Part shown: piece by piece, positions 1 through 64,000 of the stretch | Numbering within the stretch: position 1 is the stretch's first letter | How the letters are laid out: each line of letters starts with the position of its first letter | Source: Streptomyces sp. SUK 48 | GTDB taxonomy: Bacteria; Actinomycetota; Actinomycetes; Streptomycetales; Streptomycetaceae | Direction of reading: 5' to 3' | Length of the DNA stretch: 64,000 bases | Assembly (NCBI RefSeq): GCF_009650765.1 | Contig: NZ_CP045740.1 | Span: 5,618,001 to 5,682,000, forward strand | Made by a program: the position numbers and the translations under genes | Notes under the pieces: generated by a model | The model's input: the letters and a program-made list of their open reading frames with translations, nothing else | The model's database searches: none | What the model was told of the DNA's origin: nothing

Positions 1-2878
1 CTGTGCCGCGCCTGCTGCACGGTGAGGTCCACGGTGTAGTACGTCTCCGCGCGCGGCGCCCGTCCGCCGTACGGCCGGATCGGGTCGAGCACGGTCAGCG
101 GGCCGTCGGCGCGGGTGTGCACGACGGCGGCGCGGCCCGGGGTGGGCACGCCCAGCTCGCGCAGGTCCTGGGTGAGGAACGGGCCCTGGACCAGGTCGCG
201 TCGGGGGTGCCCGGCGGTGAGCGGGCAGTACCAGGCCAGCGGCGGCGCGGCCGGGACGTCGTCGGCGTACAGCGGCTCGAACGGCGGGGCGCCCCGGGCG
301 GCGGAGCTGGCGGCGAACTCGTCGTGGAGCGCGGGGGGACGAGGACGTCGATGCCGGTGGCGGCCTCCGGCAGCCGTACCGGACGCTGCCCGAACGCCAC
401 CCGCAGCCGGGTGCGCTCGGCGAACCGGGCCAGGGCGGGCGGGAGTTCCCGCAGCACGGCGACCAGGACCGGCAGCAGATAGGTGCCGGGCTCGACGTCC
501 ACCCGGTAGCCGTCCGGGCGGACCCGCACCTGGAACCGGCCCGGGGGCAGCGAGCGGGTGAGGATCTCGTGCACGGCGGCTTCGAGGGAGATCCGGGTCT
601 CGGGGCGGCCGGTGAGATCGTCGGTGGTGAAGAGGACCCGGGTGGTGTCCGGGTGGGTGCTCAGGGGGCCGGGGGCGAGTCCGGCGAGGAGCTCGGTGAC
701 CGTCCGCAGGGCCTCGGCGCGGCTGCCGGGCACGGCCGGCGCGGCGTCCAGGCAGGTCAGGACCGGCCCGTTCGGGGAGAGGACCACGGACCGGGCGGTC
801 AGCTCGCCGCGCGGTCCCTGCGCCGCGTGCAGGGCGAGGACCGCCTCGCGCAGCCTCGGCCGCAGTTCGCGCACCTCGTCGGGGGACAGCCCGCCCGGAC
901 CCTCGGCCAGACGCTCGTGCAGGGTGCTGCCCGCCACGAACTCCCGTACCAGATAAGGCTTTCCCTCGGCGAAGCCATGGTCGAGAACCCGCGCGATCCC
1001 CGGGTGCCGCAGCTCCGCGAGGTCCTGGCAGAGCGGGCCGAAGGGTTCCTGGTACTCGCCCGGCGCATACCGGCACACGACGACCCGCGCGTCCCCGTTC
1101 CACGCGTCCTCGGCGACCCAACCGCCGTGCCCCGCCGCCGACTTCCGCAGCAGCCGGTACCGCCCCGCGAGCAGTCCCCCGCCGCCGGCCGGTGCCAGCC
1201 TGCGCACGCTCTCCTCGCTGAGCATGGCGACCGGCTGCCGCTCCACCGGCGTCGGCGCGCCCCCCGGGGACGGCACCACCGCCCGGAACCCGCCCGGCGC
1301 CCGGCCCGCCAGCTCGTCGATGAACTCACCCATCCGGTCCAGGAGTTCGACCGTGCGGTTGCGTTCGGTGCGGGGCAGGCCGAGCAGCAGCAGTTCCCGT
1401 ACGCCCTCCCGGAACGCGTACGACCCGGCCGGTGCCCCCGGCAGCGCGGTGAGCATGCCGCTGAGCACCACCTCGGCCAGGTGCCGGGGCCTCGGGTCCG
1501 GCTCCACCGCGGCCTGCACCAGCCGCATCACCGGCAGATCCGGCCGCCCCAGCGCGAGATGCCCGGCCAGCCGGAACGCCTCCGGGGACGCCGTCGCCCG
1601 GAACCGCAGCACCAACTCCTCGGCGGACAGCCGGCCGACGTCCGTACGGTCCTCCGCGTCGACCGGCAGCGGACGCGTCAGCCGGGCCGCGGCGGCGGGG
1701 AACCGGGTGCCGCCGGGCGCGCTGACCAGCCCGGCCCAGTTCGCCAGCCAGCGCGGCTCGGGCTCCAGCACCGGCAGGACCACCGCGCCCGCCCCGGCGT
1801 CCGGCTCCGGGGTGTCGTACGGCTCCGGGGTGTCGTACGGAGTGAAGGTCAGCGCGGCCGAGGCTGCCGCGGGATGCGGGGCCGCGAGGCGGCCGGGACA
1901 GGCGGGCAACGCCGATTCCCGCCAGAGGTGTTCGGGCAGCGGCTGGACGACGGCCAGCGGCATCCGGCGTGCCCAGCGGTGCAGGGTGGCGTACCACCGG
2001 GTGCCGGCCGGGCCCTCGCGCCACTGCGGGCCCATGCAGTCGCTGATCAGCAGGGTGACGGTCCGGCCGTCGGCGGGGAGCCGCCCGTCGGGGCCGCGTA
2101 CCGTGCCGTCGGCGTCGGCGCGGTGCAGGGTGACCGTGCGGAAGGCGCCCGACTGGGCCAGCGCGGTGTGCAGTTCATGGATCAGGGGCCGCCAGACCGG
2201 CATCGTGGGACCGGCGTCGTACACCAGGTTCAGGCTCAGCCAGCGTTCCCGGGCGGGCCGCAGCACCGGGAGCCAGCGGTCGGGGCCGGCGCCGAGGCGG
2301 GCGATGCGGTCGGCGGTCGCGCGCTCGTCCAGCTCCCGGCCCACGGGCGCGTCGACCCGGCGCCGCAGCGGGCGCAGCGCGCGCTGGAGGGCGAGCGGGT
2401 GGCGCAGCATCGGGGGCGCGGGGGCCAGCAGGGTGCTGTGGGGCGCGTGGTCCGGGGACGGCGCGGGGGAGGGGAGGCGCAGCGGGACCCGGGCGGGGGC
2501 GCCGGGGCGCGGCCGGTGGGTCTCCGCCTCGGGCGGCCGGGGGTGCTGGGCGGGGCCGGGCGGGGACCCCGGCGCCGCGGCCCTGCCGTCACCCGGGCCC
2601 TCGGCGTCCTCGGGGTTCTCGGGGCCCCTGTCGTCCCCGGCGCTCTCCCTGGTCCCCCCGGTCTCCCCGGTCGCTCCGGTGACCGCCGTGCCCTCGGCGC
2701 CCATGTGCCCTGCCAGCCACAGCAGTTCGGCCAGTTCGCGCGGGGTCGGGGGCGCGCCCTGGCCCGCCTCGGCCAGTACGGCGGCGAGGCGGGCCAGGGC
2801 GTCCGGGGCGGCCGGGCGGCCCGGCGCGGTGTCCGGGCGGCCGACGGCGTCCGGTGAGTCCGGGATGTCAGAAGACAT
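1..2878 (-). CDS. vWA-like/pseudokinase protein of a MoxR-trypsin conflict operon (SAV_2336-type); frameshifted, cut by window edge
   Basis: Large multidomain protein whose 3' end lies outside the window. It has a Pro/Ala/Gly-rich stretch (about residues 60-155), a vWA-like fold (about 185-400) and a protein-kinase-like region from about residue 568. The vWA metal site is degenerate: the usual DxSxS reads D221-A-G223-P-T225. The kinase-like part shows no clear glycine loop, catalytic lysine, HRD or DFG, so it looks like a pseudokinase. At the G6 run at 333-338 the frame turns into low-complexity protein; adding one base restores a sensible frame (ALHDEFAASS through VDLTVQQARH) open to the edge. 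The ATG overlaps the end of the MoxR gene by 11 bp, so it is the last gene seen of a four-gene operon. A regulatory or effector role in a conflict system is inferred from gene content only. Confidence 0.72.
333..338. other. G6 homopolymer at the apparent frameshift
   Basis: On the coding (minus) strand the codons run V-L-V-P-P and then lose sense. With seven C instead of six the reading continues V-L-V-P-P-A-L-H-D-E-F and stays open to the window edge with normal Streptomyces codon use. The sequence therefore shows a one-base deletion relative to the likely functional gene. Either a sequencing error in the homopolymer or a real slippage mutation would explain it. Confidence 0.8.
1803..1838. 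repeat. Perfect 18-bp tandem duplication inside the vWA-like gene
   Basis: Two exact, adjacent copies of an 18-bp unit (ggctccggggtgtcgtac). Being a multiple of three, it keeps the frame and duplicates the six-residue unit YDTPEP in the protein, in a proline-rich linker after the vWA-like fold. A recent slippage expansion is likely. Confidence 0.9.
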
Positions 2879-3923
2879 CGGTCTGCGCGCTCTGTCCCAA
2901 ATGGGGCATCAGCCGCTCGGCCAGCTGGTCCAGGGAGCCGGTGTCCAGGTTGCTGGTGCGGGCCAGGTAGATCGCGTTCAGAAGCTGGTCGGTGGCCAGG
3001 TCGCCGGCGCTGGTGCGGTCCAGGAAGCGGCCGATCAACTCCTGCGCGTAGGCGTCGGGTTCGCCCAGATGGGCGCGGACGATGTCGGCGAGGTGCCGGT
3101 CGTCCGGGCGGCGCAGGCGCAGGGTGACGCAGCGGCGCAGGAAGGCGGGCGGGAACTCGCGCTCGCCGTTGCTGGTGAGGACGACGAACGGGAAGGCGCG
3201 GCAGCGCACCTGGCCGCCCGCCACCGGGACCGGTTCGCCGGTGCCGTCGGCCGGGACCCGGGCGGTGCCGTCCGGGGCGAGCCGGGCGGCGCGCACCAGC
3301 TCGGGGATCTGGTACTGGCCCTCCTCCAGCACGTTCAGCAGATCGTTGGGCAGGTCGAGGTCGCTCTTGTCGATCTCGTCGATGAGCAGCGCGCGGGGGC
3401 GGGCGTAGGGCAGCAGGGCGGTGCCGAGCGGGCCGAGGCGCAGATGGTGTTCGATGCCCGTCTCGTCCGGCACGCCGGCCCCCTCGTCCGGCGCCCCGGG
3501 TCCCGCCTCCTGATGCGCGGCCTGCTGCCGGGCCGCGTACAGGCGCGACAGCGGGTCGTAGCTGTAGAGCCCGTCGTGGAGCGTGCTGCGGCTGGTGATG
3601 TTCCAGCGCAGCACCGGGCCGAGCCGCAGCTCCCGCGCGACGGCGTAGACCAGGGAGGACTTGCCGGTGCCGGGCGGGCCGGTGACCAGCAGCGGGCGGC
3701 GCAGATACAGGGCGGCGTTGACCAGTTGCACCGTGTCCTCGGTGGCCCGGTACGTCTCGGCGCGGTGCACCCGGTCGGGGGAGACGGCCGAGCGGTCGGC
3801 ATCCGCGTCCGGCGGATCCAGTACGGGGCCGCCGTCGAAGGCGCGCCAGGGCGGCGGCGGGGGGAGCCGCTCGATGCCGTCGTGCGGCGCGTTCGTACCG
3901 GTGTAGACGGGCCACAGGGGCAT
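2868..3923 (-). CDS. MoxR-type AAA+ ATPase
   Basis: A 351-residue MoxR-family AAA+ ATPase. Walker A is GPPGTGKS at residues 82-89 and Walker B is ALLIDEID with the acidic pair at 182-183. The LLNVLEEGQYQIPEL segment just after it is typical of MoxR proteins and is followed by a sensor-1 asparagine region (VVLTSNGEREF). MoxR ATPases act as chaperone-like remodelers of partner proteins, very often vWA proteins, and here the next gene encodes a vWA-like protein. GGAGAAGAAG lies upstream of the ATG. It sits 34 bp after the trypsin-like gene and overlaps the next gene by 11 bp, so translation is probably coupled. The conflict-system role is inferred. Confidence 0.9.
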   Translation of the reverse strand: MPLWPVYTGTNAPHDGIERLPPPPPWRAFDGGPVLDPPDADADRSAVSPDRVHRAETYRATEDTVQLVNAALYLRRPLLVTGPPGTGKSSLVYAVARELRLGPVLRWNITSRSTLHDGLYSYDPLSRLYAARQQAAHQEAGPGAPDEGAGVPDETGIEHHLRLGPLGTALLPYARPRALLIDEIDKSDLDLPNDLLNVLEEGQYQIPELVRAARLAPDGTARVPADGTGEPVPVAGGQVRCRAFPFVVLTSNGEREFPPAFLRRCVTLRLRRPDDRHLADIVRAHLGEPDAYAQELIGRFLDRTSAGDLATDQLLNAIYLARTSNLDTGSLDQLAERLMPHLGQSAQTDVF

Positions 3924-3957
3924 GGCTTCTTCTTCTCCGTGGTGGGGGTGCGGGCGG

Positions 3958-5871
3958 TCAGTCGACGGGGGAGCGCAGGCTGGCGGCGGGCTCGGGGAAG
4001 CAGCGGGGGTCGTCCCAGAGCAGCTGGAGGTCCCGGGCCCAGTGCCGGTCGGGTTCGTCGGCGGCGTCCGCGGTCAGCCGTAACGAGAGGATGTGGCGCG
4101 GGAGTTCGGCGGGCGGCACCTCGGCGACGGCGGCGGCGAGCTGGTCCAGGAAGACGGTCCCGGGGCAGCCGGCGGCCTCGGCGCGGGGCGGGGCGGCGAT
4201 CGCGGTGGCGGCGGCCGTGTCCCGGGGGCCGCTCCACGCCCGGCGTGGGTCCTCGTACCCGCCCGTGCCGTGTCCCGTCGCCCCCGCCCACCGGGCCGCG
4301 CCGTGTTCCCCGGCGGGGCAGCCCGTACGGGACCACAGCAGGACCGGGACCGGGACGGTGAGGCCGATCTCGAAGTGCGCCCGAGCCGCCGTGGGCGGGA
4401 CCGCGAACCCGGCGAGCCCCGCCTCGCCGTCCCACAGCCGCTTGCGCAGGCTCGGCGGTCGCTCCTGGCTGCCGCACTCCACCCGGTGCACCGGCACCGG
4501 GCGCCCGGCGTCCAGTTTCTGCCACTTCTTGCGCAGCTGATGGCGCAGCCGGTTGCTGCTATGCCGGGCGCGGTCGGTCACCACCAGGGGGTAGGCGCAG
4601 CCCAGCGGGGTGCTGTCGTCCGCGCCGCACTCCCAGTGCGCCACCGCCTCGTTGAGCCACTCGCGCGGCAGCACGAAGGTCACCAGTTCCTCGGCGTCCG
4701 GGTCGAGATGGGCGACGGCCTCGTCGATGCGGTGCTGGACGTACGACCGTACGCCCGAGCGGGGCAGCCGCCGGGTGCCCACCGGGCGGCGCTGCCCGTC
4801 GCGATACGCCGACACCTCCACGGTCACCTGGTCGGGGCCGGCGCCGCTGTGGTCGATCTCCACGACGACCGGCGCCCAGGACGGGGACACCCGCGTGACC
4901 TGCACGGCCTGCGCGACATCCGGGCCCCGCGTGACCTGTGCGGCCTCGGTGGGCCGCGGGGCGTCCGTGAGCCGCTGAGCGTCCGTGAGCTGTGGGGCGT
5001 CCGTGAGCCGCGGGGTGGGCGCGGCCGCCGGTCCCGCGCCCACCAGCTCCCGCAGCCGCCCCGTGAACCGGCCCACCGCCGCCGGGTCCGGCACCTCCCA
5101 CTGCACGTACGCGGCGGCCGCCCCGAGCGTCGGGAACCCGCCCTCGGGCAGCGGCGGCCCGAAGGCGCCCACCGCGTCCACATACAGCCGGTCGGGATCG
5201 CACTCCCGGGCGCCGGGGGCGCTCCGCAGCAGCGCGTACAACTCCCGCAGGACGTCGGCGCGATGGCCCGGGGTGGGCACCAGCTCGCCCAACTCCGGCC
5301 AGTGCCGGGCCAGTACGTCCAGCGGCAGCATCCGGCCCTTGCGCACGTCCGGCGCCTGTGAGGCGGAGGTGACCATGCCGACCACCCGGCCGTCCGGCAG
5401 GGTCGCCGCCGCCCCGCTGAACCCGGCCTCGATCGGCTGCCCGTGCCCCTGCCAGGCCACCAGCTCCAGCCACTCGCCCGCGATCAACTGCCCCGAAAGC
5501 GCCCGGTATTCGGCGAGCGTGCCTTCGTCGTAGCCCGCCGGGAAGCCGTAGGCGAGCAGCCGGGGGTGCGGCTCGGCGTAGGCGGCCTCCGGCGGCGCGA
5601 AGCCGGCCGGTGCGAGACGCACCGCCCGGTCGAGTTCGAGCACGGCCACGTCGCCGGGGTCGGTGAGGCCGCCCGCCCAGCCGCCGTGCGCGACGACCGA
5701 CGCGGACACCTCGCCCAGCTCCCTGGCGTGCGGGAAGACCACGGTCACCGCGTCCGGACCGCCGGCGCGCACGACATGCGCGCAGGTGAGCACCCGGCGG
5801 TCGGTGATCAGGAATCCCGCGCCCACCTCCTGGCCGCAGTGGATCCGGGCATGCCAGGCGGCACTGTTCAT
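3958..5871 (-). CDS. Trypsin-like serine protease with VMAP-C-like C-terminus
   Basis: A 637-residue protein without a signal peptide, so probably cytoplasmic. The N-terminal third is a trypsin/HtrA-like protease with the triad visible: H32 in TCAHVV, D74 in GDVAVLEL and S152 in AGFSGAA. The C-terminal half (about 330 onward, from the LGCAYPLVVTDRAR segment) resembles the C-terminal domain of vWA-MoxR-associated proteins (VMAP-C). The linker near residues 288-315 is a repetitive run of LTDAP/LTDAQ units. I chose the start whose ATG overlaps the stop of the upstream gene in an ATGA, giving MNSAAWHARI; the frame stays open far upstream without coding character. In the modelled class the protease would be switched on by the MoxR/vWA partners; this is inference. 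Confidence 0.85.
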   Translation of the reverse strand: MNSAAWHARIHCGQEVGAGFLITDRRVLTCAHVVRAGGPDAVTVVFPHARELGEVSASVVAHGGWAGGLTDPGDVAVLELDRAVRLAPAGFAPPEAAYAEPHPRLLAYGFPAGYDEGTLAEYRALSGQLIAGEWLELVAWQGHGQPIEAGFSGAAATLPDGRVVGMVTSASQAPDVRKGRMLPLDVLARHWPELGELVPTPGHRADVLRELYALLRSAPGARECDPDRLYVDAVGAFGPPLPEGGFPTLGAAAAYVQWEVPDPAAVGRFTGRLRELVGAGPAAAPTPRLTDAPQLTDAQRLTDAPRPTEAAQVTRGPDVAQAVQVTRVSPSWAPVVVEIDHSGAGPDQVTVEVSAYRDGQRRPVGTRRLPRSGVRSYVQHRIDEAVAHLDPDAEELVTFVLPREWLNEAVAHWECGADDSTPLGCAYPLVVTDRARHSSNRLRHQLRKKWQKLDAGRPVPVHRVECGSQERPPSLRKRLWDGEAGLAGFAVPPTAARAHFEIGLTVPVPVLLWSRTGCPAGEHGAARWAGATGHGTGGYEDPRRAWSGPRDTAAATAIAAPPRAEAAGCPGTVFLDQLAAAVAEVPPAELPRHILSLRLTADAADEPDRHWARDLQLLWDDPRCFPEPAASLRSPVD

Positions 5872-6260
5872 GGGCGCTCGGCGGACTCCGGCCCGGCGGC
5901 GGCCTGACCCGGTACGGCGGGCAGCGCGTCGCCCGCCGAACTCCCCGGCTTCCAGTGGAGCTTGACGACCAGCTGGCCCTCCGCGGAACCCTTGGCGATG
6001 ATCGCGCCGGCCTCGGCGGACATCTTCACCCCGAACTCGATCTCCACCGCGTCGGGCCGCAGGGCGCCGTCCCGGAAGACCCGCAGCGCGGCCTCCGCCG
6101 CCGCCCGCACGCCGTCCAGCGCGCCCTCGAAGGTGGCCGCCGCCCGCACCACCTCGTCGCCGCGCGAGACCAGCCGGGTGCCGGGCCGGGGGGTGACACC
6201 GGCCCCCTCCACCACGACGAGCGCGCCGTCCTCGGTCCTGAACTCCACCAGCTGGTCCAT
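5868..6260 (-). CDS. Trypsin-co-occurring domain 1 protein (CU044_2847 type)
   Basis: A 130-residue protein starting MDQLVEFRTEDGALVVVE. It has the shape of the small trypsin-co-occurring domain 1 family: a beta-rich N-terminus, a central helix (VVRAAATFEGALDGVRAAAE) and a final strand pair ending GQLVVKLHWKP. These proteins are encoded next to trypsin-like proteases in conflict-type loci and their biochemical role is unknown. GAGGGGGAG about 12 nt upstream supports the start. Its TGA overlaps the ATG of the protease by 4 bp, so the two are translationally coupled. It is the first gene of the operon, whose promoter should lie in the 289-bp gap shared with the divergent subtilisin gene. Confidence 0.82.
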   Translation of the reverse strand: MDQLVEFRTEDGALVVVEGAGVTPRPGTRLVSRGDEVVRAAATFEGALDGVRAAAEAALRVFRDGALRPDAVEIEFGVKMSAEAGAIIAKGSAEGQLVVKLHWKPGSSAGDALPAVPGQAAAGPESAERP

Positions 6261-6549
6261 GCGGCCGCTCGCTCCCCCTCGTAGAAGACCTGTCCCGTCG
6301 CAGAGCTGTGGGCAACCCCCATGGTACGGACGGCGCTTCGCACGTCCCACTCAATACGCCCCGGCGGGTCAACCGGCCCGGCATGGCGAGAACCCGCCAC
6401 CGTGACAACCCGCCACGCGCGGCCCCCTGCGCGCTCCCGGCGCCCGCAGCACACTCTTCTCCAGCCGCACGGCATGTGCACGACAGGCTCGGGTGGGCCG
6501 TTCCGGGCGCGCGACCCGGACAGGGAAGAGCACGTGGAAGAGGGCGTGG

Positions 6550-9500
6550 ATGACCAGAGGAGCAGTCGGACGCCGGGCGGCGCTGCTGTCGGCGGGGCTC
6601 GTGCTGGCCGCGGTGCCGGTCCCCGGGGCGGTCGCCGCGCAGGGGGCGGCACCGGTGGTGAAGGCCGCGCCGGGGGAGCGGTCCGGGCCCGCCCCGAAGA
6701 CCGTCACCCTGGTCACCGGCGACCAGGTGACCGTCACCGGCCTCGGACACGGCAGGAAGACCGTCACCGTCGAGCGCCCGCCCGGCGCCACCGGAGCCGT
6801 ACGCACGCAGGCGAGCGACGGCGACCTCACCGTCGTACCGGACGAGGCACTGCCCTACCTGCGCTCCGGGAAGCTGGACCGGCGGCTGTTCGACGTGAGC
6901 GCGCTGATCCGGCAGGGACTCACCGACACCCGGGCCGGCTCCCTGCCCCTGATCGTCGGTTACGGCGAGGGCACCCGCGTCCCCGCCGCCGCCCCGGCCG
7001 GCACCACGCGCACCCGGAGCCTGCCCAGCCTGCGCGGCGCGGCCGTCGAGGCGGGCAAGGGGCGTACGTTCTGGCGGTCGTTCACCCGCGGTGACGGGGT
7101 CGACCGGGTGTGGCTGGACGGACGGGTGACGGCCGACATGGCCGGGAGCAACGCCCAGATCGGCACGCGGGCCGCGTGGGACGCGGGGCTGACCGGCAAG
7201 GGCGTCACCGTCGCCGTGCTCGACTCCGGCGCCGACCTGACCCACCCCGACCTCGTCGACCGGATCGGCCGGACCGCGAGTTTCGTCGACGGCGAGGAGG
7301 TCGCCGACCGCGACGGCCACGGCACCCATGTCACCTCCACCGTCGGCGGCAGCGGCGCCGCCTCCGGCGGCAAGGAGAAGGGCGTGGCGCCGGACGCCAC
7401 CCTCGCGGTCGGCAAGGTGCTCAGCGACGCGGGCTCGGGCAGCGAGTCGCAGATCATCGCCGGGATGGAGTGGGCCGCCCGGGACGTGCGCGCCCGGATC
7501 GTCTCCATGAGCCTCGGCTCCAGCGACCCGGGCGACGGCACCGACCCGATGTCCCAGGCCCTCGACAGCCTCTCCCGGGAGACCGGCGCGCTCTTCGTCG
7601 TGGCCGCCGGGAACACCGGCGCGCCCTCCTCCATCAGCTCGCCCGGCGCCGCCGACGCCGCCCTGACCGTCGGCGCGGTCGACCCCGCCGACCGGCCCGC
7701 CTCCTTCACCAGCGCGGGCCCCCGCGCGGGCGACGACGCCCTCAAGCCCGACCTGTCCGCCCCCGGCGTCGGCATCCTCGCCGCCCGCTCCCAGCTCACC
7801 GACGGCAGCGGCTACTACACGACCATGAGCGGTACGTCGATGGCGACACCGCACGTCGCCGGGGTGGCCGCGCTGCTCGCGCAGGAGCATCCCGACTGGA
7901 CCGGCGCCCAGTTGAAGGACGCCCTGATGTCGACCTCCGAACAACTCGGCTTCTCCGCCTACACGGTGGGCGCCGGACGGGTGAGCGTCCCCGACGCCGT
8001 ACGGGCCACGGTGACCGCCACCGGCAGCGCCGACCTCGGCTTCTGCCGCTGGCCCTACCCCGCGGACAAGCCGGTCACCCGGACCCTGACCTACACCAAC
8101 TCCGGTGACCAGGCGGTCCACTTGACCCTGGCGGCCCAGGGCGCCCCGGACGGCGTCGCCACCCTCGCCGACTCCTCCCTCACCGTCCCCGCGCACGGCA
8201 CCGCCACCACCACCGTCACCGGCGACGGCGCCCAGGCGCCGGTCGGCACCACCAGCGGCCAGATCGTGGCCGCCGACGACACCGGCGCGGTGCGCGCGCA
8301 CACCGTGTTCGGGCTGGTCAAGGAGGACGAGCGGTACACCCTCACGGTCCATGTGAAGGACCGCGCGGGCGCCCCCGCGGCCGCCGACCTCACCGTGCGG
8401 CGGCTCGCCCCGGACGCGGACCCCGAGTCCGACCACGTCGACGGCTCCGGCACGCTCGGACTCCGCCTGAAACCGGGCACCTACGCCCTCACGTCGTTCC
8501 TCGACGTGCACGGCAGCCACGGCGCCGACTCGCTCGGCCTCGGCTTCCTCGCCGCGCCCGAGATCGCCCTCGACCACGACCGCGAAGTCACCCTCGACGG
8601 CACCAGGTTGCGCGAGATCAAGGCGGCGGTCCCGCGCCGCACCGAGACCCATCAGCTCCTGATGGAGTACGACCGCGCCGAGAACGGCGCCGACCTGTCC
8701 GGCGCGGTCCAGGTGCCCCTCGCCTACGACAGCGTCTTCGCCGCGCCCACGCCCCCGGTCACGAAGGGCGGCTTCGAGTACCGCACGGTGTGGCGGCTGG
8801 CGAAGCCGCGGCTGGAGGTCAGGGGGATCGGCGAGGCGACGGTCCAGTCGGGCGGCACCCTGACCGCCGGACGGCGGCGGCTCCCGCTGGTGGACGCCGG
8901 CGCCGGCCCCGTGCCCGCCTCCGCCGCCGGCAAGGCGGTGCTGGCCCGCCTCGCCGACGGCGCGGACCCGCCGGCGCTCGCCCGGGCCGCGCAGGACGCG
9001 GGCGCCAGGGCGCTGTTCGTCACGGACGACGCGCCGGGGCGGCTGATGGACTGGTGGGGCAACGACGACAACACCGACCGCCCGCTGCTGATCGCCACGG
9101 TGGACCAAGCGGACGCGGCCCGCCTGCGGGCGTCCTCGACGGTCGACCTGACCGGCACGCCCGACTCTCCCTACGTGTACGACCTGTCCGAGGGCCACAC
9201 CGGGGCGATCCCCGACCACGACCTCACCTACCGGCCCGCACCGGGCCGACTCGCCGCCCTGCACGTGTCGTTCCACGCGGCGCGGCCGACGACCGGCGGC
9301 GAGTTCCGCTACTCCCTCACCGATGCCTTCCCCGTCGGCATCGGCTTCCAGGAGAGCGTCGACCTGCCCGCCGGGCGCACGGACTACGTCTCCGCCGGCC
9401 CCGGCCAGCTGTGGACCGAGTCCGTCACGATCGGCATGGGCACCCTGGAGGAGCGCAGCGGTCCGGTCCGCTACCGGGGCGGCAGCCGGCCCCGGCTCCA

Positions 9501-10194
9501 CTGGTTCCAGCCGGTGTGGCACCCCTGGCTCGGCACCGGGCTCGGCTGGGGCGAGCAGCGCACCGGGGACCAGATCCAGCTGAACACGCCCGGCTGGGGC
9601 GATTCCGGCCCCGACCACACCGGGTTCGGCGATGTCTGGGGCGACAGCGGGATGACCCAGACCACCTCCGTCTACCAGGACGGCACCCTCGCCGACAGCG
9701 AGTCCGGCCCGACCGCGTTCGTCCGGGACGCGCCGGACGACGCGCACACGTTCCGGGTGGTGACCGACACCGCCCTCGACGCGGACCACTGGACGCTCAC
9801 CGCCCGGGGGCACACCGAGTGGACGTTCCGGTCGGCCCGGACACCGGACGACCACGCGACGACGCTGCCGCTGATCAACCTCTCCTACGGCCTGGACACC
9901 GACCTCGCGGGCACGGTGCCCGGCGGGCGGCGGCTGCCGGTGACGCTGGGCGCGGGCTATCTGGCGGGCGCCACCGGGACGGGCACGCTCGGCGGGGGCC
10001 GGCTGGAGGTGTCGTACGACGAGGGCGCGAGCTGGCGGGAGGTACGGCTGACCGGCGCCGGGGCGTCCTGGCACGGGACGCTGGCGGTGCCGGGCGGGGC
10101 GACGTCCGTCTCGCTGCGGGCGTCGGCCCGGGACGACAGGGGCGCCTCGGTCGCGCAGGAGATCGTCAGGGCGGTGGGGGTGAGACAGCCCTAA
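6550..10194 (+). CDS. Secreted subtilisin-like (S8) serine protease, large form
   Basis: A 1214-residue exported protease. The N-terminus (MTRGAVGRRAALLSAGL) is a Sec-type signal peptide ending near VAAQ. A propeptide follows, then the S8 domain with the triad D225 (VLDSGAD), H257 (DGHGTHV) and S430 (GTSMATPH). More than 700 residues of beta-rich C-terminal sequence follow, including a PA-like insert (ARALFVTDDAPG) and a final fibronectin-like part; I cannot assign these further. The start was chosen for GGAAGAGGG about 6 nt upstream and because the signal peptide begins directly after it. The stop overlaps the stop of the convergent carboxyltransferase gene by 2 bp. The protein is probably an extracellular nutrient-scavenging enzyme. 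Confidence 0.93.
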   Translation: MTRGAVGRRAALLSAGLVLAAVPVPGAVAAQGAAPVVKAAPGERSGPAPKTVTLVTGDQVTVTGLGHGRKTVTVERPPGATGAVRTQASDGDLTVVPDEALPYLRSGKLDRRLFDVSALIRQGLTDTRAGSLPLIVGYGEGTRVPAAAPAGTTRTRSLPSLRGAAVEAGKGRTFWRSFTRGDGVDRVWLDGRVTADMAGSNAQIGTRAAWDAGLTGKGVTVAVLDSGADLTHPDLVDRIGRTASFVDGEEVADRDGHGTHVTSTVGGSGAASGGKEKGVAPDATLAVGKVLSDAGSGSESQIIAGMEWAARDVRARIVSMSLGSSDPGDGTDPMSQALDSLSRETGALFVVAAGNTGAPSSISSPGAADAALTVGAVDPADRPASFTSAGPRAGDDALKPDLSAPGVGILAARSQLTDGSGYYTTMSGTSMATPHVAGVAALLAQEHPDWTGAQLKDALMSTSEQLGFSAYTVGAGRVSVPDAVRATVTATGSADLGFCRWPYPADKPVTRTLTYTNSGDQAVHLTLAAQGAPDGVATLADSSLTVPAHGTATTTVTGDGAQAPVGTTSGQIVAADDTGAVRAHTVFGLVKEDERYTLTVHVKDRAGAPAAADLTVRRLAPDADPESDHVDGSGTLGLRLKPGTYALTSFLDVHGSHGADSLGLGFLAAPEIALDHDREVTLDGTRLREIKAAVPRRTETHQLLMEYDRAENGADLSGAVQVPLAYDSVFAAPTPPVTKGGFEYRTVWRLAKPRLEVRGIGEATVQSGGTLTAGRRRLPLVDAGAGPVPASAAGKAVLARLADGADPPALARAAQDAGARALFVTDDAPGRLMDWWGNDDNTDRPLLIATVDQADAARLRASSTVDLTGTPDSPYVYDLSEGHTGAIPDHDLTYRPAPGRLAALHVSFHAARPTTGGEFRYSLTDAFPVGIGFQESVDLPAGRTDYVSAGPGQLWTESVTIGMGTLEERSGPVRYRGGSRPRLHWFQPVWHPWLGTGLGWGEQRTGDQIQLNTPGWGDSGPDHTGFGDVWGDSGMTQTTSVYQDGTLADSESGPTAFVRDAPDDAHTFRVVTDTALDADHWTLTARGHTEWTFRSARTPDDHATTLPLINLSYGLDTDLAGTVPGGRRLPVTLGAGYLAGATGTGTLGGGRLEVSYDEGASWREVRLTGAGASWHGTLAVPGGATSVSLRASARDDRGASVAQEIVRAVGVRQP

Positions 10195-11642
10195 GGGGCG
10201 CTGTCCTGAACGGAGTTCCGCACGATGCCCCGGATGATCCCCAGCTCCAGCAGGTCCTGCGGGCGGATGCGGAGCTGGTCGGCGGTGCTCTCGATCTCCT
10301 CTCGCGGGCGCTTGAGGATGGCCGCCGCCAGCTCCGGGGCGATCACCGAGAAGTAACTGTCCGGCGTGGCCCAGGTGTTGCCCGGCGCGGCCAGGGCGAG
10401 GGCGCCGCCGGAGCCGCCCTCGCCGATCACCAGCGTGGTCACCGGCACCCGCGCCCCGGCCACCGCCCCGAACACCTCGGCGATGGCCGCACCGGCCCCC
10501 TGTCGCTCGGCCTCGGCGTCGTTCGCGGCGCCCGGGGTGTCCACCAGCGTCAGCACCGGTACCCCGAACCGGTCCGCCAGCCGGATCAGCCGCGCCGCCG
10601 TACGGTACCCGGCGGGCCGCGTCCCGGCCCCGGTCTGCGCGGCGAACGCGACCGTACGGCCCTGATGTTCACCGAACCCGCAGAGGATGCCGTCGGGGTC
10701 GGTACCGCCGCACCGGTCGCCGCTGAGGGGGACACGGGTGGTGAAGTAGGCGTCCAAGTAGGCGTGGGCGCGCGGACGTTCGGGGGAGCGGGCGCGCTGC
10801 ACGGCGGACCAGCCGGTGTCGGGGAGGCCGGTCGGGGCGAGAGCCGCGGGGACGGGGGCCGGGACGGGCGGGGGCCGGTCGGCGGGGGTGGACGCGGGGA
10901 CGGACGGCGGCCGGCCCGCCGGGCCGGTCGCGGTCGGGGTCGGCGCCGGGGCCTGGCCGTCCGTCCCGGACAGCAGCCGCAGCCACACCCCCAGGACCTC
11001 CCGCACGTCCTGCGGTCGTACGACCGCGTCCGCCGCCCCCGCCGCGACCTGGGCCTCGGCCGTGTACGCGGCCGGGTCGGCGTCGGACGGGCGGACGCGG
11101 GAGCCGGCGAAGCCCACCTGGGCGCCGGGGAGGGCGAGGACGATGTCGGCGCCCGCGCCCAGGGTGGCCCAGCCGCCGCCCGTGGTGGGGTCGCGCAGCA
11201 CGGCGATCTGGGGCAGTCCCGCCGCCCGGGTGAGCGCCGACTGGCGGGCGACCCGCTGGAGCTGGGTCAGCGCGACCATGCCCTCCTGCATCCGGCTGCC
11301 CCCGGTCGCGATCAACGGCACGACGGGCAGCCGGTGTTCACGGGCGTGCGCGTACGCCGCCTCCAGCCGGTCCCCGGTGCGCTCGCCCAGGGAGCCGCCG
11401 AGGAAGCCGAACTCGAAGGCGATCAGCACGGCGCGGGTGCCCCCGACGGTGGCGGTGCCGCAGACGACGGACTCCGCCTCGCCGGTGCGTTCGGCGGCGC
11501 GGGCGCGCGAGGCGTCGTACCCCTGCCAGGCGAGTGGGCCGTCGGTCCCGGACTCGCGTGCCGGGGACGGGAGTTCGGCGAAGGTGCCGCCGTCCGTGAC
11601 GAGGGCCAGCACCTCGCGCGCGGTGCGCCGCTGATCAGGCAT
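10191..11642 (-). CDS. Fused biotin-dependent carboxyltransferase (acyl-CoA carboxylase alpha/beta type)
   Basis: A 483-residue carboxyltransferase with both halves fused. The N-terminal half carries the crotonase-like beta-type motif GGSRMQEGM with LTQLQR, and the C-terminal half carries the alpha-type VLTLVDTPGA and VIGEGGSGGALAL motifs for CoA binding and the oxyanion hole. Such enzymes move CO2 from carboxybiotin to acetyl- or propionyl-CoA. No biotin carboxylase or biotin carrier is in the window, so it would have to use partners encoded elsewhere. An Ala/Pro-rich linker separates the halves (about residues 215-265). The start MPDQRRTAREVL overlaps the end of the MatB-like gene by 8 bp; a start 30 bp further up gives only a TPISTPVP tail. 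Coupling to MatB suggests a shared malonyl- or methylmalonyl-CoA purpose. Confidence 0.85.
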   Translation of the reverse strand: MPDQRRTAREVLALVTDGGTFAELPSPARESGTDGPLAWQGYDASRARAAERTGEAESVVCGTATVGGTRAVLIAFEFGFLGGSLGERTGDRLEAAYAHAREHRLPVVPLIATGGSRMQEGMVALTQLQRVARQSALTRAAGLPQIAVLRDPTTGGGWATLGAGADIVLALPGAQVGFAGSRVRPSDADPAAYTAEAQVAAGAADAVVRPQDVREVLGVWLRLLSGTDGQAPAPTPTATGPAGRPPSVPASTPADRPPPVPAPVPAALAPTGLPDTGWSAVQRARSPERPRAHAYLDAYFTTRVPLSGDRCGGTDPDGILCGFGEHQGRTVAFAAQTGAGTRPAGYRTAARLIRLADRFGVPVLTLVDTPGAANDAEAERQGAGAAIAEVFGAVAGARVPVTTLVIGEGGSGGALALAAPGNTWATPDSYFSVIAPELAAAILKRPREEIESTADQLRIRPQDLLELGIIRGIVRNSVQDSAP

Positions 11643-13122
11643 CGGTACCGGTGTCGATATCGGCGTGGGCATGGGCGTCGGTATCGGTGAGGGCCCGCTT
11701 CATGATCTTCCCCATGTCGTTGCGGGGCAGGACGTCCAGGTGGCGCACGACGCGGGGCCGCTTGTGCGGGGCGAGCCGGCGGGCCACATGACCGGCCAGC
11801 TCCTCGACGTCCGGCGGGCTTTCCGGATCGGCCGGGACGATCCAGGCGACGATCCGCTCGCCCAGGTCCGCGTCCGGCTCCCCGGTGACCGCCGCCTCCC
11901 GGACGCCGGGGTGATCCAGGAGCGCGTTCTCGATCTCGCCCGCGCCGATCTTGTAACCGCCGCTCTTGATGAGGTCGGTGGCCTTGCGCCCGACGATCCG
12001 CACATAGCCGTCCGGCTCGCGCACGGCCATGTCGCCGGTGCGGAACCAGCCGTCGGCGGTGAACGCGGCGGCGGTGGCGTCCGGCCGGTTCAGGTACTCG
12101 GTGAACAGGTTGGGCCCGCGGACCTGGATCTCCCCGACGCTCTCCCCGTCGCGGGCGCCGATCTCGCTCCCGTCCTCCTCCACGAGCCGCAGCTCCACGC
12201 CGGGCAACGGCACACCGACCGTGCCCGCGCGGGCCTCGCCGTCCGCGCGGACGCTGGTGTTCATCAGGGTCTCGGTCATGCCGTACCGCTCGACGACCCG
12301 GCGTCCGGTGGCCGCCGCGATCCGCTCATGGTCGTGGACCGGCAGCGCGGCCGAGCCGGAGACCAGCAGCCGGGCCCCGGCGAGCGCCTTGGCCAGCCCG
12401 GGGTCGCCGGGCAGGGTCTCGGCGATGCGGTGGTACATCGTCGGCACCCCGAACAGCATGGTCGCGCCGTCGGACAGGGCGCGGGCCACGCCCTCCGTGG
12501 AGAAGCGCCCCAGGTGCCGCACCGAGCCGCCGCGGCGCAACGGGCCGAGAACGCCGAGCACGAGCCCGTGCACATGGAAGAGCGGCAGCCCGTGCACCAG
12601 CACATCGGCCTCGGTCCACTGCCAGGCGTCGGCGAGCGCGTCGAGGGTGGAGGTGAGGGCCCGGCGGGGGAGGACGGCGCCCTTGGGCGGGCCGGTGGTG
12701 CCGGAGGTGTAGACGACGAGGGCGGGGGCGTCGTCCGGGAGTTCGGGGTGCGGGAAGTCCGCGCGGGCGTCGGCGTCGACATCGGCGCGCGCCAAGTCGC
12801 CCAGGGCTGCGGGCAGTTGGGTGTCCGGGGCCGCGAGGACGAGGGAGGGGGCGCTGTCGGAGACGATGTGGGCCAGCTCCTTCTCCCCGGACCTGGGGTT
12901 GAGCGGCACGGCGGCGGCACCGGCGAGCAGGACGCCGACGACGGCGACCACGGTCTCCAGCTCGGGCGTCGCCCACACGGCCACGCGCTCGCCCCGGCGG
13001 ACCCGCCGCGCCACCGCCCCGGCGGCGTCCGCGAGCCCGCCGTACGTCAACGACCGCTCACCGAACTCCACCGCGACCCGCTCCCGCGACCCACCGGCAA
13101 GCCCAGCAAAAAGTGAGGACAC
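11635..13122 (-). CDS. matB: Malonyl-CoA synthetase (MatB-type acyl-CoA ligase)
   Basis: A 495-residue ANL-family ligase that activates malonate (and often methylmalonate) to the CoA thioester with ATP. Motifs in order: the P-loop YTSGTTGPPKGA, ERYGMTETLM, the hinge GWFRTGDMAV, GRKATDLIKSGGYKIGAGEIE, and the catalytic-lysine tail PRNDMGKIMKRAL. The match to S. coelicolor MatB, as I recall that sequence, is very close through the second half. I chose the GTG giving MSSLFAGLAG because GAAGGGG lies about 7 nt before it; a GTG three codons earlier would overlap that ribosome-binding site. It is followed by and overlaps the carboxyltransferase gene. The pair could supply extender units for polyketides or fatty acids. 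Confidence 0.9.
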   Translation of the reverse strand: MSSLFAGLAGGSRERVAVEFGERSLTYGGLADAAGAVARRVRRGERVAVWATPELETVVAVVGVLLAGAAAVPLNPRSGEKELAHIVSDSAPSLVLAAPDTQLPAALGDLARADVDADARADFPHPELPDDAPALVVYTSGTTGPPKGAVLPRRALTSTLDALADAWQWTEADVLVHGLPLFHVHGLVLGVLGPLRRGGSVRHLGRFSTEGVARALSDGATMLFGVPTMYHRIAETLPGDPGLAKALAGARLLVSGSAALPVHDHERIAAATGRRVVERYGMTETLMNTSVRADGEARAGTVGVPLPGVELRLVEEDGSEIGARDGESVGEIQVRGPNLFTEYLNRPDATAAAFTADGWFRTGDMAVREPDGYVRIVGRKATDLIKSGGYKIGAGEIENALLDHPGVREAAVTGEPDADLGERIVAWIVPADPESPPDVEELAGHVARRLAPHKRPRVVRHLDVLPRNDMGKIMKRALTDTDAHAHADIDTGTDA

Positions 13123-13236
13123 CGCACGCACCCCTTCACGCTCGCGACCATTCAGCCCCTTCCTACACCAGGATCGATGCCGGGACGACAGTGCCGCCCC
13201 CGAGGTGGGCGCGGGGGCGGCGCCGTCCCGGCGGTC

Positions 13237-14268
13237 TCAGCCCGCGGCGGCGGTCACGTCGGCGACGACACACGTCACGTTGTCCGGCGCCCCGGCCGCC
13301 AGCGCCGCATCGACCAGTTCCTCCGGCCCGGCCGCCGACGCCAGCAGTTCCCCGATCCGGGCATCGGGCACGGCCTCCGTGAGACCGTCGGAGCACAACA
13401 GGTACCGGTCCCCCGGCAGCGGCTCCTGCAGGCGCAGGTCCGGCACGGGATCCGCGCCACCGGTCAGCGCCTTGTACAGCAGCAGATCCTGGGGCGAGAC
13501 CCGGTGGTCCTGCGTGATCCGGTACAGCTCCCCGCCCCGCAGCAGATACGCCCGCGAATCCCCGATGTGGGCGAGCGCCAGCCGGGACCCCGTCCACAGC
13601 AGCGCCGTGAGCGTGCTGCCGTCCTCGCCCGTGCCGCCCGCCAGATCCGCCACCGCCGTCCCCGCGGCGCGCACCGCGTCCTCCAGCGCCCCGAGCACCC
13701 CCAGCTCTCCCAGCTCGCCGTCCACGGGCAGCGACTCCGCCTCGTCCAGGTACCGCAGCGCTTCCACCGCCGCCCCGCTCGCCGCGAGACCCGCGGGCCC
13801 GAACCCGTCGGCGACGGCGAGCAGCCTGCGGCCCGCGTAGAGGGTGTCCTGGTTGGCGGGGCGGACGAGCCCGCGGTCGGTGTGCGCGCAGTGCCGCAGT
13901 TCCAGCGTCGTCATGGGGTCCCTCTCCGATGTGTCGGCCGTGCCGGTCAGCTGGTCGACGAGGAAGGCCGCGAGATCCCGCCGCACGGCCGTCTGCGCCT
14001 CGACGCGCGCCCAGTACGCGCCGATCTCCCGAGCGGCCTCGCCCGGTCGCAGCGCGCACACGGCGCGTATCTCGGCGAGCGGCATGCCGAGCCGCCGCAG
14101 CCAGGCCACGAGCCGTGCCCGCCCCAACTGCCCGGCGGTGTAGTACCGGTAGCCGGTCTCCGGGTCGACCCGGGCGGGCCGCAGCAGCGCCAGTTCGTCG
14201 TACAGCCGCAGCGCCTTCGGCGACAGCCGGCTCACCCTGGCGAACGCCCCGATCGTCAGCAGTTCCAT
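13237..14268 (-). CDS. MerR-type regulator fused to a PP2C-type phosphatase domain
   Basis: A 343-residue fusion. Residues 1-70 are a MerR winged helix (LLTIGAFARVSRLSPKALRLYDE, then GYRYYTAGQLGRARL), followed by a dimerisation helix to about 120. From about 125 comes a PP2C/SpoIIE-like phosphatase with the family's motifs: HCAHTDRGLVRPANQD, LLAVADGFGPAG, LALAHIGDSRAYLLR, YLLCSDGLTE and PDNVTCVV, so the metal-binding aspartates are in place. The start follows GACGGGGGCG; a GTG 16 codons up has no site. The gene probably senses a signal through its phosphatase-like part and controls its own promoter (see the promoter entry). It is divergent from the ATP-grasp gene, a likely second target. Confidence 0.9.
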   Translation of the reverse strand: MELLTIGAFARVSRLSPKALRLYDELALLRPARVDPETGYRYYTAGQLGRARLVAWLRRLGMPLAEIRAVCALRPGEAAREIGAYWARVEAQTAVRRDLAAFLVDQLTGTADTSERDPMTTLELRHCAHTDRGLVRPANQDTLYAGRRLLAVADGFGPAGLAASGAAVEALRYLDEAESLPVDGELGELGVLGALEDAVRAAGTAVADLAGGTGEDGSTLTALLWTGSRLALAHIGDSRAYLLRGGELYRITQDHRVSPQDLLLYKALTGGADPVPDLRLQEPLPGDRYLLCSDGLTEAVPDARIGELLASAAGPEELVDAALAAGAPDNVTCVVADVTAAAG

Positions 14269-14298
14269 CGCGCCCCCGTCCCTCGTCGTCCACCACCG

Positions 14299-14329
14299 AT
14301 GCTGGGGCTTCACCAAAGGTGAAGGTCAA
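14299..14329 (-). promoter_or_regulatory. MerR-type promoter with 19-bp spacer and operator for the MerR-PP2C gene
   Basis: Read on the minus strand: -35 TTGACC, a 19-bp spacer holding the inverted repeat TTCACC-TTT-GGTGAA (14309-14323), then a -10-like CAGCAT. The overlong 19-bp spacer filled by a dyad is the hallmark of promoters that MerR proteins activate by twisting DNA. The start codon lies about 30 bp downstream. Autoregulation is a strong inference. Confidence 0.8.
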
Positions 14330-14402
14330 ACCCCCTGTCCCGGTTCCGGGCCGCTTGTTAGCCTCGCGGGTGTTCGAACGTCGTACGACAGGGAGTCCCG
14401 CC

Positions 14403-15284
14403 GTGCCCCGCATAGCCCTCGCCACCTACGACCCCGGCACCGCCCCGAGCAGGGACGCGGACCTGCCGGTGCTGGTGCGGGCGCTGACCGACGCCGGCGC
14501 GCACGCGGACGCCCCCTACTGGGACGACCCCGGGATCGACTGGCCGTCGTACGACCTGGTGGTCGTCCGCTCCACCTGGGACTACAGCTGGCGCGCGACG
14601 GAGTTCACGGCCTGGCTGGAGCGGGTGGCCGCGGCGACCCGGATCGCGAACCCCGTCGAGGTCATCCGCTGGAACCTCGACAAGCGCTACCTGGGCGAGC
14701 TGGCCGCGGCCGGCGTCCCCACCGTGCCGACGAGCTACCTCGCCCCGGGTGAGGACGGCGCCCCGGTCCTGCCCGCGGACCACGAGTACGTGATCAAGCC
14801 GACCTCCGGCGCGGGCGCCCGCTTCGCCGCCCGCTACACGCCCGCCGACCACGAGACGGCCGTACGGCACCTCGCGCGGATGCACGCCGAGGGCTTCACC
14901 GCGATGGTGCAGCCCTATCTCCAGGGCGTCGACGTCACCGGTGAACGCGCCCTCCAGTTCTTCGGCGGCCGCCTGCTGCACGCCAGCCGCAAGGGCGCCG
15001 TCCTTTCCCCCGGCACCCCGTACGACGCCGCCAAGGTCGCCCACCCCGACCTCACCCCCTGGCAGCCGACGGACGCCGAACTCGCCGTGGCGGAAAAGGC
15101 GTTGGCGGCCGTGCCCGGCTCGACCGCGCCCCTCCTCTACGCCCGCGTGGACCTCGCCGACGGCCCGGACGGCGCACCCCGCCTGATGGAACTCGAACTG
15201 GTCGAACCCAACCTCTTCCTCTTCCTGCACCCGGACTCCCTGCCCCGGACCGCCGCCGCGATCCTCGCCGAGGCGACGGCTTAG
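14403..15284 (+). CDS. ATP-grasp family protein
   Basis: A 293-residue protein. The N-terminal Rossmann-like part (RIALATYDPG, VVVRSTWDYSWR) is followed by an ATP-grasp fold: EYVIKPTSGAGARFA around residues 129-142 as the nucleotide-binding strand-loop, then MVQPYLQGVDVTGERALQFF. LMELELVEPNLFLFL near the C-terminus carries the acidic metal ligands. Relatives ligate a carboxylate to an amine or thiol with ATP; no substrate can be assigned here. The GTG start follows AGGGAG at 14390-14395. The stop overlaps the stop of the convergent gene. Confidence 0.88.
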   Translation: MPRIALATYDPGTAPSRDADLPVLVRALTDAGAHADAPYWDDPGIDWPSYDLVVVRSTWDYSWRATEFTAWLERVAAATRIANPVEVIRWNLDKRYLGELAAAGVPTVPTSYLAPGEDGAPVLPADHEYVIKPTSGAGARFAARYTPADHETAVRHLARMHAEGFTAMVQPYLQGVDVTGERALQFFGGRLLHASRKGAVLSPGTPYDAAKVAHPDLTPWQPTDAELAVAEKALAAVPGSTAPLLYARVDLADGPDGAPRLMELELVEPNLFLFLHPDSLPRTAAAILAEATA

Positions 15285-15859
15285 GACCCCCGGGGCCGTG
15301 CGGCCCCGGTGCGCTGGAGCAGGCCCCAGGTGAACTCGGCGACCATCTCGTGGGGGACGCCGTCCCGGTCCGGCGCGGTGAAGGCGAGGCCCCAGCGGGT
15401 GGGGGCGGTGCCCTCCAGGGGGCGGGCCGGGGGGAAGGCGCGGGCGACCTCGTCCACGGTGCAGGACCAGGGGGCGAGGTCCTCGACGGTGCGCAGGGCG
15501 GGGGCCGCGGCGCCGGGTGCCCGTACGAGCCACTCGTTCCACACGGCGCCGTCGGGACCCACCAGCACCTCGAACCGGAGGCCGGGCCACAGCGGGAGCG
15601 CCCACCGGCGGGCCTCGCAGTCGACGTCCCCGAGCGTGCGGGGCTCGACGCTCTCGGGCTCCCCGAGCACCGACCGGTACCGCGCCGCCGCGCCCCGCGC
15701 CCGCGGCGACCGCACCATCGCCTGCCAGCGCTTGTTGGCCTCCCGCATCTCGCCGACCGAGACCCCCAGCGTCCTGCGGGCCTCGTCCACGAGCTCCGGT
15801 TGGTGATCGGCCATACGACGCAGCAGCACCAGCTGGAAATCAAGAGTCACGCCACCCAT
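15281..15859 (-). CDS. Conserved-looking protein of unknown function
   Basis: A 192-residue soluble protein that I do not recognise. It starts with a helical segment (LDFQLVLLRRMADHQPELVDEARRTLGV) that looks like a coiled or HTH-like helix pair, then a W/P-rich alpha/beta part (RRWALPLWPGLRFEVLVGPDGAVWNEWLVR), and ends in charged residues. It has no signal peptide and no membrane segment. It lies 17 bp after the MAB_1171c-type gene on the same strand and is probably co-transcribed with it and the ImmA/IrrE-like gene. The start is uncertain: an ATG (used here) and a GTG three codons later are both possible, and neither has a good ribosome-binding site. Confidence 0.68.
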   Translation of the reverse strand: MGGVTLDFQLVLLRRMADHQPELVDEARRTLGVSVGEMREANKRWQAMVRSPRARGAAARYRSVLGEPESVEPRTLGDVDCEARRWALPLWPGLRFEVLVGPDGAVWNEWLVRAPGAAAPALRTVEDLAPWSCTVDEVARAFPPARPLEGTAPTRWGLAFTAPDRDGVPHEMVAEFTWGLLQRTGAARPRGS

Positions 15860-15876
15860 GGTGCCCGGTCGGTGTG

Positions 15877-17106
15877 TCACTCCGGCACCGTGATGCTCGG
15901 CGGAGCCGGCGCGGCCGCCGCCAGCGCACGGACCGCCGCCACGTCCGCCGGGCGGCGCAGCGCCGCGGAGATGGCCGCGATGTCCCGCAGGAGCACCGTG
16001 GGGTCGGCGTCCCCCGGCACCGGACGCCCGCCGTTCTCGATCGCGCCCAGGACGCCCACCGCCGCCGACACCGCGCGGGCCCGCGCCGCCGGGTGGCCCA
16101 GCGCGATCGCCGCCGCGTACGCCCGGTCCGTCAGGCCCGTGTCCAGATGGCGGGCGAGCGGCAGCAGCGCGTCGCGGATGTACGTCTCCCGGCGGATCAG
16201 CCGGAGCTCCGCCGTGGCCCGCAGCGAGAACCGGGGCCCCGCACCCGTCGCCGACCGCAGCACCCGGTACAGCGGCCCGAGCCCCCGGTACGCCCGCCGG
16301 AGCCGGTACCGGTCGTGCAGGGCCTGCCCGGCATGCGGCAGGATGAAGCCCGCCGCCAGCAGGATCGCGGAGAGCGAGGCCACCGGCGGCGCCAGATTCG
16401 TGCTGAGCCAGTCCGGGTCCCGGCCCGTCCACCGCGCGACCACCGCCGTCACCTTGGCCGCGTCGTACAGCAGGCTCAGCGCGTACCCCCCGCCCAGCAG
16501 CCGCAGCCCCCACCGCAGCCACGCGTCCAGCCCCCGGTCCCGCACCCAGTCCCAGATCACCCGGGAACTCAGCGCACAGGCGACGGTGTGGGCCAGCAGA
16601 TAGAGCAGGATCTCCTCGCGCATGAACGGCGTACGGGCGTAGTACGTGTCCAGGTCCCGCACCCGCTCCACCGGCACGTCGGCCAGCAGGAACAGCACCC
16701 ACAGCGCGGCCACCACCAGGGTGTACCCCGACCCGATCCACCAGGTCGCCCGCCGGGCGCGGGCCGGCCGGCCGGCCCGCCCGGCCCGGCCGTTGCGCCA
16801 GGTGACGATGAACAGCAGCCCCGCCCCGGAGTTCGCGGTGATCAGCGAATAGCACCAGGGCGCCGCGAAGTTGGGCACCCCGGTGAGCACGTTCATCCGG
16901 TGGATCATCGACGGCACGCAGAACACGAACACCGTGCAGGCGAACAGGAGCATCCCGCCGACCGCGCGCAGCAGCGGGTCCCGCCACAGCCGGATGATCG
17001 TGGGCAGCTTCAGCAGCAGCGCGACGGTCAGCAGCGCCGCCGGAATCCAGAAGGAGATGTACAAGCGGCCGAGCAGCACCGAGGGATCCAGTGCCAGCGT
17101 GCTCAC
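15877..17106 (-). CDS. MAB_1171c-type putative membrane transporter
   Basis: A 409-residue integral membrane protein. I count about seven hydrophobic helices in the first 265 residues (for example ISFWIPAALLTVALLL, GGMLLFACTVFVFCV, WWIGSGYTLVVAALWVLFLL), then a soluble C-terminal domain of about 140 residues rich in Arg and Ala. This layout matches the MAB_1171c family, often found beside an ImmA/IrrE-type protease in actinomycetes; its transported substrate is unknown. The GTG start overlaps the stop of the protease gene in a GTGA, so the two proteins are made together. A sensor or anti-toxin-like partnership with the protease is speculation. Confidence 0.8.
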   Translation of the reverse strand: MSTLALDPSVLLGRLYISFWIPAALLTVALLLKLPTIIRLWRDPLLRAVGGMLLFACTVFVFCVPSMIHRMNVLTGVPNFAAPWCYSLITANSGAGLLFIVTWRNGRAGRAGRPARARRATWWIGSGYTLVVAALWVLFLLADVPVERVRDLDTYYARTPFMREEILLYLLAHTVACALSSRVIWDWVRDRGLDAWLRWGLRLLGGGYALSLLYDAAKVTAVVARWTGRDPDWLSTNLAPPVASLSAILLAAGFILPHAGQALHDRYRLRRAYRGLGPLYRVLRSATGAGPRFSLRATAELRLIRRETYIRDALLPLARHLDTGLTDRAYAAAIALGHPAARARAVSAAVGVLGAIENGGRPVPGDADPTVLLRDIAAISAALRRPADVAAVRALAAAAPAPPSITVPE

Positions 17107-17708
17107 CGCGCCGCTCCGCCCCGCCCGCGATAGCCGAGGGCACGCTGCAAGGGGTCCTGCGGGGTGTCCCCGGACCCGCCGGGCCGGGCCCGGAACAGGG
17201 TGGCGAGCCGGTGCCCGAAGTCGTCCGCCTCGGCCTCGTCCGTCTCCCGGGACCCGTTGCGCGCGGCCACCGTGAGCGCGGTGTCCGGCCAGCCGGGCGC
17301 CTCGGCGAAGGCGCGGGCCGCCGCGTCACCGGCGAGGTGGTGGTGCCGGTGCCCGGCGTGCAGGTGCCACAACTCGTGTCCGAGAATGACCAGTTGCTGC
17401 ACGTCCTCGGCCCGGTCCTCCACGATGACCAGGTCGAAGTCGGCGAACTCCACCCACAGCCCGGTCACTTCGATCTCGTCCGGGAAGCGCTCGAAGCGCA
17501 GCTCCAGCGGCCGGCCGCCGCGCAGCGCGCTCATCTCCTCGCACAGCGCCCGGCACAACCCCCGTACGTCGTCGGGTGCTTCGGGCCGGGCGCGGACCGC
17601 CGAGGCCAGTTCGCCGGCGAGCGAACGCATGGCCGTGCCGGAGCCGCCGGGGCGTCGCAGTCGTGCGGTCAGCTGTGCCGCCCGCTGTCGCGCGCCCGCG
17701 ATGCCCAT
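17103..17708 (-). CDS. ImmA/IrrE-like zinc metallopeptidase (putative toxin component)
   Basis: A 201-residue protein with the zinc-protease motif HELWH in the helix QLVILGHELWHLHAGH (about residues 107-122) and a downstream EADDFGHRLA helix that can supply the third ligand. ImmA/IrrE-type proteases cleave a DNA-binding repressor, usually an XRE protein encoded beside them. No XRE gene is next to it here; instead the next gene, overlapping by 4 bp, is the membrane protein. AAGGGA precedes the ATG at good spacing. Annotation as a toxin of a toxin-antitoxin pair is common for this family but not demonstrated by the sequence. Confidence 0.85.
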   Translation of the reverse strand: MGIAGARQRAAQLTARLRRPGGSGTAMRSLAGELASAVRARPEAPDDVRGLCRALCEEMSALRGGRPLELRFERFPDEIEVTGLWVEFADFDLVIVEDRAEDVQQLVILGHELWHLHAGHRHHHLAGDAAARAFAEAPGWPDTALTVAARNGSRETDEAEADDFGHRLATLFRARPGGSGDTPQDPLQRALGYRGRGGAAR

Positions 17709-17793
17709 CCGTTCCCTTTCCCGCCGTCCGTCGCCGCCCCATCGAGCCTACGCGCCGGGATATGCCCACGTCACGCGATCCCGGGGGCGTGGT

Positions 17794-20739
17794 TCACGAC
17801 ACAACCAACCCTCCCGCGGCCTTGCCCAGCAGCGTCAGCCGGACCTCGCCCGGACCCGACAGCGTGGTGAACTCGGACAGCACGGCCAGCGCGAGCGTGT
17901 TCTCGCCGCGCGTCCGCAGCACCCCGTTGGGCAGCGCGAACGTGTGCTGCGGGCCCACGTTGTTGACGTACTGGCCCATGTTCCAGCCGTTGAGGAAGAT
18001 CTGCGCCCGGTAGGCCCGGTACGGGTCGTCCTGAAGGGTCAGCCCGATCGAGGCGTCCACATCGCCGGGCACGGCCAGCCGGAAGGACGTCCGGTACCAG
18101 GTCACCCCCTGGTACCGCTCGGCGCGCGGGAAGTCCACGGACTCCCAGTCGCCGTCCCGGAACCCCGGCAGATGCCAGCCCGAACGCTCGCCGTGCAGCC
18201 CGCCGTTGTTCAGCGGTCCGCGCACCGGGTCCGGGCGGCCCTCGCCCTGGATACGCCAACTCACCTTCGGCGAAGCCCCCTTGAAGACCGCCGCCGTGAG
18301 GCCCCGCGCGGCCTTGTGGGTGTCGTCCGCCTTGCCGTCCTGGTCGCGCTGCATCCGCCGGACCAGGACGGACAGCACATGCCGGCCGGGCGAGCGCAGC
18401 GCGTCGCGCACCGGGAACGCGGCCGTCTCCGACCAGGTCCCCTTGCGGATCGTGGCGGCGTCCGGCACCGGCATCCGGTGCGTGCCCAGCGGCTCCCCGT
18501 CCAGCCACGCCATCAACAGCCCCTGGGTGCCGGTGCTGTAGCCGAGCGCGACCTCCGAGATGTCGCCGGAGTCGTCGAAGACGCCCCGGTACCAGACGTC
18601 CCCGTAGTGGAAGCCGTAGTCGTCGGCGAACAGCACCGGCTGACCGTCCGGGACGGCCGACGTGCTGTACGACGTCTTCCTGTCCGCCCTCTTCCACGCC
18701 GAGTCGTCGTAGCTCGGGCCCACTTCGGGGTTCTCGCGGCACATCCGCCACTTCCCGAGCGCGGGCAGTCGGACCTCCGGTACCCGGGGCAGCATCTCGG
18801 TGGTCATCAGGCTGCCGGACATCGTCACCCGGGTGGCCAGCTTCCGCCCGTTCCACACCAGGCCGGAGATGCCGCGCGGCCCCCACACCTCCACGCTCGT
18901 CGGATCGGTGACGTCACCCGTCAAGTGCACCTCGGAGCCACGCAGTTCGACATGGCGCAGCAGCTGGGGGCCGTACACCAGCAGCGACCCGGACGGGGTG
19001 TCGTACGGGAACAGCCGTACGGAGGTGGCGTCGTCGGCGAAGAGGAGGAGCAGCGGGGTGCCGGTGTCGCCCTTCTCCACCAGCACGCGGATCAGCCCGC
19101 TCTGCCCGAGGGGCGCGTTCACATGCAGGCCCGAGTCGTCCACGCCCCAGGCGGCCTCCGGGTCGAGCCGCATGACGTCCGGGTCGGTGTCGCACTCCAG
19201 GACCAGCTCGGCCATCTCGCCCTTGCGGCCGGTGAACACGGCGACGTCCTGCCGTCCGGCGGTCAGGCACATGGCCGGCTGCACGGTCGCGTACTTCAGC
19301 TTCCGGCTGCCCAGCGACAGACCGGTGGCCAGCAGCTTGGCGTCCTTGCCCGGCACGGTGATCCGCACCCGCCCCTCGGCGGTGGGCAGATCGGCGGCCA
19401 CCGGCTCGGCCGCGTCGTTGCGCGCGATGTACACATGGGCGCCGGTGTCCGGGTTGGTCAGGTGGTAGACCTTCAGCCCCTTGACGCGCACCTCCGCCGC
19501 GCGGTCCAGCTTGGCGAAGTCGGGAACGCGTTGCAGCAGATGCCCGAGCTGGTGCATCGGGGCGATCTTCGCGGTGACGTTGCGGGCCTCGTCGATCGCG
19601 GCGCCGTAGTCGTACGACGTGTAGACGACCGGCGCGGGCAGCCAGCCCCAGGAGGTGCCGCCGAAGGTCATGTAGACGTTGTGCAGCGTGATGCCGTTGG
19701 CCAGGTTGGTCAGGTAGAAGCGGCGCTCGTAGGCGGAGTCCCGGGTGCGTCGGGCCTCGGCGTACCCCTTGCCGTCGTAGAAGGAACCGCCCCACGGGTC
19801 GAACCAGCCGCCGCCGAACTCCGGCACGAACCCGGGCGTGGCGGGCGAGGCGCTGGCGCCGCCCTTCGCCCCGCCGGGCCCGAACGTCCCCCAGTCCGGC
19901 GGGGTCTGGGACGGCGAGGGGTACCCGTCGAAGCCGTACAGCCAACCGCCGCGCTCGCCACCGGTGTCGAAGGAGCCGGGCTTCCAGTACCCGTTGCGCC
20001 CCTTGTCGTTGTGGAAGAGGGGCACGTCGATGCCGTCGGCGCGCACCTTCTTGTACAGGTGGGACATGTAGGCGCGGCTGTCCGCCGACTCCACGTGGGC
20101 GTCGAACTCGTTCTCGATCTGGTAGAGCAGCACGGTGCCCTTGCCCTGCGTGAACAGATGCTCGCGGGCGATCCTGTTCACCCGCGTCAGCCACTCGTCC
20201 ACATGGCCGAGGTACGTCGGGTCGGCGGAACGGGCCCGGCCCTTCGTCGCGGTCAGCCAGCCGGGGAAGCCGCCGCCGTCCACCTCGGCGTTGATGTACG
20301 GGCCCGGGCGCAGGATGACGTAGAGCCCGGTCTCGGCGGCCGTGCGCAGGAACCGGCCCAGGTCGCGGACGCCGGAGAAGTCGTACGAGCCCGGGGCGGG
20401 GGAGTGGTAGTTCCAGGCGACGTAGACGCTCACCGCGTTGTAGCCGTGCGCGCGCATCTTCTGCAGCACGTCCCGCCACAGGGCGGGGCTCGGCAGCCGG
20501 AAGGGGTGCAGTTCGCCGGACCACACGACCAGTCGTCTGCCGTCCACCAGCAGGGAGTAGCGGTCGTACCCGATGGTGTGGTGCTCGCCGTCCGCGCGCG
20601 GCGGCGCGGGCATCGGGCCGGTCGGCACGCTGCGGGCCGCGTACGCCGAGGGCGCCCCGGTTCCGCCGCTGCCGCCCAGGGCGAGGCCGAGCGCGGCCGA
20701 GCCGGACAGGGCACTGAAGGTACGTCTGCTGAGCGCCAA
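17794..20739 (-). CDS. Tat-exported GH35 beta-galactosidase
   Basis: A 981-residue glycoside hydrolase of family 35. The start is a TTG with GGGAGGA 7 nt upstream; it is preferred because the signal peptide (ALSRRTFSALSG, a twin-arginine motif, then a hydrophobic stretch to SAYA) begins right there. The catalytic pair expected for the family is present: acid/base E211 in QIENEFDA and nucleophile E307 in VPEFGGGWF. The TIM barrel runs from about residue 50 to 360, followed by beta-sandwich domains with jelly-roll carbohydrate-binding features (LTLQDDPYRAYRAQIFLNGWNMGQY). It should release terminal galactose from extracellular polysaccharide. It is divergent from the Rrf2-type regulator gene 75 bp away. 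Confidence 0.92.
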   Translation of the reverse strand: MALSRRTFSALSGSAALGLALGGSGGTGAPSAYAARSVPTGPMPAPPRADGEHHTIGYDRYSLLVDGRRLVVWSGELHPFRLPSPALWRDVLQKMRAHGYNAVSVYVAWNYHSPAPGSYDFSGVRDLGRFLRTAAETGLYVILRPGPYINAEVDGGGFPGWLTATKGRARSADPTYLGHVDEWLTRVNRIAREHLFTQGKGTVLLYQIENEFDAHVESADSRAYMSHLYKKVRADGIDVPLFHNDKGRNGYWKPGSFDTGGERGGWLYGFDGYPSPSQTPPDWGTFGPGGAKGGASASPATPGFVPEFGGGWFDPWGGSFYDGKGYAEARRTRDSAYERRFYLTNLANGITLHNVYMTFGGTSWGWLPAPVVYTSYDYGAAIDEARNVTAKIAPMHQLGHLLQRVPDFAKLDRAAEVRVKGLKVYHLTNPDTGAHVYIARNDAAEPVAADLPTAEGRVRITVPGKDAKLLATGLSLGSRKLKYATVQPAMCLTAGRQDVAVFTGRKGEMAELVLECDTDPDVMRLDPEAAWGVDDSGLHVNAPLGQSGLIRVLVEKGDTGTPLLLLFADDATSVRLFPYDTPSGSLLVYGPQLLRHVELRGSEVHLTGDVTDPTSVEVWGPRGISGLVWNGRKLATRVTMSGSLMTTEMLPRVPEVRLPALGKWRMCRENPEVGPSYDDSAWKRADRKTSYSTSAVPDGQPVLFADDYGFHYGDVWYRGVFDDSGDISEVALGYSTGTQGLLMAWLDGEPLGTHRMPVPDAATIRKGTWSETAAFPVRDALRSPGRHVLSVLVRRMQRDQDGKADDTHKAARGLTAAVFKGASPKVSWRIQGEGRPDPVRGPLNNGGLHGERSGWHLPGFRDGDWESVDFPRAERYQGVTWYRTSFRLAVPGDVDASIGLTLQDDPYRAYRAQIFLNGWNMGQYVNNVGPQHTFALPNGVLRTRGENTLALAVLSEFTTLSGPGEVRLTLLGKAAGGLVVS

Positions 20740-20814
20740 GGTGGGTCCTCCCGGCGGTCTTACGGGGCGCGGGTTCCGGCCATTCTCCACGCGAGGACGT
20801 CCCACAATGGATTC

Positions 20815-21273
20815 ATGAGGATCTCGGCACGGGCGGATTACGCGGTACGGGCGGTACTGGAGCTGGCCGTACGGCAGGGTAACGGGCCGGTGAAGGCAGA
20901 GGAAATCGCGGCCGCGCAGGGCATCCCGCACAAGTTCCTGGAGGGCATCCTCGGCGACCTGCGGCGCGCCGGGATCGTGGACAGCCGGCGCGGCGGGGGC
21001 GGCGGCTACCGGCTCGCCCGCGCGGCCACGGCGATCACCGTGGCCGATGTCATCCGGGGCGTGGACGGCCCGATCGTCTCCGTCCGCGGCGAACGCCCGA
21101 CGGGCCTCACCTACACCGGCACGGCCGAACCCCTGCTCCCGCTGTGGATCGCCCTGCGCGCGGGCGTCCGCCGCATCCTGGAGGGCGTGACGCTCGCGGA
21201 CCTCGCCTCGGGCACCCTGCCGGACCCGGTCCGGGCGCTGGTGGCGGAACCGGCGGCGTGGGAGAACCCGTAG
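20815..21273 (+). CDS. Rrf2-family transcriptional regulator without cysteines
   Basis: A 152-residue Rrf2-type winged-helix protein: MRISARADYAVRAVLELA, the recognition region GIPHKFLEGILGDLRRAGIV, and the wing SRRGGGGGYRLARAA. Many Rrf2 proteins (IscR, NsrR, RsrR) bind an Fe-S cluster through three cysteines; this one has no cysteine at all, so it cannot. No Shine-Dalgarno sequence is seen; CACAAT ends 7 nt before the ATG and could be a -10 for a leaderless mRNA. Divergence from the GH35 gene makes that gene a likely target. Confidence 0.9.
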   Translation: MRISARADYAVRAVLELAVRQGNGPVKAEEIAAAQGIPHKFLEGILGDLRRAGIVDSRRGGGGGYRLARAATAITVADVIRGVDGPIVSVRGERPTGLTYTGTAEPLLPLWIALRAGVRRILEGVTLADLASGTLPDPVRALVAEPAAWENP

Positions 21274-21274
21274 C

Positions 21275-21297
21275 GCCGGCCGGGGCCTTGGGCCGGC
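21275..21297. terminator. Hairpin between convergent Rrf2 and Lrp genes
   Basis: GCCGGCC (21275-21281) pairs with GGCCGGC (21291-21297) around a 9-nt loop in the 31-bp gap between two convergent stops. There is no U tract, which is usual for Streptomyces terminators. It probably works in both directions. Confidence 0.55.
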
Positions 21298-21304
21298 CCG
21301 GTCC

Positions 21305-22351
21305 TCACCCCTTCGGGCCGCGGGGCCGCTCCCCGCGGCCCGTGCCCGGCGGGCGGACGTAGGGCCCCGGGGCGGGCGTGAGGCGCCCCCCGGTGATCAG
21401 GGAACCGGCCTGCTTCAAGCCGCGGGCGCGGATGCTCACCTCGTAGCCGTCGATGTCCGGGATCGACGCGATCCGCCGGGTCAGGACGCGGTAGAGGTCG
21501 TCGGTGTCACGGCAGATGGCGACGGCCATGATGTTGTGCGGCCCGCTGATGGCACCGGCGAAGGCGATCTGGTCGTGCCGGGCGATCTCCTCGCCGACCG
21601 CCTCCAGGCGGTGCGGCGGGACACGCAGCCAGAGCGTGGCGTGCAGATGGTGCCCGAGCAGTTCGGGGAGCAGGTCCACGTCGTAGGAGAGGGTGCCGGA
21701 CTCCTCCAGCGCCGCCAGCCGGCGCAGGACCCGGCCCTTGCTCCAGCCCGTCTCGGTCGCCAGCCGGGCATGGGTGGCACGGCCGTCCTCGGCGAGCGCG
21801 GCGAGCAGCGGCCGGTCCTCGTCCGTGATCTCCCGGTACGGCCCCGCCGGGGGTTCGGTGCCGGCGGTCAGCAGGGCCTGCTGCTCCGGGGTCAGAAGGC
21901 CGCCGTAGCCGTTCCATTCGGCGGACAGCCCGGTGCCGAAGTCGTGCAGGATCATGTCGATGTGCAGGTTCAGCACGGCCGAGGTGCGGGGGAGTTCCTT
22001 CAGCAGGACGGTGTCCCCGGATTCGCCCACCGAGGAGCGCAGCAGGCAGATGATCTCCGAGCCGCCCGAGGCGAGCCGTGCGTACGACACCTCGGGGCGG
22101 CGCGCCAGGGCCTCGGCCAGCGCCCCCACCCGGTCGGGCCGGCAGGCGATCCGGGCGACCCACTCGACCTGCCCGTACGAGGCCGGCGCGACCCGGCCGT
22201 GGACGCGGACCACACCGCTGCGCACCAGCGCCTGGTAGCGACGGGCGACGGTCTGCTCCGAGGCGCCCACGGCCTCGGCGATCCGGGCGAAGGGGGCACG
22301 GGCCGAGCACTGGAGGGCGCGGATGATCTGTCGGTCCATGGCATCGGGCAT
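21305..22351 (-). CDS. Lrp/AsnC-family regulator with two tandem units
   Basis: A 348-residue double AsnC/Lrp protein. An HTH lies at each half: IIRALQCSARAPFARIAEAVGASEQTVARRYQ near the start and LLAALAEDGRATHARLATETGWSKGRVLRR near residues 178-210. Each is followed by a RAM-like ligand domain (the second ends LTRRIASIPDIDGYEVSIRARGL). Two fused units mean a dimer would resemble the usual tetramer-type arrangement. It is divergent from the MFS gene with a gap of about 125 bp, so it probably controls that pump in response to a small molecule. Starts at codons 1 (used) and 5 are both possible. Confidence 0.9.
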   Translation of the reverse strand: MPDAMDRQIIRALQCSARAPFARIAEAVGASEQTVARRYQALVRSGVVRVHGRVAPASYGQVEWVARIACRPDRVGALAEALARRPEVSYARLASGGSEIICLLRSSVGESGDTVLLKELPRTSAVLNLHIDMILHDFGTGLSAEWNGYGGLLTPEQQALLTAGTEPPAGPYREITDEDRPLLAALAEDGRATHARLATETGWSKGRVLRRLAALEESGTLSYDVDLLPELLGHHLHATLWLRVPPHRLEAVGEEIARHDQIAFAGAISGPHNIMAVAICRDTDDLYRVLTRRIASIPDIDGYEVSIRARGLKQAGSLITGGRLTPAPGPYVRPPGTGRGERPRGPKG

Positions 22352-22476
22352 GAGTGGATCGTGCCATGAATGGGCCGGCTATGGAGGTTTTGGACCGGGG
22401 AGAGCGGGTGGGTTGGAGCAGGGTCCGGTGGTCGCCGAGGGTGAGGGCCGTACCCATGGAAAGGACGCGTGTTCCC

Positions 22477-23991
22477 ATGCGCAAGTGGCTGCCCCTCCTG
22501 GCGGTCTGTCTCGGCTCGTTCATGCTGCTGATCGACGTCACCATCGTGAATGTCGCCCTCCCCGACATGTCCCTCGCCCTGCACAGCACGTTCGCCTCGC
22601 TGCAATGGGTGATCGACGCCTACGCCCTGGCCCTCGCCGTGGTGCTGCTCGGTGTGGGAGCGCTCGCCGACCTGACCGGGCACCGGCGCGTCTACCTGGG
22701 CGGCCTCGTGGCCTTCGCGCTCGCCTCCGCGGTGTGCGGCGCGGCGCCGAACCCGGGCCTGCTGATCGCCGCCCGTGCCGTGCAGGGGCTGGGCGGTGCC
22801 GCGATGTTCGCGACCGCCTTCCCGCTGCTGAACGCCTCCTACCAGGGGCGTGACCGGGGCACCGCGTACGGCGTGTGGGGCGCGGTCTCCGGCGCCGCCG
22901 CCGCGGTCGGCCCCGTCCTCGGCGGTCTGCTCACCGAGGCCGTCGACTGGCGGTGGATCTTCTACGTCAACATCCCGATCAGCGTGGTGGCGGTCCTGCT
23001 CGCGGTGAAGGCCCTCTCCGCGGACCGGCCCACGCCCGGGCGCCGGCCCGACTGGACGGGAACCGCGCTGTTCACCGTGGCCGCCTCGGCCCTCGTCCTG
23101 GCGGTGATCCGCGCCCAGGAGCACGGCTGGACCTCCGGCCCGGTGCTGGGCCTGTTCGCCCTCGCGGTCGTCGCCTTCGTCGTCTTCCTGGCCGTCCAGG
23201 TCCGCTCGTCGCACGCGATGCTCGACCTGTCCCTGTTCCGCAGCCGCTCGTTCACCGGGATCATGATCGCGTCGCTGACGGTGAACGTCGCGGCGTTCGC
23301 GATGCTCGCCTACACCTCGATCTGGCTTCAGTCCCTGCTCGGCCTGACTCCGCTGGAGGCGGGCCTGACCGGACTGCCGCTGTCCGTCGCCTCGTTCTTC
23401 ACCTCGCTGGTCGTCGGCCGCTTCCTGCACGGCGCCCGCCCGCAGCTGCTGATAGGCGTGGGCATGGTGCTGATCGGCGCCGGCGCCCTGGCCGAGAGCC
23501 TGCTGATCGGCGCGGGCTCCGGCTGGACGGCGCTGATCGTCGGCTACGCGGTGATCGGCGTCGGTGTCGGCGCCACGCTGCCCACGCTGGGCTCCTCGGC
23601 GACCGCGGCGGTGGGCTGGCAGCGGGCCGGGATGGCCGCGGGCGCGACCAACAGCGCGCGCCAGCTGGGCCACGCCATCGGCATCGCCGTCCTCGGCAGC
23701 GTCTTCGCGTCCTCGTCGGCCGCGTGGCTCACCGACCACCACGTCCGGGGCGCCTCCGGCCTCGGCCGGGCCCTCTCCGGGGGCGGTGCCGGACACGTCC
23801 TGGCCGCCACCCCGGCCGCCGGCCGCGCCGAGCTGGCCGAAGCCCTGCACGGCGCCGCGGCGCACGCCCTGCGGGCCGGCTTCACCGTCGCCGGAGTCGT
23901 GGGCCTGGTCGCCGGTCTCCTGGCCCTGATCCTGATGCGCCCCGAGCGGGTCGCCCCGGTGGTGGAACCGGCGGTCGTCGCCCACGCCTGA
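22477..23991 (+). CDS. MFS drug/metabolite exporter (DHA2-like, 14 TM)
   Basis: A 504-residue major facilitator protein starting MRKWLPLLAVCLGSFMLLIDVTIVNVALPDM, the classic first helix of 14-helix DHA2 exporters, with the antiporter motif C around RGTAYGVWGAVSGAAAAVGPVLGG. It ends with a Lys/Arg-poor tail after the last helix (GVVGLVAGLLALILM). AAGGA 11 nt before this ATG supports the start; an ATG seven codons earlier is possible. The divergent Lrp-type gene suggests ligand-controlled export. No terminator is obvious after it, only a run of nine C. Confidence 0.92.
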   Translation: MRKWLPLLAVCLGSFMLLIDVTIVNVALPDMSLALHSTFASLQWVIDAYALALAVVLLGVGALADLTGHRRVYLGGLVAFALASAVCGAAPNPGLLIAARAVQGLGGAAMFATAFPLLNASYQGRDRGTAYGVWGAVSGAAAAVGPVLGGLLTEAVDWRWIFYVNIPISVVAVLLAVKALSADRPTPGRRPDWTGTALFTVAASALVLAVIRAQEHGWTSGPVLGLFALAVVAFVVFLAVQVRSSHAMLDLSLFRSRSFTGIMIASLTVNVAAFAMLAYTSIWLQSLLGLTPLEAGLTGLPLSVASFFTSLVVGRFLHGARPQLLIGVGMVLIGAGALAESLLIGAGSGWTALIVGYAVIGVGVGATLPTLGSSATAAVGWQRAGMAAGATNSARQLGHAIGIAVLGSVFASSSAAWLTDHHVRGASGLGRALSGGGAGHVLAATPAAGRAELAEALHGAAAHALRAGFTVAGVVGLVAGLLALILMRPERVAPVVEPAVVAHA

Positions 23992-24146
23992 CCGGGCGGC
24001 ACCACCCCCCCCCGCCCCGCCCCGGACACGTGACCCCGGCTCCGCCGCTCACCGAGTCCGGGCGCGGGGCGGCGCCTTTCGAGAATGTTTTCGATCTCGC
24101 ACCAAACCTTCACAGCGGTGCCTAGGAACGTGACGCGCGTCGACCC

Positions 24147-24161
24147 TAGTCTTCCGGGCTC
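24147..24161 (+). promoter_or_regulatory. -10 box for a probably leaderless transcript of the SCO2400-type gene
   Basis: TAGTCT (24147-24152) ends 9 nt before the ATG and no Shine-Dalgarno sequence lies between them. A start site 6-9 nt after the box would fall on or next to the ATG. I see no convincing -35. Confidence 0.5.
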
Positions 24162-24836
24162 ATGGACTACTGCCTCCCGTGCCGACGGCACCTCAACGGC
24201 GCCCTGGTCTGCCCGGGGTGCGGCACACCGGCCGAGCGCATACCCGGTCCGGCGGCGGCGGAGCCGGAGCCCGGGGCCTTTGCGCAGGGACCGGCGGACG
24301 GACGCCCGGAAGGGGAGCCGGCACCGGGCCGGGCGGAGCGGCGGAGCCGTAAGGCCGCCGCGCACCGGCGACGGCGTCGCCGTACCGTCCTCCTCGCCGC
24401 CGGGTTCCTGCTCGCGGCCGGCGGCCTCGGCCTCGCCGAACTCGGCACCGACGCGCCGCTGCCCTTCACCGGCGGCGGCACGGCCACCGTCAAGGACACC
24501 TCGGCCGACGACGGCGACTCCTCCACCCCCTCGGGTCGTACGACCGCTCCGCCGCGGGTCACCGTCGTCTCGGCGGCCTCCGGCGCGACCGCCTCCGCCG
24601 GCGGCTCCCCGTCGGCGAGTGCCTCCGGCCCGCCCTCCCCCTCCGCCGCCACCGGTACGACGAAGCCGCCACCCCCCGCCACCACCGGCCCCGGCGCGCC
24701 CGTCACCGCCCCCACCACCGCGCCCGCGACCGGGCCGACCGCCGTACCCCCCACCACCGCCCCCGCGACCTCCGCCCCGCCCCCGGCACCCTCCCCGACC
24801 CGCACCTGCGACCGCTTCCTGTGGTGGTGCGCCTGA
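24162..24836 (+). CDS. SCO2400-type protein: zinc ribbon, Arg-rich stretch, one TM helix, Pro/Thr-rich tail
   Basis: A 224-residue Streptomyces-type protein of unknown function. It begins with a mini zinc ribbon, MDYCLPCRR...VCPGCGT, with C4/C7 and C17/C20 as likely ligands. A basic segment ([15 protein letters not shown]) precedes a single hydrophobic helix (TVLLAAGFLLAAGGLGLAEL, about 73-92). The rest is a long Pro/Thr/Ser/Ala-rich region ending TCDRFLWWCA, whose two cysteines could form a disulfide. By the positive-inside rule the ribbon would be cytoplasmic and the tail outside. This is the arrangement of proteins annotated as the SCO2400 family. Confidence 0.85.
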   Translation: MDYCLPCRRHLNGALVCPGCGTPAERIPGPAAAEPEPGAFAQGPADGRPEGEPAPGRAERRSRKAAAHRRRRRRTVLLAAGFLLAAGGLGLAELGTDAPLPFTGGGTATVKDTSADDGDSSTPSGRTTAPPRVTVVSAASGATASAGGSPSASASGPPSPSAATGTTKPPPPATTGPGAPVTAPTTAPATGPTAVPPTTAPATSAPPPAPSPTRTCDRFLWWCA

Positions 24837-24952
24837 TCAGGGCCGCCTGAATTGCGCCTCTTTCATGCCATCGGCCGTTCGGGGCATCGATGACACCGAA
24901 GGACCTTCGCGGCGGTTGTGTCGTTACAGGGACAGGTTCTGAAGGAGAGCGG

Positions 24953-26113
24953 ATGACGCAGGACATCGCCGTGCGCGGCACGGTCGCCGAGGGTTTCGAG
25001 GCGGTACGCGAGGAATTCGCCGCGTTAGTCGCGGACGAACGGGACGACTACGAGGGCCAGTTGTGCGCTTATGTGCGCGGGCGGTGCGTGGTGGACCTGT
25101 GGGCGGGCGAGACCGGGGCCGGTGACGCGCTGTACGGCGTGTTCTCGGCCACCAAGGGCGCAGCCCACCTGGTCACGGCGCTGCTGGCGCAGGACGGCAC
25201 GCTGGAGCTGGATCGCAAAGTCACGTACTACTGGCCGGAGTTCGGGGCCGAGGGCAAGGGCGAGCTGACCCTGAGGGACCTGCTCGCGCACCGGGCCGGA
25301 CTGGTCGGCACGGACACCGGGTTCACCCGCGCGGAGCTCGCGGACGACCGTGCGATCGCCGAACACCTCGCCGACCAGCGGCCGTTCTGGCGCCCGGGCG
25401 CCGCGTTCGGCTACCACGCCCTGGTCATCGGCGCGTTGACGGGCGAGGTGGTGCGCCGGGCGACGGGCCGGACGATCCAGGACCTGTACGAGGACCGGGT
25501 CCGCGCCCCCTACGGCCTCGACTTCCACCTGGGCCTGCCCGCCACCGCCGGCCCCCGCTTCCGTGCCCCCCGGCCGCTGCTCCCCACCCCCGGACAGCAG
25601 GCGCTCATCGACGCCTCGCCGCGCGGCCCGCACACCCTGGAGGCGATCGCCTTCAACCGGCACGGCGCCGAACCCACCGATCTGGAGCGGCTGTACGAGG
25701 ACCCGCTGATCCGCGCCAAGGGCCCCGCCTCGGCGGGCGGGATCGCCTCCGCGCGGGGGCTCGCGCGGATGTACGCGGCGATGATCGGGGAGGTCGACGG
25801 CAAGGCGCCGCTGCTGAAGACGGACACCGTCGCCGAGTTCGGCCGGATCCACTCGGCCGGCTACGACCTCGTCACCCGCGACCACCGGTCCTTCGGCCTC
25901 GGCTTCCAGGCCACCGCCGACCTCTGGCACCCCTTCCTGGGCGCCGGCTCCGTGGGCCACAGCGGCGCCAACGGCACCCAGGCGTTCGCCGACCCGCACG
26001 CCGCACTGGCGTACGGGTACACCCGGCGGCGCTTCACCTTCCCGCACGGGGCCGCGCCGGAGAACGACCGGCTGGTACGGGCGGTGCACCGGGCGGCGAC
26101 GGCCGTCGGGTGA
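24953..26113 (+). CDS. Beta-lactamase-fold serine hydrolase (class C-like esterase/peptidase)
   Basis: A 386-residue cytoplasmic serine hydrolase of the EstB/class C beta-lactamase fold. SxxK is S65-A-T-K68 in GVFSATKGAAH; the Tyr motif appears as FGYHALVIG (YxA rather than YxN), and the HSGANG turn takes the place of the KTG box. Such enzymes are mostly esterases. GAAGGAGA lies 5 nt before the chosen ATG (MTQDIAVRG); an upstream ATG would give an odd basic extension. A good hairpin terminator follows. Confidence 0.9.
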   Translation: MTQDIAVRGTVAEGFEAVREEFAALVADERDDYEGQLCAYVRGRCVVDLWAGETGAGDALYGVFSATKGAAHLVTALLAQDGTLELDRKVTYYWPEFGAEGKGELTLRDLLAHRAGLVGTDTGFTRAELADDRAIAEHLADQRPFWRPGAAFGYHALVIGALTGEVVRRATGRTIQDLYEDRVRAPYGLDFHLGLPATAGPRFRAPRPLLPTPGQQALIDASPRGPHTLEAIAFNRHGAEPTDLERLYEDPLIRAKGPASAGGIASARGLARMYAAMIGEVDGKAPLLKTDTVAEFGRIHSAGYDLVTRDHRSFGLGFQATADLWHPFLGAGSVGHSGANGTQAFADPHAALAYGYTRRRFTFPHGAAPENDRLVRAVHRAATAVG

Positions 26114-26123
26114 CGCCCCTTCC

Positions 26124-26147
26124 GGGTGGGGACCCGCCTCCCCACCC
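26124..26147. terminator. Hairpin between serine hydrolase and convergent MDR oxidoreductase
   Basis: GGGTGGGGA (26124-26132) and TCCCCACCC (26139-26147) form a perfect 9-bp stem with a 6-nt loop in the 55-bp gap between two convergent genes. Confidence 0.75.
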
Positions 26148-26168
26148 AGCGGCCCGGCGCGCCGGGGG

Positions 26169-27176
<1,008 letters not shown>

Positions 27177-27197
27177 CGTGGCGGTGCCTTTCATTTA

Positions 27198-27212
27198 TTT
27201 CATCACCTGAAA
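27198..27212. promoter_or_regulatory. Operator-like dyad 1 between MDR and MarR genes
   Basis: TTTCA-TCACC-TGAAA is a perfect 5-bp inverted repeat. It shares its half-site (TTCA/TGAA) with the second dyad 11 bp away. It lies near the start of the MDR gene, in the right place to block that promoter. Confidence 0.55.
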
Positions 27213-27222
27213 CAATGGTTAG

Positions 27223-27237
27223 GCTGAATATTTCAGC
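27223..27237. promoter_or_regulatory. Operator-like dyad 2 over the marR promoter
   Basis: GCTGAA-TAT-TTCAGC is a perfect 6-bp inverted repeat, AT-rich in a very GC-rich setting. It covers the expected -35 region of the promoter whose -10 is TAGGCT at 27254-27259. MarR proteins commonly bind such dyads and repress both divergent genes. Confidence 0.65.
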
Positions 27238-27253
27238 TTGTCAAGTAACGGGG

Positions 27254-27266
27254 TAGGCTGGAGGGC
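27254..27266 (+). promoter_or_regulatory. -10 box for leaderless marR-type mRNA
   Basis: TAGGCT (27254-27259) ends 7 nt before the ATG, so transcription should start at or one base before the start codon. The GGAGGGC between box and ATG lies too close to the ATG to be an ordinary Shine-Dalgarno sequence. Confidence 0.55.
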
Positions 27267-27701
27267 ATGGCACCACCGCATCCCCGCCGTCCGGACCAGC
27301 TGACCCTGGATGTCGTCGAACTGATCGCCGAGGTCGTGGCGCGTTACCACGCGGACTACGACGAGGCGGCGGCCGAGCACGCCCTGACCGGCGCGCAGGC
27401 CAAGCTCCTCAGCCTGCTGTCCCTCGGGCCGCTGCCCATGCGCAAGCTCGCGCAGAAGCTGAAGTGCGAGCCCTCGAACGTGACGGGGATCGTGGACCGC
27501 CTGGAGGTCCGGGGCCTGGCCGAGCGCCGCCCGGACCCCGCCGACCGCCGGATCAAGATGGCCGCGGCCACGGAGGAGGGGCTGCGAGTGGCCCGCGACC
27601 TGCGGGAGGGGCTGCACTTCGCGCGGGAGCCGCTGGCGGGGCTGTCGGCGGACGAGCGCGGGACCCTGCGGGACCTGCTGCGGCGCATGCTCGACGCGTA
27701 G
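27267..27701 (+). CDS. MarR-family transcriptional regulator
   Basis: A 144-residue MarR protein: the HTH spans LTGAQAKLLSLLSLGPLPMRKLAQKLKCEPSNVTGIVDRLEVRGLAERRPDPADRR in outline, with the wing DRRIKMAAATEEG. One cysteine (KCEPSN) sits at the head of the recognition helix, so thiol-based sensing is possible. It is divergent from the MDR reductase gene and 10 bp ahead of the EI24 gene. It probably represses the reductase and its own operon through the dyads between 27198 and 27237. Confidence 0.92.
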   Translation: MAPPHPRRPDQLTLDVVELIAEVVARYHADYDEAAAEHALTGAQAKLLSLLSLGPLPMRKLAQKLKCEPSNVTGIVDRLEVRGLAERRPDPADRRIKMAAATEEGLRVARDLREGLHFAREPLAGLSADERGTLRDLLRRMLDA

Positions 27702-27711
27702 GGTTTTCGCC

Positions 27712-28509
27712 ATGCGTGATCTGGGGGCGGGATTCAAGTACCTGGTCGAGGGCCAGCGGTGGGTGGCCCGGCACGGCCGACAGTACGGCGTCGCCCTGCT
27801 GCCGGGCCTGATAGCACTGGTCCTCTACGCCGCCGCGCTGGTCGCGCTCGCGATAGGGGGCGCGGACGCGGTGACCTGGGCCACGCCCTTCGCCGACCAC
27901 TGGTCCGGCCCCTGGGGCGGGCTGTTCCGCGGCTTCCTGACGGCGGTGCTGTTCGCGCTGGGGCTGCTGCTCGCGGTGCTCACGTTCACCGCGGTGACGC
28001 TGCTGATCGGGCAGCCCTTCTACGACAGCCTCTCGGAGCGGGTCGACGCCTCGCAGTCGCCCGACGGTACGGCCCCCCGGTCCACGCTGACCTTCTGGCG
28101 GGAGCTGTGGCTGTCGGCGCGGGACAGCGTCCGCGTCCTGATCCGGGCGACGCTCTGGGGCCTCCTGCTCTTCGCCCTCGGTTTCCTGCCGTTCGTCGGA
28201 CAGACGGTGATCCCGGTGCTGGGCTTCTTCGTGACCGGCTTCTTCCTCGCGGAGGAGCTGACCTCCATCCCCTTGCAGCGCCGGGGCCTCGGCCTGCGCA
28301 CCCGCCTCACCCTGCTGCGCTCCCGCCGCCTGCTGGTCTGGGGCTACGGCACCCCGCTCGGCCTCGCCTTCCTGGTCCCCTTCGTCGCCGTCTTCCTGAT
28401 GCCGGGCGCGGTGGCCGGCGCGACGCTGCTGGCGCGGGACCTGCTGGGGGAGGAGTCCGTTCCGGCGGAACCCGAGCCCGCCGCCCGGGAGCGGACGACG
28501 GACCGCTGA
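27712..28509 (+). CDS. EI24-domain (CysZ-like) membrane protein
   Basis: A 265-residue membrane protein with about four to six hydrophobic segments (GVALLPGLIALVLYAAALVAL, FLTAVLFALGLLLAVLTFTAVTLL, ATLWGLLLFALGFLPFVG, GLAFLVPFVAVFLMPGAVAG). It matches the EI24/CysZ type; CysZ is a sulfate permease in enterobacteria, but the actinobacterial relatives are uncharacterised. QPFYDSLSERVD after the second helix pair is a conserved feature of the family. It starts 10 bp after the MarR-type gene and should be in one transcript with it. Confidence 0.88.
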   Translation: MRDLGAGFKYLVEGQRWVARHGRQYGVALLPGLIALVLYAAALVALAIGGADAVTWATPFADHWSGPWGGLFRGFLTAVLFALGLLLAVLTFTAVTLLIGQPFYDSLSERVDASQSPDGTAPRSTLTFWRELWLSARDSVRVLIRATLWGLLLFALGFLPFVGQTVIPVLGFFVTGFFLAEELTSIPLQRRGLGLRTRLTLLRSRRLLVWGYGTPLGLAFLVPFVAVFLMPGAVAGATLLARDLLGEESVPAEPEPAARERTTDR

Positions 28510-28604
28510 TCACGTCGCGGACGAGGGTGTGAAGGCGGGCGGGCACCCGGGCCCCCTCCGGGGCGGCCGGGGCCGGCCCGAACCCGCCTGCCGCACAGGA
28601 GAGT

Positions 28605-29597
28605 TCAGGCGGGAGTCGTCCGGAAGCGGCGGCGGTACTCCGTCGGGGTGGTGTCGAGCCTGCGGCGGAAGGACCGGACGAGGGTGTCGAGGGTGCCGAA
28701 CCCGCAGGCGGCGGCGACGCGTTCGAGGGTGGCGTCGGTGGACTCCAGCTGATTGCGGGCACGTTCGACGCGGACCGACTCGATATAGGCGTGCGGGGTG
28801 GTACCCAGATCGTTCTTGAAGATCCGGGTCAGCTGCCGGTCGCTGATGTGGGCGTGCTCGGCGAGCTGGGCGACGGTCAGCGGCTCGGCGATGTGGCGCA
28901 GGATGTAGTGGCGCAGATCCTCGATCCGCCGGGTCGTGGACGTCTGCTCCAGCGGCACGCTGAACTGGCTCTGCCCGCTGGGCCGTTTCAGGTACATCAC
29001 CAGCTGCCGGGCGACCCGGAGCGCGACGGCCTCGCCGAGGTCGTCGGCGATCAGCGCGAGGGACAGGTCCAGGCAGGCGCTGATGCCGGCACCGGTCCAC
29101 ACATCGCCCTGGCGGATGAAGATCGGGTCGGCGTCGACCTCCACGGCCGGATGGTCGGCGGCGAGCTGCTGCGCGGTCGACCAGTGCGTGGTGGCCCGCT
29201 TGCCGTCGAGGAGCCCGGCGGCCGCGAGGATGTGTGCCCCGACGCAGACCGAGGTCATCCTCCGGGTCCGCGCGGAGAGTTCCCGTACCCGCCGTACGAC
29301 CACCGGGTCCACCGTCGGCCGCAGCCGGCCGTCGCCGTCGGGCCCGACCGCCCCCGGCACGATCACCGTGTCGATGCTCCGGGACGCCAGCGCGTCGAAG
29401 GTGACATCGGGCAGCACCCGGACCCCGGCGGCCGTGACGACCGGGTCCATGGTCTCGGCCGCGAGGACGACGTCGTACGCCGCGGCCTCCGCCGACTCCC
29501 GGCGGGCGAGGTGGAAGACCTCCGGCGGTCCCGTCACGTCCAGCAGGTCCACCTGGTCGAAGAGGACGATCACGATCAGCTGGTCGACGATGTGCAC
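28605..29597 (-). CDS. GlxA-family regulator (DJ-1/PfpI domain plus AraC HTH)
   Basis: A 330-residue AraC-type regulator with an N-terminal DJ-1/PfpI-like domain (VIVLFDQVDLLDVTGPPEVF; SVCVGAHILAAAGLLDG, with the cysteine at the usual nucleophile elbow) and two C-terminal AraC helix-turn-helices (LTVAQLAEHAHISDRQLTRIFK and LERVAAACGFGTLDTLVRSF). The GTG start follows CGGGGGG. It is divergent from the cysteine hydrolase pair with a gap of about 150 bp, which makes it their likely regulator. A short GCCCC/GGGGC hairpin at 28551-28564 lies between it and the convergent EI24 gene. Confidence 0.92.
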   Translation of the reverse strand: MHIVDQLIVIVLFDQVDLLDVTGPPEVFHLARRESAEAAAYDVVLAAETMDPVVTAAGVRVLPDVTFDALASRSIDTVIVPGAVGPDGDGRLRPTVDPVVVRRVRELSARTRRMTSVCVGAHILAAAGLLDGKRATTHWSTAQQLAADHPAVEVDADPIFIRQGDVWTGAGISACLDLSLALIADDLGEAVALRVARQLVMYLKRPSGQSQFSVPLEQTSTTRRIEDLRHYILRHIAEPLTVAQLAEHAHISDRQLTRIFKNDLGTTPHAYIESVRVERARNQLESTDATLERVAAACGFGTLDTLVRSFRRRLDTTPTEYRRRFRTTPA

Positions 29598-29746
29598 GGG
29601 CCCCCCGGGCGACGGAATACGGCGGTGTCGGTTTCTGCATGCTAGACGTCATTGCCGACGTAGGGGAACCGGCCATAGCGTCTGGAGCACAGGCCGCCGC
29701 ACCGGCGCGCCGCCTCCCAACTCCCGATCCCCCCAGGTGGTTTGCC

Positions 29747-30337
29747 ATGCCCAGAACGACTCTGCGTCAGCTCAACGGCTTCGACGAGACGCCTCCGAAG
29801 CTCGCCGACTCCACGCTGGTCCTGATCGACTACCAGAACACCTACACCACCGGTGTGATGGAGCTGGACGGCTGGCAGCCGGCCCTCGACGCGGCCGCCC
29901 GGCTGCTGGAACGCGCCCGCCGGGAGGGCGCCCGCGTGATCCACGTCGTCAACGACGGCGGCGAGGGCACCCCCTACGACATCCGCGCCGAGATCGGGCA
30001 GATCCACCCGAGCGTCGCCCCGGCCGACGGCGAGTCCGTCGTCGTCAAGCAGGCCCCCGACGCCTTCCACGGCACCGACCTGGGGCGGCTGGTGGACGAG
30101 GCCGGCCGCGGCGACCTGGTCATCGCCGGCTTCATGACCCACATGTGCGTCGCGTTCACCGCCCAGGGCGCCTTCCTGCGCGGCAACCGCCCCACCGTGG
30201 TCGCCGACGCCTGCGCCACCCGCGCGCTGCCGGTCGCGGGCCAGGAGGTGGACGCCCACGGCGTGCACCTCAGCGCCCTGGCCACCATCGCCGACCTGTA
30301 CGGGGTCGTCGTCGCCGGTCAGGAGGGCATCGGCTGA
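29747..30337 (+). CDS. Cysteine hydrolase (isochorismatase-like), cytoplasmic copy
   Basis: A 196-residue isochorismatase-fold hydrolase with the full catalytic set: Asp in LVLIDYQNTYT, Lys in VVVKQAPDAFHGT, Cys in GFMTHMCVAF. Relatives hydrolyse amide bonds of small molecules such as nicotinamide, carbamates or isochorismate; the substrate is not evident. AGGTGG precedes the start. Its stop overlaps the ATG of the next gene (TGATG), a paralogue with a lipoprotein signal. The two share the same N-terminal phrase (LRQLNGFDETP / LRKLNGLGETP), so they arose by duplication. Confidence 0.92.
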   Translation: MPRTTLRQLNGFDETPPKLADSTLVLIDYQNTYTTGVMELDGWQPALDAAARLLERARREGARVIHVVNDGGEGTPYDIRAEIGQIHPSVAPADGESVVVKQAPDAFHGTDLGRLVDEAGRGDLVIAGFMTHMCVAFTAQGAFLRGNRPTVVADACATRALPVAGQEVDAHGVHLSALATIADLYGVVVAGQEGIG

Positions 30338-31056
30338 TGAACGCGACCCGCCGTACCGCCGCGCTCGGCGTCGCCGCCCTCCTCACGGCCACGCTCGCCG
30401 CCTGCGGCTCCGACTCGGACTCCGCTTCCCCCAAGAAGGAGTCCGCCGCGCCCGCCGCCCACGCGAACGTGGCCGAGCACACCACGACGCTGCGCAAGCT
30501 CAACGGCCTCGGCGAGACCCCGGCCACGCTCTCCGACGCGACGCTCATCCTGGTCGACTACCAGAACACCTACACCGACGGTGTGATGGAACTCGACGGC
30601 TGGAAACCGGCCGTGGCCAACGCCAAGGCCCTGCTGAACCGGGCCCGCGCGGCGGGCACGCCGGTCATCCACATCGTCGACAAGGGCTACGACCTCACGT
30701 CCAAGGCCGGGCAGATCGTCCCGGAGCTCAAGCCCGCCAAGGGCGAGCCGGTGGTCGAGAAGAGCGTCCCCGACGGCTTCCACGGCACCGACCTCGCGCA
30801 GAAGGTGAAGCGGGCCGGGCGCAAGAACGTCATCGTCGCCGGCTTCATGACCAACATGTGCGTCCTGTTCACCACCCAGGGCGCGTTCCTCGCCGGCTAC
30901 CACCCGACCGTCGTCGCCGACGCCTCGGCCACCCGGCCGCTGCCGCTGAAGGGCGACCCCGAGGGCATCCCCGCGCGGCAGGTCCACGAAGCCGCCCTCG
31001 CCACGGTCCAGGACCTCTACGGGGTCGTCGTACCCACCCAGAAGTCCCTGACCTGA
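30337..31056 (+). CDS. Cysteine hydrolase (isochorismatase-like), predicted lipoprotein copy
   Basis: A 239-residue paralogue of the preceding protein with an added export signal: MNATRRTAALGVAALLTATLAAC, a lipobox with the acylated Cys at residue 23, then a Ser-rich linker. The catalytic triad is kept (LVDYQNTYT, VVEKSVPDGFHGT, GFMTNMCVLF). An isochorismatase-fold enzyme anchored outside the membrane is uncommon. The TGATG overlap with the previous gene implies coupled synthesis, so the same compound may be processed on both sides of the membrane. The start context and the signal peptide agree. Confidence 0.9.
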   Translation: MNATRRTAALGVAALLTATLAACGSDSDSASPKKESAAPAAHANVAEHTTTLRKLNGLGETPATLSDATLILVDYQNTYTDGVMELDGWKPAVANAKALLNRARAAGTPVIHIVDKGYDLTSKAGQIVPELKPAKGEPVVEKSVPDGFHGTDLAQKVKRAGRKNVIVAGFMTNMCVLFTTQGAFLAGYHPTVVADASATRPLPLKGDPEGIPARQVHEAALATVQDLYGVVVPTQKSLT

Positions 31057-31130
31057 CCTGACCCTGCCTGACCCGAACCGACCCGATCCGGCCTGCACCG
31101 AGCCGGCCAGGCCCGGTCCGGCTCGACCCG
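31047..31130. repeat. Degenerate CTGACC/GACCCG repeat tract
   Basis: From the end of the lipoprotein gene the sequence is a run of imperfect 5-6-bp units (ctgacc, gacccg, ccggcc). The first copies include the stop codon. It looks like slippage expansion and has no coding potential. Confidence 0.5.
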
Positions 31131-31273
31131 GTGAGACACCCCCGCCGGGGCCGTGGAGACCCCCATGGCCCCGGCGACTCCCCTCTCGCCGGCGCACCAC
31201 CCCCCGAGAACTCCCCCCACATCTTTCCCCCCACCCCACAGGAGCACGACCACTCATCACGGAAAGACGGGGC

Positions 31274-32407
31274 ATGACCACTCGCAGAGGATTTCTGGGG
31301 ACCGTTTCCGCCGTAGGCGCAGCCACCCTCCTCATGGAGACCCAGGCGGCCACCGGCGCGTCGGCCGCGACCGGCGCCGCCGGTGCGACCGACGAGAAGG
31401 CCGCGCGGGACGCGATACGCAATGTCAACGCCGGGATGCGCGCCAACTACGCCTCCCTCAAGTCCGAGCTGACCAAGCACCTCAGCCCGGTCGTCGTCGT
31501 GCAGAACAACGCCGTCGGCGGGCGCTTCACCCTGATCGACAAGGGGGCGCAGGTCGAGACGGTGGACCCGGTGCCGGAGTACTTCGAACTGGCCAAGTCC
31601 ATCGCCCACGTACCCCTCGGCATCTACTCGGTCATCGCCGCCTACCTCAGCGGCAAGGTGCCGAACATCGCCAACTCCGAGCGCATCGACCCGCACGACC
31701 TGGACATGGTCGCCTTCAAGCCCGCGGGCGACGCCGGCTGGATCACCCCGCTGACCGCCTTCCGGAGCACCCTCGCCACGGCCCGCACCAAGCTGCCGAC
31801 CGCCAACCTCCCCACCGACCTGGCGGCCTCCAGCAACAAGATCCTCACCGAGGCCGTCAAGTTCATCGACACCGCCGTCGGTGCCAAGTCCTTCGACATG
31901 GTGGCCTTCAACCAGTTCGCCGCCACCGTGTACCCGTCCGTCCGCGTCAACATGACCGCGGCGGCCACCGCGCAGATCACCGGGATCGAAGCGCTGATGA
32001 AGCGCTGGCGGGCACGGATCGGCGAACAGGCGTGGAGCGACCTGTACGTCATGGTGCTCTCGATCTGGACGACCGCCGAACTCAACCAGGCGTCCATCAT
32101 CATCCGGCGCACCATGAACCAGGCCAAGGTGAACACCCACCTCATCGACCTGCCGACCGCGGAGACCCCCGCCGACCCGATCGGCGTGGCCCTGGAGAAC
32201 CTGGCCCGCATCGTCCAGGACAACGTGGCCGCCGAGATGGTCTTCAACACCGCCCTCGATGTCGCGGACGCGCTCAAGGGCAAGGAGGACCTGCTGTCCA
32301 AGGAGATCCTCCGGCAGATCGGCGGCTCGGCACCCGCGCACACCGCCGCCTTCGGCGCCGCCGCGGCCGGCGCCTGCCCGATCACCGGGCGGACCGCCAG
32401 GGCGTGA
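31274..32407 (+). CDS. Tat-exported protein of unknown function
   Basis: A 377-residue protein that I do not recognise. The N-terminus TTRRGFLGTVSAVGAATLLM is a clear twin-arginine signal, with a likely cleavage after the Ala-rich stretch near residue 38. The mature part is mostly helical (for example VGVALENLARIVQDNVAAEMVFNTALDV in outline) with no zinc or catalytic motif I can name; one cysteine occurs near the end (GACPITGRTARA). The leader before the ATG includes GGAAAG. It follows the two cysteine hydrolase genes on the same strand after a 217-bp gap and may belong to the same function. Confidence 0.82.
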   Translation: MTTRRGFLGTVSAVGAATLLMETQAATGASAATGAAGATDEKAARDAIRNVNAGMRANYASLKSELTKHLSPVVVVQNNAVGGRFTLIDKGAQVETVDPVPEYFELAKSIAHVPLGIYSVIAAYLSGKVPNIANSERIDPHDLDMVAFKPAGDAGWITPLTAFRSTLATARTKLPTANLPTDLAASSNKILTEAVKFIDTAVGAKSFDMVAFNQFAATVYPSVRVNMTAAATAQITGIEALMKRWRARIGEQAWSDLYVMVLSIWTTAELNQASIIIRRTMNQAKVNTHLIDLPTAETPADPIGVALENLARIVQDNVAAEMVFNTALDVADALKGKEDLLSKEILRQIGGSAPAHTAAFGAAAAGACPITGRTARA

Positions 32408-32413
32408 GCAGCG

Positions 32414-32445
32414 GTGTCCCCCGGCCGGCGCCGGCCGGGGGACAC
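32414..32445. terminator. Perfect 32-bp palindrome, bidirectional terminator
   Basis: GTGTCCCCCGGCCGGC (32414-32429) is followed at once by its exact complement GCCGGCCGGGGGACAC (32430-32445). It lies in the 50-bp gap between the convergent Tat-protein and epimerase genes. In RNA the centre would open to a small loop. Confidence 0.85.
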
Positions 32446-32457
32446 CCGCGGGCCCCG

Positions 32458-33435
32458 TCAGCGCACGGAGAAGCCGTACACCGTCTGGGACCGGTACACC
32501 TCGCCGGGGCGCAGCACCGTGGACGGGAAGTCCGGGTGGTTCGGGGAGTCCGGGAAGTGCTGGGTCTCCAGCGCGATCCCGTCACAGGGGGCGAAGGGCG
32601 CGGGCAGGTGGTCGCCGGTGTAGAGCTGGAGGCCGGGCTCGGTGGTCGAGACGGTGAGGGTACGGCCAGAGGACGGGTCGTGCAGCTCGGCGACCTGCTC
32701 GGGTACCCGGGTGATTCCCTTGTCCAGCACGAAGTTGTGGTCGTAGCCCGTGCCCACCTTGCGGGCGGTACGGAAGTCGAAGCGCGAGTCCGCCACCTCG
32801 CGCAGGTCACCCGTGGGGATCAGGTCCTCGCCGGTCGGCGTCAACCGGGAGGCGGCGAGCCGCAGTTCGTGCCCGGCCGCCGAACCCGCCCCGGAACCCG
32901 CGAGGTTGAAGTAGCCGTGGCTGGTGAGCGCCACCACCGTCTCCGCGTCCGTCGTCGCCTCGTACGCGATCCGCAGCGCACCGGAGGCGTCCAGCGTGTA
33001 CGTCACCGTCACGTCCAGCCGGCCGGGGAAGCCCTCCTCGCCGTGCGGACTCACCCGGGCCAGCCGCACCCCGTGCTCGACGCCCGTCGCCTCCCACACC
33101 CGCTTGTCGAACCCCCGCGCGCCGCCGTGCAGCAGATGGGGCCCCTCGTTCGGCTCCAGGGCGTACACCGCGCCGTCCAGCGGGAACCGCGCCCCCGCGA
33201 GCCGGTTGGCGTACCGGCCGATCAGCGCGCCCAGGTACGGCTCCGGGTGCGCGAGATAGCCGTCCAGGCCGGCGAACCCGAGCACCACGTCCGCCGTCCG
33301 GCCCTCCCGGTCCGGCACCTCGACGGAGCGCACGATCCCGCCGTACGTCAGCACCTCCACCCGCGTCCCGCCCCGCTCCAGCGTCCAGCGGTGCACTTCG
33401 GTGCCGTCGGGAAGTGTGCCGAAGAGTTCGCTCAT
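32458..33435 (-). CDS. Aldose 1-epimerase (galactose mutarotase type)
   Basis: A 325-residue epimerase that interconverts alpha and beta anomers of hexoses. Family residues are visible: N/H in NEGPHLLHGG, the catalytic His in TSHGYFNLAG, and the catalytic Glu in IALETQHFPDSPNHPDFPS. No signal peptide, so it is cytoplasmic. There is no Shine-Dalgarno; on its strand TAGGGT ends 6 nt before the ATG, so the mRNA is probably leaderless. It faces the SRPBCC gene across only 46 bp. Confidence 0.94.
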   Translation of the reverse strand: MSELFGTLPDGTEVHRWTLERGGTRVEVLTYGGIVRSVEVPDREGRTADVVLGFAGLDGYLAHPEPYLGALIGRYANRLAGARFPLDGAVYALEPNEGPHLLHGGARGFDKRVWEATGVEHGVRLARVSPHGEEGFPGRLDVTVTYTLDASGALRIAYEATTDAETVVALTSHGYFNLAGSGAGSAAGHELRLAASRLTPTGEDLIPTGDLREVADSRFDFRTARKVGTGYDHNFVLDKGITRVPEQVAELHDPSSGRTLTVSTTEPGLQLYTGDHLPAPFAPCDGIALETQHFPDSPNHPDFPSTVLRPGEVYRSQTVYGFSVR

Positions 33436-33441
33436 GCCGAA

Positions 33442-33474
33442 ACCCTAGGTGACCGGCGCGGTCCTCTGTAGCGT
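33442..33474. promoter_or_regulatory. Back-to-back leaderless promoters of the epimerase and SRPBCC genes
   Basis: For the minus-strand epimerase the -10 is TAGGGT (33447-33442), 6 nt before its ATG. For the plus-strand gene it is TAGCGT (33469-33474), 7 nt before its ATG. With the two boxes only 21 bp apart, each -35 region must overlap the other promoter's -10, so the polymerases should compete for this 46-bp gap. Confidence 0.55.
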
Positions 33475-33481
33475 GCCGTCC

Positions 33482-33997
33482 ATGCGACCCGTCACCGTGT
33501 CGACCGAGGTTCCGTACCCGCCCGCGCGGGTCCATGACTTCCTCGAAGTGATGGCCCATCACGAGCGTTTCACCGACCACTATCTGACCGACTGGCGCTA
33601 CAGCGGCCCGAGCCGCGGCTACGGCGCCCGTGCCATCGTCACCGCCGTCCTGGGCGGCACGCGGACCGATGTCGGCATCGAGGTCATCAACTCCGAGCCG
33701 CCGTACCGCATCGTCGAGCACAACACCAGCGCCGCCGGCCGCCGCCAGGCCCACGGCATATACACCATCGCCCCGCTCCCGGACGGCGGCGGCAGCCGGG
33801 TCTCCTTCACCTACACCTGGCTGCGCGCCCCCCTGCCCGAACGCCTGCTGGCCCCCGTCGTGCGCGCCACGATGCGCCGCGCCAACCACACCGTCATGCG
33901 CCGCCTGGCCGCGGAACTGGCCCGGTACGAGGACGGGGGCGGGGGTGAGGACGGGGGCGGGGGCGGGGGCGCTATGCCGCCGGACCCGCGGCCGTGA
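33482..33997 (+). CDS. SRPBCC-fold (polyketide cyclase/START-like) protein
   Basis: A 171-residue protein of the Bet v1-like SRPBCC superfamily: VTVSTEVPYPPARVHDFLEVMAHH at the start, a beta sheet in the middle (VGIEVINSEPPYRIVEHNT, SRVSFTYTWLRAPLP), and a long C-terminal helix. Such proteins bind hydrophobic ligands; no ligand is evident. The tail is a Gly/Glu/Asp-rich repeat (DGGGGEDGGGGGG). It overlaps the convergent SGNH gene by 26 bp. The start lacks a ribosome-binding site but has TAGCGT 7 nt upstream. Confidence 0.85.
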   Translation: MRPVTVSTEVPYPPARVHDFLEVMAHHERFTDHYLTDWRYSGPSRGYGARAIVTAVLGGTRTDVGIEVINSEPPYRIVEHNTSAAGRRQAHGIYTIAPLPDGGGSRVSFTYTWLRAPLPERLLAPVVRATMRRANHTVMRRLAAELARYEDGGGGEDGGGGGGAMPPDPRP

Positions 33998-34856
33998 CCG
34001 TCCGGTAGGCGATCGACGCCAGCCGGGCCTGGCCGTCCCTGCTGGGGTGGAACCAGTCCCAGTGGCTGAGCTGGTCGGTGCCGAAGCGGTAGTCGTACAC
34101 CGCGTTGCCGTCGAAGCGGCAGCGGCGGTCGGCCGCGCAGACCTCCTCCAGCACCTTGTTGTAGGCCACCACCCGGTCCTCGACCTGGTCGCGCCGGTGC
34201 TCCGCCGCCCCGCCCAGGTCGTCGGCGTCCCCCAGCATCGAGGGGCAGATGCCGAGCTTCCAGACCTCCCTGCCCAGCGGATTGCCCCGGCCCTGCTCCC
34301 AGAGCCGCTTCAGGTTCGGCACGCTCGCGACGTACACCTGCGTTCCGGGGGCGGTCGCGCGCAGGGTGCGCAGGGCCTCCTCGAAGTCCGCGCGGAACCC
34401 GGCGACCGGGGTCATCGCCCGGGTGGAGGAGCGGCAGGCGTCGTTCGCGCCGACCATCACGGTGACCAGTTCGGGGTCGCGACTCGCCGCATCCGCCATC
34501 TGCTGCGAAAGATCCGCCATCCGGGCGCCCGTCATCGCGTAGTTCCAGCTGTGCGTGGCCGCGCCCTCGGCCCCGAGCAGCCGTACCGCCAGACTCTCCA
34601 CCTGGGCGTCGCTGCCCGTCGACCAGGACACCTCGGGGCAGTCCGACAGCACCGTGCACGCGTCGAAGCCCCGGGTGATGGAGTCGCCGACCGCGGCGAC
34701 CGAGGCCGGACTGCGGTTCCACACCGGCGCCTTGGCGGTCCGCGTCCCGCTGCCCCGGGCCGCGGACGAGCCCTGGGCGTCGCACCCGGCGACGCCCAGC
34801 ACGGTGGCCGCCGCCACGGCCAGGGCGAGCCGCGCCCGGTGGCTTCGCTTCCGCAT
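33972..34856 (-). CDS. SGNH/GDSL-family hydrolase, predicted lipoprotein
   Basis: A 294-residue exported esterase/lipase. The signal ends in a lipobox (AAATVLGVAGC, Cys near residue 25). SGNH blocks: AVGDSITRGFD (catalytic Ser), the Asn/Gly region WNYAMTGARM, GANDACR (block III), and DWFHPSRDGQ with the catalytic Asp-x-x-His near the end. GAGGAGA about 10 nt before the ATG supports the start; the frame is open further up without coding character. It should be anchored on the outer face of the membrane and hydrolyse esters of lipids or acylated sugars. Confidence 0.92.
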   Translation of the reverse strand: MRKRSHRARLALAVAAATVLGVAGCDAQGSSAARGSGTRTAKAPVWNRSPASVAAVGDSITRGFDACTVLSDCPEVSWSTGSDAQVESLAVRLLGAEGAATHSWNYAMTGARMADLSQQMADAASRDPELVTVMVGANDACRSSTRAMTPVAGFRADFEEALRTLRATAPGTQVYVASVPNLKRLWEQGRGNPLGREVWKLGICPSMLGDADDLGGAAEHRRDQVEDRVVAYNKVLEEVCAADRRCRFDGNAVYDYRFGTDQLSHWDWFHPSRDGQARLASIAYRTVTAAGPAA

Positions 34857-35112
34857 CCCTGGTGTTCTCCTCGCTCGACGTCGGGTGCTTCCCCCCATGA
34901 CAACGTGCGAGGGTTCCCGGTACCGGGTCCGCTGGAACGAACGGGGCCCGTACAAGCGTCCCCCTGGGTGAATGGTGAAGGATTCCTGGCACCGGGACCG
35001 ACGGTACGTCACTCTCCTTGCCCCGCCGCAAGGTAGCCTCGCCATCAGCGCGGCCGTGGTGTCACAGCCGCCGGCCAGCCAGCAAGATGTCCCGCTCTGC
35101 CCGGAGGTTCCG

Positions 35113-35607
35113 GTGACGACACGTGGAGTTCTGTACGTGCACTCCGCGCCGCGCGCGCTGTGCCCGCACGTCGAGTGGGCCATCGCCGGCGTGCTCGGCA
35201 CACGCGTCAACCTCGACTGGATCCGGCAGCCCGCGGCCCCCGGCACCTGGCGCTCGGAGTTCTCCTGGCAGGGCCGCCCCGGCACCGCCTCCAAGCTCGC
35301 CTCCGCGCTGCGCGGCTGGCATCTGCTGCGCTTCGAGGTCACCGCGGAGCCCTGCGCCACCGCCGAGGGCGAGCGCTACAGCTGCACCCCCGACCTGGGC
35401 ATCTTCCACGCCGTCACCGGTATCCACGGCGACATCCTCATCCCCGAGGACCGGCTGCGCGCCGCTCTCACCCGCTCCCAGCGCGAGGAGACCGACCTGG
35501 AGGCCGAGATCGCCAAGCTGCTCGGCAAGCCGTGGGACGACGAACTGGAGCCGTTCCGGTACGCCGGGGAGGGCGCGCCGGTGCGGTGGCTGCACCAGGT
35601 GGTCTGA
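35113..35607 (+). CDS. DUF3145-family protein
   Basis: A 164-residue actinobacterial conserved protein of the DUF3145 type: TTRGVLYVHSAPRALCPHVEWA at the start, HLLRFEVTAEP in the middle and VRWLHQVV at the end. No catalytic function is known. The GTG start has GGAGG 5 nt upstream, an ideal spacing. Its place beside the fab cluster, facing fabF with a shared terminator, may be just synteny. A perfect CCCGGTACCGGG palindrome lies in the upstream gap (34916-34927). Confidence 0.9.
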   Translation: MTTRGVLYVHSAPRALCPHVEWAIAGVLGTRVNLDWIRQPAAPGTWRSEFSWQGRPGTASKLASALRGWHLLRFEVTAEPCATAEGERYSCTPDLGIFHAVTGIHGDILIPEDRLRAALTRSQREETDLEAEIAKLLGKPWDDELEPFRYAGEGAPVRWLHQVV

Positions 35608-35647
35608 GCGCGGCCGCGTCCGTCCCCGTCCGTTCGCATGCATGAGG

Positions 35648-35677
35648 AAGGGCCCCCACCAGCCGGTGGGGGCCCTT
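35648..35677. terminator. Strong bidirectional terminator between DUF3145 and fabF
   Basis: AAGGGCCCCCACC (35648-35660) and GGTGGGGGCCCTT (35665-35677) make a perfect 13-bp stem with a 4-nt loop. The A-rich/T-rich ends make it look intrinsic on both strands, which suits two convergent genes. Confidence 0.93.
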
Positions 35678-35688
35678 CTGCTGCGTAC

Positions 35689-36951
35689 TCAGAGCGTGCG
35701 GAACGCCAGCACCACGTTGTGCCCGCCGAACCCGAACGAGTCGTTCAGCGCGGCGACGCGGCCCTCCGGCAGCTGCCGGGCCTCGCCGACCACGATGTCC
35801 GCGTTGACCTCGGGGTCGAGTTCCTTCATGTTGATCGTCGGGGGCGCCGTACGGTTCACCAGCGCCAGGATCGACGCCACCGTCTCGATGCCGCCCGCGC
35901 CACCGAGCAGGTGACCGGTCATCGACTTGGTCGCGGAGATCGCCATGTGCTCGACGTCGTCGCCGAACACCTTCCACAGCGCCTTGATCTCGGCGACATC
36001 ACCCTGCGGGGTGGAGGTGGCGTGCGCGTTGACGTGCACGACCTCGGCCGGCTTCAGGTCCGTGTTGTCCAGCAGGTTCTGGAGCGCGTGCGCGATGCCG
36101 TTGCCCGAGGGCTCGGGCTGCGTGATGTGGTGGCTGTCGGCGGAGATGCCCTGGCCGACCGCCTCCACGTAGATCCGGGCGCCGCGCGCCTTCGCGTGCT
36201 CCTCGGACTCCAGGATGATCACACCGGCGCCCTCGCCGAGCACGAAGCCGTCGCGGCCCGTGTCGAAGGGCCGGGACGCGCCCGAGGGGTCGTCGTTGTT
36301 CTTGGACATCGCCATCATGTTGCCGAACGCGGCGATGGGCAGCGGGTGGATCGCGGCCTCGGTGCCACCGGCGATGACGACGTCCGCACGCCCGGTGCGG
36401 ATCATCTCGATCGCGTACCCGATGGCCTCGGCGCCGGAGGCGCAGGCCGACACGGGGGTGTGCACGCCGGCGCGGGCGCCCAGGTCGATACCGACGTTGG
36501 CCGCCGGGGAGTTGGGCATGAGCATCGGCACGGTGTGCGGGGAGACGCGGCGAACGCCCTTCTCCCGCAGCACGTCGTACTGGTCCAGAAGCGTCGTCAC
36601 ACCGCCGATGCCGGAGGCGATGACCGTGCCGAGACGGTCGGGGTCGACGGACGCGTCCTCGCCGGCCCGCGCGGTGAAGCCGGCGTCCTGCCACGCCTCG
36701 CGCGCGGCGATCAGCGCGAACTGCGCCGAGCGGTCGAGTTTGCGGGCCTGCGGCCGGGGGATGATCTCACCCGGCTCGACGGCGATACGAGCGGCGATGC
36801 GGACCGGGAGGTCCGCCGCCCACTCCTCCTCCAGGAGACGGACACCGGACTCGCCGGCGATCAGGGCCTCCCAGAACGAAGCTGCGTCGCCACCCAGCGG
36901 TGTGGTTGCGCCGATACCGGTGACGACCACGGTGCGATTGGTCGGGCTCAC
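35689..36951 (-). CDS. fabF: 3-oxoacyl-ACP synthase II (KAS II)
   Basis: A 420-residue condensing enzyme that extends acyl-ACP with malonyl-ACP in type II fatty-acid synthesis. The catalytic triad is C170 (PVSACASGAEAIGYA), H310 (HVNAHATSTPQGD) and H347 (KSMTGHLLGGAGG), with K342. The GTG start has GGAGAG about 11 nt upstream. It is the last gene of the fabD-fabH-acpP-fabF cluster and lies after a hairpin in the 112-bp gap from acpP, so it can be made at a lower level than the carrier protein. Confidence 0.98.
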   Translation of the reverse strand: MSPTNRTVVVTGIGATTPLGGDAASFWEALIAGESGVRLLEEEWAADLPVRIAARIAVEPGEIIPRPQARKLDRSAQFALIAAREAWQDAGFTARAGEDASVDPDRLGTVIASGIGGVTTLLDQYDVLREKGVRRVSPHTVPMLMPNSPAANVGIDLGARAGVHTPVSACASGAEAIGYAIEMIRTGRADVVIAGGTEAAIHPLPIAAFGNMMAMSKNNDDPSGASRPFDTGRDGFVLGEGAGVIILESEEHAKARGARIYVEAVGQGISADSHHITQPEPSGNGIAHALQNLLDNTDLKPAEVVHVNAHATSTPQGDVAEIKALWKVFGDDVEHMAISATKSMTGHLLGGAGGIETVASILALVNRTAPPTINMKELDPEVNADIVVGEARQLPEGRVAALNDSFGFGGHNVVLAFRTL

Positions 36952-37018
36952 GGGAATTCTCTCTCCAACGGATGCGGGAATCTACGGCGCCACCGCCGGG
37001 TGGCGGGGCCTTGCCAGC

Positions 37019-37055
37019 CTGACGGCCTCGCGGCCCGAGGGCCGCGGGACGTCAG
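37019..37055 (-). terminator. Hairpin between acpP and fabF (possible attenuator)
   Basis: Outer arms CTGACG (37019-37024) and CGTCAG (37050-37055) enclose an inner stem CGCGGCC/GGCCGCG (37029-37035 and 37040-37046) with a 4-nt loop. It sits just after the acpP stop within an otherwise continuous operon. Partial termination or RNA-end protection here would raise acpP above fabF. Confidence 0.6.
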
Positions 37056-37063
37056 CGAATGGC

Positions 37064-37312
37064 TCAGACCTGGTGCTTGAGGATGTACTCGGTCGCGTCG
37101 CCGACGGTCTTGAGGTTCTTGACGTCCTCGTCCGGGATCTTCACGTCGAAGCGCTCCTCGGCGGCGACGACGACCTCGACCATGGACAGCGAGTCGACGT
37201 CCAGGTCGTCGGTGAAGGACTTGTCCACCTGGACGTCCTCAACCGGGATGCCGGCGATCTCGTTGACGATTTCGGCGAGACCTTCGACGATCTCTTCCTG
37301 AGTGGCGGCCAT
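37064..37312 (-). CDS. acpP: Acyl carrier protein
   Basis: An 82-residue type II ACP. The phosphopantetheine attachment site is S41 in DLDVDSLSMVE. It carries growing acyl chains between the Fab enzymes and is very acidic, as usual. GAAGGAG lies 8 nt before the ATG, the best ribosome-binding site of the cluster, which fits the high amounts needed. An upstream start is possible on length grounds but would add a non-family extension. Confidence 0.98.
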   Translation of the reverse strand: MAATQEEIVEGLAEIVNEIAGIPVEDVQVDKSFTDDLDVDSLSMVEVVVAAEERFDVKIPDEDVKNLKTVGDATEYILKHQV

Positions 37313-37393
37313 GTCAGGCGCTCCTTCTTCGATAATCCAGACGGTTTGTGGCATTCGTCCCCCCACCGGACCGCATGATCCGGCACGGAGTGC

Positions 37394-38425
37394 CTAGGGG
37401 AGGGTAACGACCGTGGCGGCGTAGACGAGACCCGCCCCGAATCCGATGACGAGCGCGGTGTCACCGCTCTTCGCCTCCCCGGTCGCCAGAAGCCGCTCCA
37501 TGGCGAGCGGGATCGAGGCGGCCGAGGTGTTGCCGGTGGTGCGGATGTCACGGGCGACCGTGACATGCTCCGGCAGCTTGAGAGTCTTCACCATCGAGTC
37601 GATGATCCGCACATTGGCCTGGTGCGGGATGAAGACGTCCAGGTCTTCCGAGCTGATCCCGGCCGCGTCCAGCGCCTGCTGGGCGACCTTCGCCATCTCG
37701 AACACGGCCCAGCGGAACACCGCCTGGCCCTCCTGCGTGATCGCGGGGAACTTGATGTTTCCCTCGCTGTCCAGCGGAAGCTCGTTGACGTCGCCGACGT
37801 GGAACCGGTCCCACGAGACGGTCTGCTTGATGGTCTCGGACTTGTCGCCCTCCGAGCCCCACACGGTCGGGCCGATGGCCGGCTCCTTGGAGGGGCCGAC
37901 GACGACCGCGCCGGCGCCGTCGCCGAACAGGAAGGCCGTGGCCCGGTCCTCCAGGTCGGTCAGGTCGCTGAGCCGCTCCACGCCGATCACCACGACGTAC
38001 TCGGCGGAGCCCTCCACGACCATGCCCTTGGCCAGGGTGAGGCCGTAGCCGAAGCCCGCGCAGCCGGCCGAGATGTCGAAGGCGGCCGCCTTGTCGGTGC
38101 CGAGCTGGTCGGCGATCGAGGTGGCGATGGCCGGGGTCTGCGCGAAGTGCGACACCGTCGACACGACGACCGCGCCGATCTGCGAGGCGTCGATACCGGC
38201 GTCGGCGATCGCCTTGCCGGCCGCCTCGACCGACATCGCGGCCACCGTCTCCTCGGGGCCCGCCCAGTGCCGGGTCTCGATGCCGGAGCGGGAGCGGATC
38301 CACTCGTCGGAGGAGTCGATCTTCTCCAGGATCACCTCGTTGGGCACCACCCGGGTCGGGCGGTAGCCGCCGACACCGAGGATGCGCGCGTACGGGGCGC
38401 CCTTGCTGGGCTTGATCTTCGCCAT
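37394..38425 (-). CDS. fabH: 3-oxoacyl-ACP synthase III (KAS III)
   Basis: A 343-residue initiating condensing enzyme that joins an acyl-CoA starter with malonyl-ACP. The triad is C122 (DISAGCAGFGYGL), H268 (FIPHQANVRII) and N299 (RTTGNTSAASIP). In Streptomyces this enzyme also accepts branched starters. It begins 10 bp after the fabD stop and is followed by acpP. It may be slightly longer at the N-terminus (MAKIKPSKGAPYARI) than E. coli FabH, as in other streptomycetes. Confidence 0.98.
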   Translation of the reverse strand: MAKIKPSKGAPYARILGVGGYRPTRVVPNEVILEKIDSSDEWIRSRSGIETRHWAGPEETVAAMSVEAAGKAIADAGIDASQIGAVVVSTVSHFAQTPAIATSIADQLGTDKAAAFDISAGCAGFGYGLTLAKGMVVEGSAEYVVVIGVERLSDLTDLEDRATAFLFGDGAGAVVVGPSKEPAIGPTVWGSEGDKSETIKQTVSWDRFHVGDVNELPLDSEGNIKFPAITQEGQAVFRWAVFEMAKVAQQALDAAGISSEDLDVFIPHQANVRIIDSMVKTLKLPEHVTVARDIRTTGNTSAASIPLAMERLLATGEAKSGDTALVIGFGAGLVYAATVVTLP

Positions 38426-38435
38426 CTACGGCTCC

Positions 38436-39371
38436 TTAGGCGTCAGGCGTCGAAACGTGCTCGGTGATGAGCGCACGGGCCGCGTCGAGGTCGTCGGGGG
38501 TCTTCAGGGCCAGCGTCCTGACGCCGGGCAGCGCCCGCTTGGCCAGTCCGGTGAGCGTGCCGCCGGGGCACACCTCGATGAGCGCGGTGACGCCCAGCTC
38601 CTTGAACGTCTCCATGCACAGGTCCCAGCGCACCGGGTTGGCCACCTGGCCGACCAGGCGCTCCAGCACCTCGGCGCCGGACGTGACGGAGGCGCCGTCC
38701 TTGTTGGAGACGTAGGGGACCTTGGGGTCGGCGGGCGAGAGGTCCTCGGCGGCCTTGGCCAGCGCCTGGACCGCGGGGGCCATGTGCCGGGTGTGGAAGG
38801 CGCCGGCCACCTTCAGCGGGACGACCTTGCGCACGCCCTCGGGCTTGTCCTCGGCCAGCGCGGCCAGCTGCTCCAGCGTGCCCGCCGCGACGATCTGTCC
38901 CGCGCCGTTGATGTTCGCCGGGGTCAGGCCCAGCTTCTCCAGGTGCGCGAGGGAGGTCTCGGGGTCGCCGCCGAGCAGCGCCGACATGCCGGTCCCGGTG
39001 ATCGCGGCGGCGTCCGCCATGGCGAGGCCGCGGGTGCGGACCAGCCTGAGGGCCGCGGCGTCCGGCAGCACGCCCGCGAAGGTGGCCGCGGTGATCTCGC
39101 CGACGCTGTGCCCGGCCACCGCGCCCGGCGCGATCTCCGACATGGCACCCAGTGCCGCGGCGGACAGGATGCCGGCGGCGACCAGCAGCGGCTGGGCCAC
39201 GGCGGTGTCCCGGATCGCGTCGGCGTCGGCCTGGGTTCCGTAGTGCACCAGGTCGAGGCCGATGGCGTCCGACCACGCGGCGACACGGTCGGCGGCACCG
39301 GGGAGTTCGAGCCAGGGGGTCAGGAAGCCGGGCGTCTGAGCGCCCTGGCCGGGAGCGACGAGTACGAGCAC
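38436..39371 (-). CDS. fabD: Malonyl-CoA:ACP acyltransferase
   Basis: A 311-residue acyltransferase that loads malonate on ACP for both fatty-acid and type II polyketide synthesis. Catalytic S89 lies in VAGHSVGEITAA and the partner His in VAGAFHTRHM (H193). I chose the GTG giving MLVLVAPGQGAQ, which matches the known Streptomyces start; a GTG two codons earlier is possible. GAGAGAG precedes it. It is the first gene of the fab cluster, 89 bp after fasR on the same strand. Confidence 0.97.
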   Translation of the reverse strand: MLVLVAPGQGAQTPGFLTPWLELPGAADRVAAWSDAIGLDLVHYGTQADADAIRDTAVAQPLLVAAGILSAAALGAMSEIAPGAVAGHSVGEITAATFAGVLPDAAALRLVRTRGLAMADAAAITGTGMSALLGGDPETSLAHLEKLGLTPANINGAGQIVAAGTLEQLAALAEDKPEGVRKVVPLKVAGAFHTRHMAPAVQALAKAAEDLSPADPKVPYVSNKDGASVTSGAEVLERLVGQVANPVRWDLCMETFKELGVTALIEVCPGGTLTGLAKRALPGVRTLALKTPDDLDAARALITEHVSTPDA

Positions 39372-39437
39372 TCTCACACTCTCTCTTGGGGACGGGCACG
39401 GCCGCCCGTGGGGACAGGGACGAAGAACACGGAGGGC

Positions 39438-39458
39438 TTTTGTTGACCTCCGACAAAA
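39438..39458. promoter_or_regulatory. Inverted repeat in the fasR-fabD gap, candidate FasR operator
   Basis: TTTTGT (39438-39443) and ACAAAA (39453-39458) form a dyad with 9-bp spacing. It is strikingly AT-rich for this genome and sits in the fabD promoter region. FasR is known to activate the fab operon by binding there; that this dyad is its site is my inference. The dyad starts 3 bp past the fasR stop. Confidence 0.55.
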
Positions 39459-39460
39459 AC

Positions 39461-40666
39461 CTACGCCTGGGGGTCACCGTCGGCCAGGCGCCCCAGGATG
39501 AGCGCGATCCGCAGCGTGAACGCGGATCGTACATCCGAAGGCGACCACCCGGTGACGTCTGTCACACGTCGGAGCCGGTAGCGCACGGTGTTCGGGTGAA
39601 CGAAGAGCATGCGCGCCGCGCCCTCCAGGCTGCTCGCCTGCTCCAGGTAGACACTCAGGGTTTCCAGGAGCGCCGATCCGGCCTCTCCCAGTGGTCTGTA
39701 GATCTCCTCCACCAACTGCTCACGGGCGCTCGGATCGCCCGCGATGGCGCGCTCCGGCAGCAGATCGTCCGCCAGCACGGGCCGCGGCGCGTCCTGCCAC
39801 GCCGTGCACGCCTTCAGTCCGGCCGCGGCGGCCTGCGCGGACCGGGTGGCCGCCAGCAGGTCCGGTACGACGGGACCGGCCACCACCGGGCCCGCCGCGT
39901 ACGGCCCGATCAGAGACTTCGCCACCGCGAGCGGGTTGGGGCTGCCGCCCGCGATCACCACGAGGCGGTCCCCGAGCACGCCGGTGAGCACCTGGAGCTT
40001 GGCGTGCCGCGCGGCCCGCCGGATCGCCTCCACGGTCAGCTCGCTGTCCCCGTCCGGGGCGGTGCCGAGGACGACGCACACATGCTCGGGGGAGTTCCAG
40101 CCCAGCGCGGCGGCCCGGCTGACGGCGCCCTCGTCGGCCTCGCCGCTGAGCACCGCGTTGACCACCAGCGACTCCAGGCGCGCGTCCCAGGCACCGCGTG
40201 CCTCGGCGGCCTGGGCGTACACCTGGGCGGTCGCGAAGGCGATCTCCCGCGCGTACACCAGCAGCGCCTCGCGCAGCACGCGCTCGTCGCCCGGGGCGGC
40301 CACCTCGTCGATGGCGCTCTCCATGACCTCGATGGTGGTGCGCACCATCTCCACGGTCTGCCGCAGGGTGATCGCCCGGGTCAGCTCGCGCGGCGCGGTC
40401 CCGAAGACGTCCGTGGAGATCGCCTGGGGGGTGTCCGGGTGCCGGAACCACTCGGTGAACGCCGCGATGCCCGCCTGGGCGACCAGCCCGATCCAGGACC
40501 GGTTCTCCGGGGGCATCGCCCGGTACCACGGCAGGGTCTCGTCCATCCGCGCGATCGCCTGGGCGGCGAGACTCCCGGAGGACTTCTCCAGCCGTTTCAG
40601 GGTCGCGGCGTGCGTATGGACGAAGGATGCTGCGGGGTCACCAGGGTGGGATTCGGGTTCGGGCAC
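39461..40666 (-). CDS. fasR: PucR-type activator of fatty-acid synthesis genes
   Basis: A 401-residue regulator. The C-terminal HTH (LEGAARMLFVHPNTVRYRLRRV, about 350-371) is the PucR/CdaR type, preceded by a GGDEF-like ligand region (VCVVLGTAPDGDSELTVEAI, LQVLTGVLGDRLVVIAGG). The position directly before fabD matches FasR of S. coelicolor, which activates fabDHPF. The GTG start has no clear ribosome-binding site; CACTCT ends 7 nt upstream, so it could be leaderless. Confidence 0.93.
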   Translation of the reverse strand: MPEPESHPGDPAASFVHTHAATLKRLEKSSGSLAAQAIARMDETLPWYRAMPPENRSWIGLVAQAGIAAFTEWFRHPDTPQAISTDVFGTAPRELTRAITLRQTVEMVRTTIEVMESAIDEVAAPGDERVLREALLVYAREIAFATAQVYAQAAEARGAWDARLESLVVNAVLSGEADEGAVSRAAALGWNSPEHVCVVLGTAPDGDSELTVEAIRRAARHAKLQVLTGVLGDRLVVIAGGSPNPLAVAKSLIGPYAAGPVVAGPVVPDLLAATRSAQAAAAGLKACTAWQDAPRPVLADDLLPERAIAGDPSAREQLVEEIYRPLGEAGSALLETLSVYLEQASSLEGAARMLFVHPNTVRYRLRRVTDVTGWSPSDVRSAFTLRIALILGRLADGDPQA

Positions 40667-40747
40667 GGGGACAAGAGTGCCTTATCCGGACGGGACCATG
40701 CGTCGGCGGGTCGGCAACCCGGGGCCCGCGCACACCGGGAGCGGGAC

Positions 40748-40759
40748 TACGGTGGGGTC
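40748..40759 (+). promoter_or_regulatory. -10 box for a leaderless pirin mRNA
   Basis: TACGGT (40748-40753) ends 6 nt before the GTG. The G-rich GGGGTC between them is too close to the start codon to be a normal Shine-Dalgarno. Confidence 0.5.
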
Positions 40760-41416
40760 GTGATCGACGTACGGCGCGCCGCCGAGCGCTACCCCGGCGG
40801 GGACCCGGCGGCCGGGATCGAGACCCGCCACGCCTTCTCGTTCGGCCCGCACTACGACCCCGGCAATCTGCGCTTCGGCCCGCTGATCGCCTGCAACGAG
40901 GAACGGCTCGCGCCCGGCGCCGGGTTCGGTGAACACCCGCACAGCCACACCGAGATCGTCACCTGGGTGATCGAGGGCGAGCTGACCCACCGCGACTCCG
41001 CGGGCCACGAACGGACCGTGCGCGCCGGGGACGTCCAGCATCTGAGCGCCGCGACGGGCGTGCGGCACGTCGAACGCAACGACGGCGAGGGCCCGTTGGC
41101 CTTCCTCCAGATGTGGCTGGCCCCGCTGGAGCCGGGCGGTGAGCCGTCGTACGGCGTCGTCCCGGGCATCGCCGACGCCACCCCCTACGCCGTCCCGGCC
41201 GCGGGCGCGATGCTGCATGTGCGCCGGCTGGGCGCGGGGGAGCGGACCGCCGTACCGGACGCGGCCCGCCTGTACGTCCATGTCGTACGCGGCGAGGTGC
41301 GGCTGGACGGCGCCGGGCTGGCCGCCGGGGACGCGGCCCGGATCACCGGCGCGCGGGGCCTGGAGGCGGTGGCCGAGACCCCGGCGGAGCTGCTCGTCTG
41401 GGAGCTGTCCGACTGA
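40760..41416 (+). CDS. Pirin-family protein
   Basis: A 218-residue bicupin of the pirin family. Metal-binding residues of the N-terminal cupin are visible in GFGEHPHSHTEIVTWVIEGELTHRDS (His pair and following His) and the later Glu/His in GDVQHLSAATGVRHVE. Bacterial pirins include quercetin dioxygenases and redox-linked regulators; no specific role is evident. The start MIDVRRAAERY is a GTG. It is divergent from fasR. Confidence 0.9.
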   Translation: MIDVRRAAERYPGGDPAAGIETRHAFSFGPHYDPGNLRFGPLIACNEERLAPGAGFGEHPHSHTEIVTWVIEGELTHRDSAGHERTVRAGDVQHLSAATGVRHVERNDGEGPLAFLQMWLAPLEPGGEPSYGVVPGIADATPYAVPAAGAMLHVRRLGAGERTAVPDAARLYVHVVRGEVRLDGAGLAAGDAARITGARGLEAVAETPAELLVWELSD

Positions 41417-41451
41417 CGGGTCCCCCCGCTCGCAGCCCCGGCGCCGACGGG

Positions 41452-42279
41452 TCAGCGCATGCCGCGCGTCTCGTCCAGCACCGCGTCGGTGAGGACCGGC
41501 CATGCCTCGATCGCCCAGGGGCCGAAGGCGCGGTCGGCGAGGGCGGCGCAGGCGAGGCCCGCGTCCGGGTCGATCCACAGGAAGGTGCCGGCCTGGCCGA
41601 AGTGGCCGAAGGTGCGCGGGGAGGAGGAACTCCCGGTCCAGTGCGGGGACTTGCCGTCGCGGATCTCGAAGCCGAGGCCCCAGTCGTTCGGGTTCTGATG
41701 GCCGTAGCCCGGCAACACACCCTTGGTGCCCGGGAATTGGACGGTCATCGCCGCCGCGACCGTGCGCGGGTCCAGCAGCCGGGGCGCCTGCACCTCCGCC
41801 GCGAACAGCAGCAGGTCCGCCACCGTCGAGACGCCGTCCTTCGCCGGGGAGCCCGCGAGCGAGGTGGCCGTCATGCCCAGCGGCTCCAGCACCGCCTGCC
41901 GCGCGTAGTCCGCGAACGGGATGTCCGTCGCCTTCGCGATGTGGTCGCCGAGCTGCTCGAACCCGGCGTTGGAGTACAGCCGCCGCTCCCCGGGCGGCGC
42001 CGTCACCCGGTGCTCGTCGAAGGCGAGGCCGGAGGTGTGCGCCAGCAGGTGCCGCACCGTCGCCCCGGGCGGCCCGGCCGGCTCGTCCAGCTCGATCGCC
42101 CCCTCCTCGTACGCCACCAGCGCCGCGTAGGCGGCCAGCGGCTTGGTCACGGAGGCGAGGGGGAAGCGGTGGGCGAGGGGTCCGTGCGTCCCGAGGACGG
42201 TCCCGTCGGCTCGTACGACACCCGCGGCCGCGGTGGGCACGGGCCAGTTCTCGATCGACGCCAGGCTGTTCAACGACAT
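41452..42279 (-). CDS. Beta-lactamase-fold serine hydrolase
   Basis: A 275-residue hydrolase, the small version of the class C fold: SxxK in PLASVTKPLAAYAA, YxN in RLYSNAGFEQLGD, and HFGQAG in place of the KTG box. It has no signal peptide, so it is cytoplasmic; esterase or D-peptidase activity is likely. On its strand TAGTCT (42292-42287) ends 7 nt before the ATG and there is no Shine-Dalgarno sequence, so a leaderless mRNA starting inside the 19-bp gap after the GNAT gene is likely. Confidence 0.9.
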   Translation of the reverse strand: MSLNSLASIENWPVPTAAAGVVRADGTVLGTHGPLAHRFPLASVTKPLAAYAALVAYEEGAIELDEPAGPPGATVRHLLAHTSGLAFDEHRVTAPPGERRLYSNAGFEQLGDHIAKATDIPFADYARQAVLEPLGMTATSLAGSPAKDGVSTVADLLLFAAEVQAPRLLDPRTVAAAMTVQFPGTKGVLPGYGHQNPNDWGLGFEIRDGKSPHWTGSSSSPRTFGHFGQAGTFLWIDPDAGLACAALADRAFGPWAIEAWPVLTDAVLDETRGMR

Positions 42280-42298
42280 GCCGTCGAGACTATGACGC

Positions 42299-42775
42299 TC
42301 ACAGCATGAGCCGCATCGACGGGTCCGGATCGCGGGTGAAGCCCAGCGACTCGTACAGCGGCCGGGCGTCCGGCGAGGCGGTGAGCAGGACATGTCCGGC
42401 GCCCCGCTCCCGGAGCCAGGCCAGCAGCGCGTCCATGCACGCCCGCGCGTAGCCCCGGCGCCGGGCGTCCGGGTCCGTGGCCACGCTGAAGACGTAGCCG
42501 ACCCGGCCCCGGGGATTGTGCGGGGTGCCGACGCGGTAGTCCACCGTGCCCGCCGCCAGCGCGGCCAGCTTGCCCGGCCGCTCGGGCGACTCGACGACGA
42601 AGGCCCCGAAGTCCGCACCGGCGTCGCCGAGCCGCGCGCGCAGCAGCGGCAGGGACTCGGCATGCCAGCCCGTCTCCCCGGTGAATCCCGGCCTGCCCAG
42701 CGAATCGATCATGACCTGGCGTAGGCGCAGCACTTCGGCGGCGTCCTCGGGCGTGGCCCTGCGTGCGAGACTCAT
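42299..42775 (-). CDS. GNAT-family N-acetyltransferase
   Basis: A 158-residue GCN5-related acetyltransferase. The acetyl-CoA loop is ATDPDARRRGYARACMDALL, followed by LYESLGFTRD, the usual end of the fold. The substrate cannot be inferred. The ATG giving MSLARRATPED lies 7 nt after TAGCGT (42788-42783 on the minus strand), with only GCGGGGC between, so the mRNA is probably leaderless. It is divergent from the MerR gene. Confidence 0.9.
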   Translation of the reverse strand: MSLARRATPEDAAEVLRLRQVMIDSLGRPGFTGETGWHAESLPLLRARLGDAGADFGAFVVESPERPGKLAALAAGTVDYRVGTPHNPRGRVGYVFSVATDPDARRRGYARACMDALLAWLRERGAGHVLLTASPDARPLYESLGFTRDPDPSMRLML

Positions 42776-42834
42776 GCCCCGCACGCTATCCAGCCACCCG
42801 GCGCCCGGTCCTGCGGTTTTCTTACCGGCTCGGC

Positions 42835-42865
42835 TTGCTTGGAGTGCACTCCAAGGTCATAGCGT
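42835..42865 (+). promoter_or_regulatory. MerR-type promoter with perfect 18-bp operator
   Basis: -35 TTGCTT (42835-42840) and -10 TAGCGT (42860-42865) are separated by 19 bp. The perfect palindrome CTTGGAGTGCACTCCAAG (42838-42855) fills the spacer. Both the spacing and the CTTGGAGT/ACTCCAAG half-sites are those of NmlR/AdhR-type MerR operators, which respond to aldehydes or other electrophiles. The -10 ends 6 nt before the ATG, so the transcript should be leaderless. Confidence 0.92.
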
Positions 42866-42871
42866 TGAGGC

Positions 42872-43336
42872 ATGACGGTGATGCAGACCACGCCTGCGAC
42901 CCTTGAGGACTCACACCCCGCCGACATCTGCTCCGCCCGGCCCCCGCGCCACCCGCGCCCGGACGGCCAAGACCACTACACGATCAGCGAGGTCGTCGCC
43001 TGCACCGGCCTGACCGCGCACACGCTGCGCTGGTACGAGCGGATCGGCCTGATGCCGCACGTCGACCGCTCGCACACGGGTCAGCGCCGGTACACCAACC
43101 GCGACCTGGACTGGCTGGACCTGGTGACCAAGCTGCGGCTGACCGGCATGCCGGTGGCGGACATGGTCAGGTACGCGGAGCTGGTGCGCGAGGGCGCCGG
43201 CACCTACCGGGAGCGGCAGGAACTGCTGGAGCGGACCCGCCGGGACGTGCTCGGCCGGATCGCGGAGCTGCGGGACACGCTCGCCGTGCTCGACCGCAAG
43301 ATCGATTTTTACGCTACCGAGGGGAACACGCGATGA
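42872..43336 (+). CDS. MerR-family regulator (NmlR/AdhR-like)
   Basis: A 154-residue MerR protein. After a poorly conserved 35-residue lead come the winged helix YTISEVVACTGLTAHTLRWYERIGLMP and RRYTNRDLDWLDLV, then a dimerisation helix to RKIDFY. Cysteines: one in the first HTH helix (VACTG) and one in the lead (ICSA); either might sense electrophiles. Its stop overlaps the start of the aldo-keto reductase gene in an ATGA. It should activate its own operon through the operator directly upstream. Confidence 0.93.
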   Translation: MTVMQTTPATLEDSHPADICSARPPRHPRPDGQDHYTISEVVACTGLTAHTLRWYERIGLMPHVDRSHTGQRRYTNRDLDWLDLVTKLRLTGMPVADMVRYAELVREGAGTYRERQELLERTRRDVLGRIAELRDTLAVLDRKIDFYATEGNTR

Positions 43337-44349
43337 CCGACACCAGGATTCCGACGGCCCGCCTGGGAGCGCAGGGGCCCGAGGTCGGTGTACAGGGACT
43401 CGGCTGCATGGGCATGAGCTTCGGCTACGGCCCCACCGACACCGAGCAGGCGCGCGCCGCCCTGGACCGGGCGCTGGAGCTGGGCGTCACCCTCTACGAC
43501 ACCGCCGACGCGTACGGCGCCGGCGAGAACGAGCGGTTCCTCGCCCCGTTCTTCCGCGCCCACCGCGACGAGGTGGTGATCGCCACCAAGTTCGCCCTGT
43601 CCATCCCGAAGGACGACCCGAACCGGCGGATCATCCGCAACGACGCCCCGTACATCCGCGAGGCCGTCGAGGGCAGCCTCCAGCGGCTCGGCGTGGACGT
43701 GATCGACCTCTACTACATGCACCGCCGCGATGTGAACGTGCCCATCGAGGAGACCGTCGCCACCATGGCGGAGCTGGTGCGCGAGGGCAAGGTCAAGCAC
43801 CTCGGCCTCAGCGAGGTCACCGCCGACGAACTGCGCGCCGCGCACGCCGTGCACCCGATCGCGGCCGTGCAGTCGGAGTGGTCCCTGTTCAGCCGGGACA
43901 TCGAGGCGCATGTGGTGCCCGCCGCACGGGAGCTGGGCGTCACCCTGGTGCCCTACTCGCCGCTCGGCCGCGGCTTCCTGACCGGCGCGTTCGCCAACGC
44001 GGAGAAGGACCTCACGTCCGACGACTTCCGTCGTCAGCAGCCCCGCTTCACCGGTGACAACGCCGCCGCCAACGCGGCCCTCCTCCAGCCCCTGCACACC
44101 ATCGCCGCCGCCCACGGCGCGAGCGCCGCCCAGATCGCCCTGGCCTGGGTCCAGCAGCGCGCGACGGTCGACTCGCTGCCGGTGATCCCGATCCCGGGCA
44201 CCCGCAAGGCGAGCCGGGTCGAGGAGAACGTGGGCGCGACCCGGATCACCCTGACCGAGGACGAGCTGGCGCGGCTGGAGCCGATCGCGGGCAAGGTGGC
44301 GGGCGAGCGGTACGCGGACATGGCGTTCACCTCGGCCGGCCGGGAGTGA
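43333..44349 (+). CDS. Aldo-keto reductase
   Basis: A 338-residue NADPH-dependent reductase with the catalytic tetrad regions D/Y in LYDTADAYGAGENE, K in VIATKFAL and H in YYMHRRD, plus the cofactor-binding PIPGTRKASRVEEN near the C-terminus. It resembles the YajO/AKR11-13 group. It is coupled to the MerR gene by a 4-bp overlap, which points to carbonyl or aldehyde detoxification on induction. The stop abuts the stop of the convergent DUF4429 gene. Confidence 0.94.
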   Translation: MTDTRIPTARLGAQGPEVGVQGLGCMGMSFGYGPTDTEQARAALDRALELGVTLYDTADAYGAGENERFLAPFFRAHRDEVVIATKFALSIPKDDPNRRIIRNDAPYIREAVEGSLQRLGVDVIDLYYMHRRDVNVPIEETVATMAELVREGKVKHLGLSEVTADELRAAHAVHPIAAVQSEWSLFSRDIEAHVVPAARELGVTLVPYSPLGRGFLTGAFANAEKDLTSDDFRRQQPRFTGDNAAANAALLQPLHTIAAAHGASAAQIALAWVQQRATVDSLPVIPIPGTRKASRVEENVGATRITLTEDELARLEPIAGKVAGERYADMAFTSAGRE

Positions 44350-45189
44350 TCAGAGCTCCGCGAGCAGTTCCGCCTTCTTGCCGGCGAACTCCTCGTCGGT
44401 GACCAGACCGGCCTGGTGCAACTCCCCGAGATGCCGGATCCGTTCGGCGATGTCCGCGGGGTCGCGGCGGCACTGCGCCACCGCGGGCACCGGCCGGCGC
44501 GCCCGCACGGCCGCGAGCACCGCCGCGGCGAACGGCAGCGACTCGTGCACGGGGCCGTAGCCCAGCCCGAACACCACCGCCGCCGGGTCCTGGTCGGGCT
44601 CCGGGACCGAGGACGTGCCCGAGGCGCGCAGCCGCAGGAACCCCTCCAGGGCCTCCGGTGAGCGCCATTCCACCCCGCTGAGGTCGGCGACCGCGTAACT
44701 CTGGTCGCCCGCCTTCCACTTGGCCGTGGACGCGCCGGTCCAGGACCAGCGGAACTGCACGGACGTCCCGTCGAACGTCGCCTTCCCGTCGTACGCCTTG
44801 AACTGGAGCGGTGCCTCGGGCGCGGCCACCAGATACCGGTCCGCGGGGCCCGACTCGGTCAGCCGCGCCGCCAACTCCTCCGCGCGGGACGCCGCCTGGG
44901 GCTCCCGCTCGGCCGGCAGGACCAGCCGGTACGGGTCGGAACCCTCCTTCAGCTGTCCGTCCGCCGCCTCCATGAGCGGGTCCGCGCCCGCACGGGGCAC
45001 CAGCCGCAGGACGAGGGTGCCACGCCGGCCCGGAGCGAGCGTGACCTCTTCCAGGGCCGACAGCGGAATCCGCCGTTCGCCGAGCGCCTGGAACAACTTC
45101 GGTGTTCGAATGCCCCGTTCGTAGCGGATGAGCACGGAGTCGGACTCGAACTCCCAGACGGCATGAAAACCCGCCAGTACGTCACCCAT
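44350..45189 (-). CDS. DUF4429/SHOCT-domain protein
   Basis: A 279-residue protein with two DUF4429 repeats (GFHAVWEFESDSVLIRYERG in the first, LQFKAYDGKATFDGTSVQFRW in the second), each with PH-like beta structure, and a C-terminal SHOCT motif (LHQAGLVTDEEFAGKKAELL). It is thought to be a membrane- or protein-binding adaptor; the function is unknown. The start at MGDVLAGF is chosen because TACGAT ends 7 nt before it, the leaderless pattern; an ATG three codons earlier is possible but would overlap that box. Confidence 0.87.
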   Translation of the reverse strand: MGDVLAGFHAVWEFESDSVLIRYERGIRTPKLFQALGERRIPLSALEEVTLAPGRRGTLVLRLVPRAGADPLMEAADGQLKEGSDPYRLVLPAEREPQAASRAEELAARLTESGPADRYLVAAPEAPLQFKAYDGKATFDGTSVQFRWSWTGASTAKWKAGDQSYAVADLSGVEWRSPEALEGFLRLRASGTSSVPEPDQDPAAVVFGLGYGPVHESLPFAAAVLAAVRARRPVPAVAQCRRDPADIAERIRHLGELHQAGLVTDEEFAGKKAELLAEL

Positions 45190-45255
45190 GCGGCTCATCG
45201 TATGCGGCACGTCCTTTTCCGTCGCCACCTTCGCGGACCGCACTTCCTGCTGTTT

Positions 45256-46476
45256 CTACGCGCGTCGGGCCGTCGTCGTCGCGGACAGACCGGCCCGGCA
45301 GACGTCGTTTCCACCGGCGCACGTCACCGAGCCGTACGCGCCCGTGCCGATCTCGGCGAGGTTGCGCAGGCTGTCCGTGCCCGGCGTGAAGTAGCCGGCG
45401 TGGCCCTGCGCGTCCCGCGCGGACAGCACCCGGGCACCAAAGCCCGCGGCGACCGGATCGGCGCCGTGCCCGAGCCCGCCCAGTTCCAGGTACGGCACGT
45501 CCTGGATCCAGTCGGTGGCGTCCCGCATGGCCCACACCCGGGCGGTGGTGTCCAGGTCGGCGGCCCTGGAGACCCGCATCCCGGGGCTGGCGGCCACCGC
45601 TATGTCGGAGACCCGCCCGGGCATGCCGTGGGCGGCGACCCCGCACAGCACGGAGCCGTAGCTGTGGCAGAACATCGACACCGGGGCCCGGCCGGGCAGG
45701 GACCGCAGCAGCGCGTTCAGCCGCAGGGAGCCCTCCGCCGCGCGCGCCCCGGTCGCCGCGTCCACGCCGAGGCCGTCGGGGGAGGTGTAGTCGGCCCAGG
45801 CGATCACGGCCGTACGCGTCCTCGGGGCGGCGGCGTGCTCCGCCGCGTACAGCGCCTTGGCCATGCCGACCGGGGCGGTGTAGGGGCGGTTGGTCTTCTG
45901 GAAGGTGAGCAGGTCGGTGTCGACACCGGGGACGACGACCGAGATCCGCTGCGCCTTCGTCAGGTTCCCGAACACCTCGGAGATGCGGCCGGCGCCCGCC
46001 GGGTCGAAGGAGAGGATCTGGCGGCCGGGGGTCATGAGCGACTCGTAGCGGTGCATACGACGGCCCGCGTCCTGCTGGCCGGCCGTGCTGAGCCGGCTGT
46101 CGTGCATGCGCTCGCGCTCGACCGTGTGCTGCTGCGCCAGGGCGAGGTGGTTGGCCTGGTAGCGCAGGGAGACCGGCGCGCCGTTCATGTTGCCCACCGC
46201 GAGCGGATAGCGGTGGGCGAGGCGGGAGCGGTCCTGCGCGGAGAGCGAGGCGAAGAAGCGGGTGAGCCGCGCCGGGTCGGCACCCGGGGCCGGCAGCGGC
46301 CGGCCGTGCAGGCTGCCGTGCGTCCACTTGGCGCGGGACGCCTGGAGTTCGCCGGACTCCGGGTGGGTGCGCAGGGCGGTCCAACCGGTGGTGGCGAGCA
46401 TCACGAACACGACGGCCAGCGCCAGCATGGCGCGCCAGACGTTGAGTTGCGGGGAGGAGGTGTCGAAGGAAGTCAC
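45256..46476 (-). CDS. Alpha/beta hydrolase (DUF1023 type), membrane-anchored or secreted
   Basis: A 406-residue protein with an N-terminal hydrophobic helix (AMLALAVVFVMLATTGW, residues 16-32) that is a signal anchor or signal peptide. The hydrolase part carries the nucleophile elbow FCHSYGSVLCG with a catalytic Ser, as in DUF1023 proteins, and a late HAGYFTPGTDSLRNLAEI that supplies the His. Four cysteines near the end (VTCAGGNDVCRAG and FCH/LCG) could form disulfides outside the cell. The GTG start lies 9 nt after TAGTGT and has no ribosome-binding site. Confidence 0.87.
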   Translation of the reverse strand: MTSFDTSSPQLNVWRAMLALAVVFVMLATTGWTALRTHPESGELQASRAKWTHGSLHGRPLPAPGADPARLTRFFASLSAQDRSRLAHRYPLAVGNMNGAPVSLRYQANHLALAQQHTVERERMHDSRLSTAGQQDAGRRMHRYESLMTPGRQILSFDPAGAGRISEVFGNLTKAQRISVVVPGVDTDLLTFQKTNRPYTAPVGMAKALYAAEHAAAPRTRTAVIAWADYTSPDGLGVDAATGARAAEGSLRLNALLRSLPGRAPVSMFCHSYGSVLCGVAAHGMPGRVSDIAVAASPGMRVSRAADLDTTARVWAMRDATDWIQDVPYLELGGLGHGADPVAAGFGARVLSARDAQGHAGYFTPGTDSLRNLAEIGTGAYGSVTCAGGNDVCRAGLSATTTARRA

Positions 46477-46659
46477 TGGGAGGACACACTAGGAGAACGA
46501 GACGGTCTCGCGGTAACCCAGTGACCGGGATCACGTTTCGACGGAGATCGAACACCCGGTGAACGATCTTTCGAACCTGTCGCGGTCGATCTGCCGAACA
46601 CCCCGTCGGCGGCCCCCGAACGCGCTTCCGTCGATCTTCCCGACGTCGTGCCAACGGCC

Positions 46660-47286
46660 TCAGTCCGCGCGCCAGTTCCCCTGGAGCGCCGAACTCACCT
46701 GATCGAGGTAGGAGACGGTGAGCGATCTGACGGCCTCCAGGCTGAAGTCCCGGCCCAGGCACCACTGCCGTTCCGTGACCCGAATCACCCCGCCGAACAC
46801 GGCCACCGCGAGCCTCGGCCGGGGGTCGGCGTCCACGTCCACTCCCTCCCGCTCGGCCAGCAGCCGGGCGAGGCTCTCCTCCACGGCGGTCGAGCGGCGC
46901 AGATGGGCGGCGAGCAGCGCGGGCGTGGACTCGATCGTCCGGTACATGCGCAGATACAGCTCCATCGGCACGGCCGACTCGACGGTCTCGCGGATCGACT
47001 CCCAGTCCTCCAGGACGGCCTGCCGCAGCGCCTCCATCGGCGCCTCGTGCGGCGGCCGGGCGCGCAGCGCGGACAGGAAGTGGGCCTCCGTCATCTCCTG
47101 GACCGCGAAGGCGGCGTCCTCCTTGCCCCCGAAGTAGCGGAAGAAGGTGCGCTGCGAGACCTCGCAGGCGGCGGCGATCTCGTCCACCGTGGTGCGCTCG
47201 TACCCCTGGGCGGTGAACAGTTCGAGAGCGGCCCGCAGCAGCGACTCCCGGGTACGCCGCTTCTTGCGCTCGCGCAGCGTCTCCAT
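46660..47286 (-). CDS. TetR-family transcriptional regulator
   Basis: A 208-residue TetR protein with the N-terminal HTH RESLLRAALELFTAQGYERTTVDEIAAACEVSQRTFFRYFGGKED (in outline) and a helical ligand domain. GAGGGG precedes the ATG. It is divergent from an MFS exporter with a 122-bp gap that holds TGTCA repeats, so it is very probably the repressor of that pump. Confidence 0.93.
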   Translation of the reverse strand: METLRERKKRRTRESLLRAALELFTAQGYERTTVDEIAAACEVSQRTFFRYFGGKEDAAFAVQEMTEAHFLSALRARPPHEAPMEALRQAVLEDWESIRETVESAVPMELYLRMYRTIESTPALLAAHLRRSTAVEESLARLLAEREGVDVDADPRPRLAVAVFGGVIRVTERQWCLGRDFSLEAVRSLTVSYLDQVSSALQGNWRAD

Positions 47287-47371
47287 GGCCCCTCGACTGC
47301 CCCTTTCCGAACGTTCGACCAGCTCAGCCTATGTGCAGTCTGCCCGGTCAGTTACCGACTTATGAAAATGT

Positions 47372-47401
47372 TTGTCAACTGTCAGAGGCTGTCACTAGTC
47401 T
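47372..47401 (+). promoter_or_regulatory. MFS promoter with three TGTCA repeats, leaderless
   Basis: -35 TTGTCA (47372-47377), an 18-bp spacer, and -10 TAGTCT (47396-47401), which ends 7 nt before the ATG. TGTCA occurs at 47373-47377, 47380-47384 and 47390-47394, all within the promoter; a TetR repressor could use these. This is the best-matching promoter in the window. Confidence 0.75.
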
Positions 47402-47408
47402 CGAACGC

Positions 47409-49049
47409 ATGACTGGTCAGACCACCATCGACACGACGGGCCCGGGTGACGGAGCCTCGCCGGCCCAGACGGAGCGAGCGCCGGCCACAGGGATGCGCGG
47501 CCACCCGTGGCTCACCCTGATCACCGTCGCCGTAGGGGTCATGATGGTGGCCCTGGACGGCACCATCGTGGCCATCGCCAACCCGGCCATCCGCGACCAT
47601 CTGCACGCGACCTTCGCCGATGTGCAGTGGATCACCAACGCCTACTTCCTCGCCCTCGCGGTCACCCTGATCACCGCGGGCAAGCTCGGTGACCGCTTCG
47701 GGCACCGGCAGACCTTCCTCATCGGCGTGACCGGCTTCGCCGTCGCCTCCGGCGCGATCGGGCTGTCCGACAGCATCGCCGCGGTCGTCACCTTCCGCGT
47801 CTTCCAGGGCCTGTTCGGCGCGCTGCTGATGCCGGCCGCGCTCGGCCTGCTGCGGGCCACGTTCCCGGCCGAGAAGCTCAACATGGCCATCGGCATCTGG
47901 GGCATGGTGATCGGCGCGTCCACCGCGGGCGGCCCGATCCTCGGCGGCGTGCTCGTGCAGCACGTCAACTGGCAGTCGGTGTTCTTCATCAATGTGCCGG
48001 TCGGCGCGCTCGCCCTGGTCCTGGGCCTGCTGATCCTGCTCGACCACCGCGCCCGGAACGCGCCGCGCTCCTTCGACGTGCTCGGCATCGCGCTGCTGTC
48101 CGGCGCGATGTTCTGCCTCGTCTGGGCCCTCATCAAGGCACCGAGCTGGGGCTGGGGCGACGGCAGGACGTGGGGCTTCATCGTCGCCTCGGTCCTGCTC
48201 TTCGCGTTCTTCGCGTTCTGGGAGACCAGGGTCGCCGAACCGCTCATCCCGCTCGGCCTGTTCCGCTCCGTGCCGCTGTCGGCCGGTGTGGTCCTCATGG
48301 TCCTGATGGCCATCGCCTTCATGGGTGGCCTGTTCTTCGTGACCTTCTATCTCCAGAACGTGCACGGGATGTCCCCGGTCGACGCCGGTCTGCACCTGCT
48401 GCCGCTCACCGGCATGATGATCGTGGCCTCGCCGCTCGCCGGCGCCGCGATCACCAAGCTCGGCCCGCGGGTCCCGCTGGCCGGCGGCATGGCCGCGACC
48501 GCGATCGCCATGTACGGCATGTCCACGCTCAAGGCCGGCACGGGCGGCGGCGTGATGTCCGTCTGGTTCGCCCTCCTCGGCCTCGGCCTCGCCCCGGTCA
48601 TGGTCGGCGCGACCGAGGTCATCGTGGGCAACGCGCCGATGGAGCTGTCCGGTGTGGCCGGCGGCCTCCAGCAGGCCGCCATGCAGATCGGCGGCAGCCT
48701 CGGCACGGCGGTGCTGGGCGCGGTGATGGCCTCCAGGGTCGACAGCGCGCTGCCGGGCAACTGGTCCCGCGCGGGGCTGCCGCCGCTGAAGCCGGCCCAG
48801 CTGGACCAGGCGTCGGAGGCGGTGCAGGCCGGGGTGGCGCCGGTGCAGAAGGGGATACCGGCCGAGATAGCCGCCAGGATCACGACCGTGGCGCACGACA
48901 CGTTCATCTCCGGGATGAGCCTCGCGTGCCTGGTCGCGGCGGGCGTCGCCGTGGCCGCGGTCCTGGTCGCGCTGCTCACCAAGCGGGGCGGGAACGCGGA
49001 GGCGGGGCGGGCGTGGGGCACATCTGACCCCGGTCGCCTATCAGAGTGA
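47409..49049 (+). CDS. MFS exporter (DHA2, 14 TM)
   Basis: A 546-residue 14-helix major facilitator with LITVAVGVMMVALDGTIVAIANPAI as helix 1, motif A GKLGDRFGHRQTFLIG, and motif C IGIWGMVIGASTAGGPILGG. It should export a drug or an own metabolite by proton antiport. The start MTGQTTIDTTGP matches the leaderless promoter 7 nt upstream; an in-frame ATG 26 codons earlier lies before the promoter. It is probably repressed by the divergent TetR protein. Confidence 0.93.
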   Translation: MTGQTTIDTTGPGDGASPAQTERAPATGMRGHPWLTLITVAVGVMMVALDGTIVAIANPAIRDHLHATFADVQWITNAYFLALAVTLITAGKLGDRFGHRQTFLIGVTGFAVASGAIGLSDSIAAVVTFRVFQGLFGALLMPAALGLLRATFPAEKLNMAIGIWGMVIGASTAGGPILGGVLVQHVNWQSVFFINVPVGALALVLGLLILLDHRARNAPRSFDVLGIALLSGAMFCLVWALIKAPSWGWGDGRTWGFIVASVLLFAFFAFWETRVAEPLIPLGLFRSVPLSAGVVLMVLMAIAFMGGLFFVTFYLQNVHGMSPVDAGLHLLPLTGMMIVASPLAGAAITKLGPRVPLAGGMAATAIAMYGMSTLKAGTGGGVMSVWFALLGLGLAPVMVGATEVIVGNAPMELSGVAGGLQQAAMQIGGSLGTAVLGAVMASRVDSALPGNWSRAGLPPLKPAQLDQASEAVQAGVAPVQKGIPAEIAARITTVAHDTFISGMSLACLVAAGVAVAAVLVALLTKRGGNAEAGRAWGTSDPGRLSE

Positions 49050-49113
49050 CTCCGGCCAAGATCCCTGGCGCGGTGCGCTCCGCGCGGGACAGAGTTTCCC
49101 ACCGGAAGCCCGG

Positions 49114-49156
49114 CCGCGGCCGCACACTGCGGGAGGGGTGCAGTGTGCGGCCGCGG
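49114..49156. terminator. 17-bp stem terminator between MFS and aceE
   Basis: CCGCGGCCGCACACTGC (49114-49130) and its exact complement (49140-49156) flank a 9-nt loop. It is the strongest hairpin in the 212-bp gap between the two convergent genes. Confidence 0.88.
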
Positions 49157-49187
49157 TCCGCCGCCGGGTGCGGGCCGCGCGGGCGTC

Positions 49188-49227
49188 GTGGCCGGTCGCG
49201 CGGTTCCCCGCGCCCCTGGAGGGGCGC
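49188..49227. repeat. Streptomyces-type dispersed intergenic repeat with hairpin
   Basis: The core GGTTCCCCGCGCCCCTGG with a GCGCCCCT-GG-AGGGGCGC hairpin (49210-49227) resembles a short element that I recall as very abundant between genes in Streptomyces genomes (variants of cgcagttccccgcgcccct). Its role is not established. It lies just after the main terminator and before the aceE stop. Confidence 0.6.
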
Positions 49228-49261
49228 TTCGCCGCGGCCGGCCCGCGCCCCTACGGCAGCG

Positions 49262-52009
<2,748 letters not shown>

Positions 52010-52469
52010 GCTGTTCCTTACCTGTCGGAGGGCCGGTTGTCGCTGCTCGTGCCTACTGCTCGTCAGCGCTGCCGCTCATGCCTACTGCCAGTGCCCGCGC
52101 CGTTCCCCATCGTGTACCTCGGGGGGACGCCCGTCATCTCCACCTGCGCCACCCCGCGTACCGCCGGAGCACACCGCCGGTCAAAACGCAACGATACGCC
52201 CGGGGTGTGACGCGCTTGGCAAAGTTGTTCGATGGTTCCGGCCGCGGATGATTCCGCTGAGCGCAAACCGGGCACATGCGGGTGATGTGGGTGGCGAGGA
52301 ATCGAGATACGGTGCCAGGAGTTGCCACGACACGGCCGGTATCGTCACCGTTTCGACGGCCGGGACGGCCGGGTACTTGCGCTATCCGCCCCGCCCGTGT
52401 GGACTACGGCCAATGCTTCGCGCACGCGCGTGGCTGAGATATTCACCAGACATGATCAGGAGGCAACCC
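52010..52469. other. 460-bp divergent intergenic region (aceE and DUF3052)
   Basis: This is the longest gap in the window and has no coding sequence I can support. It holds two copies of GCCTACTGC (52051-52059 and 52080-52088, by inspection) in the aceE leader and an AT-richer stretch (52180-52240). The promoters of both genes should lie here, but I could not settle on boxes: a TTGCCA with a poorly spaced TATCGT on the minus strand is the best lead for aceE. The long aceE leader leaves room for RNA-based control. Confidence 0.5.
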
Positions 52470-52907
52470 GTGAGCGCGACCGCGGACCACGCGGAGGAGC
52501 GGACGAACCCTGCCGCCAGGCTGGGGTTCCAGCCCGGACAGGTGGTCCAGGAGATCGGCTACGACGACGACGTCGACCAGGAACTCCGCCAGGCCATCGA
52601 GGAAGCCGTCGAGGGCGACCTGATGGACGAGGAATACGACGACGTGGCCGATGCCGTCGTGCTCTGGTTCCGGGACGACGACGGCGACCTGACGGATGCG
52701 CTGGTGGACGCCACCACGTACATCGAAGAGGGCGGCGCGATTCTGCTCCTCACGCCGAAGACCGGCCGTTCGGGATACGTCGAGCCGAGCGACATCTCGG
52801 AAGCCGCGACGACGGCCGGCCTGACCGCCGCGAAGAGCGTCAGCGTCGGCAAGGACTGGAGCGGCAGCCGGCTGGCCACGCCGAAGGCGGCCAAGTCGAA
52901 GCGGTGA
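52470..52907 (+). CDS. DUF3052-family protein
   Basis: A 145-residue acidic actinobacterial protein of the DUF3052 type (LGFQPGQVVQEIGYDDDVD, DAVVLWFRDDDGDLTD, ILLLTPKTGRSGYVEPSDI). The function is unknown; many actinomycetes keep it next to aceE. The GTG start has AGGAGG 6 nt upstream; an ATG six codons earlier would leave that site inside the gene. A strong terminator follows at once. Confidence 0.93.
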   Translation: MSATADHAEERTNPAARLGFQPGQVVQEIGYDDDVDQELRQAIEEAVEGDLMDEEYDDVADAVVLWFRDDDGDLTDALVDATTYIEEGGAILLLTPKTGRSGYVEPSDISEAATTAGLTAAKSVSVGKDWSGSRLATPKAAKSKR

Positions 52908-52913
52908 CCGCGA

Positions 52914-52947
52914 CCGGACGGGCCGGATCTCGCCCCGGCCCGTCCGG
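52914..52947 (+). terminator. 13-bp stem terminator after DUF3052
   Basis: CCGGACGGGCCGG (52914-52926) pairs perfectly with CCGGCCCGTCCGG (52935-52947), with an 8-nt loop. It begins 6 bp after the stop codon. Confidence 0.85.
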
Positions 52948-52966
52948 ACCCCAGGTGATCGCTGCG

Positions 52967-52972
52967 TAGGGT
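52967..52972 (+). promoter_or_regulatory. Candidate -10 of the peroxiredoxin promoter
   Basis: TAGGGT would start transcription near 52979, giving a leader of about 50 nt that includes the GAAGGGAA ribosome-binding site. The -35 region would fall in the preceding terminator and has no good match. Confidence 0.4.
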
Positions 52973-53028
52973 GGATCAGAGCGTTTGCTGTGCTCTCACC
53001 CGAACAGCCCACCGAAGGGAAGCACGAC

Positions 53029-53487
53029 ATGGCGATCCAGGTCGGCGACAAGGCACCCGACTTCGAGCTCAAGGACAACCACGGCCGCACGGTGCGGCTC
53101 GCCGACTTCCGCGGCGAGAAGAACGTGGTCCTGCTCTTCTACCCCTTCGCCTTCACCGGCGTGTGCACCGGCGAGCTGTGCGAGCTGCGCGACAACCTGC
53201 CGAGGTTCGCCGACCGCGACACCCAGCTGCTCGCCGTCTCGAACGACTCCATCCACAGCCTGCGCGTCTTCGCCGAGCAGGAGGGCCTGGAGTATCCGCT
53301 GCTCAGCGACTTCTGGCCGCATGGCAACGTCTCGCGCGACTACGGCGTCTTCGACGAGGACAAGGGCTGCGCGGTGCGGGGCACCTTCATCATCGACAAG
53401 GACGGCGTCGTGCGCTGGACCGTGGTCAACGGGCTGCCGGACGCGCGCGACCTGAACGAGTACGTGAAGGCGCTCGACACCCTCTAG
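53029..53487 (+). CDS. AhpE-like peroxiredoxin
   Basis: A 152-residue thiol peroxidase. The active-site run is PFAFTGVCTGELCELRD: P39, T43 and peroxidatic C46, with C51 close by. It reduces hydrogen and organic peroxides, with mycothiol or thioredoxin systems as likely reductants in Streptomyces. GAAGGGAA precedes the ATG. A third cysteine lies in DKGCAVRGTF. It lies just ahead of the Ter cluster but has its own promoter region. Confidence 0.94.
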   Translation: MAIQVGDKAPDFELKDNHGRTVRLADFRGEKNVVLLFYPFAFTGVCTGELCELRDNLPRFADRDTQLLAVSNDSIHSLRVFAEQEGLEYPLLSDFWPHGNVSRDYGVFDEDKGCAVRGTFIIDKDGVVRWTVVNGLPDARDLNEYVKALDTL

Positions 53488-53625
53488 TCGGCCGGTCGGC
53501 CGAACCTGTGATTCTTCGGGTCCAGGGTCTGCGGGGGGCGGGAACTCGTCACTAGGATCGGCTCGTTGATCCCATATCCGAAGCACGACGGGGCTCCCCG
53601 CCCCTCGACACCACATGGAGGACTC

Positions 53626-54201
53626 GTGGGAGTCAGCCTCAGCAAGGGCGGCAACGTCTCGCTGACCAAGGAGGCCCCGGGCCTGACCGCCGTCATCGTC
53701 GGACTGGGCTGGGACGTGCGCACCACGACCGGCACCGACTTCGACCTCGACGCGAGCGCGCTGCTGCTGAACAACTCCGGCAAGGTCATCAGCGACCAGC
53801 ACTTCGTCTTCTTCAACAACCTCAAGAGCCCCGACGGCTCCGTGGAGCACACCGGCGACAACATCACCGGTGAGGGCGAGGGCGACGACGAACAGATCAA
53901 GATCAACCTCGCCGGCGTGCCCGCCGACGTGGACAAGATCGTGTTCCCGGTGTCGATCTACGACGCCGAGAACCGCCAGCAGTCCTTCGGCCAGGTGCGC
54001 AACGCGTTCATCCGCGTCGTCAACCAGGCCGGCGAGGCCGAGATCGCCCGCTACGACCTCAGCGAGGACGCCTCCACCGAGACCGCCATGGTCTTCGGCG
54101 AGCTGTACCGCAACGGCGCGGAGTGGAAGTTCCGCGCCATCGGCCAGGGCTACGCGTCCGGGCTGCGCGGCATCGCCCAGGACTTCGGCGTCAACGTCTG
54201 A
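53626..54201 (+). CDS. TerD-family calcium-binding stress protein (copy 1)
   Basis: A 191-residue TerD protein ([19 protein letters not shown] at the start, [51 protein letters not shown]). The aspartates of the last two segments are those that bind Ca2+ in the family. TerD proteins act in tellurite, phage and oxidative stress responses and in differentiation. The GTG start has GGAGGA 4 nt upstream. A TAGGAT box at 53553-53558 could be its -10. It is about 65-70% identical by eye to the next gene product. Confidence 0.95.
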
Positions 54202-54298
54202 CGTCCGTCAGCTGGGACACCGTCCGGCGCCGCGCCGTTTACGGCCGGCGCCGGACGCGCAGGAAACAGGAAGCACTGTCAGGGGAGGACCAGCAATC

Positions 54299-54877
54299 AT
54301 GGGCGTGACGCTCGCCAAGGGAGGCAATGTCTCCCTCTCCAAGGCCGCACCGAACCTCACCAACGTCATGATCGGGCTCGGCTGGGACGCGCGCTCCACC
54401 ACCGGCGCCCCCTTCGACCTGGACGCCAGCGCGCTGCTGTGCGGCGCCAACAACCGGGTGATGGGCGACGAGTGGTTCGTCTTCTACAACCAGCTCAAGA
54501 GCCCGGACGGTTCGGTCGAGCACACCGGCGACAACCTCACGGGTGAGGGCGAGGGCGACGACGAGTCGATCCTGGTGGACCTCCCCAAGGTCCCGCCCCA
54601 GTGCGAGAAGATCATCTTCCCGGTCTCCATCCATATGGCCGACGAGCGCGGACAGACCTTCGGACAGGTCTCCAACGCCTTCATCCGGGTCGTCAACCAG
54701 TCGGACGGTCAAGAACTCGCCCGGTACGACCTCAGCGAGGACGCCTCCACCGAAACCGCCATGATCTTCGGCGAGCTGTACCGCTACCAGGGCGAATGGA
54801 AATTCCGGGCGGTCGGTCAGGGGTACGCGTCGGGACTGCGCGGCATCGCTCTAGACTTTGGGGTCAACGTTTCGTAA
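54299..54877 (+). CDS. TerD-family calcium-binding stress protein (copy 2)
   Basis: A 192-residue paralogue of the preceding TerD protein with the same motif series ([47 protein letters not shown]). It differs in having two cysteines (LLCGANN, PPQCEK). AGGGGAGG lies upstream of the ATG. A gap of 98 bp separates the two; no strong hairpin lies there, so they may be co-transcribed with terC downstream. Confidence 0.95.
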
Positions 54878-54940
54878 AGCCGTGCTCGGCGCGGGGGAGA
54901 CCCTCATGGGAGGCGCCCCCACAACACGATGGGGTAACCA

Positions 54941-56080
54941 GTGCTACTGAAAACCTTCGGCTGGTCGTTCGCGGTCACCGCGATCGGCCTGGTCGCCGCC
55001 GTCCTCTACGGGGGGTGGGAGGCGTTCGGGGTGGTGGCGATCCTCGCCGTCCTGGAGATCTCGCTGTCCTTCGACAACGCGGTGGTCAACGCCGGGATCC
55101 TGAAGAAGATGAACGCCTTCTGGCAGAAGATCTTCCTCACGGTGGGCGTCCTCATCGCCGTCTTCGGCATGCGGCTGGTCTTCCCCGTCGTCATCGTGGC
55201 CATCACCGCCAAGCTCAACCCGATCGACGCGGTGCACCTCGCCTTCGCCGACAAGGACCGCTACCAGCAGCTGGTCACCGACGCCCACCCGGCGATCGCG
55301 GCCTTCGGCGGCATGTTCCTGCTGATGATCTTCCTGGACTTCATCTTCGAGGACCGGGACATAAAGTGGCTCCAGTGGATCGAGCGTCCGCTGGCCAAGC
55401 TCGGCAAGGTCGACATGCTGTCGGTCTGCATCGCCCTGATCGTCCTGCTGATCACCTCTTTCACCTTCGCCACCCACGCCCACCAGCACGGCGGCGCGCA
55501 CATCGACAAGGCGCAGACGGTCCTGATCTCCGGCATCGCCGGTCTGATCACGTACATGATCGTCGGCGGTCTCTCCGGCTTCTTCGAGGACCGGCTCGAG
55601 GAAGAGGAGGAGCGCGAGCACGAGGAGGAGGAAGAGGCCGCCCGCACCGGCAAGAAGAAGTCGGCCGTCCTGCTGGCCGGCCAGGCCGCGTTCTTCATGT
55701 TCCTCTACCTGGAGGTCCTGGACGCGTCCTTCTCCTTCGACGGTGTGATCGGCGCCTTCGCCATCACCAACGACATCGTGATGATGGCCCTGGGCCTCGG
55801 CATCGGCGCGATGTACGTCCGTTCGCTCACCGTCTACCTGGTCCGCCAGGGCACCCTCGACGACTACGTCTACCTGGAGCACGGCGCCCACTACGCGATC
55901 GGCGCCCTGGCCATCATCCTGATGGTCACCATCCAGTACCAGATCAACGAGGTGATCACCGGCCTCGTCGGCGTCGTCCTGATCGCCCTGTCCTTCTGGT
56001 CCTCCGTACGAAGGAACCGGGCCCTCGCGGCGGCCGAAGGCGGCACCGGGGAGAAGGCCGAGGTCTCCTCCGGGGTGTGA
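54941..56080 (+). CDS. TerC/DUF475-family integral membrane protein
   Basis: A 379-residue polytopic protein with about nine hydrophobic helices. Two acidic intramembrane motifs typical of TerC are present: ILEISLSFDNAVVNAG in the second helix and YLEVLDASFSFDGVIG in a later one, a repeat of the same half. Relatives handle manganese efflux or metal loading of exported proteins. A highly charged cytoplasmic loop (EEEEEREHEEEEEAAR, about 225-240) splits the halves. The GTG start is 63 bp after the second TerD gene. A 14-bp-stem terminator follows. Confidence 0.93.
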   Translation: MLLKTFGWSFAVTAIGLVAAVLYGGWEAFGVVAILAVLEISLSFDNAVVNAGILKKMNAFWQKIFLTVGVLIAVFGMRLVFPVVIVAITAKLNPIDAVHLAFADKDRYQQLVTDAHPAIAAFGGMFLLMIFLDFIFEDRDIKWLQWIERPLAKLGKVDMLSVCIALIVLLITSFTFATHAHQHGGAHIDKAQTVLISGIAGLITYMIVGGLSGFFEDRLEEEEEREHEEEEEAARTGKKKSAVLLAGQAAFFMFLYLEVLDASFSFDGVIGAFAITNDIVMMALGLGIGAMYVRSLTVYLVRQGTLDDYVYLEHGAHYAIGALAIILMVTIQYQINEVITGLVGVVLIALSFWSSVRRNRALAAAEGGTGEKAEVSSGV

Positions 56081-56105
56081 CACCCTGATCCATGAGGAAC
56101 GCTCT

Positions 56106-56139
56106 GTGCGGGGCGGCGGGCACGGCCGCCGCCCCGCAC
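56106..56139 (+). terminator. 14-bp stem terminator after terC
   Basis: GTGCGGGGCGGCGG (56106-56119) pairs perfectly with CCGCCGCCCCGCAC (56126-56139), with a 6-nt loop. It separates terC from the next Ter gene, which begins 30 bp further on. Confidence 0.85.
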
Positions 56140-56168
56140 GCATGCGGACGACGACCTGGGGGCGGGAC

Positions 56169-56894
56169 ATGGGCTTCTTCGACGGACTGCTGGGCGCACG
56201 CGCGGTCGACTTCGACTCCGGCAACGCCGCCAACGCCATCGAGCTCACCAAGCGGCGCCAGTCGGCCTCCCTCACCAAGCAGGGCGCGGCCACCGGGCAT
56301 CTGCGGGTCAACCTCACCTGGCGGATGCGCACCTCCGACTTCGGCGCACAGCGCCCCAGCCTGCTGCGGCACCCCCTCAAGGCCCTCAAGCCGCCGGAGA
56401 TCCAGGGCCACGGGCAGAGCATGGTCGACGTCGACCTCGACCTGGGCTGCCTGTACGAACTGGCCGACGGCACCAAGGGCGTCGTACAGCCGCTGGGCGA
56501 CTACCTGGGCGACATCAACGCGGTGCCGTACATCAAGATCAGCGGTGACGACCGGTTCGGCTCGGGCTCCGGCGAGACGATGTACATCAACCTCGACCAC
56601 CGCGAGTCCATCAAACGCATCCTGGTCTTCGTCTACATCTACGACCAGACCCCGGCGTTCGACCGCACGCACGCCATCGTCACCCTGTACCCCAGCAGCG
56701 GCCCCCGGCTGGAGATCAGCCTGGACGAGCGCCACCCCCAGGCCCGCTCCTGCGCCGTCCTGCTCATCGAGAACGTCAAGGGCGAGCTGATGGTCCGCCG
56801 CGAGGTCAAGTTCGTCTACGGCTTCCAGGCCGAGCTGGACCGGCTGTACGGATGGGGGCTCCAGTGGGGCCGGGGCTACAAGGCGAAGGTCTGA
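56169..56894 (+). CDS. TerD-like protein with N-terminal extension
   Basis: A 241-residue TerD-superfamily protein of the type with a longer N-terminal region (MGFFDGLLGARAVDFDSGNAANAIEL). The core VDVDLDLGCLYELADGTKGVVQ and DRFGSGSGETMYINLDH correspond to the first Ca2+-site half, but the final acidic motif (RYDLSEDAS in the others) is replaced by MVRREVKFVYGFQAELDRLYGWG, so calcium binding may be altered. GGGGGCGGGAC precedes the ATG. It is convergent with the next TerD gene, 22 bp apart. Confidence 0.87.
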   Translation: MGFFDGLLGARAVDFDSGNAANAIELTKRRQSASLTKQGAATGHLRVNLTWRMRTSDFGAQRPSLLRHPLKALKPPEIQGHGQSMVDVDLDLGCLYELADGTKGVVQPLGDYLGDINAVPYIKISGDDRFGSGSGETMYINLDHRESIKRILVFVYIYDQTPAFDRTHAIVTLYPSSGPRLEISLDERHPQARSCAVLLIENVKGELMVRREVKFVYGFQAELDRLYGWGLQWGRGYKAKV

Positions 56895-56916
56895 CCTCCG
56901 CCGGCGCTCGGGGCCG

Positions 56917-57684
56917 CTACCGCCCGATGAACTGCGGCCCCTGCGGCGGCAGCCGGAAGCCCGGGTCCGGGGCGAAGGGCGCGGGTACGGGCTGCGGATA
57001 GCCGTACACCGGGGCCGAGGCCGGCGGCGGGAACCCGTATCCCGGCTGCGGCGGCACCGCCGACGTGGGCTGCTCCGGGGGCAGCGGCCGGGACACCGTG
57101 ACGCCCTCGTCCGCCGCGGGCTCCGCGGCCGTCGGCTCCTCCGACTCGTCCACCGAGATGCCGAAGTCCGTGGCCAGTCCCTTGAGGCCATTGGAATAGC
57201 CCTCGCCCAGCGCCCGGAACTTCCAGCCCTCCCCGCGGCGGTACAGCTCACCGCAGATCATCGCCGTCTCCGCGCCGGTCTCCGGCTTGATCTCGAACTC
57301 CGCCCACGGCTCACCGTCGGCGACGGCGGCGTCGTACAGCGCGATGCTCAGGTTCGGCACCCGGTCGAAGGTGACCCCGTCCGCGGACGCGACCAGCAGA
57401 ATCCGGCCGATCTCCGGCTCGACCCCCGTCAGCTCCGACTGGATCGTGTCGGTCAGCCCCTCGGTGACCCGCTTCTTGCCCAGCCGCCACACCTTGCCCG
57501 AGGGATGCCGGGGCTGGTTGTAGAACACGAAGTCCTCGTCCGAGCGCACACGGCCGCCGGCGCCCAGCAGCAGCGCCGAGGCGTCCACGTCCGGGACCGA
57601 CGTCCCCGGCGTCCAGCGCAGCACGGCGCGCACCGTGGTGGCCTCCAGCGGGACGTTCGACCCCTTCAGCATCGCGTGCGTCAT
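56917..57684 (-). CDS. TerD-domain protein with Pro-rich tail
   Basis: A 255-residue protein. Residues 1-175 are a divergent TerD domain ([52 protein letters not shown]); the acidic Ca2+ loop is reduced. The last 70 residues are Pro/Ala/Tyr/Gly-rich ([22 protein letters not shown]), probably disordered and able to bind partners. The start [10 protein letters not shown] is used; a GTG/ATG 12 codons upstream is open but not family-like. It is divergent from the citrate-lyase-like gene, with a gap of about 180 bp that should hold both promoters. Confidence 0.87.
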
Positions 57685-57863
57685 GCCGTCATCCTGCCCT
57701 CTCGGTCCTGGCCACGACAATGCGGGGGGTGCCCGTGACCGACACAGTGGAGTTACCGGAAATTCACGCCAGGAGGGAACTTCGGACAGGTCACCCTACG
57801 TACTATTACCGGCCACCCTTTACCGAATCCTCAATCCCGGGTCGCACCTCTTGGGGGAGTCCT

Positions 57864-59030
57864 ATGCGTCATTTCGGGCATATCGCCCCCGAGGTCCGGC
57901 AGCGCCTCTTCCATCGGGAGCCGTGCGCGTTCACCGCCGACTCCCCGGCCCGGCTGCTGGCCGCCGCCCTCGGCGCCACGCTGTACAGCCCGGCCACCCG
58001 GCCCCGGCTCGCCGACGACATCCTCCGGCAGGCGGGCAACGGCGTGGTCTCCATGGTGCTGTGCCTGGAGGACTCCATCGGCGACGCGGACGTACCGGCC
58101 GGTGAGGAGAACCTGGTCCGGCAGTTCGCCGACCTCGGCTCCCGGGCGGACGCCGAGCCCCCGCTGCTGTTCATCCGGGTGCGCACCCCCGAGCAGATCC
58201 CCGACCTCGTCCGCCGCCTCGGCCCCTCCGTGCGGCTGCTGTCCGGATTCGTACTGCCCAAGTTCACCGGGGAGCGCGGCCTGTCCTTCCTGGAGGCCCT
58301 GACCGCCGCCGAGGCCGAAGCCGGGCGCCGGCTCTTCGCCATGCCGGTCCTGGAGTCCCCGGAGCTGCTCTACCGCGAGTCGCGCGTGGAGACCCTGGAG
58401 GGCATCTTCCGCACCGTGGACAAGTACCGCGACCGCGTCCTCGCGCTGCGCCTCGGCGTCACCGACTTCTGCTCCTCCTACGGCCTGCGCCGCGCCCCCG
58501 ACATGACCGCCTACGACGTCCAGGTCGTCGCCTCCGTCATCGCCGACGTGGTGAACATGCTGGGCCGCGCCGACGGCACCGGATTCACGGTCACCGGGCC
58601 CGTGTGGGAGTACTTCCGCCTCTCCGAGCGCATGTTCAAACCCCAGCTGCGGCAGAGCCCCTTCCTGGAGGTGCGGGCCGCCGAGCTGCGCGCGAAGCTG
58701 CTGGAGCACGCCATGGACGGGCTGCTGCGCGAGATCTCCCTCGACCAGGCCAACGGCCTGCTCGGCAAGACCTGCATCCACCCCTCCCATGTGCTGCCCG
58801 TGCACACGCTGTCCGTGGTCAGCCACGAGGAGTACAGCGACGCCCAGGACATCCTGCGGCCGGAACGCGGCGGCGGGGGCGTCCTCAGGTCCGCCTATAC
58901 GAACAAGATGAACGAGGTGAAACCCCACCGCGCCTGGGCCGAGCGGACCCTGCTGCGCGCGGAGGTGTTCGGCGTCGCGCACGAGGACGTCAACTTCGTG
59001 GAACTGCTCGCCGCCGGCATACCCGACTGA
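57864..59030 (+). CDS. HpcH/HpaI aldolase/citrate-lyase-like protein of the Ter module
   Basis: A 388-residue enzyme of the CitE/HpaI TIM-barrel superfamily: VVSMVLCLEDSIGDADV (acidic metal/substrate residues), LFIRVRTPEQI, ALRLGVTDFCSSYGLRR and KTCIHPSHVLPVHTL. In Ter-associated gene sets this enzyme is thought to help make a nucleoside-like metabolite together with the PRTase and HAD proteins encoded next. GGGGGAG precedes the ATG. It is 35 bp ahead of the PRTase gene, so one operon of three genes is likely. Confidence 0.9.
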   Translation: MRHFGHIAPEVRQRLFHREPCAFTADSPARLLAAALGATLYSPATRPRLADDILRQAGNGVVSMVLCLEDSIGDADVPAGEENLVRQFADLGSRADAEPPLLFIRVRTPEQIPDLVRRLGPSVRLLSGFVLPKFTGERGLSFLEALTAAEAEAGRRLFAMPVLESPELLYRESRVETLEGIFRTVDKYRDRVLALRLGVTDFCSSYGLRRAPDMTAYDVQVVASVIADVVNMLGRADGTGFTVTGPVWEYFRLSERMFKPQLRQSPFLEVRAAELRAKLLEHAMDGLLREISLDQANGLLGKTCIHPSHVLPVHTLSVVSHEEYSDAQDILRPERGGGGVLRSAYTNKMNEVKPHRAWAERTLLRAEVFGVAHEDVNFVELLAAGIPD

Positions 59031-59065
59031 CCTCTCCCGCACCGGGAGACGCATCCAAGGAACGC

Positions 59066-61561
59066 ATGAACAACGCAGTGAACGACGGGGTCTGGTCCGG
59101 CAGCTGGGTCGCCGAGCGACTCGGGGTCGGACTCCGGGGCGACGACGGAGTGGGCGGCGAGGAGCTGCGGGCCATGCTGGGCCTCGCCCTGCGCCGCAAC
59201 CCCAAGCGGGCCCATCTGCTGGTCTCCCACGTGCTCGGCAAGCACGTACCGCAGACACCCTCGGTGGTGTACGGCCATGGGGTGCGGCTCGGCCGGCGGG
59301 TGCACGCGCTGCTCGGTGCGCGGGAGGCGGCCCGCGCGGTCGTCCTCGGGTACGCGGAGACCGCGACCGGCCTCGGGCACGCGGTGGCCGACGGGCTCGG
59401 CACGGCGCCGTATCTGCACTCCACCCGCCGGCCGGTCGCCGGGGTGGCCCCCGCGGGCGGGTTCGAGGAGGCGCACTCGCACGCCACGTCGCATCTGCTG
59501 CTGCCCTCGGATCCCGCGCTGCTGGCCGGGGACGGGCCGCTGGTGCTGGTGGACGACGAGTTCTCCACCGGGAACACGGTGCTGAACACGATCCGCGATC
59601 TGCACGCCCGGCACCCCCGGGCGCGGTACGCGGTGGTCGCGCTGGTGGACATGCGCTCGGCGCGGGACGTCCGGCGGCTGGAGGAGTTCGCGGCGGAGAT
59701 CGGGGCGCGGGTGGATCTCGTCGCCGCGGCCTCGGGGACGGTACTGCTTCCGGAGGGCGTGCTGGAGAAGGGGCAGGAGCTGGTCGCGCGGTACGAGGCC
59801 GGGGACGGGCCGGACGCGGTCGCGCGCGCCCGGGCGGCGGAGCCCCGGCCTGTCCCGCCCCGCGCCCCCGGGACCGTGGACCTCGGCTGGCCCGCCGGTC
59901 TGCCCGACGGCGGCCGGCACGGATTCACCCCCGCCCACCGCGCCCGCCTCGAAGCCGCCCTCCCCGCGATGGCCGGCCGCATCGCCGACGCCCTCCCCGC
60001 CGGCGCCCGCGACGTCCTCGTCCTCGGCTCCGAGGAGCTGATGTACGCCCCCCTGCGGCTCGCCGGTGAGCTGGAGCGGACGCGGGACGGCGCGGTGCGG
60101 TTCTCCACCACCACACGCTCGCCCGTGCTCGCGGTGGACGACCCCGGCTACGCGATCCGCAGCCGCATCGTCTTCCCGGCGCACGACGACCCGGCCGACG
60201 GGCCCGGCGAGCGGTACGCCTACAACGTGGCGGGCGGCGGATTCGACGCCGTCGTCGCCGTGGTCGACTCGGCCGGCGACACCCCCGCGCTGCACGTTCC
60301 GGACGGGCTGCTCGCGCGGCTCGCCGAGCAGGTGCCGCACGTCCTGCTCGCGGTCGTCCCCTCCTACGTCCCCGCGCCCCCGCACGCTCCCGAAAGGCCG
60401 GCCATGCTGCCCGAGCCCCTCCGCGGCCCCGCGTTCTCCTCGTACCCGCCCGAGGAGGTCGGCTGGCTGCTCCAGGACCTCTCCGACGTCACCCTGGAGG
60501 CGCCGACCGAGGAGCGGGAGGAGGCCATCCAGAGCGGCGGGGCGCACTACGCCGAGTCGCTGCCGGTGGAGTACCAGCCCAGCGCCCAGTACCAGGAGTT
60601 GTTCCACGCGGCCCTCGACACCTCGGCCGCGCGGATCGCCCGCGCCGTCGGCGTGGTCACCGACACGGTCCTCGGCGAGAGGTCGCCGCGCCCGGTGCTG
60701 GTGTCGCTGGCCCGCGCCGGAACCCCGGTCGGTGTGCTGATGCGCCGCTGGGCGCACTTCCGGCACGGCCTCGAACTGCCGCACTACGCCGTGTCCATCG
60801 TGCGCGGCCGGGGCATCGACGCCACCGCGCTGCGCTGGCTCGCCGCCCACCACGACCCCAGGGACGTGGTGTTCGTGGACGGCTGGACCGGCAAGGGCGC
60901 CATCACCCGCGAACTCGCCCAGGCCATCGAGGAGTTCGAGAAGGCGGAGGGCGTCAGCGGGTTCGACCCGGAGATAGCCGTCCTCGCCGACCCCGGCTCC
61001 TGTGTGCGCACCTACGGCACCCGCGAGGACTTCCTCATCCCCTCCGCCTGCCTCAACTCGACCGTCTCCGGGCTCATTTCGCGTACGGTCCTGCGCGCCG
61101 ACCTGGTCGGCCCGGACGACTTCCACGGCGCGAAGTTCTACCGCGAACTCGCGGACGCCGACGTCTCCGTGGCCTTCCTCGACGCCGTCGAGGCACGCTT
61201 CCCCGAGGTCGCCGACGGTGTGGCGGAGGCCGTCAAGGAACTGCTGGCCGAGGACCGCACCCCGACCTGGGCGGGCTGGCGGGCCGTCGAGCGGATCAGC
61301 GAGGAGTACGGCATCCACGACGTGAACCTCGTCAAGCCGGGCGTCGGCGAGACCACCCGGGTGCTGCTGCGCCGGGTGCCCTGGAAGATCCTCGCGCACA
61401 AGGGCGCGGGCGCCGACCTGGACCATGTCCGGCTGCTCGCCGAGCAGCGCGGGGTGCCGGTCGAGGAGGTGGACGAACTGCCGTACACCTGCGTCGGGTT
61501 GATCCACCCCCGCTACACGCGCGGGGCGACCGGCGCCGACGGCAGGGCGGTGAACGGCTGA
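59066..61561 (+). CDS. Fused phosphoribosyltransferase-TRSP-PRTase/StiP-PELOTA protein of the Ter module
   Basis: An 831-residue fusion. The first PRTase-like domain spans about 40-240 with the PRPP loop LVLVDDEFSTGNTVLNTI (about 161-178). The middle part (about 270-440) is TRSP-like. A second PRTase-like/StiP domain begins near YPPEEVGWLLQDLSDVTLEA (about 460) with its own loop VVFVDGWTGKGAITREL. The end (about 755-815, NLVKPGVGETTRVLLRRVPW and AHKGAGADLDHVRLLAEQ) looks like a PELOTA RNA-binding domain. In many bacteria these are two or more genes. It would transfer ribose phosphate in making the Ter metabolite. AAGGA precedes the ATG; the stop overlaps the next ATG (TGATG). Confidence 0.87.
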   Translation: MNNAVNDGVWSGSWVAERLGVGLRGDDGVGGEELRAMLGLALRRNPKRAHLLVSHVLGKHVPQTPSVVYGHGVRLGRRVHALLGAREAARAVVLGYAETATGLGHAVADGLGTAPYLHSTRRPVAGVAPAGGFEEAHSHATSHLLLPSDPALLAGDGPLVLVDDEFSTGNTVLNTIRDLHARHPRARYAVVALVDMRSARDVRRLEEFAAEIGARVDLVAAASGTVLLPEGVLEKGQELVARYEAGDGPDAVARARAAEPRPVPPRAPGTVDLGWPAGLPDGGRHGFTPAHRARLEAALPAMAGRIADALPAGARDVLVLGSEELMYAPLRLAGELERTRDGAVRFSTTTRSPVLAVDDPGYAIRSRIVFPAHDDPADGPGERYAYNVAGGGFDAVVAVVDSAGDTPALHVPDGLLARLAEQVPHVLLAVVPSYVPAPPHAPERPAMLPEPLRGPAFSSYPPEEVGWLLQDLSDVTLEAPTEEREEAIQSGGAHYAESLPVEYQPSAQYQELFHAALDTSAARIARAVGVVTDTVLGERSPRPVLVSLARAGTPVGVLMRRWAHFRHGLELPHYAVSIVRGRGIDATALRWLAAHHDPRDVVFVDGWTGKGAITRELAQAIEEFEKAEGVSGFDPEIAVLADPGSCVRTYGTREDFLIPSACLNSTVSGLISRTVLRADLVGPDDFHGAKFYRELADADVSVAFLDAVEARFPEVADGVAEAVKELLAEDRTPTWAGWRAVERISEEYGIHDVNLVKPGVGETTRVLLRRVPWKILAHKGAGADLDHVRLLAEQRGVPVEEVDELPYTCVGLIHPRYTRGATGADGRAVNG

Positions 61562-62376
61562 TGCCGGTACTGGTGGCGAGCGACCTCGACCGGACGCTGA
61601 TCTACTCCTCGGCGGCCCTCGCGCTGACCATGCCGGACGCCCGCGCGCCCCGGCTGCTGTGCGTGGAGGTGCACGAGAGCAGGCCGCTGTCGTACCTGAC
61701 GGAGACGGCGGCGCAGCTGCTGACCGACCTCGGGGACGCGGCCGTGTTCGTGCCGACCACGACCCGGACCCGCAAGCAGTACCAGCGCATCAACCTGCCG
61801 GGCCCGCAGCCCGCGTTCGCGATCTGCGCCAACGGCGGCCATCTGCTCGTCGACGGCGTCACCGACCACGACTGGCACGCCCGGGTGCTGGCCCGGCTCG
61901 CCGACGAGTGCGCTCCGCTGGCCGAGGTCCAGGAGCATCTGACGCGCGCCGCCGACCCGGTGTGGCTGCGCAAGCAGCGGGTCGCCGAGGACCTGTTCGC
62001 CTACCTCGTCCTCGAGCGCGAGCTGCTGCCCGAGGACTGGGTGAAGGAGCTGGCCGCCTGGGCCGAGGGCCGCGGCTGGACCGTCTCGCTCCAGGGCCGC
62101 AAGCTCTACGCCGTGCCGAGGCCGCTCACCAAGAGCGCCGCCGTCCGCGAGGTGGCCCGCCGCACCGGCGCGGAGCTGACCCTGGCCGCAGGTGACTCCC
62201 TGCTGGACGCCGATCTCCTGCTGGCCGCGGACCGGGGCTGGCGGCCGGGCCACGGCGAGCTGGCGGACACCGGATGGCTGGCGCCGGGGATCAGCGCGCT
62301 GCCGGAGCGGGGGGTGCTGGCGGGGGAGCGCATCCTGAGAGAGTTCCTGAAGGCGACGCGCACGGCCGCCCCGTAG
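61561..62376 (+). CDS. HAD-family hydrolase of the Ter module
   Basis: A 271-residue HAD phosphatase with motif I D8-L-D10-R-T in VASDLDRTLIYSS, motif II TTTRTRKQY, motif III Lys in PLTKSAAVREV and motif IV AAGDSLLDADLLLAAD. It resembles Cof/sucrose-phosphatase types. The 1-bp overlap with the PRTase gene and the shared strand point to the same pathway, probably dephosphorylation of the phosphoribosyl product. It is followed by a hairpin shared with the convergent FmdB gene. Confidence 0.9.
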   Translation: MPVLVASDLDRTLIYSSAALALTMPDARAPRLLCVEVHESRPLSYLTETAAQLLTDLGDAAVFVPTTTRTRKQYQRINLPGPQPAFAICANGGHLLVDGVTDHDWHARVLARLADECAPLAEVQEHLTRAADPVWLRKQRVAEDLFAYLVLERELLPEDWVKELAAWAEGRGWTVSLQGRKLYAVPRPLTKSAAVREVARRTGAELTLAAGDSLLDADLLLAADRGWRPGHGELADTGWLAPGISALPERGVLAGERILREFLKATRTAAP

Positions 62377-62377
62377 G

Positions 62378-62418
62378 TGACCCCCGGTGGGGGCCCGGTG
62401 GGGCCCCGGCCGGGGTCA
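62378..62418. terminator. Bidirectional hairpin between HAD and FmdB genes
   Basis: TGACCCC (62378-62384) pairs with GGGGTCA (62412-62418), with a further GC-rich pairing inside the 27-nt interval. It starts right after the HAD stop and includes the FmdB stop codon. Confidence 0.7.
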
Positions 62419-62628
62419 GCCGCAGCAGCCCCCGCCGCAGCAGCCACCGCCCCCCTGGGGCGCGGAGGCCGAGGACGGGGCCGAACCGCCCACCGCGACC
62501 GTGGACAGCAGCTTCACCGTGTCCGCGTGCCCGGCGGGGCACTGGGCCGGGGCCGCCGACTCCGACATCGGCCGGCTCAGTTCGAACGTGTCGCCGCAGC
62601 TCCGGCAGCGGTATTCATAGCGAGGCAT
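62416..62628 (-). CDS. FmdB-type zinc ribbon protein with Cys/Gly tail
   Basis: A 70-residue putative regulatory zinc-ribbon protein: MPRYEYRCRSCGDTFELSRPM with Cys8/Cys11, then QCPAGHAD with a second Cys and a His. The C-terminus GGGGCCGGGCCG holds four cysteines in two pairs, an extra metal-binding tail common in actinobacterial FmdB proteins. The function is unknown. The start was chosen at MPRYEYRC, the family start; an upstream in-frame start adds an unrelated His/Cys leader. Confidence 0.88.
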   Translation of the reverse strand: MPRYEYRCRSCGDTFELSRPMSESAAPAQCPAGHADTVKLLSTVAVGGSAPSSASAPQGGGGCCGGGCCG

Positions 62629-62801
62629 GAGCACAGCGTAACCGTGGGGGCAAACGTGGCGTCTCAATGTTTGATGAGTGTTGGGATGCACCAGGTACTC
62701 GTGCGGAGGAATCGAAAACTTCGCTGATAACTTGTGAACGCCGTAGCGAGGACGCTCAGCTCACCGCGCGAGCAGGAGCGAGTGCGGAGGGGAGACGCAT
62801 A

Positions 62802-64000
62802 GTGACCGATGCGTCGCAAGGGGAGGGCCGTTCCGGCCAGGGCGAGCAGCCGCTCGACGCCGACCGGACCCTGCATCTGAGAGTGGACGCTCTCAGGGCC
62901 GACGAGACCATGCAGCTGCGGGTGCCCGCGCCGCCCGAGGCGCCGTCCGGCGGCGGACGGGCCGAGCGCAGGCGCAGCGCGCGCCCCACCCCGCGGGAGC
63001 GTGCGGGCAGCGTGACGGCCCGAATAATGGGCCTGCCGGCGCCACTGACGCGCCGGCTCGCGCCGTACCTGCGCCCGCTCGCGCCCTACGCACGGCGCCT
63101 CAAGCCCGCCTACCCCCGCCCCGGCCGCAGCGGCTGGCGGCGCTGGATGCCCTCCTGGCGGCAGTGGCTCGGCGGCATCCTGGCCTCCTTCGGCCTGCTC
63201 GGCGCCTTCCTGATGACCGCGTACGCGCTCACCGACGTGCCGAGCGACCTGAACTCGTACGCCACCCAGCAGGACAACGTCTACTTCTGGTCCGACGGCA
63301 CCCCGATGGCCCGTACGGGCTGGGTGCAGCGGCAGGCGATGCCCCTGAAGGACATCCCCCCGGACGTCCGCTGGGCGGTGCTCGCCGCGGAGAACGAGAC
63401 CTTCTACTCCGACCCCGGAATTTCCGTGAAGGGCATCAGCCGCGCCCTGTTCCGCACCGTGGGAGAGGGGGACACCCAGGGCGGATCCACCATTACCCAG
63501 CAGTACGTGAAGAACGTCTATCTGAACCAGAACCAGACCGTCAGCCGTAAGTTCACCGAGGCGATGATCTCGCTCAAGCTCGACAACAAGATGAGCAAGG
63601 ACAAGATCCTCGAGGGCTATCTCAACACCAGCTGGTTCGGCCGCGGCACCTACGGCATCCAGCGCGCCTCCCAGGCGTACTACGGCAAGGACGTCAGCAA
63701 GCTCAACGTGTCCGAGGCGGCCATGCTCGCCGGACTCCTCAAGGGCGCGGGCCTGTACGACCCCACCCTGAGCAAGGCCAACCACCAGCGGGCCGAGGAA
63801 CGGTGGTCCTGGATCCTCGACCGCATGGTCAAGATCCACAAGCTGACGCCGGCCCAGCGCGCCCAGTACAAGACGTTTCCCGAGCCGCTGAAGTCCAACC
63901 CGCTGTACAACACCGGCGAGCAGAGCGACTACCTGGTGGAGCTGGCCTCCCAGTACGCCAAGAAGTCCGCCCACCTGACCGACCAGCAGTTCGACCTCGG
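62802..64000 (+). CDS. Class A penicillin-binding protein, 5' part (cut by window end)
   Basis: The first 399 residues of a bifunctional peptidoglycan synthase, open to the right edge. A 115-residue Arg/Pro-rich cytoplasmic lead (GWRRWMPSWRQW) precedes a TM helix (LGGILASFGLLGAFLMTAYAL). The glycosyltransferase domain follows with motif 1 AAENETFYSDPGISVKG, motif 2 GGSTITQQYVKN, motif 3 RKFTEAMISLKLDNKMSKDKIL in outline, and motif 4 GYLNTSWFGRGTYGIQRASQ. Motif 1 has ENETF where most class A enzymes have EDxxF; the catalytic Glu is kept. The transpeptidase part lies outside. The GTG start has GGAGGGGA about 9 nt upstream. Confidence 0.93.
   Translation, partial: MTDASQGEGRSGQGEQPLDADRTLHLRVDALRADETMQLRVPAPPEAPSGGGRAERRRSARPTPRERAGSVTARIMGLPAPLTRRLAPYLRPLAPYARRLKPAYPRPGRSGWRRWMPSWRQWLGGILASFGLLGAFLMTAYALTDVPSDLNSYATQQDNVYFWSDGTPMARTGWVQRQAMPLKDIPPDVRWAVLAAENETFYSDPGISVKGISRALFRTVGEGDTQGGSTITQQYVKNVYLNQNQTVSRKFTEAMISLKLDNKMSKDKILEGYLNTSWFGRGTYGIQRASQAYYGKDVSKLNVSEAAMLAGLLKGAGLYDPTLSKANHQRAEERWSWILDRMVKIHKLTPAQRAQYKTFPEPLKSNPLYNTGEQSDYLVELASQYAKKSAHLTDQQFDL

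Follow-up and report, generated by a model that had tools for sequence, protein, structure and literature searches.

The described conflict systems closest to the locus reported here are the VMAP ternary systems defined by Kaur, Burroughs, Iyer and Aravind (eLife 2020, PMC7159879). As described there, they combine a protein bearing a VMAP-C domain, a MoxR ATPase distinguished by two unusual motifs at its N-terminus and a vWA protein whose tail varies, in the strict 5' to 3' gene order VMAP, MoxR, vWA, and Trypco1 is a neighbour of the trypsin-type VMAPs. The vWA proteins contain two conserved Asp residues and a [D/E]xxx[D/E]xxxa motif in an N-terminal extension. Their tails include kinase and cyclase domains, both inactive, together with a derived HAD, as well as cyclase-Band-7-HAD architectures, and inactive enzymes are common among them. 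The vWA and VMAP proteins are said there to evolve faster than ordinary proteins, and sensing is assigned to VMAP. For the DGR-linked VMAP ternary systems of Thiohalocapsa (PNAS 2024, PMC10907252), the proposal is instead that the variable tail senses and the protease executes, so that the two published models disagree on which protein senses. In our literature search we recognised no paper that tests the function of a trypsin-type VMAP ternary system.

The window, by which we mean the whole stretch of 64,000 nucleotides analysed (C1:5618001-5682000 of an 8.34 Mb single-contig genome), carries such a locus at its start. Four genes, all on the minus strand, run from position 6260 down past window position 1 (Table 1). 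The Trypco1 and VMAP genes overlap by 4 bp, a gap of 34 bp separates VMAP from MoxR, and MoxR overlaps gene 4 by 11 bp. The profile matches of the four genes rule out a chance or mis-called set of reading frames; plus-strand open reading frames across the operon were taken as shadow frames. The operon is almost certainly a VMAP-type vWA-MoxR ternary conflict locus. The original prediction had proposed this identity from the closely spaced gene set on one strand, and both the coordinates and the VMAP-C, Trypco1, SAV_2336 and AAA_5 matches bear it out, including the two profile matches (VMAP-C and Trypco1) that it had named as a check. Its further view of the operon as an undescribed system does not hold, the parts having already been named in PMC7159879. 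The interruption of gene 4, the tail outside the window and the fixed chromosomal site described below did not figure in it.

Table 1. Features of the operon, with positions in the window and supporting profile matches (E-values).
Feature	Position	Strand	Size and evidence
Trypco1 (trypsin-co-occurring domain 1), gene 1	5868..6260	-	130 aa; PF19493 1.7e-26, NF041216 4.9e-23
VMAP, gene 2	3958..5871	-	637 aa; VMAP-C PF20028 1.3e-40, Trypsin_2 1e-10
MoxR-type AAA+ ATPase, gene 3	2868..3923	-	351 aa; AAA_5 2e-9
Gene 4, first-frame part	332..2878	-	SAV_2336_NTERM NF041121 3e-131; kinase-family matches in relatives; frame analysis
Gene 4, second-frame part	1..332, onward to G000:C1:5616983	-	Band-7-like and HAD-like parts

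The Trypco1 protein shows many invariant residues across 51 aligned copies (duplicates counted). The VMAP protein comprises a trypsin/HtrA-like protease (residues ~1-190), a helical middle (~190-280), a variable linker (281-331; 6-89 residues long among relatives) and VMAP-C (347-622), whose profile match scores 140 bits against a cut-off of 27. The protease triad, H32, D74 and S152, is unchanged in all 32 aligned VMAPs, and inspection by eye revealed no signal peptide. Comparison of the VMAP sequence with solved structures gave no match up to an E-value of 1; its predicted model is weak across VMAP-C (block pLDDT 29-84), and the fold-match lists are filled by the trypsin domain. In the MoxR alignment (47 rows, three of them duplicates), the Walker A, Walker B, sensor Asn and Arg finger motifs occur in every row, as does the N-terminal motif PsWRxa, while the other N-terminal motif, WxhapG, occurs in 46. 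The best PDB sequence match of this protein is Midasin.

From its start at 2878, gene 4 would encode 927 aa in the window's frame alone, arranged as an N-terminal extension, a SAV_2336/vWA-like domain with a helical extension, a pseudokinase and the beginning of a cyclase-like part. The original prediction had called the product a vWA-like/pseudokinase protein. Membership of the SAV_2336 family, two invariant Asp residues in the vWA-like region (D195 and D254 in the numbering of locus L091; 24 rows) and kinase matches in relatives agree with this description. The vWA label itself rests on family and motif only: Pfam VWA gave no match in gene 4, and hhalign of the region with 29 ordinary vWA domains, drawn from seven genomes, returned a probability of 0.4%, a negative result, compared to 0.2 and 0.3% for two other gene-4 stretches used as controls. 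In the predicted model the vWA part is of low confidence, and the HAD part fills the fold-match lists. The consensus of the N-terminal extension, examined by eye, did not contain the exact [D/E]xxx[D/E]xxxa spacing, but has a conserved acidic/aromatic stretch.

Two enzyme-like parts of the gene-4 tail have lost catalytic residues. The HAD nucleophile Asp is missing in 30 of 30 rows; HRD is missing from the kinase block in all 28 rows, and the VAIK Lys is retained in one of them. A DFG string is found in seven of the 28 kinase rows, but no aligned row has it at the catalytic place (in L111 the residues read LDF). By these alignments, most or all of the catalytic residues of the kinase and HAD parts are gone, as judged by the motifs commonly taken to be catalytic in HAD, kinase and cyclase enzymes. 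The label “cyclase-like” is tentative, resting on an analogy to the tails of Kaur et al. and on the order of strands and helices in one relative's predicted model, and “Band-7-like” likewise follows that analogy; Pfam scans of gene 4 and of 36 tails gave no profile match for either part. The same scan found a BTAD match in the tails of 22 of the 36 relatives, and the best PDB match of the gene-4 profile is AfsR (6.9e-36).

Near window position 332 the homology of gene 4 shifts frame, and it then runs to 1018 bases before window base 1. Among 40 other loci compared, two of which (L090 and L119) reach a contig end, the 38 with a full interval (35 distinct genomes) each have one long open frame, and none shows the interruption. 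Beyond the shift, dN/dS is 0.34-0.61 against S. malaysiense, which argues against long decay. A mutation is no more likely than an assembly error at a short run of C. With gene 4 interrupted, the system may be off as assembled here.

A VMAP-C domain of some kind occurs in 124 of the 150 Streptomyces genomes surveyed. Close relatives of the window VMAP are found in 9 of 48 other genomes of the genus, the remaining matches being weaker and, for the most part, limited to the protease. Among named genomes, a scan yielded 37 loci (36 in Streptomyces and one in Kitasatospora), the nearest being those of S. murinus, S. griseofuscus and S. malaysiense, with VMAP identities of 87-92% (best segment). 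The genome of the window also contains a second VMAP-C locus (L082), where Trypco2 accompanies an EAD2-VMAP-M0-VMAP-C protein and a SAV_2336-type protein that carries NB-ARC and TPR; no MoxR could be recognised next to these genes.

Where the contig reaches both sides, the system of a filled locus is bounded by an acyl-CoA synthetase/carboxyltransferase pair on one side and an mreB-like gene on the other, and in most filled loci an S8 protease accompanies the pair. VMAP, MoxR and vWA genes follow the same order in every filled locus that holds all three. Carboxyltransferase was not detected at two filled loci (L108 and L111), nor Trypco1 at a third (L080). The mreB-like gene, matched at 1e-100, is present in 147 of 150 genomes, although the weakest matches (60-70% identical) are perhaps paralogues. 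We presume that this neighbour is Mbl, a spore-wall protein. A search of the literature for locus numbers of the S. coelicolor neighbourhood found nothing.

The occupancy of this address was examined in 60 further mreB-like regions. In 21 of these, the fetched stretch included an anchor (carboxyltransferase, acyl-CoA synthetase or S8 protease): three are filled (L160, L174 and L180), 13 are empty (match ends 169-1944 bases apart), four hold a single relic and one is ambiguous (L149). The relics are a lone Trypco1 gene in L127 and in L141, both open frames, and a piece of HAD in L145 and in L164. The other 39 regions were without an anchor, some lying at a contig end, and were not scored as empty; they include L176, which is filled, its contig ending on one side. 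The site survey left out genomes with a weaker mreB-like match (G008, G018, G031, G035-G037, G043, G047, G048, G050, G051, G058, G060, G064, G069 and G086), one without such a match (G073), one at a contig end (G084) and G088-G149.

In a rapid phylogeny of the flanking genes, which has 47 rows, omits L092, L125 and L172 and carries SH-aLRT values as its sole branch support, occupancy changes at least 12 times, and 10 of these changes are forced by strongly supported branches. Shuffled labels gave a mean of 12.9 changes, and 166 of 500 shuffles were as low as the observed value; the system is thus about as scattered as chance. The filled share of the tree is not a frequency, as 28 of the 32 filled rows had been preselected for this VMAP (20 from named genomes and 8 from the genus). 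Sisters differ in occupancy: L079 is filled and L135 empty, and the same holds for L117 versus L136 and L180 versus L140. Relics occur beside filled sisters (L127 with L160, L145 with L076 and L141 with L087), and they favour loss in place. A recent mobile island seems less likely given the constant flanks and the relics, although the change counts by themselves do not separate gain from loss. The patchy distribution and the empty sites rule out a universal housekeeping operon; the comparison across Streptomyces called for at the outset thus shows a locus that varies strongly between species.

The divergence of the different parts was expressed as mean protein identity over 16 loci (120 pairs unless stated). 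The neighbouring genes give 88.9% (mreB-like), 87.2% (acyl-CoA synthetase), 81.2% (carboxyltransferase) and 77.7% (S8 protease, 66 pairs). Within the core, the values are 85.4% for MoxR, 78.6% for the vWA region, 77.8% for Trypco1, 77.2% for VMAP-C, 72.0% for the trypsin domain and 68.4% for the VMAP middle, the latter with ~1% one-sided gaps. The low-complexity linkers are at 32.3% (VMAP 281-331, 43 pairs) and 51% (gene-4 N-terminus). In the tail, identity drops to 59.5% for HAD, 53.7% for the Band-7-like part and 48.2% for the cyclase-like part (105 pairs each, at least 60% overlap), and to 43.6% for the kinase (55 pairs, at least 60% overlap, without the misaligned row of L112; 39.7% with it). 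The core therefore evolves no faster than certain ordinary neighbours, and the tail much faster. The vWA and VMAP proteins do change faster than the mreB-like protein and the acyl-CoA synthetase; against the S8 protease and carboxyltransferase, VMAP-C and the vWA region have little or no such margin.

The composition of the tail varies as well. Among 36 relatives (interrupted, cut and duplicate rows excluded) its length is 567-1194 aa, with an earlier starting point of the count for L112. Seven relatives lack the kinase block (L073, L079, L087, L091, L109, L117 and L160), L112 is ambiguous in this respect, and in six the HAD is absent or truncated (L076, L098, L099, L101, L103 and L104). Throughout these changes, VMAP remains alignable.

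In two pairs of sister loci, tail blocks have been replaced by divergent alleles. The window and S. griseofuscus share mostly 90-97% DNA identity over the core (82-84% over the VMAP linker and gene-4 N-terminus). On entering the tail their identity drops from 94% to 73%; it lies at 73-75% across the kinase stretch and 78-88% over the rest of gene 4, and recovers to 97% in the mreB-like gene, whereas the same tail is 85-91% identical between the window and S. malaysiense. The corresponding dS values for the S. griseofuscus pair are 0.43 for kinase plus cyclase and 0.31 for Band-7/HAD, compared to 0.12 in the flanks and 0.16 in the core. In S. eurythermus and S. achromogenes (L096/L115), kinase plus cyclase is likewise raised (0.29), with flanks at 0.07, core at 0.13 and Band-7/HAD unaffected at 0.08. 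Because synonymous divergence is raised in the tail relative to the flanks, the pattern points to import of a divergent allele rather than fast change alone. These are the only two clear exchanges among 104 pairs with flank dS below 0.40, further pairs that share these loci reflecting the same event. Positive selection is not demonstrated, since all segments of four close pairs have a dN/dS below 1 (maximum 0.85) and only a few tail comparisons reach ~1.0-1.15 (L074/L085, L074/L075 and L117/L118).

We tentatively favour, as a reading that falls somewhat short of probable, a mechanism in which the tail senses, MoxR relays and the trypsin executes. The long vWA-like product of gene 4 would be the sensor, its enzyme look-alikes (pseudokinase, cyclase-like, Band-7-like and dead HAD parts) acting as bait for something foreign. 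Binding to the bait would be signalled across the vWA-like/helical core to MoxR, and the ATP cycle of this ring would remodel the putative complex and free the VMAP trypsin-like protease. Once freed, the protease would be the executioner, stopping growth or killing the hypha, and Trypco1 may serve as its adaptor or brake. A recogniser in the tail and an actor in the protease are suggested because an intact and conserved protease and ATPase adjoin a tail that is dead, fast-changing and exchanged; a like reading proposed in PMC10907252 for DGR-linked systems also favours this mechanism. Against it, Kaur et al. place sensing in VMAP, the VMAP middle and the trypsin domain (68-72%) also change faster than VMAP-C or MoxR, the vWA identity of gene 4 lacks profile support, and the exchanges and selection analysis described above amount to two clear events and no demonstrated selection.

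Tail divergence and dead enzymes would suit decoy-effectors equally, and this is what the model of Kaur et al. implies: VMAP acts as sensor and scaffold, MoxR remodels, and the VMAP trypsin cuts the vWA protein, whose freed tail provides decoys or effectors. As a published proposal (PMC7159879) in whose examples inactive tail enzymes are common, it finds possible cleavage sites in the low-complexity linkers of VMAP and of the gene-4 N-terminus. We nevertheless consider it somewhat unlikely for this locus, where the VMAP middle is not hypervariable within the clade, unlike an expected sensor, and the tail changes composition while VMAP stays alignable. The triggered self-cleaving response of the original prediction corresponds to this one of the two published proposals, and the evidence leans mildly to a variable-tail sensor with a protease executioner. 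A role outside defence, in which a regulatory or developmental complex remodels or degrades a host target and is tied to the mreB-like gene and AfsK/AfsR-like signalling, draws on the BTAD and AfsR matches and on the position beside the mreB-like gene in all filled loci whose contig extends there. It is quite improbable: the mreB-like gene is nearly ubiquitous while close VMAP relatives are not, scattered presence, relics and tail exchange would be odd for a housekeeping partner, and the frequent absence of the locus makes such a role less likely. The gene-4 interruption might also be genuine and inactivating, the system of this strain being a decaying pseudo-system at a site where absence and relics are common. 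That the 38 other complete intervals are free of the interruption fits such decay, which we hold to be decidedly improbable given the constraint on the distal part and the at least equal chance of an assembly error.

Plant immune receptors carry integrated decoys. By analogy, a more speculative and on the whole unlikely reading would take the dead copies of host signalling enzymes as bait, tail blocks as being recombined between alleles at a single fixed receptor locus, and the constant MoxR with the trypsin-VMAP as the executioner. If it were true, the site would be an allele-swapping innate-immune receptor locus of Streptomyces. Whichever protein is the sensor, the question could be decided with the closely matched alleles that the fixed address, the empty sister sites and the natural exchange of tails provide, namely those of the window strain and of S. 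malaysiense against S. griseofuscus, and of S. eurythermus against S. achromogenes.

In comparison with known defence systems, PADLOC gave partial matches only, which rules out a known system of that collection. AVAST type 1 is represented by a weak trypsin-domain match to Avs1b (4e-07, positions 12-107 of 1924), not full-length and scoring 20.9 bits against the full-length cut-off of 1500, and the RT-Protease entries show weak similarity confined to the protease domain. The Thiohalocapsa systems of PMC10907252 share with this locus a trypsin-VMAP, MoxR, a vWA protein with a variable C-terminal part and Trypco adaptors. Their variation is generated in a lectin-like domain by a reverse transcriptase, whereas here blocks are exchanged between alleles, and the Pfam scan of 36 tails listed no lectin-like domain of this kind. 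With the VMAP ternary systems (vWA-MoxR subsystem 1) of PMC7159879, the locus shares the gene order, VMAP-C, the MoxR N-terminal motifs, the trypsin-VMAP with Trypco1 and, on the third protein, a tail in which an inactive kinase is joined by cyclase-like, Band-7-like and HAD-like parts, and no difference in kind was found. The words “MreB”, “BTAD” and “AfsR” are absent from the available text of PMC7159879, and no mention of a fixed address, relics or tail exchange was found in the accessible parts of PMC7159879 and PMC10907252. To the knowledge of VMAP ternary systems represented there, the present locus would thus add a fixed chromosomal address, loss that leaves relics, an allelic exchange of tail blocks and, in this assembly, an interrupted gene 4.

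The linker of the trypsin–VMAP-C protein (VMAP), which joins its middle region to VMAP-C, differs greatly in length among relatives, ranging from 6 to 89 residues; LTDA-like words recur in the linker of the window's own protein. Two of the VMAP copies, those of Streptomyces sp. SID486 and S. misionensis, look broken or unfinished: in the former (locus L116) the best-match frame begins only downstream of the N-terminal part, and the latter (locus L090) contains a run of unknown bases.

At the emptied site of two relatives (loci L127 and L141, in genomes G013 and G033, respectively), Trypco1 is the sole remaining gene and its frame is open. These relics belong to two separate lineages, and the lone Trypco1 may represent either a harmless remnant or a retained inhibitor-like gene. 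The divergent gene for an S8 subtilisin-like protease, which adjoins the system, varies in presence among relatives, both those that possess the system and those that lack it.

The same genome carries another VMAP-C locus (L082), whose genes code for Trypco2, an EAD2–VMAP-M0–VMAP-C protein and a protein of the SAV_2336 type that carries NB-ARC and TPR. Adjoining this locus, no MoxR was recognised.

Positions of the features discussed
Feature	Position	Strand	Remark
VMAP gene	window 3958-5871	-	
VMAP linker	residues 281-331 of VMAP		
S8 subtilisin-like protease gene	window about 6601-10194	+	assigned by visual inspection; gene call from a rough gene finder, with an uncertain start
Second VMAP-C locus	L082:7394-13563 (G000:C1, the genome's own contig, about 1281393-1287562)		

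A BTAD module, observed in the gene-4 tails of 22 of the 36 relatives (alignment A1), is absent from the tail of the window's own gene 4. When the gene-4 profile was compared with the PDB, the best match was AfsR.
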